DNA from: Porticoccaceae bacterium
GTDB taxonomy: Bacteria; Pseudomonadota; Gammaproteobacteria; Pseudomonadales; Porticoccaceae
NCBI GenBank assembly: GCA_024644585.1
Contig: JAHEHM010000014.1
Location: 20,324 to 62,331, forward strand
Length of the DNA: 42,008 nt
Direction of reading: 5' to 3'
This document shows positions 1 to 42,008 of this stretch, piece after piece. Below the pieces are notes generated by a model. The model saw only the letters and a list, made by a program, of their open reading frames with translations, did not search any database and was not told the DNA's origin. Position 1 is the first letter of the stretch. Each line of letters begins with the position of its first letter. The translations under genes and the position numbers were made by a program.

Positions 1-430
1 TGGTGGTTGGCTGAGGTTCAATGGTTGAATTGACCTCAATGCTATTAGGTTGATTGGCAGTTGATTCAGTAGGAAATCCTTCTTTAATCCAAGGCACAAT
101 CCCACCATTTAAGTACAGCCAATTATTCAACCCTAGGAGGTCCATAGACCAAGCCATTCTGCCGGCCCAGCCGCCACCTTCATCATCACATAAAACCACC
201 TGTTTTGAATCATCAATACCTAGGTAAGCCATCACTTCATAAAGCTTAGATAGCTCAGGACAGGCACCAGGAACTGGCGCCGTTCCAGCTATTAACTGTT
301 GCCCCGAAAGATGTATGGCCCCAGGAATATGCTGTTGTTGATACAGAGCTGGGTTACATAAATCGATAATAATTAAATTTTCTTCGCCGAGGCGCTGTGT
401 TAACTGCTCAGGTTCAATTAGATGATTCAT
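1..430 (-). CDS. Rhodanese-like thiosulfate sulfurtransferase (C-terminal part truncated by window edge)
   Basis: My minus-strand translation from the ATG at 428-430 reads MNHLIEPEQLTQRLGEENLIIIDLCNPALYQQQHIPGAIHLSG...VVLCDDEGGGWAGRMAWSMDLLG..NWLYLNGGI, a typical rhodanese fold pattern. The frame is open to the window edge. Confidence 0.85.
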   Translation of the reverse strand, partial: MNHLIEPEQLTQRLGEENLIIIDLCNPALYQQQHIPGAIHLSGQQLIAGTAPVPGACPELSKLYEVMAYLGIDDSKQVVLCDDEGGGWAGRMAWSMDLLGLNNWLYLNGGIVPWIKEGFPTESTANQPNSIEVNSTIEPQPTT

Positions 431-497
431 AATCTGTCTAGGTAGGTTGTTGGGGGATAATTTTAACAGATTGTATCAGAGCAGGGGCTGTTGAGGC

Positions 498-1517
498 TTA
501 ATTTTCAAGACTATTTATAATTTGCCTATAGCTATCTAGTCGACTTTGCAGAATATCGCCATTTTGGGATGCCGCAACTAAGGCACAGCCAGCATCAGAC
601 TGGTGCTTGCAGTCACGAAATTTACAGTGCCCTAAGAAGGGTCTAAAGTCTTTAAAGCCATTAATAATAGTTTCTTGATCTAAATGGGTTAAGGCAAATT
701 CCCGAATACCCGGGGAGTCGATAATAACGCCACCTTTACTGAGGTGAATTAATTTCGAGGCGGTGGTGGTGTGAGTGCCTTCATTAGTTGCTTCTGACAG
801 GGCGCCAACAGCGCTATTATTATCCGGAACCAACTGATTGATAAGCGATGATTTACCCACGCCTGACTGCCCTACAAAAATACAATTTTTATTATGCAGA
901 TAGTCCTCAAGTGCATCTAAACCCTGGTCAGTTTTCGCGGAAACACCGATGACTCTATAACCGATGGATTGATAATCTTTAACCAGCGAGGCGATCTTAT
1001 GATCAGTCTCTGCGTCTATCAGATCAGTTTTGTTAAGCACCAAAAAAGGCTCGATACCCTGTGCCTCAGCGGCCACCAGATAGCGATCTAATAAATTTCT
1101 TTGAGGGGCAGGTTGCGCGGCAAAAACAACGCCAATGCGATCAACATTAGCCACCACAGGGCGAAGTTTTCCATAGTTATCGGGACGAATCAGTTCAGAG
1201 GAGCGAGGTTCAAGAGCCACTACAACCCCGTTGGGTTCGGCTGGACGCCATATAACCCTATCTCCGGTGACAAGGGTGGGAATATTGGCTCTGACATGGC
1301 AACGTAATAGTTTGCCTGTATAGGGCTCAGAATTACCCTCAATATCCACTTGGCTGCCGTAATTAGTAATCACGGTACCCGCAGTTTCAACACCCAGACC
1401 GTCAAGGCTATCTAATGCCTTATCGTCCAAGGTTTTGGCATTTGCCTTTTCCCGCCGTTTTTCTTGGATCGACTGAATGCGTTCCTGTTGGCGTTTACTG
1501 AGTCTTCGTTTTGCCAT
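498..1517 (-). CDS. rsgA: Small ribosomal subunit biogenesis GTPase RsgA
   Basis: 339 aa. OB-fold N-terminus, circularly permuted GTPase motifs (NKTDLID, GQSGVGKSSLIN, DSPGIREF) and a C-terminal Cys/His zinc motif (CKFRDCKHQSDAGC). Confidence 0.96.
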   Translation of the reverse strand: MAKRRLSKRQQERIQSIQEKRREKANAKTLDDKALDSLDGLGVETAGTVITNYGSQVDIEGNSEPYTGKLLRCHVRANIPTLVTGDRVIWRPAEPNGVVVALEPRSSELIRPDNYGKLRPVVANVDRIGVVFAAQPAPQRNLLDRYLVAAEAQGIEPFLVLNKTDLIDAETDHKIASLVKDYQSIGYRVIGVSAKTDQGLDALEDYLHNKNCIFVGQSGVGKSSLINQLVPDNNSAVGALSEATNEGTHTTTASKLIHLSKGGVIIDSPGIREFALTHLDQETIINGFKDFRPFLGHCKFRDCKHQSDAGCALVAASQNGDILQSRLDSYRQIINSLEN

Positions 1518-1628
1518 TTAACTATGAGCCATTATTTAAAACTTGCCTACCATATCATTTATGGTGGTTAACAGGTGAAGCATATAGCATAATCTTTCCC
1601 AGAGAAATTAGCCCCTGCAACTTGGATA

Positions 1629-2180
1629 ATGAGTATGACAGACCAAAATCTTAATTTAATTTGGATTGACCTAGAAATGACAGGCCTAGATCCAGAAAAA
1701 GAACGAATTATTGAAATAGCTACGGTGGTCACCGATTCTGAGCTAAATGTTTTGGCTGAGGGCCCTTCGCTAGCCATTAATCAGTCTGAACAACTGCTTC
1801 AAGCTATGGATCAGTGGAATACCAATCAACACGGAAAGTCAGGACTCACAGAGCGTGTTCGCAACAGTCAAATAACCGAGTCTGAGGCTGCCAAAGCAAC
1901 TATAGATTTCCTCAAGCAGTGGGTGCCAGCAGGGCAGTCACCTATGTGTGGCAATTCAATCGGTCAGGATCGAAGATTTTTGGTGCGCTATATGCCCGAG
2001 TTAGCTAATTATTTTCACTATCGCAATTTAGATGTTAGCACCCTAAAAGAGCTAGTGCGACGCTGGAAGCCCGATCTCATGAACGGCTTTGATAAAAAAG
2101 GCTCGCATTTGGCCATGGATGATATTCATGATTCCATCGCTGAACTAGCCTACTACCGAGAAGTATTTATTCAGCAATAG
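1629..2180 (+). CDS. orn: Oligoribonuclease
   Basis: 183 aa. DEDDh exonuclease pattern: [54 protein letters not shown]. Confidence 0.97.
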
Positions 2181-3273
2181 ACACTAGCTTTTGTCGCTGT
2201 TGATCTATAGCCCAGTCGATATGTTCCTTGGCTAGCGGAGATACATTAGGTGCAGTGGCTTCTAACTCCCTGAGAATATCTTCAGAGCCCTCGGCATTGC
2301 CCAGTCCAACTGCTAAGTTACGCAACCAGCGTTGATAGCCTATTCTGCGGATGGGTGAACCCTCAGTATTACTTAGGAATTCCGTTTCATTCCACTTAAA
2401 CAGGGTTAATAATTCCGAATTATCCAAATTATGGCGTGGTGAAAAATCGATTTCATGGGTTTTTGGCGCGCCGCGATTCCATGGGCAAATAATTTGGCAG
2501 TCATCGCAACCAAATACACGGTTTCCCATTAGGGGTCTCAAGTATTCAGGAATTGATTCCTTATTTTCAATAGTTTGATAGGAAATACATTTCCGAGCAT
2601 CAAGCACATAGGGCTCGGGGAAGGCATCGGTAGGGCATATCTTCAAGCAGGCGCGACAGTTACCACAGCGATTAGGCTGTTCTAGGTTATCAACCGGCAG
2701 TGGTAACGAGGTGTAGACCTCGCCAAGAAAAAACCAAGAACCCGCCTTATTGTTAATTAATAGGCTATTTTTGCCAATCCATCCAAGACCCGCCTGTTCC
2801 GCCAGTGGCTTTTCCATAACTGGCGCGCTATCCACAAAGGGTCGCTGGGAAAGATTTAACTCGGGCAGGCTCTGCTCTATTTTTTTACTGAGCTCAGCCA
2901 GCCGTTTACGAATCAGTTTGTGGTAATCGCGACCCAAGGCATAACGAGAAATGTAAGCCTTATTATTATCTTTGAGTACCGCCACCATATTTTCGTCGGC
3001 TAAGTAGTCCATTCGTACAGAAATAACCCGCAGGGTGCGAGGTAACAACTTATCTATCTTATAGCGTTTGTCACCATGTTCAGACATCCAGCTCATACTG
3101 CCCTGATAGCTTTTATCTAGCCACAGCCGCAGGCGCTGTGAAGCCTCATCAAGGTTTGGCTTAACGATGGCAACTTGCTGAAAACCCAGTGACTCACCCC
3201 AATCTTTAATATTATTGGCAAGTGCCTGAAGTTTTTCTTCTTCAAAATTGTTGGGATCTACGATTTCGAGCAT
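2167..3273 (-). CDS. queG: Epoxyqueuosine reductase QueG
   Basis: Two 4Fe-4S motifs ([24 protein letters not shown]) and the QueG N-terminal domain. The ORF track runs to 3381. The start is probably [14 protein letters not shown] at 3273, because the longer ORF overlaps the divergent nnr gene. Confidence 0.93.
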
Positions 3274-3329
3274 GTGTTCTGTATTAATCTCACTTATAAT
3301 TGTCTCAATTTTACTGAGATATAAACAAT

Positions 3330-4850
3330 ATGTCGCATTTTCCCTTAGATAGCCAGATTCATAATAACCTTTACAGCGCAAAAACTGTTCGCGCTATTGA
3401 TCAAGCCGCTATTAGTGAATTAAATAATGGCGCAATAAAATTAATGAATCGCGCTGGAACCGCCGCCTTCGAAGAACTGATAGAAGCCTTTGGTCAGCCC
3501 AGTTTGATCACTGTTTTTTGTGGTTCAGGCAATAATGCGGGTGACGGCTATATCTTGGCGGGAAGAGCAGCGCAGCGTTTGATTCCAGTGCTGGTAGTCG
3601 AGCTAGGTGATGCCAGTCATTTCTCAGAGCAAACTCAACAGGCAAGAGATTTTGCCGAACAAAATAAGGTCAAATTTACTGCTTTCTCAGATAGCATAGC
3701 TTTAGACCAAGGCATTATTGTCGATAGCCTGCTGGGGACTGGTACTAAAGGAGCCTTAAAAGAAGCCTATTCACAGGCGGTAGACAAAATTAACCAAGCG
3801 GGTTTGCCCGTATTGGCCATGGATATAGCCACGGGACTGAATGCGGATACTGGAGCGGTTAATGATCGAGCGGTAAAAGCAGATATTACAGTCACCTTCG
3901 TGGGAGCAAAACCAGGTCTATTTACCGCTCGCGGTCCGGCTATTAGTGGCGAGGTTATCTACCATTCCCTCGATATAGCTGATGAAATCTATGATAATTT
4001 CTCGCCGCGGGCGCAATTAATGGACGTTCATGATCTATTAGAGTGCCTGCCTCAGTTCGAAGGTGATGAATATAAAAATCAACGCGGCCATTGCATGATA
4101 ATTGGTGGCGACCATGGATACGGTGGAGCGGCTTCACTGGCTGCAGAAGCCAGTCTTAAAGTGGGGAGCGGACTTACCTCTGTGGCCACGCAGCCAGAGC
4201 ATATTTCAGCGATTTTAGCGCGATGCCCAGAAATTATGGCCTGCGGTGTTATTTCAGGTCAGCAATTGGAACCTCTGCTAGAAAAGCCAAGCGTATTAGT
4301 GGTGGGCCCCGGTTTAGGGCGTTCGCCATGGTCAGAACAGCTACTCCAAAAAGCCGTGGCTACAGGCTTGCCAATGGTGTTGGATGCAGATGCGCTGAAT
4401 ATTCTTGCTGACGGGCGGGTGGTTCGACAGGACAAGAATCAGCAATGGGTGCTCACACCCCATGTGGGTGAAGCGGCTCGACTACTTGATGTTTCCGTTG
4501 AAGACATTCAAGCGGATCGTTTTTCTGCGGTGTTAAAAATCCAAGAAAAATATAATGCTCTAGTATTACTCAAGGGACCCGGTACATTGATTTCCTCAGA
4601 GGGTCAAAGTTTCAAACTATGCCCCTACGGTAATCCCGCGATGGCAACTGCCGGTATGGGCGACATACTTAGCGGCATGATTGGTGGCCTAATGGCGCAG
4701 GGCTTAGAGAGACAGCAAGCGACCGAGTTAGGCTGTTGTCTGCACTCTGCTGCTGCCGATGAATTGGTTAGCACATCAGGTTATCGGGGTGTAACGGCGT
4801 CAGATATTTTTCCATGGGTGAAAAAGCTATTGAATCAGGACTTTGCTTAA
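3330..4850 (+). CDS. nnr: Bifunctional NAD(P)HX epimerase / ADP-dependent NAD(P)HX dehydratase
   Basis: 506 aa. YjeF_N domain (FCGSGNNAGDGY) plus carbohydrate-kinase-like C-terminal domain (GPGLGRS, LDADALNIL, NPAMATAGMGDILSG). Confidence 0.96.
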   Translation: MSHFPLDSQIHNNLYSAKTVRAIDQAAISELNNGAIKLMNRAGTAAFEELIEAFGQPSLITVFCGSGNNAGDGYILAGRAAQRLIPVLVVELGDASHFSEQTQQARDFAEQNKVKFTAFSDSIALDQGIIVDSLLGTGTKGALKEAYSQAVDKINQAGLPVLAMDIATGLNADTGAVNDRAVKADITVTFVGAKPGLFTARGPAISGEVIYHSLDIADEIYDNFSPRAQLMDVHDLLECLPQFEGDEYKNQRGHCMIIGGDHGYGGAASLAAEASLKVGSGLTSVATQPEHISAILARCPEIMACGVISGQQLEPLLEKPSVLVVGPGLGRSPWSEQLLQKAVATGLPMVLDADALNILADGRVVRQDKNQQWVLTPHVGEAARLLDVSVEDIQADRFSAVLKIQEKYNALVLLKGPGTLISSEGQSFKLCPYGNPAMATAGMGDILSGMIGGLMAQGLERQQATELGCCLHSAAADELVSTSGYRGVTASDIFPWVKKLLNQDFA

Positions 4851-5332
4851 TGACTGCTGAACCCACCAATCAAATGCAGGTATTGCTTGAAGATGAGCAA
4901 CAGATGCACGTATTTGGTGAAAAGATCGCTCATGCTATTGGACAGATCCATGCACCGCTGTTGATTCTTTTAAACGGCGATCTCGGTGCAGGAAAAACTA
5001 CTCTTAGTCGCGGCATCCTTAACGGGTTAGGTCATAGGGGCTCAGTTAAAAGCCCCACCTACACCCTTGTAGAGCCTTACGATTTACAAATAGGTAAGGT
5101 GTTTCATTTTGATTTATATCGCTTGATAGACCCAGAAGAACTCTATGATATTGGTTTTAATGATTATCTGTCAGAGGCGCAACTGTGCATGGTAGAATGG
5201 CCCGTTAAAGGTGGAAGCCTGTTGCCAAAGGGCGATATTAGCCTGCAAATAAATTCTAATGGAACTGGACGACAAGTAATATTAACCACGCAGACTAACT
5301 TAGGCATTCAATGCGTGAATGAACTTAGGTAA
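4850..5332 (+). CDS. tsaE: tRNA threonylcarbamoyladenosine biosynthesis ATPase TsaE
   Basis: LLNGDLGAGKTTLSRGILNGLGHRGSVKSPTYTLVEPY and FHFDLYRL motifs. The ORF track starts at 4814. ATG at 4850 overlaps the nnr stop (TAATG) and is the likelier start. Confidence 0.93.
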   Translation: MTAEPTNQMQVLLEDEQQMHVFGEKIAHAIGQIHAPLLILLNGDLGAGKTTLSRGILNGLGHRGSVKSPTYTLVEPYDLQIGKVFHFDLYRLIDPEELYDIGFNDYLSEAQLCMVEWPVKGGSLLPKGDISLQINSNGTGRQVILTTQTNLGIQCVNELR

Positions 5333-5374
5333 AAATTTGAGACTCTAAGAGTCAAAAAGTATTTAGGAATATCA

Positions 5375-6715
5375 GTGCAATTTATTAGAATATTCAAAAG
5401 CTACGCCGCTGCCATGGGGCTATTATTCTTTATTTCAGGTGGCCAATGGGTGCCAGCTGTAGTTGCCGCTGAAATTAATTCTGTTCGTGTTTGGCGAGCT
5501 CCGGACAACACCCGATTAGTTTTTGATGTTGGCGGTACTATTGAATACAAAGTTTTTTCATTAGATAACCCGCATCGACTGGTGATTGATATTGCCAATA
5601 TCACCAATCAACCCTCAGTGGCATATTTGGACTTTAAAAATAGCCCAATTACTAAGATACGCACAGCGCAACGCAGTGCAAAAGAGCTGCGTATCGTTTT
5701 AGATTTAAAATCTGCAGTGACACCCAAACACTTTACACTCAAAGCCAACGAGCAATACAGCAATCGACTGGTTATTGATCTCTATGACAAAAAACGCAAT
5801 GTCAGCCGCACAGTTGATGAACTAGTCAAGCAGTCTGATCGAAAAATTGTTATCGCAATTGACGCCGGTCATGGGGGTGAAGATCCCGGTGCCTTGGGTC
5901 CTCAGCGAATGAGAGAGAAAAACGTTGTACTGCAAATTTCCAAACGCCTTGAAAAGCTTTTTGATAATGACCCTAACTACAAAGGGATTCTGGTGCGAAA
6001 AGGGGACTATTATTTAGCCCATCGAAAGCGTACCCAGATAGCCAGAGATAATAAGGCGGATTTTTTCGTCTCTATTCACGCAGATGCTTTCACCGATCCA
6101 CGAGCCAATGGTGCTTCGGTGTATGCGCTTTCCAATCAAGGCGCCACCAGTGAAGCCGCTCGATTTTTAGCCAAGAAACAAAATAATGCCGACTTAATTG
6201 GCGGTGCTACCGCGCTTAATCTTGGCAGTAAGGATCAGATGCTCGCCGGGGTGCTTCTCGACCTTTCAATGACCGCTACTATGAGCACCAGTTTAGAAGC
6301 AGGTGCGCATGTGCTAAGACAGATGGGATCTGTGGCTAGACTGCATAAAAAGAAAGTTGAGCAGGCAGGATTTTTGGTACTTAAGTCGCCAGATATACCC
6401 TCGTTACTGATCGAAACAGGCTTTATTTCAAATCCTAAAGAGGCGCGCCAACTCAGAACTGCTGATTATCAGCAAAGAATGGCGAAAGCTATATTTAGTG
6501 GTATTGATCAGTATTACAGCGAACATCCACCCGAGGGTACATTGCTAGCTAAGGTGATGAAGGGTAAGCCGCTAAAATATATTGTTGCCCGCGGCGATAC
6601 ATTATCTGAAATTGCATCACAGTATAGAATCTCAATGGCAAAAATTATGCGCTACAATAAGATGTCATCAAGTACCATTCGCGTGGGTCAGGAGATTAAT
6701 ATCCCAAGCCGGTGA
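5375..6715 (+). CDS. amiC: N-acetylmuramoyl-L-alanine amidase (AMIN + Amidase_3 + LysM)
   Basis: 446 aa, GTG start. AMIN domain N-terminus, IAIDAGHGGEDPGALG zinc amidase motif, PSLLIETGFISNP, C-terminal LysM (YIVARGDTLSEIASQYRISMAKIMRYN). The amiB versus amiC name is uncertain. Confidence 0.92.
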   Translation: MQFIRIFKSYAAAMGLLFFISGGQWVPAVVAAEINSVRVWRAPDNTRLVFDVGGTIEYKVFSLDNPHRLVIDIANITNQPSVAYLDFKNSPITKIRTAQRSAKELRIVLDLKSAVTPKHFTLKANEQYSNRLVIDLYDKKRNVSRTVDELVKQSDRKIVIAIDAGHGGEDPGALGPQRMREKNVVLQISKRLEKLFDNDPNYKGILVRKGDYYLAHRKRTQIARDNKADFFVSIHADAFTDPRANGASVYALSNQGATSEAARFLAKKQNNADLIGGATALNLGSKDQMLAGVLLDLSMTATMSTSLEAGAHVLRQMGSVARLHKKKVEQAGFLVLKSPDIPSLLIETGFISNPKEARQLRTADYQQRMAKAIFSGIDQYYSEHPPEGTLLAKVMKGKPLKYIVARGDTLSEIASQYRISMAKIMRYNKMSSSTIRVGQEINIPSR

Positions 6716-6745
6716 TATTTATTTCTAAAGGACGGAAAACAGGAT

Positions 6746-8539
6746 ATGCCAAACATAAATACACTTAGCCCTCAGTTGGCCAACCAGATTGCTGCTGGTG
6801 AAGTTGTTGAGCGTCCAGCCTCGGTGCTTAAAGAGCTGGTTGAAAACAGCCTAGATGCTGGCGCGACACGCATTGATATCGAAGTAGAGCAGGGTGGGTC
6901 TAAACGTCTCATGGTTCGAGACAATGGTTGTGGCATCAAACATGATGATATGCCCTTGGCATTAAGCCGTCATGCCACCAGTAAAATATCCGATATAGAT
7001 GATTTAGAAGCTGTTGCTACACTAGGTTTTCGCGGTGAGGCACTAGCAAGTATCGCTTCTGTATCACGCTTGACCCTAACCTCAAATAATGGAGAATCTC
7101 AGGGTTGGCGAGCAGTTAGTGAAGGCCGTGATATGGATGTCGATGTGCAGCCCGCGGCTCATCCTGAAGGCACCAGTGTTGAAGTCAGAGATCTATTTTT
7201 TAATACGCCAGCCAGACGCAAATTTCTACGCACAGAAAACACCGAATACAACCGCATTGATGATCATGCCAAAAAGCTTGCTTTAAGCCATATGCAGGTC
7301 GCCTTTTCATTGCGTCATAATCAGCGAGTCAATCTCAATTTACTACCGGCAGAAACTGTTCAAGAGAAAGAAAAGCGCGTCGCGGATATCTGCGGTCGAC
7401 CCTTTATGGAGCAGGCGCTGTATATTGATAACCAGAGTAGCGGCATAAGACTCTGGGGCTGGATTGGCCTGCCTACATTTTCTCGCAGTCAAACAGATTT
7501 GCAGCACTTCTTCGTTAACGGACGAAGCATTAAAGACAAGGTGGTATCCCATGCGGTGCGTCAGGCCTATCAGGATGTGCTCTATCATGGTCGTCATCCC
7601 GCCTTTGTATTGTTTTTAGAAATAGAACCCAAAGATGTTGATGTCAATGTTCACCCAACCAAGCATGAGGTTCGATTTAGAGATGGACGTATGATTCATG
7701 GCTTTGTGGGTGGCACGCTCAAGAAAGCGTTAGCTGAGGATCGACCGCAGGACCATCTTCAGTCTAATGACACAGCAGTGGCCAATCATAGTCTGTCCGA
7801 AGAACCTATTCCTCAGCAGTCCTCAATGGGGCTTGCACCATCGTCTTATAGTTTTGGCGCCCAATCAGTGGCGCCAAAAAGTGGCGCAATTAATACCCCG
7901 ATGCAAGCATATCAGTCACTTTATGGCAGTGATGATTCAGAGGGCTCGGATACTATTCCACCTCTAGGTTTTGCCATAGCTCAGCTAAAAGGAATTTATA
8001 TTCTTGCTGAGAACGAACAGGGCATGATTGTGGTTGATATGCATGCCGCCCATGAGCGCATAACCTACGAAAAGATGAAAACTGACTTTGATAATGAGGG
8101 CCTAATTTCTCAGCCATTACTGGTACCGGAAAGCCTATCGGTTAGTCAAAGAGAAGCAGATGCCGTAGAACAGAATCCCGAGGTATTTTCGCGACTAGGT
8201 TTTACCGTAGAGCGTGCTGCAATGGAGAATATTGTGGTTCGAGAAATACCCGCTCTGCTCAGGGGAACTCAGGTAGAAGCCTTACTCAGAGACGTGATTT
8301 CTGATATTTTAGAGCATGGAACCTCAGCGCGAATTAGAGAGCAGATTAATGAAATTCTATCGACTATGGCCTGCCATGGTTCGGTGAGAGCCAATCGTAA
8401 ATTAACTATTCCAGAAATGGATGCACTGTTGCGTGATATGGAAGCAACAGAGCGCAGCGGGCAATGTAACCATGGGAGGCCTACCTATTTTCAGCTGAGT
8501 CTCGATGAGCTGGATAAGTTGTTTTTACGTGGTCGATGA
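6746..8539 (+). CDS. mutL: DNA mismatch repair protein MutL
   Basis: 597 aa. GHKL ATPase motifs ([34 protein letters not shown]) and a MutL C-terminal dimerisation region. Confidence 0.97.
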
Positions 8540-9495
8540 GTACGCCTGTGAATAATAAAAAACTTCCAGTTATTTTTATCATGGGCCCTACCGCCAGTGG
8601 TAAAACAGATCTAGCAATAGCATTGCGAGATCATATGCCAGTTGAATTGATTAATGTCGACTCGGCTCAGATATATGACCAAATGGATATAGGTACCGCC
8701 AAACCCGATATTGAAACCCTAACAAGGGCTCCCCATAGATTATTGGGCTTCTGTGACCCCGCCGATTCATACAGTGCGGCAGACTTTGCAAAAGACGCAA
8801 AAAAAGAAATTTCTGAGATACATAAATTAGACAGAATTCCTCTCTTGGTAGGGGGTAGCATGCTATACTTCAAGGTGTTACTTGAGGGTATGTCTGACTT
8901 GCCGGCCGCTGATGCCGAGATTAGAAATAGTATTCAGCGGCAGGCGGATATCGAGGGTTGGTCAAGTCTGCATGCAGAGCTTAAAAAAGTGGATCCAAAG
9001 TCTGCTGAGCGACTTCATCCCAATCACTCGCAACGCATACAGCGAGCTCTTGAGGTATTCAGAATTACCGGTGTTTCACTCTCTGATTTACAGCAGCAAT
9101 CTGAGGGTGGAATCGAGGATACATATGATGTCCAGCAATATGCGCTCATTCCGCAAAATAGAGCCCTATTGCATCAGCGAATTGAACAACGTTTTACTGC
9201 AATGATGGAAGCTGGCTTTGAAGATGAGGTAAAAAAGCTGTTTCATCGGGGTGACTTACACAGCGACATGCCCTCAATTAGAGCGGCGGGCTACAGCCAG
9301 CTGTGGAGTTACTTGGAAGGCCAAATCAGCCTAGATGAAGCGGTTGAGCGAGCTATTATAGCAACCCGACAGCTGTCCAAAAGACAGCAGACATGGTTGC
9401 GGAATTGGCCAAATTGCCAGCAAATAGCTGTAGATGATGGTGAGCAGTATTATAGTACTCAGGTTTTATGTGATTTTATTTTAAAGTTACAGTGA
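8536..9495 (+). CDS. miaA: tRNA dimethylallyltransferase MiaA
   Basis: [46 protein letters not shown] overlap with mutL. Confidence 0.97.
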
Positions 9496-9626
9496 TACAT
9501 ATTTATTATTGTTGCGTAGTGCATTGATAAATAGGTTTTATAAGGGTGAGTTGCAATCCCACCCGAAATTTTAGTTGCGATTATTGCAACACAATTATTG
9601 AATTTTCAATATAAGGAGAAATAACA

Positions 9627-9878
9627 ATGTCAAAAGGACAAAACATTCAAGACCCTTTCTTAAACGCGGTTAGAAAAGAACGCACGCCAGTCTCAATTTT
9701 TTTAGTCAATGGAATCAAGCTTCAGGGTACCGTTGATTCGTTTGATCAGTTTGTGGTTATGCTTAAAAGCACGGTCAGTCAGATGGTTTATAAGCATGCA
9801 ATTTCCACTATTGTGCCAAGCAAGCCAGTTAATATTCAAAATACTCAGGGCCAGAACGCTAATCAATATGATTTATAG
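9627..9878 (+). CDS. hfq: RNA chaperone Hfq
   Basis: 83 aa. Sm1/Sm2 motifs: [41 protein letters not shown]...[16 protein letters not shown]. Confidence 0.98.
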
Positions 9879-9886
9879 CAAATAAG

Positions 9887-11182
9887 GTGTCGCTGTTTTT
9901 TGACAGACCAGATTTTGGTGAACGAGCACTGCTCGTTCACCTTAAATTAAACAGTGAATCTGAGCCAGAAGATGTAGGTGAGTTCGAAGAGCTGGTGAGG
10001 TCGGCTGGTGGTGATATTGTTGATCTTGTTCGAGGTTCTCGAACCTCTCCCCACGCTAAGTTTTTTATTGGAACAGGCAAGTTAGAGGAAATCGCTGAGA
10101 TCGCCAAGCGCGAATCAGCTCAGCTGATTATATTTAATCACAACCTGTCTCCAAGCCAAGAAAGAAACCTTGAAGCACATCTGCAGTGTCGAGTATTGGA
10201 TAGAACGGGTTTGATTCTCGATATCTTTGCTATGCGCGCCAGAACCCATGAAGGAAAACTACAGGTGGAGCTTGCCCAACTTCAGCACCTGTCTTCAAGA
10301 TTAGTTCGAGGTTGGACGCACCTTGAGCGTCAGAAAGGTGGTATCGGAATGCGCGGGCCGGGTGAAACTCAGCTAGAATCTGATCGGCGTATGGTTAGAG
10401 ATCGCATCAAGTCGATTAAAAAACGATTGGAAAAGGTGCGGGTTCAGCGTGATCAGGGTAGGCAATCGAGACTTAAGTCAGATACCCCGACGGTTTCACT
10501 GGTAGGCTATACCAATGCCGGTAAGTCGACTTTATTTAATCTAATTACAGAATCTGATGTGTATGCTGCAGACCAGTTATTTGCCACATTGGATCCGACT
10601 ATGCGGCGCTTAGATATTCCGGAGCAGGGGCCAATTATTTTTGCTGATACGGTAGGTTTTATCAGTCATTTGCCCCACCGATTGATCAATGCCTTTCGCG
10701 CCACATTGGAAGAGGCTGCTGCGGCCAATGTGCTTCTTCATATTATTGATGCTTCAGCTGAGGATAGATCTACTAATGTAGATCGAGTGAATGATGTGCT
10801 AAAAGAGATTGGCGCCCATGAGCTACCAACGCTATTGGTCTACAACAAAATTGATTTAATGGATGAACCCGTTCCTAGAATAGACCGAGATCAAGATGGC
10901 AAGCCAGTGGCAGTTTGGCTATCCGCGCTGACCGGTGAGGGCACGGATCTTTTGTTAGAGGCTGTAGCAGAATACTTGCCCAGAAAAATGATACACACTA
11001 AGCTCCAACTCAAGCCGGAGCAGGGTGCCTTTAGGGCTGCATTGTATAATTATAAGGCGGTGTTAAATGAAACCTATAATGAGCATGGCGACGTAAATTT
11101 AGAAATACAACTCCCAGAAAGTGAATTTTTGCGAATTGTTAAGCAGTCAGGCTTGAAAACAGAGGATTTAGACCCCATCTAG
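9887..11182 (+). CDS. hflX: Ribosome-associated GTPase HflX
   Basis: GTG start. HflX N-terminal domain, GIGMRGPGETQLESDRR, VGYTNAGKSTLFN, NKIDLMD. Confidence 0.97.
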   Translation: MSLFFDRPDFGERALLVHLKLNSESEPEDVGEFEELVRSAGGDIVDLVRGSRTSPHAKFFIGTGKLEEIAEIAKRESAQLIIFNHNLSPSQERNLEAHLQCRVLDRTGLILDIFAMRARTHEGKLQVELAQLQHLSSRLVRGWTHLERQKGGIGMRGPGETQLESDRRMVRDRIKSIKKRLEKVRVQRDQGRQSRLKSDTPTVSLVGYTNAGKSTLFNLITESDVYAADQLFATLDPTMRRLDIPEQGPIIFADTVGFISHLPHRLINAFRATLEEAAAANVLLHIIDASAEDRSTNVDRVNDVLKEIGAHELPTLLVYNKIDLMDEPVPRIDRDQDGKPVAVWLSALTGEGTDLLLEAVAEYLPRKMIHTKLQLKPEQGAFRAALYNYKAVLNETYNEHGDVNLEIQLPESEFLRIVKQSGLKTEDLDPI

Positions 11183-11262
11183 TAGAAAGACTAGATGAAA
11201 AATACCAATGGCGGTTACACTTGTACTGCTGTTCAAAAAACAAATAGATTTGGAGTAATACT

Positions 11263-12381
11263 ATGGCTTGGAACGAACCTGGTGGCGGAAAAGATCCTTG
11301 GGGAGGTAACCGCAATGATGGCCCGCCCGATATTGATGAGGCTCTAAAAAAGCTTGCCGAAAAATTCAGTTTTCTGGGTGGCGGTAAGGGCGGTAGCAGT
11401 AAAGGTTTATTGCCTGTAGTCATTGCAGTGGTTGCTATACTTTGGGGTCTAATGGGTTTTTACCAAGTAGATGAAAAAGAGCAAGCCGTTGTGTTACGCC
11501 TAGGTAAATATCATTCAACCAATGGTTCAGGTCTGCATTGGAATCCTCCTGTTATAGACGCTATTAGCGTGGTTGGTGTGACTGAAGAGCGCCAATACCC
11601 GGTACGTGGCTTAATGCTGACTCAAGATGAAAATATTGTCGAGATTTCGCTAACGGTTCAGTACAACATTGCTAATGCTAAAGATTTTGTCCTCAACGTC
11701 AAAGACCCTGAGACTAGCCTTAAGCAGGCCACAGATAGTGCGTTGCGCCATGTTGTTGGAAGCACCGGCCTAGATGGCGTGATTTCAACGGGACGTGAAC
11801 AGGTTGCTCTGGGTACTGCTGAGAAACTTCAGGTGCTCTTGGATATTTATGGCAGTGGTATCAATGTTGTAAAAATTAACATTAAAGAATCTAGACCACC
11901 CTCTGAAGTGAAGGCGGCCTATGATGATGTAATTCGTGCACGAGAAGATTTAGAGCGTCTAGTCAACGAGGCGCAGGCATATTCCAACGGTATTATTCCG
12001 GAAGCGCGAGGTGAAGCACAAAGATTAAGAGAAGAGGCTGAGGGTTACCGATCTCAGGTTGTCTCTAAATCTCAGGGTGAGGCCAAGCGATTCACTAAAT
12101 TATTGGAAGAGTATCAAAAAGCGCCAGGGGTAACCCGTGAGCGACTCTACCTAGATGCTGTTGAAGAAGTCATGACGCAAAGCACGAAAATCCTCATGGA
12201 CGCAGAAGGCGGCAATAATATGCTTTACCTTCCTCTGGATAAAATTGTTCAGCAGGGTGGTAGCACTAGGCAATCGGACTCATCACTTTCCAGTGATCAA
12301 ATGGTAGACCGCATTGCTAACGATGTTATTGAAAGATTACAAAGAAACAGTGATCGAGTTCAATCGGAGAGACGACGATGA
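11263..12381 (+). CDS. hflK: FtsH protease modulator HflK
   Basis: Gly-rich N-terminus, single TM helix, SPFH/band-7 domain. Located directly upstream of hflC. Confidence 0.96.
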   Translation: MAWNEPGGGKDPWGGNRNDGPPDIDEALKKLAEKFSFLGGGKGGSSKGLLPVVIAVVAILWGLMGFYQVDEKEQAVVLRLGKYHSTNGSGLHWNPPVIDAISVVGVTEERQYPVRGLMLTQDENIVEISLTVQYNIANAKDFVLNVKDPETSLKQATDSALRHVVGSTGLDGVISTGREQVALGTAEKLQVLLDIYGSGINVVKINIKESRPPSEVKAAYDDVIRAREDLERLVNEAQAYSNGIIPEARGEAQRLREEAEGYRSQVVSKSQGEAKRFTKLLEEYQKAPGVTRERLYLDAVEEVMTQSTKILMDAEGGNNMLYLPLDKIVQQGGSTRQSDSSLSSDQMVDRIANDVIERLQRNSDRVQSERRR

Positions 12382-13247
12382 AAAATCTATTTAAAGCACT
12401 AGGTTTACTGGTCATTGTTTTAGTTGCGGTCAATAGCACCCTGTATGTGGTGAGTGAATTTGAGCGCGGTGTAAAACTTCGTTTCGGTAAGCTAATTGAG
12501 GCAGATATTCAGCCCGGTTTACATGTTAAATTGCCAATCGTTGATGATGTAAGAATCTTTGATGCGAGAATCCTAACCTTGGATGCACAGCAGGCAAGTT
12601 TCTTTACTATCGAGAAAAAGCGTTTGATTGTTGATTCCTATGCGAAATGGCGAATTTCCAATGTTGAGACCTACTATAAAGCAACCGGTGGCGTTGAATC
12701 CGTTGCACACAACCGATTAGCCAACCGTGTTAATACCGGTTTGCGTAACCAGTTTGGTACAAGAACCCTGCATGAAGTGGTTTCTGGTGAACGTGATTTG
12801 TTGATGAAAAATATCACCGATGATCTTAACCAGTCTGTATTAGATAGTCTGGGTATTGAAGTGATTGATGTGCGTGTTAAGCGTATTGATTTACCGCAGG
12901 AAGTGAGTGGGCCTGTATTCAGACGTATGACTGCTGAGCGAGAAAAAGAAGCCCGTGAGCTAAGATCTACTGGTAAAGAGAAGGCAGAAAAAATTCGCGC
13001 AGCGGCTGATCGTCAAAGAACCATTGAACTGGCTAATGCCTATCGCGATGCGGAAGAGTTAAGAGGTGAGGGTGATGCAGAGGCTGCAGGTATCTATGCG
13101 GCGGCTTATCAACAGGACCCGGAATTCTATTCCTTTGTCCGTAGCCTCAATGCTTACAAGCAGTCGTTTTCAAACAAAGGCGACATTATGCTGGTTGAGC
13201 CAGACAGTGACTTTTTCAAATACTTAAAAAACCAGAACGCTAAATAG
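12378..13247 (+). CDS. hflC: FtsH protease modulator HflC
   Basis: SPFH/band-7 domain. ATGA overlap with hflK. Confidence 0.96.
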   Translation: MKNLFKALGLLVIVLVAVNSTLYVVSEFERGVKLRFGKLIEADIQPGLHVKLPIVDDVRIFDARILTLDAQQASFFTIEKKRLIVDSYAKWRISNVETYYKATGGVESVAHNRLANRVNTGLRNQFGTRTLHEVVSGERDLLMKNITDDLNQSVLDSLGIEVIDVRVKRIDLPQEVSGPVFRRMTAEREKEARELRSTGKEKAEKIRAAADRQRTIELANAYRDAEELRGEGDAEAAGIYAAAYQQDPEFYSFVRSLNAYKQSFSNKGDIMLVEPDSDFFKYLKNQNAK

Positions 13248-13342
13248 GCTAATGGTAAAGCTGTGATTTGTTGGAATATGTAAATTAATTGAAATTGTTA
13301 TAAGAAATTTCTGCCACAGTTGCAGCTTATTTGTTAAAATCT

Positions 13343-13370
13343 AAAAAAACCGGGGCGACTCGGTTTTTTT
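13343..13370 (+). terminator. Rho-independent terminator of the hfq-hflXKC transcription unit
   Basis: AAAAAAACCG-GGGCGACT-CGGTTTTTTT: complementary arms with a terminal T-run, about 96 bp after the hflC stop. Confidence 0.75.
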
Positions 13371-13470
13371 ATTCGTCCAAAGATGCAAAAATTGCCATTA
13401 TCCAGTCAAATAGTAAGGCTGAAATCTGTTCAATATTGCTGCATTTAGGGTTAGGTAATGTGAGGTCATT

Positions 13471-14649
13471 GTGTCAAAAATAGACAGTTGGTTATTGCCA
13501 GATGGCATCGATGAGGTGCTTCCAGAGCAGGCGCGATTTATAGAAAAGTCGCGGCGAGAACTCTTGGACCTATACAATAGCTGGGGCTATGACCTAGTGA
13601 TCCCCCCAATGGTCGAATTTTCAGAATCATTATTGAGCGGTTTTGGGTCAGATCTAGACTTGGTGACTTTTAAGTTAACCGATCAGTTAAGTGGACGCAT
13701 GATGGGAATTCGCGCTGACATTACCCCTCAGGCAGCTAGAATAGATGCTCACAGTTTAAATCGTCAGGGTCCCAGTCGGCTCTGTTATGCAGGTACTGTT
13801 CTTCAAACCAAGCCCAGAGCACCTCTTGAATCGCGCACGCCCATTTCTATTGGCGTTGAGCTGTTTGGTGAAGCAGGCATTGGCGCCGATATCGAAGTTA
13901 TTGAACTATTTCTCAAAACCCTTGAAACCGCTGGTATCGATGAGGTTCACCTTGATATTGGCCACGTTGATATTTTGCGCGGCCTGTTGGTGGGTTCAAA
14001 ACTATCGAATGTTCAGGAGTCAGAGCTTTTTGAATTGCTTCAACGCAAGGCAAATGCTGAATTGGATGCGTGGATTGCTGAGAATATTACAGACTCCAAG
14101 TTAGCCGGATGGCTTAAATCACTTCCGGCTCTTTCGGGTAGCAAAGATGTACTGGCTGAAGCCAGAAGCTGTCTTGCTGGTGCTCCAGAGCCGGTTATTG
14201 CCGCCCTTGACCAGCTGGATCAGATTGTCGATGCCCTAAGCAATCAGTCGGTAACCATATACCTCGATCTTGGTGATCTAGCAGGCTACAGATACCACAC
14301 AGGTATTGTTTTTGCCGCTTATAAGCAGGGTTATGGCAAGGCATTAGGCAATGGCGGGCGCTACGATAATATTGGTGAAGCCTTTGGCCGAGCAAGAACC
14401 GCCACCGGTTTTGCATTTGATCTAAAGTCGCTAGTAGCTAATGGAGCCACAGAGCAACAGACTTTGTCTGGTATCTATGTGCCTAGCACCACAGACACCC
14501 AATGCGATGACATGGTTGCACAGCTGCGAGAGCAGGGTGAGCGTGTGGTTCAGGGATTTGATGGTCAGGTTCCAAATTTTAAAGAAATTAACTGTGATCG
14601 TCAGCTGGTTAAGAAAGGCGATCAGTATCAAATTGAAAAAATATCCTGA
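13471..14649 (+). CDS. hisZ: ATP phosphoribosyltransferase regulatory subunit HisZ
   Basis: 392 aa, GTG start. HisRS-like catalytic-domain paralogue lacking the anticodon-binding domain. Sits directly upstream of purA, as in Pseudomonas. Confidence 0.92.
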   Translation: MSKIDSWLLPDGIDEVLPEQARFIEKSRRELLDLYNSWGYDLVIPPMVEFSESLLSGFGSDLDLVTFKLTDQLSGRMMGIRADITPQAARIDAHSLNRQGPSRLCYAGTVLQTKPRAPLESRTPISIGVELFGEAGIGADIEVIELFLKTLETAGIDEVHLDIGHVDILRGLLVGSKLSNVQESELFELLQRKANAELDAWIAENITDSKLAGWLKSLPALSGSKDVLAEARSCLAGAPEPVIAALDQLDQIVDALSNQSVTIYLDLGDLAGYRYHTGIVFAAYKQGYGKALGNGGRYDNIGEAFGRARTATGFAFDLKSLVANGATEQQTLSGIYVPSTTDTQCDDMVAQLREQGERVVQGFDGQVPNFKEINCDRQLVKKGDQYQIEKIS

Positions 14650-14654
14650 TTTAA

Positions 14655-15980
<1,326 letters not shown>

Positions 15981-16019
15981 AAAACTCGCGTTGAACTGGT
16001 AATTGCAAGGTCGCTTTTA

Positions 16020-16913
16020 TCAGTTTTTTGTGTAGCTGGTTATTTCTCGGGATAGCCCTAGGGTAAATAAATGATCAGCACGTTGGGGCATTTCTTGTAA
16101 GCTATTTTCAGTTACCCGTTCAAAATAACTAATAAAACGCCTAATCTGCTGCTCATTCATTATCCCTGATTGAGTGCTTAGACCCTCTTTTGCGAGTCGC
16201 TTAACTAACTTCTGTTCCTGCTCGAGTCGCCAGTTAAACACGGTATCAAATGAAGGAGCTTGCAGCATAATTAGCTCATCTACCAAATTAAACAGGGCTG
16301 GGTACTCATTTGTTAGCGCTTGGTTCACATAGTTGCGCCAAATGCTATCAGTATCTTCTTCTTGCTCTAGTGCATTAATAGCATTAGTTAGAGCTTCAGT
16401 TTTCTGGGGGAGCGCGCCTAGACACCAACCTTCTAACACAATCAGCCCCACAGGCTCTTCAATAGATGATAGTTGATCCTGAGGGACGCGATCATCAATA
16501 CTTTTATCAAAACGCGTGACCAGCGTTTTTTCACCGGCTAATAAATGTTTAATACAGCTGATAGCCAACTCAACATCATGGGTGCCAGGTACACCGCGGG
16601 TTGCAAGCAGGGGATGAATTTGGCTGGCGAGTGCATTCCTTTCTGATTTAGTCAGATAAAAGTCATCCAGTGACAGTGCAACAGTTTTCATATCTAGCTG
16701 TTCAGAAACAGCGGTACATAAATAGTCTGCAAGAGTTGATTTACCTGAACCTTGGCAGCCATTAATACCTATAACCCTTGGGATTTTGTTGTGATTATAT
16801 TCAGCAACAATAGAGTCGACTATTGGTGAGAACCATTGTTTTGCCGCATCCAAATAGGCGGGAGGTAATTGGTTGCGCTCAAGGAAAGCCTGTTCCTTTG
16901 CTGATATGTTCAT
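16020..16913 (-). CDS. P-loop kinase of the D-glycerate 3-kinase (plant GLYK-like) type
   Basis: 297 aa. GINGCQGSGKSTLADYL Walker A, LSLDDFYLTKSER, HPLLATRGVPGTHD, VLEGWCLG. Confidence 0.78.
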   Translation of the reverse strand: MNISAKEQAFLERNQLPPAYLDAAKQWFSPIVDSIVAEYNHNKIPRVIGINGCQGSGKSTLADYLCTAVSEQLDMKTVALSLDDFYLTKSERNALASQIHPLLATRGVPGTHDVELAISCIKHLLAGEKTLVTRFDKSIDDRVPQDQLSSIEEPVGLIVLEGWCLGALPQKTEALTNAINALEQEEDTDSIWRNYVNQALTNEYPALFNLVDELIMLQAPSFDTVFNWRLEQEQKLVKRLAKEGLSTQSGIMNEQQIRRFISYFERVTENSLQEMPQRADHLFTLGLSREITSYTKN

Positions 16914-17150
16914 AGATGATCATTCCATGGCTAGAATAAAAATTTTGTTAATCGTATTGAAGTAACCGCTAGGACGTCTGAAAGACCCATTAATACTATC
17001 ATAGACTTAAAATGCAAAACTAGCATAGTTGTGCGAAAAAAAAGGTAAACTACTGCCTAGTCAAGGCAATGCTAAACTTTAATAAAATTTAAATGTTGAG
17101 TTTGTATAATGACTCTTTGCAGAATACTTTTTCGTATACAGGGAAACCGA

Positions 17151-18767
17151 ATGAAAAAACTTATTTTTATCGCGCTTTTGGCCATCATTGGCTGTGATAG
17201 GGCGACTAATGAGGTTTCTCCACCAAATAACTATGATGTTCAGCTAACGGATAAAACCAATCCATGGTTTCAATCTTCTATAACAGAGCTCGAGAAAAAG
17301 AGGCTTGCGGCTGAAAAGATACAGAACCAGTTGGGTGCGGCAAAAAACATTATATTATTTGTCGGCGATGGTATGAGCCTGACTACAGTCACTGCTTCGC
17401 GTATTTTTGAGGGTCAACGCAATGGATTACTCGGTGAAGAAAATAATCTGAGTTTTGATAATTTTCCTTTCTCTGGCTTAGCCAAAACCTATGCAGTTGA
17501 TACTCAGGTTCCCGATTCAGCAAGCACCATGACGGCTATGATGAGTGGTGTGAAAACTAATCGAGGTATTGTCGGTATTTCGGAACAGGTTAGTCGAGGA
17601 AAGTGCGAAACCCAAGCGGGTAATGAGCTTATTTCTGCCCTAGATTTGGCCGAGCTTGCCGGTCTATCTACAGGTATAGTTACCACTGCTCGAGTAACCC
17701 ACGCAACCCCAGCAGCCACCTATGCAAAGTCACCAGATAGAGATTGGGAAGACCCCTCAGAAATGTCCCAGTCAGCAATTGATGCGGGTTGCCAAGATAT
17801 TGCTGCTCAATTTATAGCTTACCAGTCTAATCTAAATCAGCGTTATCCTGGTGCTAAAACAGATGGTATTGAGGTGGTTATGGGTGGCGGCTTGCGACAT
17901 TTTTTACCGGCGAGCAAAGAAACAGAAGATAGCATGGGTACTCGCCCCGATGGCCGTAATCTAGTGGATGAATGGAAACAAACTAATCCTCTGGGTACCT
18001 ACCTTGATAACCGAACTGACTTTGATGCCACGAACTTTGAAGAGGCAACACAGATATTAGGTTTATTTAGCCCCTCTCATATGCGATTTGAAGCCAATCG
18101 CAAGCATAATGGCTATCAGCAACCTTCATTAAGTGAAATGACTGCAAATGCGATTAAGGTTTTACAAAAAAACGCGAAAGGTTTTTTCTTAATGGTAGAA
18201 GCGGGGCGGATTGATCATGCGCACCATGTAGGAAACGCCTATAACGCATTATCAGATACTGTTGAATTTTCCAATGCTGTCGATGTGGCTCTGCAGGCAA
18301 CTGATGGCGACGATACTCTGATTGTAGTCACTGCCGATCATGGGCATGTGTTTACTATGGCCGGTTATCCCAAGCGCGGTAATCCTATTTTGGGTAAGGT
18401 GGTTCCATTGGGGCAAACAAAACCATCATTAGCTGTGGATAATTTACCCTACACCACTTTGGGTTATGCCAATGGGCGAGGGCATCGTCATTTAGGCTTG
18501 GAAACCGATGCTGACGAATGCTACGACGGGCCGGTATTTGCCGGGCGAGCCAATTTAACGGGAATGGATACTACTCAGCCCGGTTTTTTTCAGGAATCCT
18601 TAGTGCCATTAACCTCGGAAACCCATTCAGGTGAAGATGTTGTCATCTATGCATCGGGGCCGGGCGCGCATCTTATTTCTGGCAGTAATGAACAAACCAT
18701 TATTTTTCATGTTATGAACCATGCCGCGGGACTAGTTGATAAGGCCGAACGGGCGCTCAGTCGATAG
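17151..18767 (+). CDS. Alkaline phosphatase (PhoA superfamily), probable lipoprotein
   Basis: VGDGMSLTTVTASRI, VPDSASTMTAMMSGVKTN, VEAGRIDHAHHVGNAYNAL, VTADHGHVFTMAGY, ETHSGEDVVIYASGPGA. The ORF track starts at 17109. MKKLIFIALLAIIGC at 17151 gives a lipobox and is the likelier start. Confidence 0.9.
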   Translation: MKKLIFIALLAIIGCDRATNEVSPPNNYDVQLTDKTNPWFQSSITELEKKRLAAEKIQNQLGAAKNIILFVGDGMSLTTVTASRIFEGQRNGLLGEENNLSFDNFPFSGLAKTYAVDTQVPDSASTMTAMMSGVKTNRGIVGISEQVSRGKCETQAGNELISALDLAELAGLSTGIVTTARVTHATPAATYAKSPDRDWEDPSEMSQSAIDAGCQDIAAQFIAYQSNLNQRYPGAKTDGIEVVMGGGLRHFLPASKETEDSMGTRPDGRNLVDEWKQTNPLGTYLDNRTDFDATNFEEATQILGLFSPSHMRFEANRKHNGYQQPSLSEMTANAIKVLQKNAKGFFLMVEAGRIDHAHHVGNAYNALSDTVEFSNAVDVALQATDGDDTLIVVTADHGHVFTMAGYPKRGNPILGKVVPLGQTKPSLAVDNLPYTTLGYANGRGHRHLGLETDADECYDGPVFAGRANLTGMDTTQPGFFQESLVPLTSETHSGEDVVIYASGPGAHLISGSNEQTIIFHVMNHAAGLVDKAERALSR

Positions 18768-18777
18768 TATTCAAAGG

Positions 18778-19845
18778 TTATTTTGATTTACCTAGATTAG
18801 GCTCTACAGGGAGCCCAGCGCTGATTTTATGGTTTATCTCTGCGATAGTATTAGAAATGGCTAGAAAGCGCTCAGAGGTCGCTGGGTGGGACGCTGAATG
18901 GCTTGTACCAATACTACCCGGGTGTTCTGCCGCCATCTGCCGCCAAAAGTTGGCAGAACCCTCCAGTGGAAGGCCTGCCGCATTCATATAATACAGGGCA
19001 ACATAGTCAGCCTCAGCTTCAAAATCCTGTGAAAACGCCCTTGCACCCATATTGGCAAATGTGCCGCGAGTACTGACACCGTTGGCAGCTGCCGCTAAAT
19101 CAATAATGGTACCTAGCATATGATTGGTCTTTTTCTTGTCGAGATGCCCCATGAGGTTATGACCTAGCTCGTGAGCGACGACTAAAGCTAATTCTTGGTC
19201 CTGTTGTGCGAAGCGCATCATACCCTTAGTAATTATGATACGTTTGCCATCGGCATAGGCATTGACCGCATCACTCTCTCGAAGAACCACGGGATAGCCA
19301 CAGATTGTCTCGAGCCTAATATCCATTTCAAGCAGCTGGTCGCCGCGTTTTACTAATAAGGATTTTATCGGTGCGGTGTTCTTAGCGATACGACTGGCTT
19401 CTGCGTAGAATTTTTTATGTTGTTGGTTGCTAGTGCCAAACTCAACGTCATTAATTGACAGTATTCGATCATTGACAGCGAGCCCTGACTTGGCGGCAGG
19501 ACCCTTTTCGGCAACCCATGTCACAGTATATTCATCACCACTAAAAATTTTATTGGCTGTGGTTCGCCAGGCATCTTTGTAGTCGCTACTGGAGGATCCG
19601 CGAGCACCCATGGAATAGGATCTTTTGGCGGTGCAAAACTTTGTAGCGGCCTTAAGGATCGGGTAAGACACTGTATTAAGGCGTTTTTTGTAACTTAGAA
19701 TTTTTTTGAGGGCCAGTTCTCTTTGAAGAGCGGCCTCTGCTGATACCTCAGTAGGGTCATAATTGACCTTCACTTTACTGGGTGCAGCGCATGCGGTGAT
19801 GGCAATCGAGACTATAATAAGAAAGCTGAGCCTAAGCATTAGCAA
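18778..19845 (-). CDS. M48-family metalloprotease with PDZ domain, probable lipoprotein
   Basis: Signal/lipobox LIIVSIAITACA, PDZ-like VAEKGPAAKSGLAVNDRILSINDV, zinc motif VVAHELGHNLMGH, and EAEADYVALYYM. Confidence 0.87.
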   Translation of the reverse strand: MLMLRLSFLIIVSIAITACAAPSKVKVNYDPTEVSAEAALQRELALKKILSYKKRLNTVSYPILKAATKFCTAKRSYSMGARGSSSSDYKDAWRTTANKIFSGDEYTVTWVAEKGPAAKSGLAVNDRILSINDVEFGTSNQQHKKFYAEASRIAKNTAPIKSLLVKRGDQLLEMDIRLETICGYPVVLRESDAVNAYADGKRIIITKGMMRFAQQDQELALVVAHELGHNLMGHLDKKKTNHMLGTIIDLAAAANGVSTRGTFANMGARAFSQDFEAEADYVALYYMNAAGLPLEGSANFWRQMAAEHPGSIGTSHSASHPATSERFLAISNTIAEINHKISAGLPVEPNLGKSK

Positions 19846-20108
19846 ACCTTCAATTTATTAAATAAATTTTTTTGTATTACTTTTAACTTTAACAGTTTTT
19901 AAGTTGCATGCAAAAATCCATTAACTGCCAGAGTGAATAGGCCTTCATGATTACTTGAAATATTTAAGATAAGGCGCGTAACTTTGACTATAGTAATTGT
20001 TAAATCTTGATTTTTTTTGGCTTAAATTTTGGTATTTAGATTTATTATTATCGCTATTAATTATAGATTAATGCATAATTTATAATTAAATTTTCCTAGG
20101 AATCTTCT

Positions 20109-20918
20109 ATGAAGCTGTTAAAAACTATTTATTTTCTTGTAATTACACTATCGCTTATAGGGTGTGGTGGCGGTGGCGGTGGGAAGGTTAGTCTGGATGA
20201 ATCAGCAGATGGTATTTGGGTTGGCGCATCTTTCAATGAAAAAAGCGATAAATCTGATATAACTTCACTTTTTTATGGCGGCAAGTATGCGACTATAAAT
20301 ACTACCGATAAAGAACTTTATAGTGGCTCATACACAATTGAAAAAGATGTCATTGCCTCTCAAAATTCAAAAAGTTTTAGATGGGATGGTTCAAAATTAG
20401 CTAATGGTTCAATTCTTGGAAAAGTAAATTCACAAAGTGTGATTGAACTGGCATTTACTGAGGATTTAAGTAATTCAGATGTTAATAACCCACAGATAAG
20501 AAATGATTATAATATGTATGAAAGAGAACTCTCTGAAAAAAACTTAAATAATAATCTTTTAAAGGGTTCCTGGACTACAAAAACACCTTTTGAGTCTTCA
20601 TCTGTTGATGAGCCTTTATATGTTTTTGCCCTTCAAAATGGCAAGCTTTCTGTCGTCAATTCTATTAATTGTTTTATAGAGGGGGAGCTTAAAATTCCCA
20701 AAGGTAATTTAAATGTTTTCGAGTTCACGCTAAAAATTTCTGGTTCTGCCTGTAATTTCAATGGAGATTATTCTGGACTTGGTTATTCTGACACCAAATG
20801 GATTGAAAAAGAGGATAGTGATGATGTGAAAATCGATGTAGAGGTCGATATGCTCACCTTTGCCTATTCAAATGATGATTTTGGTTTTGTTTTTGAAACT
20901 TATAGATTAAGTCCATGA
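20109..20918 (+). CDS. Hypothetical lipoprotein, paralogue A
   Basis: 269 aa. Signal peptide and lipobox followed by a Gly run (LSLIGCGGGGGG). Shares ESADGxWxG, SGSxxI, LxGSW and CxxxGxYSGLG motifs with the ORF at 21525-22256. Confidence 0.75.
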   Translation: MKLLKTIYFLVITLSLIGCGGGGGGKVSLDESADGIWVGASFNEKSDKSDITSLFYGGKYATINTTDKELYSGSYTIEKDVIASQNSKSFRWDGSKLANGSILGKVNSQSVIELAFTEDLSNSDVNNPQIRNDYNMYERELSEKNLNNNLLKGSWTTKTPFESSSVDEPLYVFALQNGKLSVVNSINCFIEGELKIPKGNLNVFEFTLKISGSACNFNGDYSGLGYSDTKWIEKEDSDDVKIDVEVDMLTFAYSNDDFGFVFETYRLSP

Positions 20919-21041
20919 TTTCTTGATAGCTCTTGGTTGTTTTAGGTTTGTGTTGTTGCTATATCTGCCATAGCTAGCAAGGTAGAAGAAAAATGACCTC
21001 TTAGATTCAGCAAGAATCTTTAAATTACTTTTTTACTGATG

Positions 21042-21066
21042 CCCCTGTTTTATACAGGGGTTTTTG
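21042..21066 (+). terminator. Rho-independent terminator downstream of lipoprotein A
   Basis: CCCCTGttttataCAGGGG followed by a T-rich run (TTTTTGGTTTTT). Confidence 0.75.
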
Positions 21067-21133
21067 GTTTTTCGAACCTTGATATATTTACTTAGGTAGA
21101 TTTAAGAGGAAATGGCGCACCCTCCGGGTATAA

Positions 21134-21206
21134 AGGCTCAATACGACTTATGCCTACGACTAATCGATTATGAGTCGACTGCTCTAACCAGCTGAGCTAT
21201 GGGCGG
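21134..21206 (-). pseudogene. Degenerate tRNA-Ile(CAU) copy
   Basis: A 52-nt block (21153-21204) matches the intact tRNA at 22903-22954 with 2 mismatches, including the whole anticodon arm and a D arm that differs only at one D-loop base. The acceptor (CCGCCCA / TGAGCCT) and T arm no longer pair properly, and there is no CCA at the expected 3' end. Confidence 0.8.
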
Positions 21207-21324
21207 TTTTCCTTTGGTGTAGTCAAATACCTATGTAATTCAATGATTTACGCAAACTACTTACGTCCAACTGATGACACCAATCTAAGTCTATTTAGAC
21301 CCCGCGTCAAGTATATTGTTACCC

Positions 21325-21354
21325 AACTGTTACCTGTACTGTACCTAATCATTA
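21325..21354 (+). repeat. Direct repeat DR-L (arm-type-like)
   Basis: AACTGTTACCTGTACTGTACCTAATCATTA. Matches 22790-22819 at 25/30 positions, with a 15-nt perfect core TACTGTACCTAATCA. Confidence 0.7.
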
Positions 21355-21524
21355 AAGCCGAATAGGGCGCAATAACAGGGGGCAGGGGTGTCTTTTGTTG
21401 CGTTTAGTTGCTACTGGTTATGTTGGGGGGTGGATTTAAGTGAATTTAGAGATTGTATCTATATTACCTGCAATATATTATTCATCTTTGAATTAATTAT
21501 AATTACCTTAAGGAAAATAATAAT

Positions 21525-22256
21525 ATGTTTATATTCAGATATATAGTTTCAATTTTGCTTGTTGCAACACTCGCATCATGTGGTGGCGGCTCAGGGAACT
21601 CAGACGTTTCAGCCAGCTCGAATAACGAATCTGCTGATGGTTATTGGGAAGGAAGAATCACTGACAGTTATGGGGCTTCATCTGAAGTAGTATTTTTTTC
21701 TAGCGGAGGAGAATTTATTGCAGTTGATGATGATAGTGATGTAATTGTGAGTGGTTCATTGAGTATAAGAGGAGACGAACTTACTTCAACAAACACTAAA
21801 CTATATGAGTATGACGGTATCTATCTTATGGACTTAGAAATTGATGGTTTTGTTAATACAAAATCACGAATTCTCGCTGACGTTATTGATGTTGAGTCTG
21901 GAGAAACAAGCTCTTTAAGTCTGGACTATGATATTTTTTTAGATGAACCAATTACTTATTCTGACTTATCTGGGTCATGGGATTTTCTTGATGACAATGA
22001 TGAATTTTATTCTGTTGATGTTGATAACAGGGGTGCCTTTAACGTTGATGTTGATGGATGCATTATTTCAGGCAAATTCTCAATACCTAACAATACAATA
22101 AGTATTATTTCCGCTGAGTTCACTGTATCTGGTGAAAGCACCTGTATTATCGGAAATTACAGTGGCCTAGGGGCCATAGTTGAGAATGAATTAGTGGCAG
22201 TAGGCATAAATAGTGAATATGCCATTGTACAGTTTGCATTCAAATCGAACCGATAA
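21525..22256 (+). CDS. Hypothetical lipoprotein, paralogue B
   Basis: 243 aa. Lipobox VATLASCGGGSG. Motif-by-motif similarity to the ORF at 20109-20918. Confidence 0.75.
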   Translation: MFIFRYIVSILLVATLASCGGGSGNSDVSASSNNESADGYWEGRITDSYGASSEVVFFSSGGEFIAVDDDSDVIVSGSLSIRGDELTSTNTKLYEYDGIYLMDLEIDGFVNTKSRILADVIDVESGETSSLSLDYDIFLDEPITYSDLSGSWDFLDDNDEFYSVDVDNRGAFNVDVDGCIISGKFSIPNNTISIISAEFTVSGESTCIIGNYSGLGAIVENELVAVGINSEYAIVQFAFKSNR

Positions 22257-22305
22257 AAACAAAACATCAAGTTATATAGTTTCCTGATGAGTCAAAGAGT
22301 GGGGG

Positions 22306-22803
22306 TTAAGGATAATCAACCTTAACCTTAGTCCCCACGCCTTTGGCATGCTCTTGCCATGTTTCAAGCATAACTTCCCTAGCCCAATCCTCATGCCCCT
22401 GCTGAACTGCTATAGCATCATGGACTGATAAAAAAACGATATCTTCTTTAATACCTTCTAAAAGGACATCCTTGAGTATTTGACCTTCTAAGTTTTGAAG
22501 ACTAATACCCCATCCCTTGAACAGTTCGAGCTTAGGGAAACGCTTTAGAGACCCTTTAATCATCCTATCAATCAAATCATCTGTGATGTTTTCTTTGTAA
22601 AGTGCCTTTCGACCTGACACCTCATTATCAGCCCCCATAGCAACTGTAATAAAGCGTTTTACAGTACTGCGACTGAGAACTTCAGACTCGTGCATAATGT
22701 CTTCATAGGGTGTCTCACCTGCATGTTCTTTAGCATTGATAGCTAGCTGAAGCCTAAGATGATTAGCATTGAAATCAACTTTACAAATTGACTGTAACCT
22801 CTA
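22306..22803 (-). pseudogene. 5'-truncated fragment of a polymerase-palm-like (family A-like) mobile-element protein
   Basis: The tracked ORF is 22306-22695. The same frame stays open upstream to a stop at 22801-22803, adding RLQSICKVDFNANHLRLQLAINAKEHAGETPYEDI. Palm-like order: VDFNANHLRLQ (A-like), KRFITVAMGA (B-like), VFLSVHDAIAV (C-like VHD). Confidence 0.5.
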
Positions 22804-22819
22804 CTGTACCTAATCAACA
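22790..22819 (+). repeat. Direct repeat DR-R (arm-type-like)
   Basis: GACTGTAACCTCTACTGTACCTAATCAACA, in the same orientation as 21325-21354. Confidence 0.7.
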
Positions 22820-22879
22820 AATAATGAATTAGGAACGCAAGGAGTTTACGTATAACTGATTGATTTACACAGGAAATAA

Positions 22880-22956
22880 TGGTGGGCCCAGTAGGACTTG
22901 AACCTACGACCAATCGATTATGAGTCGACTGCTCTAACCAACTGAGCTATGGGCCC
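22880..22956 (-). tRNA. tRNA-Ile2 (CAU anticodon, presumably lysidine-modified)
   Basis: GGGCCCATAGCTCAGTTGGTTAGAGCAGTCGACTCATAATCGATTGGTCGTAGGTTCAAGTCCTACTGGGCCCACCA. Full cloverleaf with encoded CCA; anticodon loop CTCATAA; resembles ileX. Location beside rpoD fits known gammaproteobacterial gene order. Confidence 0.93.
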
Positions 22957-22966
22957 TTTAACTTGT

Positions 22967-23206
22967 CTTTTTGCCGCTAGGCGGTGTCGCGTGCTCACAA
23001 TTCTCGATCACATACATTGCGTATGCTCACTCTAATTGCTGTGCGGCTTCTAGCCTATCAACAAAAATACTGCGTTAACTTTTGATTGCCTTTTTGCCGC
23101 TAGGCGGTGTCGCGTGCTCACAATTCTCGATCACATACATTGCGTATGCTCACTCTAATTGCTGTGCGACTTCTAGCCTAACAACAAAAATACTACGTTA
23201 ACTTTT
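22967..23206. repeat. Tandem direct repeat, two copies with 123-bp period
   Basis: Copy 1 22967-23083 and copy 2 23090-23206 match with 3 mismatches in 117 nt; the first 78 nt are identical. Each contains CCGCtagGCGG and CATACattgcGTATG inverted repeats. Confidence 0.92.
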
Positions 23207-23233
23207 ATTTAATTTTTTTGCCGTAAACGGCAT

Positions 23234-23281
23234 GCTAAAACGCTTTGTATTTATTCTAGATTACAAAGGGACAGTTTTAGC
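23234..23281 (-). other. Nested inverted repeat just downstream of rpoD
   Basis: GCTAAAAC-G-CTTTGTA-tttattctagat-TACAAAG-ggaca-GTTTTAGC: 8-bp outer and 7-bp inner arms. Possibly an mRNA 3'-end structure. Confidence 0.55.
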
Positions 23282-23292
23282 AGATTTCTTAT

Positions 23293-25143
23293 TTATTCGT
23301 CGATAAAGCTGCGCAAGTGATCCGAGCGAGTCGGGTGACGCAGTTTACGTAGCGCTTTTGCCTCAATTTGACGAATACGCTCACGGGTTACATCAAACTG
23401 TTTGCCCACTTCTTCAAGGGTATGATCTGTATTCATATCAATACCAAAACGCATTCTTAGTACCTTGGCTTCACGAGCGGTTAGGCTGCCAAGTACGTTG
23501 CGTGTAGAGTCGGTAAGATTCGATTTAGTGGCTTCATCTACCGGCAAGGCAATAGTGGTATCTTCGATAAGGTCACCAATGTTTGCATCTTCATCTTCAC
23601 CAATGGGCGTTTCCATTGAGATGGGTTCTTTTGCAATCTTAAGCACTTTACGAATTTTGTCTTCTGGCATTTCCATGCGTTCTGCTAATTCTTCTGGCGT
23701 GGCTTCACGGCCCATTTCTTGCAGCATTTGGCGGGAAATACGATTGAGTTTGTTAATGGTCTCAATCATATGCACTGGAATACGAATGGTTCTTGCTTGG
23801 TCAGCAATTGAACGAGTAATCGCCTGACGAATCCACCAGGTAGCATAAGTCGAGAACTTATAACCGCGACGATATTCAAACTTATCGACCGCTTTCATCA
23901 GGCCGATATTACCTTCCTGAATAAGATCGAGGAATTGCAGGCCGCGGTTGGTATATTTTTTGGCAATCGAGATTACTAGTCGCAAGTTAGCCTCTACCAT
24001 CTCTTTTTTCGCGCGACGAGCCATGGCTTCACCCATAGTCACGCGGCGGTTAATATCTTTAATTTGAGCAATACTCAGCTGACTGTTAGCTTCAACCTGC
24101 GCTAGCTTTCGTTGACAGCGAACGATCTCTACTTCCTGATTTTTAAGGCCTTTAGACCAATCAGCATTACTTTCAATTAGCTGAGTAACCCATTCCATAT
24201 TAGTTTCATTGCTAGGGAAGCTTTTGATAAAGTCTTTGCGTGGCATTTTTGCATAGCGCAAGCAGAGGCGCATAATGGCGCGCTCTTCAACACGAATTTT
24301 ATCAACGGCGTTCTTTACCATGGCAATCAATGGATCGAATTGACGTGGCGTTAGCTTGAGGTATTTAAAAACATCAGAAAGTTGTTCTAGGTTTTCTTTA
24401 GAAGCTTTTCCATCGCGTCCGTAACGAGCAATACATTTTTCTGTTTTGCTCAACTGCGCTCTAATTTCTTCGAAGCGACGGTTTGCTTCTTCAGGATCTA
24501 GACCGCCTTCATTTTCTTCTTCTTCCTCTTCGTCTTCAACGACGGCTCCACCGTTGGCAATTCTTTCGGCTTCAGCGGCTTCAGCAGCTTGCTGTTGGGC
24601 TAGTGCTGAGGGCACATGCTCCATTGGGTTGAGGTAACCACTAATTAGGTCAGTTAACTTGCGTTCGCCGGCTAACACCTGATCCCATTCTGCAATAACG
24701 GCGGCGACAGTCGATGGCCAGTCAGAAACAGCTGACATTAGCTCTCGCGTGCCTTCTTCAATACGCTTGGCGATTTCAATTTCGCCTTCTCGGGTAAGTA
24801 GCTCAACAGAGCCCATTTCACGCATGTACATACGCACTGGGTCGGTTGTTCTATGCTGTTCAGATTCTACAGAGGCTAGGGCGGCTGCAGCTTCAGCGGC
24901 GGCAACCTCATCGGGAGTATTAACACCGGAAATCATCAGAAGAGATTCAGCATCAGGCGCAGTTTCAAAAACAGTGATGCCCATATCATTAATCATTTGA
25001 ATGATATCTTCTACCTGCTCGGGATCTGCAATACCTTCGGGTAGGTGATCGTTAACTTCGGCGTAAGTCAGGTAACCCTGTTCACGGCCTTTGGCAATAA
25101 GATCTTTAATTCCGGATTGCTGATTTTTTAGATTATCGCTCAT
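23293..25143 (-). CDS. rpoD: RNA polymerase sigma factor RpoD (sigma-70)
   Basis: 616 aa. Regions 1.1 to 4.2 visible: [95 protein letters not shown]. Confidence 0.98.
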
Positions 25144-25249
25144 AGTTTTTGTACTGTCTTTTTATGCGCTTGAAATGGCGCGTAATTATATCGAAAATTT
25201 ATACTAATGTCGCAGTAATTTTAGTAATTACAGCAGATATTGCCTATTT

Positions 25250-27190
25250 TTATCGCTGGGCTAGTAATCGCTGTTTAATTTGTTCTTTTAATGCCGCTGA
25301 TTTTTCATCTTCCGGCAGTTCTAATCTGAGCTTATACAGTTGTTTTATCTGGCTCTCATCAAGTTTCTCTTGATCCAGTAAATGAGCGGCTTTTTCACTG
25401 GCAGGCAATTGGTAAAAGGCCTCTTTTAAGACATGATTCAATGCATCACGGAATTCCTGATTATCATCCCTTCCCGTACCTGAAGGCGGGTGATAGAGCT
25501 CACTAGCAGCCAGATCTTGTAAAATCTGGGTTTCCTGTGAGTCACTGTAAGTACCATGCCAATAAGCAAATATATGGGAGGGTTTGTATTGTGGATTACT
25601 TTGCACCACATTTAATAATTTTAAAAATAGCTGAGTGTCTATGTCTGACGAACTAAAAAGTAAATCTGTGCTATCAATATGTTCAGCTAATTGCGGATGA
25701 TTAATCAGCAGGGCAGTCAGGTGTTTTATGGGCGTAAGGCGAATTTTTGAGGTTTTTTGATCATAGTCTGTGTCAGAAATGCCATAATCATCTTCTGCCG
25801 GAATAGGTGCTGATTCCCAAGTCTGAACCCCTGAATCCTGCTCATTGGACGGTGCAGGCTGATTGGTTTGAGGTGGCTGTATCGCAGGCCCGCCGTGAGT
25901 TTCCACATAGGTTTTGAGGTCATCTACAGCAATACTGGTTTTTCTTGAAAGCTCTTCAAGCATAAGCTGTTTAAACACACCTGTGGGTATTCGGTTAATT
26001 TTAGGTGCGCTTAATTTGCTAAGTTTGGCTTTGCCTTCACCGGTTTCTATATCGATGCCTTCGCTTAGCTCTTCAAATAAAAACTCGGATAAGGGTGTGG
26101 CATTTTGAATCTGCGTTTGGAATTTCTCTGAACCTAAATTTCTGACCATGGTATCAGGGTCTTCACCATCGGGAAGGAACAAAAATTTTGCGGTCACCCC
26201 ATCGCGCATTTCTGGCAATGCAATATCAAGCGAACGCGATGCCGCACGTCTTCCCGCATTATCACCATCAAAGCAGAATACAATTTCACTGGTGTATCGA
26301 AATAATTTTTGCAGATGATTTTCAGTGAGTGCGGTCCCTAGGGTGGCAACTGCATTATGGATGCCAAACTGTGCGAGAGCGATCACATCCATGTAGCCTT
26401 CTACCATCAACAGATAGGGTATTTCTTTAAGTGCCTGGCGAGCTTCATATAGGCCATACAGCTCTCTACCCTTATGAAAGATAGGGGTTTCCGGTGAGTT
26501 GAGATACTTGGGTGTGCTGTCGTCTAGAACTCGGCCACCAAAGCCTAAGGTCCGCCCGCGCTGATCGCGAATAGGAAACATGATGCGGTGTCTAAAGCGG
26601 TCGTACTGTTTCTTTTCTTCGGGTTTGACCACCAACATACCTGAGTCTGCAAGCAATTTTACTTTTTCTTCTTTGCTGCCCACAGCTTTGAGTAGGTTAT
26701 CCCATCCCTGTGGTGCAAACCCTATGCCGAACTGGGCGGCAATTTTTCCGGTTAGGCCGCGTGCTTTCAGATAGGCTACGGCCTGTTTCGCTTCTTCGGT
26801 GCGCAACTTCTGGCGGTAAAACTTGTCTGCTTCGGTGACTACGCTGTAAAGATCATCGCGATGCTGTTTGGCCTTAGGATTGGCTACCGCTTCTCTGGGG
26901 ATTTCCATGCCGGCCTGTTTTGCCAGTAATTCTACTGCGGGCAAAAAATCGATACGATCAAATTCCATAATAAAGCCTAGCGCATTGCCGCCCGCGCCAC
27001 AGCCAAAGCAGTAATAAAATTGCTTGTCTTGGGCGACTGTAAACGAGGGACTTTTCTCTTCATGAAAAGGACAGCAGGCCTTGTGACTTTTACCGGTTTT
27101 TTTGAGCGGAACACGGCTATTGACCACGTCGACAATATCGACGCGATCTAAGAGATCATCTATAAATGTTTGTGGAATTAAACCCGCCAT
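25250..27190 (-). CDS. dnaG: DNA primase
   Basis: 646 aa. CHC2 zinc finger (CCPFHEEKSPSFTV...FYYCFGCGAGG), TOPRIM (LMVEGYMDVIAL, FCFDGDNAGRRAA). Confidence 0.97.
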   Translation of the reverse strand: MAGLIPQTFIDDLLDRVDIVDVVNSRVPLKKTGKSHKACCPFHEEKSPSFTVAQDKQFYYCFGCGAGGNALGFIMEFDRIDFLPAVELLAKQAGMEIPREAVANPKAKQHRDDLYSVVTEADKFYRQKLRTEEAKQAVAYLKARGLTGKIAAQFGIGFAPQGWDNLLKAVGSKEEKVKLLADSGMLVVKPEEKKQYDRFRHRIMFPIRDQRGRTLGFGGRVLDDSTPKYLNSPETPIFHKGRELYGLYEARQALKEIPYLLMVEGYMDVIALAQFGIHNAVATLGTALTENHLQKLFRYTSEIVFCFDGDNAGRRAASRSLDIALPEMRDGVTAKFLFLPDGEDPDTMVRNLGSEKFQTQIQNATPLSEFLFEELSEGIDIETGEGKAKLSKLSAPKINRIPTGVFKQLMLEELSRKTSIAVDDLKTYVETHGGPAIQPPQTNQPAPSNEQDSGVQTWESAPIPAEDDYGISDTDYDQKTSKIRLTPIKHLTALLINHPQLAEHIDSTDLLFSSSDIDTQLFLKLLNVVQSNPQYKPSHIFAYWHGTYSDSQETQILQDLAASELYHPPSGTGRDDNQEFRDALNHVLKEAFYQLPASEKAAHLLDQEKLDESQIKQLYKLRLELPEDEKSAALKEQIKQRLLAQR

Positions 27191-27271
27191 ATACCCAATC
27201 GAAGCAGTGATGTTAATGTGCTAGTTAAAGATACAGTGTAACGGGTTCTTTAAGGAAATAAACAGCGTTTA

Positions 27272-27715
27272 TTAGACTAAGGCTTTTTTTACTGCACCAC
27301 TAACAACGCCACCATCTGCTCGGCCCTGAATCTGCGGTTTCAAAATACCCATTACCTTGCCCATATCACGCATTGATTCTGCGCCTGTAGAGGCTATAGC
27401 CTGTTGGATTAGGTCATCAATTTCTTGCTCAGTGAGAGCAGTAGGTAGGAAATCTTGAATAACATCAATTTCTGCTACTTCGATATCTGCGAGCTCTTGG
27501 CGACCCGCAGCTTCATATTGAGCGATAGAGTCTCGGCGCTGTTTAATCATTTTGTCCATGATGGCAATCAGTCTTTGATCATCAATCTCGATTCGCTCAT
27601 CAACTTCAATACGCTTAACTTCGGCTTGAATCAGTCGAATTGCACCTAGTCGAGCCTTTTCTTTGGCACGCATAGCCTCTTTCATCGCAGTATGGATCTG
27701 TTGTTTAAGACTCAT
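27272..27715 (-). CDS. YqeY/GatB-related domain protein
   Basis: 147 aa. MKEAMRAKEKARLGAIRLIQAEVKRIEVDER, DFLPTALTEQEI, GKVMGILKPQIQGRADGGVVSG. Between rpsU and dnaG, as in Pseudomonas. Confidence 0.93.
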   Translation of the reverse strand: MSLKQQIHTAMKEAMRAKEKARLGAIRLIQAEVKRIEVDERIEIDDQRLIAIMDKMIKQRRDSIAQYEAAGRQELADIEVAEIDVIQDFLPTALTEQEIDDLIQQAIASTGAESMRDMGKVMGILKPQIQGRADGGVVSGAVKKALV

Positions 27716-27768
27716 TGATTACACCTTCGAATAAAAATTATTTTATCAGCGTCGATAGCTAGAAACAC

Positions 27769-27788
27769 AAAAAGCGCCTCAAGGCGCT
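27769..27788 (-). terminator. Terminator/attenuator between rpsU and the yqeY-dnaG-rpoD genes
   Basis: Minus strand AGCGCCTT-GAGGCGCTTTTT: stem followed by a T-run. Confidence 0.75.
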
Positions 27789-27831
27789 CTTTGCTATATA
27801 TTTTGCTCTAAACTCTGCGGTTAGCGAGGGT

Positions 27832-28047
27832 TTAGTACAACCGTTGGAACTTGCGTGATTCGCGAGAAACCTTTTTAAGGTTACGCTTAACAGCTGCTGC
27901 GCCTTTGCGCTTACGTTCCCAGGTTGGCTTCTCATAAAATTCTTTTGAGCGAACCTTGGCTAAAATTCCTGCTTTTTCGCATGAACGCTTAAAACGTCTT
28001 AGGGCGACGTCAAACGGCTCATTTTCTTTAATACGCACACTTGGCAT
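27832..28047 (-). CDS. rpsU: 30S ribosomal protein S21
   Basis: 71 aa. [55 protein letters not shown]. Confidence 0.98.
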
Positions 28048-28329
28048 TGATGCATAATCCTGTTGTAGTAATTAAAATCCACTGAACTTTCTGTTCACTG
28101 GTATTAAGGGCGCGTAGTCTATACATTTCCTCTTATTGATGCAAAATCTTTTTACCTTTAACTGCAATTTTGGGTGGTTATTAAGTAGTTTTTAGTCAAA
28201 ATTTACTATTAGAGCCCAATTTACACGCTTCATGGACTGTTTTTCTAATGAAAAAATAGTGGCAACTGGGTTCACAGAAACTCCCTTTGAGGTTAAAGTT
28301 GCAGGCTATAACCATAGATTAAAAACACA

Positions 28330-29358
28330 ATGCTTGTATTAGGAATTGAAACATCCTGCGATGAAACCGGTTTCGCTATTTATGATAGCGAAAGGGGTCT
28401 TCTTGCCCATTGTTTATATTCTCAGGTGGCTTTGCATGCTGACTACGGTGGCGTTGTCCCTGAGTTGGCCTCTCGCGACCATGTGCGAAAGATTTTACCT
28501 ATGTTTAATCAGGTGCTTGCCGAGGCCGGTGTCACCAAACAGGCGCTGGATGGCATTGCTTATACCGCAGGCCCAGGATTGATGGGGGCATTAATGGTTG
28601 GTGGTTCTATGGCCACTGCCTTGGGTTTTACCCTGGATATCCCTGTAGTGGGTGTTCATCATATGGAAGGTCATTTGCTGGCGCCTATGCTGGAAGATAA
28701 GCCCCCGGAGTTTCCCTTTGTTGCTCTGTTAGTTTCTGGGGGGCATACCCAGTTAGTTTCAGTGAAGGGCATTGGTGACTATAAACTTTTGGGTGAGTCT
28801 CTTGACGATGCTGCTGGTGAGGCCTTTGATAAAACCGCTAAAATGTTGGATCTAGATTATCCCGGTGGCCCAGTTTTAGCCAAATTGGCTGAAAAGGGCC
28901 ACCTCAATCGTTTTGATTTCCCAAGACCGATGACCGATAAACCGGGTTTAGATTTTAGTTTTTCTGGGCTTAAAACTCATACTAGAAATCTGATCGAAAA
29001 GCATCGCGGTAGTGATGTGCTCCCCGATCAGCAGACTACCTATGACATCTGTGCGGGGTTCCAAGAGGCGGTAGTGGATACGCTAACCATCAAATGTAAG
29101 CGCGCCTTAAAGCAAACTAATATGAAGCGCTTGGTAATTGCCGGTGGTGTTTCTGCCAATAAGCGCCTACGTCAGAAATTAGAGGCTGAGTTAATGCAAT
29201 TTGATGCTCAGGTTTTCTATGCTCGTCATGAGTTTTGCACGGATAATGGTGCTATGATCGCCTATGCGGGCTGTCAGCGGTTACTGGCAGGTGAGCGCAG
29301 CGATCTGTCGTTGTCGGTGACACCGCGCTGGCCTCTGCAAAGCCTTTCTTCAATTTAA
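28330..29358 (+). CDS. tsaD: tRNA N6-adenosine threonylcarbamoyltransferase TsaD
   Basis: [56 protein letters not shown]. Confidence 0.98.
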
Positions 29359-29369
29359 GGAACCAATTA

Positions 29370-29741
29370 ATGGATATTGTTTACATAAGAGACTTGCGAA
29401 TAGAGACTATTATTGGCATCTATGACTGGGAGCGCGAAGTTAAGCAAACAGTCAGTTTAGATCTTGAGATGGCCCATGATATTCGAAAAGCGGGTGAAAC
29501 AGACGATATTCAATATGCACTAAATTATAAGTCGATTGCTAAACGTCTTATTGCTTTTATCGAGCAAAGTGAGTTTTTGCTGGTTGAGCGAATGGCAGAA
29601 GAAGTTGCGGCTATTGTTATGAATGAATTTTCTGTCCCCTGGCTGCGACTTCGGTTAAGTAAACCTGGCGCCTTACGTGGTTCAAAGGATGTGGGTATTC
29701 TGTTGGAGCGCGGTGAAAAGCCTGCTGGAGTGCCTATTTAA
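29370..29741 (+). CDS. folB: Dihydroneopterin aldolase
   Basis: IYIRDLRIETIIGIYDWERE-like pattern (VYIRDLRIETIIGIYDWEREVKQTVSLDLEM) and a SKPGALRGSKDVGI C-terminus. Confidence 0.93.
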   Translation: MDIVYIRDLRIETIIGIYDWEREVKQTVSLDLEMAHDIRKAGETDDIQYALNYKSIAKRLIAFIEQSEFLLVERMAEEVAAIVMNEFSVPWLRLRLSKPGALRGSKDVGILLERGEKPAGVPI

Positions 29742-30238
29742 TGGCACGCATATACCTAAGCTTAGGTAGCAATATTGAGCGAGAGCAGCATATTTGTGCC
29801 GCTCTTGATGCGCTGTCGAATTCTTTTGGTGAATTAGAAATTTCCACGGTCTTTGAATCTATTGCTGTAGGGTTTGAGGGTGATAGTTTCTATAATTTGG
29901 TTGTAGGTATTCAAGCCGATCAGTCTGTGGGTGAAATTACTAAAATTTTAAAGCATATCGAAGACTGTAATGGGCGTGATCGCAGTGCCCCCAAGTTTGG
30001 CCCGCGTAGTCTGGATATAGATATCCTAACAGTTGATGATTTAGTGGGTGAAATTGATGGAATTCGATTACCCAGAAACGAAGTACTAAAGAATGCTTTT
30101 GTACTTCAGCCTTTGGCTGAACTAGCGCCGCAGATGTTGCATCCAGAAACCCATCAAACTATGGCAGACCATTGGCAGGCTTTTGATAAGCAAAGCCAGA
30201 AGTTATGGCCGGTTGATTTTAACTGGCCATCTAGTTAG
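29741..30238 (+). CDS. folK: 2-amino-4-hydroxy-6-hydroxymethyldihydropteridine pyrophosphokinase
   Basis: YLSLGSNIEREQHI, YNLVVGI, GPRSLDIDILTV. TAATG overlap with folB. Confidence 0.92.
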   Translation: MARIYLSLGSNIEREQHICAALDALSNSFGELEISTVFESIAVGFEGDSFYNLVVGIQADQSVGEITKILKHIEDCNGRDRSAPKFGPRSLDIDILTVDDLVGEIDGIRLPRNEVLKNAFVLQPLAELAPQMLHPETHQTMADHWQAFDKQSQKLWPVDFNWPSS

Positions 30239-30241
30239 TCG

Positions 30242-30991
30242 CTAAAGGCTGGTTGAGCTACCGCCATCTACGGCAATGGTTTGCCCAGTCACATAGCTGG
30301 CATCTATCGCAAGAAAAAACACCGCATCTGCGATATCCGATTCCCTACCCAAGCGTCCCATGGGGACATTGCTGAGAACAGCCTGTTGTTTTTCAATATC
30401 GTCTTCTTCGTGCTCGGGCCACAAAATGGCACCCGGGGCTACTGAATTAACCCTCACTTCAGGGGCTAGCTCCAGTGCAAGAGTTTTTGTCATAGCGATG
30501 TTACCTGCCTTGGCAATGGTATAGATAGGGTGATTAGCCAGTGCTTGACGGGCATGCATATCTGAAATGTTCACCACAGATCCGGAATATTTTTTTAGCA
30601 GTGAACTGAGTTGTTGGGTTAGGAAGAAGGGCCCGCGCAAATTACTACCCACCAAATCATCCCACTGAGCCTGGTCACAGTCCTCAAGGGGCGTTGGATA
30701 AAAACTTGAGGCGTTATTAACCAGAACATCTAATCTACCTAGGCTAGTGACTAATTTGGCAATTTTTTCAATTCCATCGGAACTACTCAGATTAGCCTGC
30801 ACCATCAGGCAGCTATCAGCATCCTTTTGATTAAGTGATTCGCATAACTTATCAGCATCAACAGCAGATTGGTTGTAGTGAATCACTACCAAATAGTTGG
30901 CCTGGTGAAACAGATGGGCAATATTGGCGCCAATACGTCGGGCGGCACCGGTAATTAAAACAATTTTTTCACGTTTATTCGGCTTAGCCAT
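30242..30991 (-). CDS. SDR-family pteridine/dihydrofolate reductase-like protein (FolM-like)
   Basis: ITGAARRIGANIAHLFHQANYLVVIHYNQS (ARR variant of the SDR glycine motif typical of pteridine reductases), YTIAKAGN, next to folB/folK. Confidence 0.8.
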   Translation of the reverse strand: MAKPNKREKIVLITGAARRIGANIAHLFHQANYLVVIHYNQSAVDADKLCESLNQKDADSCLMVQANLSSSDGIEKIAKLVTSLGRLDVLVNNASSFYPTPLEDCDQAQWDDLVGSNLRGPFFLTQQLSSLLKKYSGSVVNISDMHARQALANHPIYTIAKAGNIAMTKTLALELAPEVRVNSVAPGAILWPEHEEDDIEKQQAVLSNVPMGRLGRESDIADAVFFLAIDASYVTGQTIAVDGGSSTSL

Positions 30992-30995
30992 AGGA

Positions 30996-32225
30996 TCATA
31001 TTCCGTTATTGGTCTTAAATTCAGTTAACTGTTGTATTTGACGCTGATTAAGTTGCTTGCCAATTTCAGCACCGGTTACGCCCTGAGCAACAAGGTCTGA
31101 AATATCAGCCTGACTCACTGTCTCAAGGGCGGCGAGCAGATAATCTTTAGAAGGGTACGCAGCATCTTCAAATCCAGCTCTTCCTTTAATGTCTGCTTCA
31201 CAGCAGGTTAAGAAATCTCTCAATTTATCGGGCGATCGAATGGCGCCAATACTTTGAAATAGCTTAAGTAATGTTGCAGGTTTAAGTTCTAATGCTTTGT
31301 GGCAGTGAAGGTGAAACTCAGTTACTGCCATGGCTAACTGGCGATGTCTATTAGGCACAGTTAAACGATCACAGATCGCTTTAACCAGAGGTAATCCGCG
31401 TTTTTCATGACCCGAATGACTTGGCAGAACATCTTCAGGGGTTATGGCTTTGCCCACATCGTGCACCAATACCGCAAACCGAATCGCTTCGCAATCGGTG
31501 AGTTTGGTGGCGGCTTCAAGTGCCATAAGAGTATGAATGCCGGTATCAATTTCAGGATGGTAGTCAGCGCGCTGAGGAACGCCAAACAATGCATCGACTT
31601 CAGGTAACAACACCTCGAGAGCATTGCAGGCCTTGAGCACTTCAAAAAACACCTGAGGCGACTGCTCTGTGAGAGCGCGACTGGTTTCTTTCCATACTCT
31701 TTCGGCCACCAGAAATTCCATCTCACCTTTTGCCACTATGGATTTCATTAGCTCCATGGTTTCTGGGGCTACAGTGAACCCTAAATGCGCATAGCGGGCT
31801 GCAAATCGTGCGACTCGTAATACTCTTAATGGGTCTTCGGTGAAAGCTTCTGAGACATGACGTAAGAGCTTTTTTTCTAGATCTTTCTGTCCGCCAAACG
31901 GGTCAATAATATGGCCTGTGTCATCTTGGGCCATGGCATTAATGGTCAGATCTCGCCGAATTAAATCCTCTTCGAGACTGACTTCGGTTGAGGTATAAAA
32001 TTCAAAACCTTTGTAGCCATGTCCGGATTTTCTTTCGGTTCTAGCCAGTGCATATTCTTCACCAGTTTTAGGGTGAAGAAAGACCGGAAAATCCTGACCT
32101 ACAGGCTTATAACCCAGATCTGTCATCTGTTCTGGGGTGGCACCCACCACTACCCAGTCATTTTCGCTACTCGGGTAGTTGATTAAGCTGTCGCGAACTG
32201 CGCCGCCGACTAAATATATTTGCAT
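30996..32225 (-). CDS. cca: Multifunctional CCA tRNA nucleotidyltransferase with HD domain
   Basis: MQIYLVGGAVRDSLI, RRDLTINAMAQD, HD motif VLVHDVGKA. Confidence 0.96.
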   Translation of the reverse strand: MQIYLVGGAVRDSLINYPSSENDWVVVGATPEQMTDLGYKPVGQDFPVFLHPKTGEEYALARTERKSGHGYKGFEFYTSTEVSLEEDLIRRDLTINAMAQDDTGHIIDPFGGQKDLEKKLLRHVSEAFTEDPLRVLRVARFAARYAHLGFTVAPETMELMKSIVAKGEMEFLVAERVWKETSRALTEQSPQVFFEVLKACNALEVLLPEVDALFGVPQRADYHPEIDTGIHTLMALEAATKLTDCEAIRFAVLVHDVGKAITPEDVLPSHSGHEKRGLPLVKAICDRLTVPNRHRQLAMAVTEFHLHCHKALELKPATLLKLFQSIGAIRSPDKLRDFLTCCEADIKGRAGFEDAAYPSKDYLLAALETVSQADISDLVAQGVTGAEIGKQLNQRQIQQLTEFKTNNGI

Positions 32226-32490
32226 CAGGATCTCTCAAGTTTAATGCATTGTAGATCGCATACTGTTTCATCTCAAACCATTGACTGCATCAAGTCAATA
32301 TTTTGCTGAGATGGCCCTACATTTACGCTATTTATCCAATCAGCTATTAATATAAGAATAAATAAATAATCCTGATGATCCTCTGCTCGTTAACGTTCGT
32401 ACGAAAAATTGTTACTTATTGAAAGACTAAATGATGTTTTCATTGAGTCATAAGACAGGCTATTTATTTACGTGGATAATAGGAGTTTCT

Positions 32491-32715
32491 ATGTCTAGTG
32501 ATATAGAAGAGGTTGTAGAATTTGCTTCGGGTTATGATTCTTCAGATCATCAGCCGCCAAACATGGCCTCAAATGCCAGTTCCGAGGACAGTTCTTCTCT
32601 AAAAGAAAAGTTTAAACAGAGCAGTCATTCTAGAAAGCGACTTGAGGAAAAGCTGGAACAATCGAAAATTGACCGTGAGGTTAAGGATTTTGATTATGAG
32701 GATTTCGAAGACTAG
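32491..32715 (+). CDS. Small acidic hypothetical protein
   Basis: In-frame ATG at 32491 (MSSDIEEVVEFASGYDSSD...) is likelier than the tracked start at 32431. Basic-then-acidic C-terminus SRKRLEEKLEQSKIDREVKDFDYEDFED, loosely reminiscent of the Pseudomonas PA3496-type family. Confidence 0.5.
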   Translation: MSSDIEEVVEFASGYDSSDHQPPNMASNASSEDSSSLKEKFKQSSHSRKRLEEKLEQSKIDREVKDFDYEDFED

Positions 32716-32809
32716 CTAACCCATTCAATAAACATTTCTAATGCCCACAGCATTTTCTGCTGTTTTTTGGCATAATACTGTTCTAATTTTTTTAGGATCA
32801 AACAGTCCA

Positions 32810-33442
32810 TTGACTACTCATACTGTTCTAAAAGTGGAAAGCTTGGCTTTTGAGCGCAATGATGCCGTTCTTTTTCAGCCGGTAGACTTTGAGCTAAAAG
32901 CTGGTGAAGCCTTGCAGATACTGGGTGTCAATGGCTCCGGTAAAACCACCTTATTCCAATTATTAACGGCTATTTTGCCCTCGAGCTCAGGGCAGATAAG
33001 TTATTGCGGACAGCCATTGAGCGACTGTCGCTATGAGTATCTTTCTGATGTTCTTTTTATAGGTCACCAGTCAGGAGTCAAAGCCGCTCTGACAGTCGAA
33101 GAAAATCTTCGCTGGATGAGCCCAAATAATACATCCTGTGAAAAAATTTCTGCTGCTCTTGAGGCGGTAGGTCTCAGCGAATATGCGCAAATACACTGTG
33201 CTAATCTTTCTGCCGGACAAAAGCGTCGCGTTGCCTTAGCGCGCCTAATGACTGCACAGGCAAAACTTTGGTTATTAGATGAGCCGTTAACCTCGCTGGA
33301 TAAGCAGGGTGTTGAATTAGTTGAGCGTTGCATGTGTCAGCATCTAACTCAGGGTGGTGCAATTCTGTTCTCATCGCATCAAGATCTAGCCCAGGTGACA
33401 ACCCGTAATTACAAGCTAGAACCTGTCGTGGAGGTGGCTTGA
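32810..33442 (+). CDS. ccmA: Heme exporter ATP-binding protein CcmA
   Basis: VNGSGKTTLFQLL, LSAGQKRRVALARL, LLDEPLTSLD. The tracked ORF begins at 32741, but TTG at 32810 (LTTHTVLKVESLAF) fits the family start better. Confidence 0.9.
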   Translation: MTTHTVLKVESLAFERNDAVLFQPVDFELKAGEALQILGVNGSGKTTLFQLLTAILPSSSGQISYCGQPLSDCRYEYLSDVLFIGHQSGVKAALTVEENLRWMSPNNTSCEKISAALEAVGLSEYAQIHCANLSAGQKRRVALARLMTAQAKLWLLDEPLTSLDKQGVELVERCMCQHLTQGGAILFSSHQDLAQVTTRNYKLEPVVEVA

Positions 33443-34122
33443 TGGCGAATAACCTCTCGGGTGGATTTAAAGCCTATCTTCACAGAGATTTACTTATTGC
33501 ACTGAGAGATAGAGGTGACTTAAGTAAGCCACTGATGTTTTTCCTGCTAGTGGCTGTTATGGTGCCGCTTGCCATAGCACCAGAGGCAAGTAAGTTGTCG
33601 GCTATAGCACCGGGGCTAATATGGATTTTGGCATTGCTGGCTACGTTGCTTTCTATAGAGCGTCTATTTAGTGAAGACTATGCAGATGGCTCCCTTGAGC
33701 AACTATTAATAAGTCCGAATTTGTTAATGATGCCAATTTTGGGAAAAATTACCGCCCATTGGCTGGTTATTGGGTTGCCACTAACCCTGCTTTCACCGGT
33801 GATAGCTATTTGGTTTTCCTTGCCTATTTCAGCGATGGTCCCAATGATGCTCAGCCTTGCACTGGGAACCGCAGTGCTAAGTTTAATTGGTGCAGTGGGT
33901 GCTGCTCTGACTCTACCACGGCAGGGAGGGGTTTTATTGGCATTGCTGGTAATGCCTCTATATATGCCAGTATTGATATTTGGTAGTGCAACTATTCAAG
34001 CTGCGGTGGATGGTCTTAATTGGCTTGCCCCGCTGGCTATGTTGGCCGCACTTTTAGCGGTAGCCATTGTGTTATGTCCGCTGGCTATTTCAGCCGGTCT
34101 TAGGATTGCTAAGAATGGTTAA
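33439..34122 (+). CDS. ccmB: Heme exporter membrane protein CcmB
   Basis: 227 aa, multi-TM. LHRDLLIALRDRGD N-terminus, overlaps ccmA. Confidence 0.95.
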   Translation: MMANNLSGGFKAYLHRDLLIALRDRGDLSKPLMFFLLVAVMVPLAIAPEASKLSAIAPGLIWILALLATLLSIERLFSEDYADGSLEQLLISPNLLMMPILGKITAHWLVIGLPLTLLSPVIAIWFSLPISAMVPMMLSLALGTAVLSLIGAVGAALTLPRQGGVLLALLVMPLYMPVLIFGSATIQAAVDGLNWLAPLAMLAALLAVAIVLCPLAISAGLRIAKNG

Positions 34123-34147
34123 TTATTTAAAAGGGTTATTGAATTAA

Positions 34148-34912
34148 ATGAATTTTAATTTGCAATGGACTTGGTTTCACCGCTTAGGGTCACCCCGTTG
34201 GTTTTATCAGAAAACCCAGCGTTGGTTGCCATGGTTAGCGATTGCCACTTTAGCACTTTTGGTTACTGGTCTTGTTTGGGGGTTAGCTTTTGCGCCGCCC
34301 GATGCTAAGCAGGGCAATAGTTTTCGTATTATTTACCTGCATGTTCCTGCCTCAGTGGTCGCTCTTGCCGGTTACTATATTATGGCAATTTCAGGTGCAG
34401 TGGGCCTTATTTGGCGAATTAAATTATCCTTTATGCTGATGCGCTCTGCTGCGCCGATTGGCGCTGCGCTAACCTTTATAGCGCTGGTAACTGGCGCCAT
34501 TTGGGGTAAGCCGACCTGGGGTGCCTACTGGGTTTGGGATGCGCGAATTACCTCCATGCTTATCTTATTGTTCCTATACTTTGGAGTAATAGCCCTTAGG
34601 CATACCTATTCAAACAATGAAGCGGCCGATAAAGCGGGCGCCGTTTTGAGTCTAGTTGGCATGGTCAACGTACCTATAATCTACAAGTCTGTTGACTGGT
34701 GGCAGACGCTTCATCAGCCAGCCACCATTAAATTTACCGGTGCGCCTAGTATGCATCCTGATATGTTTGCGCCACTGGTGGTCATGATTATTGGCTTTTA
34801 CAGTTTTTATTCATTAGCACTTATTTTATTTGCCCGAGCAGAAATACTAAGACGAGAATATCGTGCTAGCTGGGTAAGACAGCTTGTTACAAATCAGCCG
34901 GCGGAGAAATAG
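34148..34912 (+). CDS. ccmC: Heme exporter protein CcmC
   Basis: WG-KPTWGAYWVWDARITSMLILLFLYFG heme-handling WWD-type motif and multiple TM segments. Confidence 0.96.
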   Translation: MNFNLQWTWFHRLGSPRWFYQKTQRWLPWLAIATLALLVTGLVWGLAFAPPDAKQGNSFRIIYLHVPASVVALAGYYIMAISGAVGLIWRIKLSFMLMRSAAPIGAALTFIALVTGAIWGKPTWGAYWVWDARITSMLILLFLYFGVIALRHTYSNNEAADKAGAVLSLVGMVNVPIIYKSVDWWQTLHQPATIKFTGAPSMHPDMFAPLVVMIIGFYSFYSLALILFARAEILRREYRASWVRQLVTNQPAEK

Positions 34913-34913
34913 A

Positions 34914-35132
34914 ATGTACTTTGATAGCTTACAGCAACTGATGTCGATGAATGGCCATGGCATCTATGTATGGTCATCCTTTGCAATTTCCGCTGTGGTA
35001 ATGATTGGGCTGATAGTTAAACCCCTTAGGCAAAAACAGGCTGCAATGAAAAATATCGAATTACAGATTAAATTGCAGGCCAGTAAACAGGCCGCAAAAC
35101 AGACAGAGGTCGCAGATGCACCCCATTCGTAA
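34914..35132 (+). CDS. ccmD: Heme exporter protein CcmD
   Basis: ATG at 34914 gives MYFDSLQQLMSMNGHGIYVWSSFAISAVVMIGLIVKPL, a single-TM CcmD pattern. The tracked start at 34884 lies inside ccmC. Confidence 0.9.
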   Translation: MYFDSLQQLMSMNGHGIYVWSSFAISAVVMIGLIVKPLRQKQAAMKNIELQIKLQASKQAAKQTEVADAPHS

Positions 35133-35592
35133 GCAAAGACTACAGGTTGTGTTACTTATTGTGGTTGCCAGTAGTGTCGCAGTGGGTCTAATGGCTTATA
35201 TGCTGGGTCAGAATGCTAATTATTTCTTTACGCCATCTCAGGTACTTCAGGGTGAGGCGCCAGAGAATGTCCGCATCAGGGCAGGGGGGATGGTAGTTGA
35301 AGGTTCTATTGAGCGTTCAACGGATTCTCTTGAGGTCAGTTTTTTAGTGACTGACGGCATGGCCAATCTTAAGGTGAGTTACAGCGGCATCTTGCCCGAT
35401 CTATTTGCCGAGGGTGAGGCAGCTATTGCTACAGGCAAGCTAGATGAAAACAACGTTCTGCAAGCGACTCAAGTGCTTGCCAAGCATGATGAAAATTATA
35501 CGCCGCCAGAAGTCGCTGACGCCATGAATAAAGCTTATGAGATGAAGCAAAAAGAAAAGCAACAGCAACAGTATCAAGAGGGCTACGAGTGA
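35116..35592 (+). CDS. ccmE: Cytochrome c maturation heme chaperone CcmE
   Basis: MHPIRKQRLQVVLLIV, GGMVVEGSIER, TQVLAKHDENYTPPEV (heme-binding H and Y). Confidence 0.96.
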   Translation: MHPIRKQRLQVVLLIVVASSVAVGLMAYMLGQNANYFFTPSQVLQGEAPENVRIRAGGMVVEGSIERSTDSLEVSFLVTDGMANLKVSYSGILPDLFAEGEAAIATGKLDENNVLQATQVLAKHDENYTPPEVADAMNKAYEMKQKEKQQQQYQEGYE

Positions 35593-37553
35593 TTGCAGAG
35601 CTTGGGCACTTTGCTCTAATTATCGCCTTGGGTTTGGCACTGATGCAGTCATTGGTGCCAATGGTGGGTTCCTTCAAGGGCTATACCGCTTGGATGCGTC
35701 TTGGCCATTCTCTTTCCTATGGACAGTTTTTATTTATTGCCATTTCATTTATCTGTTTGGCAACTGCCTTTTGGCTGGACGATTTCTCACTAAAATATGT
35801 GTCGCAAAATTCTAATACTCAGCTTCCAAACCAGTACAAAATCAGTGCGGTGTGGGCGGCCCATGAGGGCTCCTTATTGCTTTGGGCATTAATTTTAGCC
35901 GGATGGACTGCGGCGGTTGCACGCTTTAGTCGCCCGTTACCCCTAGAGTTAAGGGCGCGAATACTGTCTGTTTTAGGCGCAATATCGGTGGGTTTTGCGT
36001 TGTTTTTGATACTGACATCTAATCCTTTTGAGCGTCTGCTTCCCATGACACCAATGCAGGGTTCAGATCTTAATCCGCTGTTACAGGATATAGGGTTAAT
36101 TATTCATCCTCCTATGCTGTACATGGGGTATGTAGGTTTTGCGGTCCCCTTTGCCTTTGCTATTGCGGCACTTATTGGTGGGCAATTCGACAGTGCCTGG
36201 GCTCGCTGGTCGCGCCCTTGGATCAATATGGCTTGGGTGTTTCTGACCATTGGCATTACCTTGGGTAGCTGGTGGGCTTATTACGAGTTAGGTTGGGGTG
36301 GCTGGTGGTTTTGGGATCCAGTAGAAAATGCGTCACTGATGCCTTGGCTTGCCGGGACTGCGCTCATGCACAGTGTTTCGGCAACTGAAAAGCGTGGCGT
36401 ATTTCGTAGTTGGACGCTACTGCTGGCTATTTTTGCTTTTTCGTTGAGTTTGTTGGGAACATTCTTGGTTCGCTCGGGTATTTTGACTTCCGTTCACGCC
36501 TTTGCCGCTGATCCTGAGCGCGGGGTGTTTATGTTGATGTTTTTAGCGGTGGTGATTGGCGGCTCCCTGATGTTGTTTGCATTGCGCGGTCCGGCAATGT
36601 CAAAGGTTGCCTCCTATAGTGGCTGGTCGCGCGAGGCGATGCTATTGATAAACAATGTACTACTAGTTAGCTCATTAACCATGATTTTGATTGGCACCCT
36701 ATACCCACTGATTGCCGATGTACTTGAATTGGGTAAGATTTCTGTAGGCCCGCCTTACTTTAACTTTTTCTTTGTGCCGCTTAGTGTTGGTTTGGTAGTT
36801 GCCATGGGTATTGCGGTATTCAGTAAATGGAAAGCTACGGATAGCAAATTTTTGCTGAGTAAAATTCCGTTGCCACTGGCCATAGCTGTTGTAGGTGCAA
36901 TTTCACTGCCTTTTGTATTGGGCGATACCGATTCAGGTTACTCAGTTACTGCCGGACTGACGTTGCTTCTATCTCTTTGGTTGCTAGCGACTATTGTTAT
37001 AGATTTGAAAGCCAAAATAGGCACTGATTTAACTCGGGTGGCTAAACTAAGCCACAGCTATTTAGGTATGCAGCTAGCACATTCTGGATTGGCCATTCTT
37101 GTGTTGGGGGTGGGTTTGAATGCCGCCTATGACGAGATTAGAGAGTTGCGAATGGCGCCGGGTGATTCAGCGACAATCTCTGGCTATCAATTCGACTTTA
37201 AAGGCGTTAACCCCGTCGCCGGCCCTAACTTCACGGCATACCGAGGCCAAATTACGGTGACCAAAGGCGATAAATGGGTGGCAAATTTGTTCCCAGAAAA
37301 GCGCCAATACAATGCCGGTGGGCAGGTGATGACCGAGGCTGCCATTGATCCCTCTTTGGCGCGTGATATTTATGTCTCCTTGGGCGAACCCTTAGCTGAG
37401 GGCGCTTGGGCGGTAAGTCTTCAAGTTAAAGCCTTTGTTCGCTGTATCTGGTTGGGCGGTATTTTAGTGGGTTTAGGCGGCTTAATAGCGGCAACCGATC
37501 GGCGTTATCGTCGACGAAAAACACTGCTTGAAAATAAAAGGGCAGAGGCATGA
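35589..37553 (+). CDS. ccmF: Heme lyase CcmF
   Basis: 654 aa, multi-TM. WAAHEGSLLLWALIL, GWGGWWFWDPVENASLMPWL. Confidence 0.97.
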   Translation: MIAELGHFALIIALGLALMQSLVPMVGSFKGYTAWMRLGHSLSYGQFLFIAISFICLATAFWLDDFSLKYVSQNSNTQLPNQYKISAVWAAHEGSLLLWALILAGWTAAVARFSRPLPLELRARILSVLGAISVGFALFLILTSNPFERLLPMTPMQGSDLNPLLQDIGLIIHPPMLYMGYVGFAVPFAFAIAALIGGQFDSAWARWSRPWINMAWVFLTIGITLGSWWAYYELGWGGWWFWDPVENASLMPWLAGTALMHSVSATEKRGVFRSWTLLLAIFAFSLSLLGTFLVRSGILTSVHAFAADPERGVFMLMFLAVVIGGSLMLFALRGPAMSKVASYSGWSREAMLLINNVLLVSSLTMILIGTLYPLIADVLELGKISVGPPYFNFFFVPLSVGLVVAMGIAVFSKWKATDSKFLLSKIPLPLAIAVVGAISLPFVLGDTDSGYSVTAGLTLLLSLWLLATIVIDLKAKIGTDLTRVAKLSHSYLGMQLAHSGLAILVLGVGLNAAYDEIRELRMAPGDSATISGYQFDFKGVNPVAGPNFTAYRGQITVTKGDKWVANLFPEKRQYNAGGQVMTEAAIDPSLARDIYVSLGEPLAEGAWAVSLQVKAFVRCIWLGGILVGLGGLIAATDRRYRRRKTLLENKRAEA

Positions 37554-38083
37554 ACAGATTAGCGCTATTCGCTCCACTGGCAGTATTTTTGGTGTTGAGT
37601 ATATTTTTATTTAAGGGCCTAGACCGCGACCCTACAGAACTTCCTTCAGCACTGGTTGGGGAGGCTTTCCCTGCCTTTACACTACCTGCGCTCAATGATG
37701 GCCGACTGTTATCTGAGCAAGATTTAAAATCACGGGTTACTCTGGTGAATGTCTGGGCGACCTGGTGTTTTGCCTGTCGTATTGAGCACCCCATGCTCAA
37801 TCAGCTTGCAGATCAGGGCGTAGCCATTGTGGGTATCAATTACAAAGATCAAGATGCCAAGGCGCAAAGTTGGCTTGAGCAAAGAGGCAATCCTTACCAG
37901 TTTAATATTGTCGATGCGCAGGGTAGTCTGGGCTTTGATTTGGGTGTCACTGGGGCCCCAGAAACCTATCTAGTGGATGCTCAGGGTGTTATTCAGTATC
38001 GTCGCGTGGGGGTGGTTGACCAGCGCGTATGGGATGATGAATTCAAAGTGCTCTATGAGCAACTAGTAGGTAAAGAGAAATGA
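37550..38083 (+). CDS. ccmG: Thiol:disulfide interchange protein CcmG/DsbE
   Basis: Thioredoxin fold VNVWATWCFACRIEHPML. Confidence 0.95.
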   Translation: MNRLALFAPLAVFLVLSIFLFKGLDRDPTELPSALVGEAFPAFTLPALNDGRLLSEQDLKSRVTLVNVWATWCFACRIEHPMLNQLADQGVAIVGINYKDQDAKAQSWLEQRGNPYQFNIVDAQGSLGFDLGVTGAPETYLVDAQGVIQYRRVGVVDQRVWDDEFKVLYEQLVGKEK

Positions 38084-38586
38084 GTATTCGTTCGCTGCTC
38101 GTTAATTCACTGATGGTATTTGTTCTCTGTGTAATTCCGTATGGGCAGTTTAATCAGCAGGCTCAGTTGCAGGCAAGTACTGATGTGGTTATCTTTTCCG
38201 ATCCCTCACTGCGTGAGCGCTACTACCAGTTGGTTGCTGAATTGCGTTGCCCAAAATGCCAGAATCAAAACCTCGCTGATTCTAATGCGCCCATCTCTAA
38301 GGATATGAAAGCGCAAATTTATAGCATGTTAGAGGCGCAAAACACCGATGATGAAATAAAAGCCTATTTGGTCTCCCGTTATTCAGAATTTATTCTTTAT
38401 CGCCCAGAAGTCAATTCAGGTACCTGGTTTTTGTGGTTCGCGCCACTGTGCTTTGTTTTATTGGGTGCTTTGATTGTCTGGCGTTACGCCTTTAACAAAC
38501 CTAAAGCTAGTTCTGTTAGCGCAGAATTGACCGCTGAACAGCAAGCACAGCTCGATAAGTTATTAGAAAAGGATAGCCCACAATGA
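38080..38586 (+). CDS. ccmH: Cytochrome c maturation protein CcmH
   Basis: LRCPKCQNQNLADSNAPISKDMKAQI (LRCxxCQ motif). Confidence 0.96.
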   Translation: MSIRSLLVNSLMVFVLCVIPYGQFNQQAQLQASTDVVIFSDPSLRERYYQLVAELRCPKCQNQNLADSNAPISKDMKAQIYSMLEAQNTDDEIKAYLVSRYSEFILYRPEVNSGTWFLWFAPLCFVLLGALIVWRYAFNKPKASSVSAELTAEQQAQLDKLLEKDSPQ

Positions 38587-39794
38587 TCTGGTGGTTAATT
38601 GCAGGACTGTTATTACTTGCCAGTTTGTTCTTGGTCTACCCTTTTGTACGTCATGATAAGGTGGAAGTGCAGGACGATGCGGATGCTAATCTGCAAATCT
38701 TCCGTGATCAACAGGCGCAATTAAATAGTCAACTGCAACAGAACGAGATACAACAACCACAATATGATCAGTTATTAGCAGAAGCCAAGCAATTGCTCCT
38801 GTTAAATAGCCAGAAACCACAGGCTGATGAGAATCAAGCCCCTAGAAAATCCGGCTGGCTCTTGCCTGTTTCATTACTACTGTTACCTATTTTTTGCCTA
38901 GTGAGCTATCATCATCTAGGCGCTGCAGCTGATGAGAAAATACTAAAAATGCTTGAGCAAAATACACAGCTGTCTGTGGATGACCCGCAGGCGCAGTTTA
39001 AACAGCAAGCGTTATTTAGCGCTATAGAAAAAAGAGCGGCACAGCGCCCAGACAATATTTATTACTGGATACTCCTAGCCAAGCGCGCGGTTCAACAAAA
39101 TGACCTGTCCAGTGCACAGTTTCACTATGCGCAAGCGATTAAAGCCTCGCCAGAAGACAGCTATCTGTTAGCGCAGTATGCAGAAATCACCTTTATGCTA
39201 GCCGATAGCCAGTTTACTGATGAGGTTAACAGGGCCATCGATAAAGCATTTGCCATTGATTCGTCAAACCCTACCGTATTAGGGCTTAAAGGTATTCAGG
39301 CGTTTGAAACTGAACAGTGGCAATTGGCTATTACCTATTGGCAAGAAGCCAGCAGACAGATGGAACAGGGCTCACCAACCGCCACTGCTTTAAAAGCCGG
39401 TATAGCGCGTGCGCAAAAGCGCTTGGGTATTGAGCCCCAAGAACAGTTGTCACCGCAGGTGGAGATTACGGTTAGTATCGATAAATCCATTCAATTTGAC
39501 CCCAATCAAACAGTCTTTGTCGCGCTCGTAGCCATCTCAGGTGCACCCATGCCTTTAGCTGCGAAAAAACTAAGGGCAGGGGACTTACCGACCACTATTA
39601 CCCTTAGCAATGCCGATGCGGTGATGGAAGGCTATAATCTTTCTAGTGTTAATAAGGTCAAAGCGGTGGCAAGACTTTCTCAATCCGGTTCTGCTACTCC
39701 GCAGATAGGGGATTGGGAGGCAGATATTCAGTTAGTAGATTTATCTTCTCAAAAATACTCATTGGCCATTGAGATATCTCGTCAAAGACTCTAA
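38583..39794 (+). CDS. ccmI: Cytochrome c maturation TPR protein CcmI
   Basis: Two N-terminal TM helices, TPR region (YYWILLAKRAVQQNDLSSAQFHYAQAIKASPEDSYLLAQYAEI), C-terminal CcmI domain. Confidence 0.9.
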   Translation: MIWWLIAGLLLLASLFLVYPFVRHDKVEVQDDADANLQIFRDQQAQLNSQLQQNEIQQPQYDQLLAEAKQLLLLNSQKPQADENQAPRKSGWLLPVSLLLLPIFCLVSYHHLGAAADEKILKMLEQNTQLSVDDPQAQFKQQALFSAIEKRAAQRPDNIYYWILLAKRAVQQNDLSSAQFHYAQAIKASPEDSYLLAQYAEITFMLADSQFTDEVNRAIDKAFAIDSSNPTVLGLKGIQAFETEQWQLAITYWQEASRQMEQGSPTATALKAGIARAQKRLGIEPQEQLSPQVEITVSIDKSIQFDPNQTVFVALVAISGAPMPLAAKKLRAGDLPTTITLSNADAVMEGYNLSSVNKVKAVARLSQSGSATPQIGDWEADIQLVDLSSQKYSLAIEISRQRL

Positions 39795-39979
39795 TTTAAA
39801 GGGGTTTTTAGGCTAAAAAAAACTCTTAATTCCTTTCATTTTAAGCGACCTTTTAAATCCATCGAATAATTCTGTCATAAATGTCGATTAATGGTTTTGC
39901 CTAGTGCTTATACTGTGTAGAATAAGCCAAAAGCCATAGCAAAATGGCAAACTTAATTTGACCAAGAAATCGACCTAAA

Positions 39980-42008
39980 ATGCGCCTTAAATCAATTAAA
40001 TTAGCTGGGTTCAAATCTTTCGTTGACCCAACCAACGCGCAGTTCCCCAGTAACCTCTGTGCAGTTGTCGGCCCCAATGGTTGTGGTAAATCTAATATTA
40101 TTGATGCGGTGCGTTGGGTAATGGGCGAAAGCTCTGCTAAAAATCTGCGCGGCGAGTCGATGTCTGACGTTATCTTCAATGGTTCAGGTGCGCGCAAGCC
40201 AGTAGGTCAGGCCTCTATTGAGTTAATTTTCGATAACTCTGATGGGCGTATTGTCGGTGAATATGCCTCCTACAATGAAATTGCCATTAAGCGTAAGGTT
40301 ACTCGAGATGGTACAGCTAACTATTACCTCAATGGTAATAAGTGCCGTCGTCGTGATATTACGGATATCTTTTTAGGTACAGGTTTGGGTCCACGCAGTT
40401 ACGCGATTATTGAGCAGGGTATGATTTCTCGGCTAATCGAATCTAAGCCCGATGAATTGCGAGTTTATATTGAAGAAGCTGCCGGTATATCTAAATATAA
40501 AGAACGTCGCAGAGATACCGAATCGCGGATTAATCGAACCAAAGAAAACCTTGAGCGACTGACCGATATTCGCGATGAGTTAGGTCGTCAGTTAGGTCGA
40601 CTTGAGCGTCAGGCTAAGGCCGCTGAAAAATACGCTGAATACAAGAAGCAAGAACGTCAATTAACGGTTGAATTGTTAGCCTTGCGCTGGCGTGATTATG
40701 ACCAGTCTGGTCAACAGCAAAAGCAAATCATTGGCAAGCTTGAGCTTGAGCACGAAAAGCTGGTTACCGAGCGCAGTGGTTGCGATACCGCGATTGAAAA
40801 ATTGCGTGCTGACTTTACTCAAACCAGTGATGCATTTAATGAAATTCAAGCCAGTTTTTATAAGATTGGTGGTGAGGTTGCGCGCCTAGAGCAGGCCATT
40901 GAACACTCTCAGCAACGCGCCCAAGAATTAGATAAAGACCTTCAGCAGACCGAGCATAACTTTACTGAAGCCGAGCAACATCTGAATACAGATAAGCAAA
41001 AGGCCACTGGTTGGGAAGCTGAGCAGGCGGAGCTAGAGCCTCTATTGGTGACGGCACAGGCGGCAGAAAAAGCCTCTGCAGAGTTGTTGCAAACCGCTGA
41101 AACTGCGATGCAACAATGGCAGCAATCTTGGGATGAATTTACTCAGGCTGCAGCTGATCCACGTCAGCAGGCTGAGGTTCAGCAGTCAAAAATTCAGCAT
41201 GTAGAACAAATTTTACGTCGTCTTGATGAAAGGCGCGGTGCACTGGCAACAGAGGTCAGTCGCTTTCAGGACAGCCCTGCCGAGCAAGAAATGGCGGCAG
41301 TGCAGACTGAACTCACTGCAGTTGAAGCTTCGCGGGCTGATGTAGACAAAAAGCGCCAAGAACAGAGCGCAACTATCCAGTCATTGCGCGAGAAAGAAAA
41401 ACAAACTGCTGTTGATTACAACAGGCTTCGTAGTGAACAGCAGACTTTAAAGGGACGCGAAGCATCACTTGAAGCGCTTCAGCAAGCGGCTAAGGGTGAT
41501 GAATCAGAAAGAAAATGGTTGGCTGACAAGGGCTTGGCAAATAAGCCTAGACTGGCTGATTCTGTGGTTCCAGCTAAGGGTTGGGAACTTGCGGTTGAGA
41601 CTGTTTTGGGCAGTTACTTACAGGCTATTGCAGTTGATGATGTGGTCGCCAGTATCGACTTATTAGATGACTTTAAGAAGGGCGAATTATTACTGATTAG
41701 TAAGGGCTCTGGTGCTAAAAACACGGCTGATAAGGGTCGCTTGCTCAGTGAGCTAGTCAAAGCAGAGGGCGTTGATGGCCTATTAGCCAATATCTATGCC
41801 GCCGATAATCTGGCTGATGCTTTGGCACTTCAGTCTAAACTTAGTCCAGTTGAATCAGTGGTTACCCCTGAGGGTATTTGGTTAGGAAATAACTGGTTGC
41901 GTGTGGCGCGTGATAAAGACGCCACTGCAGGCTTCTTGCAGCGCAAGCAAGAGCTGGAACAAATTGGCAAAAAGCTTTCTCAGGTTAATCAACAAATCGA
42001 GAAAACCG
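39980..42008 (+). CDS. smc: Chromosome segregation protein SMC (3' truncated by window edge)
   Basis: My translation from the ATG at 39980 reads MRLKSIKLAGFKSFVDPTNAQFPSNLCAVVGPNGCGKSNIIDAVRWVMGESSAKNLRGESMSDVIFNGS, followed by a coiled coil and hinge. No stop before the window end. Confidence 0.95.
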   Translation, partial: MRLKSIKLAGFKSFVDPTNAQFPSNLCAVVGPNGCGKSNIIDAVRWVMGESSAKNLRGESMSDVIFNGSGARKPVGQASIELIFDNSDGRIVGEYASYNEIAIKRKVTRDGTANYYLNGNKCRRRDITDIFLGTGLGPRSYAIIEQGMISRLIESKPDELRVYIEEAAGISKYKERRRDTESRINRTKENLERLTDIRDELGRQLGRLERQAKAAEKYAEYKKQERQLTVELLALRWRDYDQSGQQQKQIIGKLELEHEKLVTERSGCDTAIEKLRADFTQTSDAFNEIQASFYKIGGEVARLEQAIEHSQQRAQELDKDLQQTEHNFTEAEQHLNTDKQKATGWEAEQAELEPLLVTAQAAEKASAELLQTAETAMQQWQQSWDEFTQAAADPRQQAEVQQSKIQHVEQILRRLDERRGALATEVSRFQDSPAEQEMAAVQTELTAVEASRADVDKKRQEQSATIQSLREKEKQTAVDYNRLRSEQQTLKGREASLEALQQAAKGDESERKWLADKGLANKPRLADSVVPAKGWELAVETVLGSYLQAIAVDDVVASIDLLDDFKKGELLLISKGSGAKNTADKGRLLSELVKAEGVDGLLANIYAADNLADALALQSKLSPVESVVTPEGIWLGNNWLRVARDKDATAGFLQRKQELEQIGKKLSQVNQQIEKT

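Follow-up and report, generated by a model that had tools for sequence, protein, structure and literature searches.

The two copies of tRNA-Ile2 beside rpoD in this bacterium very probably bracket the remnant of a small tyrosine-integrase element of a SAR92 family, one that had most of the tRNA gene in its attP and later suffered a single deletion, and whose displaced 3′ half of the tRNA has since decayed. The host is a small-genome marine bacterium of the SAR92 clade (1.4 Mb, completeness 91%), and the locus lies within a 42,008-nucleotide stretch (the window; Table 1). The element ends, the two tRNA copies and the truncated gene can be read directly in the DNA, as can integrases of the same family at the same tRNA in relatives. 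A preliminary description of the locus had proposed a decayed integrative element lacking its integrase. That proposal is supported here: integrase-bearing elements in relatives share the left end, the end motif and the target tRNA, and the deletion joint is identifiable.

The right-hand copy is intact and lies next to rpoD, as had been described, directly downstream of it. ARAGORN labels this intact CAU tRNA 'tRNA-Met(cat)', and we identify it as tRNA-Ile2 because its best matches in E. coli, at up to 87% identity, are annotated as tRNA-Ile. The left-hand copy is not called by ARAGORN and only just passes the Rfam tRNA model (30.5 bits, threshold 29, versus 76.1 bits for the intact copy). It matches the genome's own tRNA-Ile2 with an E value of 4.9e-20 and is therefore no chance resemblance. 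Both copies fall within a direct repeat of 80 nt in the same orientation (21135-21214 and 22885-22964, 85% identity), and the interval between them measures about 1.67 kb. The 52-nt block with two mismatches reported earlier corresponds to tRNA positions 3-54 (96% identity over 52 nt), and the true start of the segment is about 4 nt to the left of the 21134 originally given. The left copy has full D and anticodon stems, keeps four of seven acceptor pairs and has lost the CCA as stated, but the reported loss of T-arm pairing was slightly overstated, with four of five pairs remaining. A second intact tRNA-Ile2 was not seen among the matches within this genome (completeness 91%), where other CAU-like matches are 71-75% identical. 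Between rpoD and tRNA-Ile2, at 22956-23201, are two tandem 123-nt repeat units (94% identity) with no match elsewhere in the genome.

Table 1. Features of the remnant and its immediate surroundings, in window coordinates.
Feature	Position	Strand	Remarks
Second lipoprotein, same family, outside the tRNA copy	20109-20918	+	30% identity to inner lipoprotein
Degenerate near full-length tRNA-Ile2 copy (attR)	21130-21206	-	3-45 nearly intact, 46-77 decayed, CCA gone
Element right end	21207-21427	-	~84% identical to G064; motif common to G028 and G029
Right-end flank ATTGAATTACATAGG	21230-21244	-	inverted repeat of left-end flank
Right end motif GGTACAGTACAGGTAACA, putative arm-type site	21328-21345	-
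Lipoprotein-like gene (243 aa), candidate cargo	21525-22256	+	relative at same place beside right end in G064
Truncated C-terminal part, phrog_4756-family polymerase-like protein	22306-22794	-	listed ORF starts at 22695
Deletion joint CAGTCAAT	22787-22794	-	from alignment with relatives: G033 integrase start context CAGTCAATGG fused to polymerase-like codon ~247 (G062/G060 CAGCCAAT)
Left end motif GGTACAGTAGAGGTTACA, putative integrase arm-type site	22793-22810	-	directly before integrase start codon in relatives
Left-end flank CCTGTGTAAATCAATC	22858-22873	-	imperfect inverted repeat of right-end flank; counterpart in integrase-bearing relatives TATATAAATCA
tRNA-Ile2(CAU), intact, reconstituted target gene (attL side)	22880-22956	-	ARAGORN, Rfam tRNA model, E. 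coli matches
rpoD	23293-25143	-	conserved upstream neighbour of target tRNA

The ends of the interval place it in a family of SAR92 tRNA-Ile2 elements, which we define here by a conserved left end extending to the integrase start and a right end, each bearing the motif GGTACANTANAGGTWACA. In relatives this motif is found just before the integrase start and again ~127-139 nt before the far-end tRNA copy. A scan of 50 genomes of the genus returned 11 matches in nine genomes, all at the ends of tRNA-Ile2 elements, and the reversed motif gave none across the same 50; the genome under study has exactly two, one per element end. Viral contigs yielded 22 matches; tRNA-Ile2 accompanied none of them and an integrase match, weak at 22%, accompanied just two, and these are probably chance occurrences. 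On the left, the sequence following the remnant's tRNA aligns with the G033 element up to the integrase start with a score of 41 (500 shuffles: mean 3.0, maximum 8). On the right, similarity to G064 extends over 269 nt at ~84% identity and runs into part of the tRNA copy. The motif pair lies between two short flanks that are inverted relative to each other, CCTGTGTAAATCAATC and ATTGAATTACATAGG in complement. Judging from their positions, the motifs and flanks may represent the arm and core sites bound by the integrase.

Integrases of a single tyrosine family are encoded just downstream of tRNA-Ile2, on the same strand, in six genomes (G004, G008, G015, G028, G033 and G060). Among named SAR92/Porticoccaceae records, all seven integrases with an intact start begin 92-94 bp after tRNA-Ile2, again on the same strand. 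As a point against the favoured reading, no integrase-bearing element of the family was found with both ends on one contig, as the contigs break inside the elements, and in the G015 element, which has an integrase, a far-end tRNA copy was not detected. More distant relatives of the integrase sit beside tRNA-Arg, tRNA-Val and tRNA-Gly genes, one of them with a 40-bp tRNA-Arg repeat ~3.3 kb away. A related integrase in Rhodocyclaceae lies between two complete tRNA-Val genes (L096, 9845-9919 and 13756-13831) whose similarity to each other is confined to positions 27-75, and this locus is possibly another element carrying a whole tRNA.

The target itself is an integration hot spot in SAR92. A tRNA-Ile2 match is present in all 50 genomes of the genus, if weak or partial in some fragmentary assemblies, and wherever the retrieved locus reaches rpoD, that gene precedes the tRNA and the downstream content is variable. 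Displaced tRNA copies occur in 12 of the 50, the remnant's own genome included (G000, G003, G008, G019, G023, G025, G027, G028, G029, G059, G060 and G064), some of them in tandem (G008, G060 and G064), with spacers that differ. Most of these copies cover approximately positions 26-77, and a few, including that of the remnant, also span the 5′ half. A displaced copy of about positions 26-77 is the usual mark of integration with a crossover in the anticodon region. Neither of the patterns that the preliminary description had named as contrary to an insertion, namely two functional tandem tRNA-Ile genes with no insertion history or one spacer content conserved throughout the clade, was seen in relatives; the element spacers differ between genomes. 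In G018, three tandem 113-nt units follow the tRNA, each ending in its last 16 nt (L019, 2794-3133).

As described earlier, a lipoprotein gene and a truncated ORF lie between the two copies, on the plus and minus strands, respectively. The latter encodes 129 aa, matches the C-terminus of phrog_4756 (E 3.5e-9) and shares 70% identity with the C-terminal region of an intact 407-aa protein of G062. The remnant reads GGTTACAGTCAATTTGTAAAGTTGAT at the joint, where G033 has its integrase start, GGTTACAGTCAATGGCTACA, and the intact polymerase-like genes have GGTCAGCCAATCTGCGAAGTAGAC (G062) and GGTCAGCCAATCTGTGAAGTTGAC (G060). One deletion between CAGTCAAT and CAGCCAAT, removing the integrase together with the first ~246 polymerase-like codons, would thus account both for the missing integrase and for the truncation of the ORF, and may have occurred by recombination between these short near-repeats. 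The intact order of tRNA, integrase and polymerase-like gene is preserved at tRNA-Arg(TCG) in G056 and G062. In the tRNA-Arg(TCG) elements of two SAR92 relatives that have an integrase and an intact polymerase-like gene (L206 and L208), no far-end tRNA copy was found. Three short pieces matching the polymerase-like C-terminus occur within 10 kb in G025 (L063, 7164-7277, 8531-8626 and 16318-16422), a pattern that suggests repeated insertions or recombination in one region. Intact relatives of the polymerase-like protein contain a pair of conserved aspartates and an RxxxK motif, arranged in the same order as in TV-Pol polymerases (PMC2579912). Profile comparison was not significant (hhalign E 0.055-0.17), no credible hit came from a PDB profile search, and we use the TV-Pol name only tentatively. 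Pfam returned nothing for the 129-aa ORF, its protein had no match in the phage collection, and a scan of the viral contigs with the polymerase-like alignment found no relative.

The most distinctive feature of the remnant is that its displaced copy is not confined to the 3′ end. For the retained 5′ half, the preliminary description had offered either a tRNA-carrying element or a plain tandem duplication of the tRNA; the former is favoured by our results and the latter is disfavoured. Duplication of tRNA-Ile2, followed by decay of one copy and the drift of unrelated genes into the space between, might be suspected from the extent of the copy, which spans almost the whole gene, and from the tandem repeats near the tRNA and the recurring tRNA-tail units of G018. 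We nevertheless regard it as very improbable. The remnant's copy, like the far-end copies of G028, G029 and G064, is preceded by the element right end and not by the rpoD-tRNA spacer. Furthermore, the interval has one end motif at each end and an integrase start context beside the tRNA, and relatives show the displaced 3′ halves typical of integration. Fresher far-end copies are seen in G029, where a perfect 3′ half is joined to a 5′ half matching from position 3 onwards, and in G028, where 77/77 positions match, with element sequence upstream. As a point against the tRNA-carrying reading, positions 1-2 are unpaired in the far-end copies of G029, G064 and the remnant, and only G028 has a perfect copy; the carried 5′ half is therefore near full-length and is not a functional gene. 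The simplest reading of these sequences is that duplication of the 5′ half reflects the presence of most of the tRNA gene in attP, and we infer such an attP for this particular element.

In the history that we favour, the integrase would have carried out recombination between attP and the anticodon stem-loop region of the tRNA-Ile2(CAU) gene next to rpoD. With most of the tRNA gene in attP, rather than its 3′ end alone, both ends of the insertion would have become tRNA-like. The near end would be the working gene, made of the host 5′ half and the element 3′ half, and the far end would join an element-borne 5′ half to the displaced 3′ half, which, being free of selection, could then decay. The working tRNA would now need the element's 3′ half. 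In the event of excision the host 5′ half would be left with the decayed 3′ half as its partner, giving a broken tRNA-Ile2, for which reason the remnant is probably locked in and fixed.

An attP with most of a tRNA gene would not be unique to this element, since complete or near-complete tRNA-Ile2 genes are also present in eight viral contigs (L233, L234, L238, L240, L242, L243, L247 and L248), covering 74-77 positions (4-77 or 1-77) and flanked left and right by phage DNA. In seven of the eight the same sequence lies on both sides of the gene, and two further contigs begin inside it. Among the contigs examined there are genes for integrase, T7-like RNA polymerase, portal or tail fibre, with an integrase and the RNA polymerase close by in several, and the tRNA match suggests a SAR92-type host for them. 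No paper that treats SAR92 together with phage, integrase and tRNA came up in a full-text literature search. These contigs raise the idea that the remnant derives from a T7-like temperate phage using tRNA-Ile2, which we consider extremely improbable: their flanks and integrases are unlike those of the remnant's family (27-30% integrase similarity), the interval contains no RNA polymerase, portal or related phage structural gene, and the remnant's ends match the SAR92 element family instead.

Decay of the displaced copy is strikingly lopsided, with 1 mismatch in 43 at positions 3-45 versus 12 in 32 at positions 46-77 (Fisher P = 8e-5). Such asymmetry is not expected if both halves had drifted equally after a single insertion, and may point to gene conversion or to recombination with an older copy that had already decayed. 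One refinement of the main explanation, compatible with it and a reasonable possibility if still the lesser one, is that the far-end copy is a hybrid between the 5′ half of a recent element and the decayed 3′ half of an older insertion, the integrase having joined the new and old sites with removal of the older element. The split in decay near position 45 would be consistent with this, as would the tandem displaced copies in other genomes and the observation that in G064 the tRNA similarity ends after position 45, though its right end is common with the remnant. The degenerate copy is also flanked by two homologous lipoprotein genes. The inner one fits the role of element cargo, since a relative occupies the corresponding position in G064 and the gene is seldom encountered elsewhere in the genus; Pfam returned nothing for it. 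The second, just beyond the copy, is possibly cargo of an older insertion. Against such layering, neither an older tRNA relic nor an end motif turned up beyond the second lipoprotein. The same relic search in the G015 element was negative.

Integrase-less segments between tRNA-Ile2 and displaced copies occur at six loci: L021 1097-2908 (G008), L017 78-912 (G064), L039 3034-3786 (G059), L037 2617-3740 (G019), L036 3241-3716 and L046 2641-3108. They measure 0.47-1.12 kb, mostly contain a single ORF antisense to the tRNA and, in G008, form a tandem. The inverted ends of several are GTCAATCGAC-like and resemble the attP flanks of marine phage contigs. One could imagine the tRNA-Ile2 locus as an integron-style platform, in which integrases of resident elements or T7-like phages act in trans to pile up integrase-less single-gene cassettes (0.57-1.09 kb; G008, G064 and G059), along with remnants like the present one, behind the tRNA, and in which elements with a near-complete tRNA lock in once the displaced half decays, but we think this unlikely.

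The remnant that we favour is best compared with the tRNA-targeting tyrosine-integrase islands catalogued by Islander, where the site is centred on the anticodon in 2083 of 3919 cases and where the rules specify a displaced end (3′) fragment, an interval of 2-200 kb and an integrase within it (PMC4383910). It resembles them in its intact tDNA, its same-strand displaced copy downstream, its anticodon-centred site and the tRNA-adjoining integrase of its relatives. It differs in spanning 1.67 kb, in having no integrase and in a copy that covers the 5′ half and lacks an intact 3′ end; strict application of the rules would reject it on size, integrase and fragment type. We call it a remnant and not an island because the integrase kept by seven named relatives has been deleted here. 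Tycheposons are cargo-carrying elements of 4-200 kb with a border tRNA and a tyrosine recombinase (PMC10872708). The likeness, drawn from that published description, extends to the streamlined marine host, the border tRNA, the tyrosine recombinase of relatives and the cargo gene, but at 1.67 kb and with no recombinase the remnant is much smaller and falls outside the definition. In T7-like cyanophages and pelagiphages that integrate in tRNA genes the attP likewise matches a host tRNA, the sites cited being fragments of ~36-46 bp (PMC8776855, PMC3861242). The viral contigs described here use tRNA-Ile2, several carrying it complete, and the remnant is set apart from such phages by the integrases of its family and by its flanks. 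With TV-Pol and A-family mobile-element polymerases (PMC2579912, PMC10061031), the polymerase-like family shares the order of motifs and an association with integrases, unlike them without a significant profile match. Recognition of tRNA-Ile2 beside rpoD identifies a recurrent hot spot in a streamlined marine clade, and points to islands of a class that standard finders throw out, those that lack an integrase and whose duplicated tDNA is near full-length. The lock-in proposed above, in which the host tRNA would depend on an element half, would offer a simple and testable route from selfish insertion to permanence. The remnant is thus ordinary in kind among tRNA-targeting islands, and its unusual part is the near full-length displaced tRNA copy.
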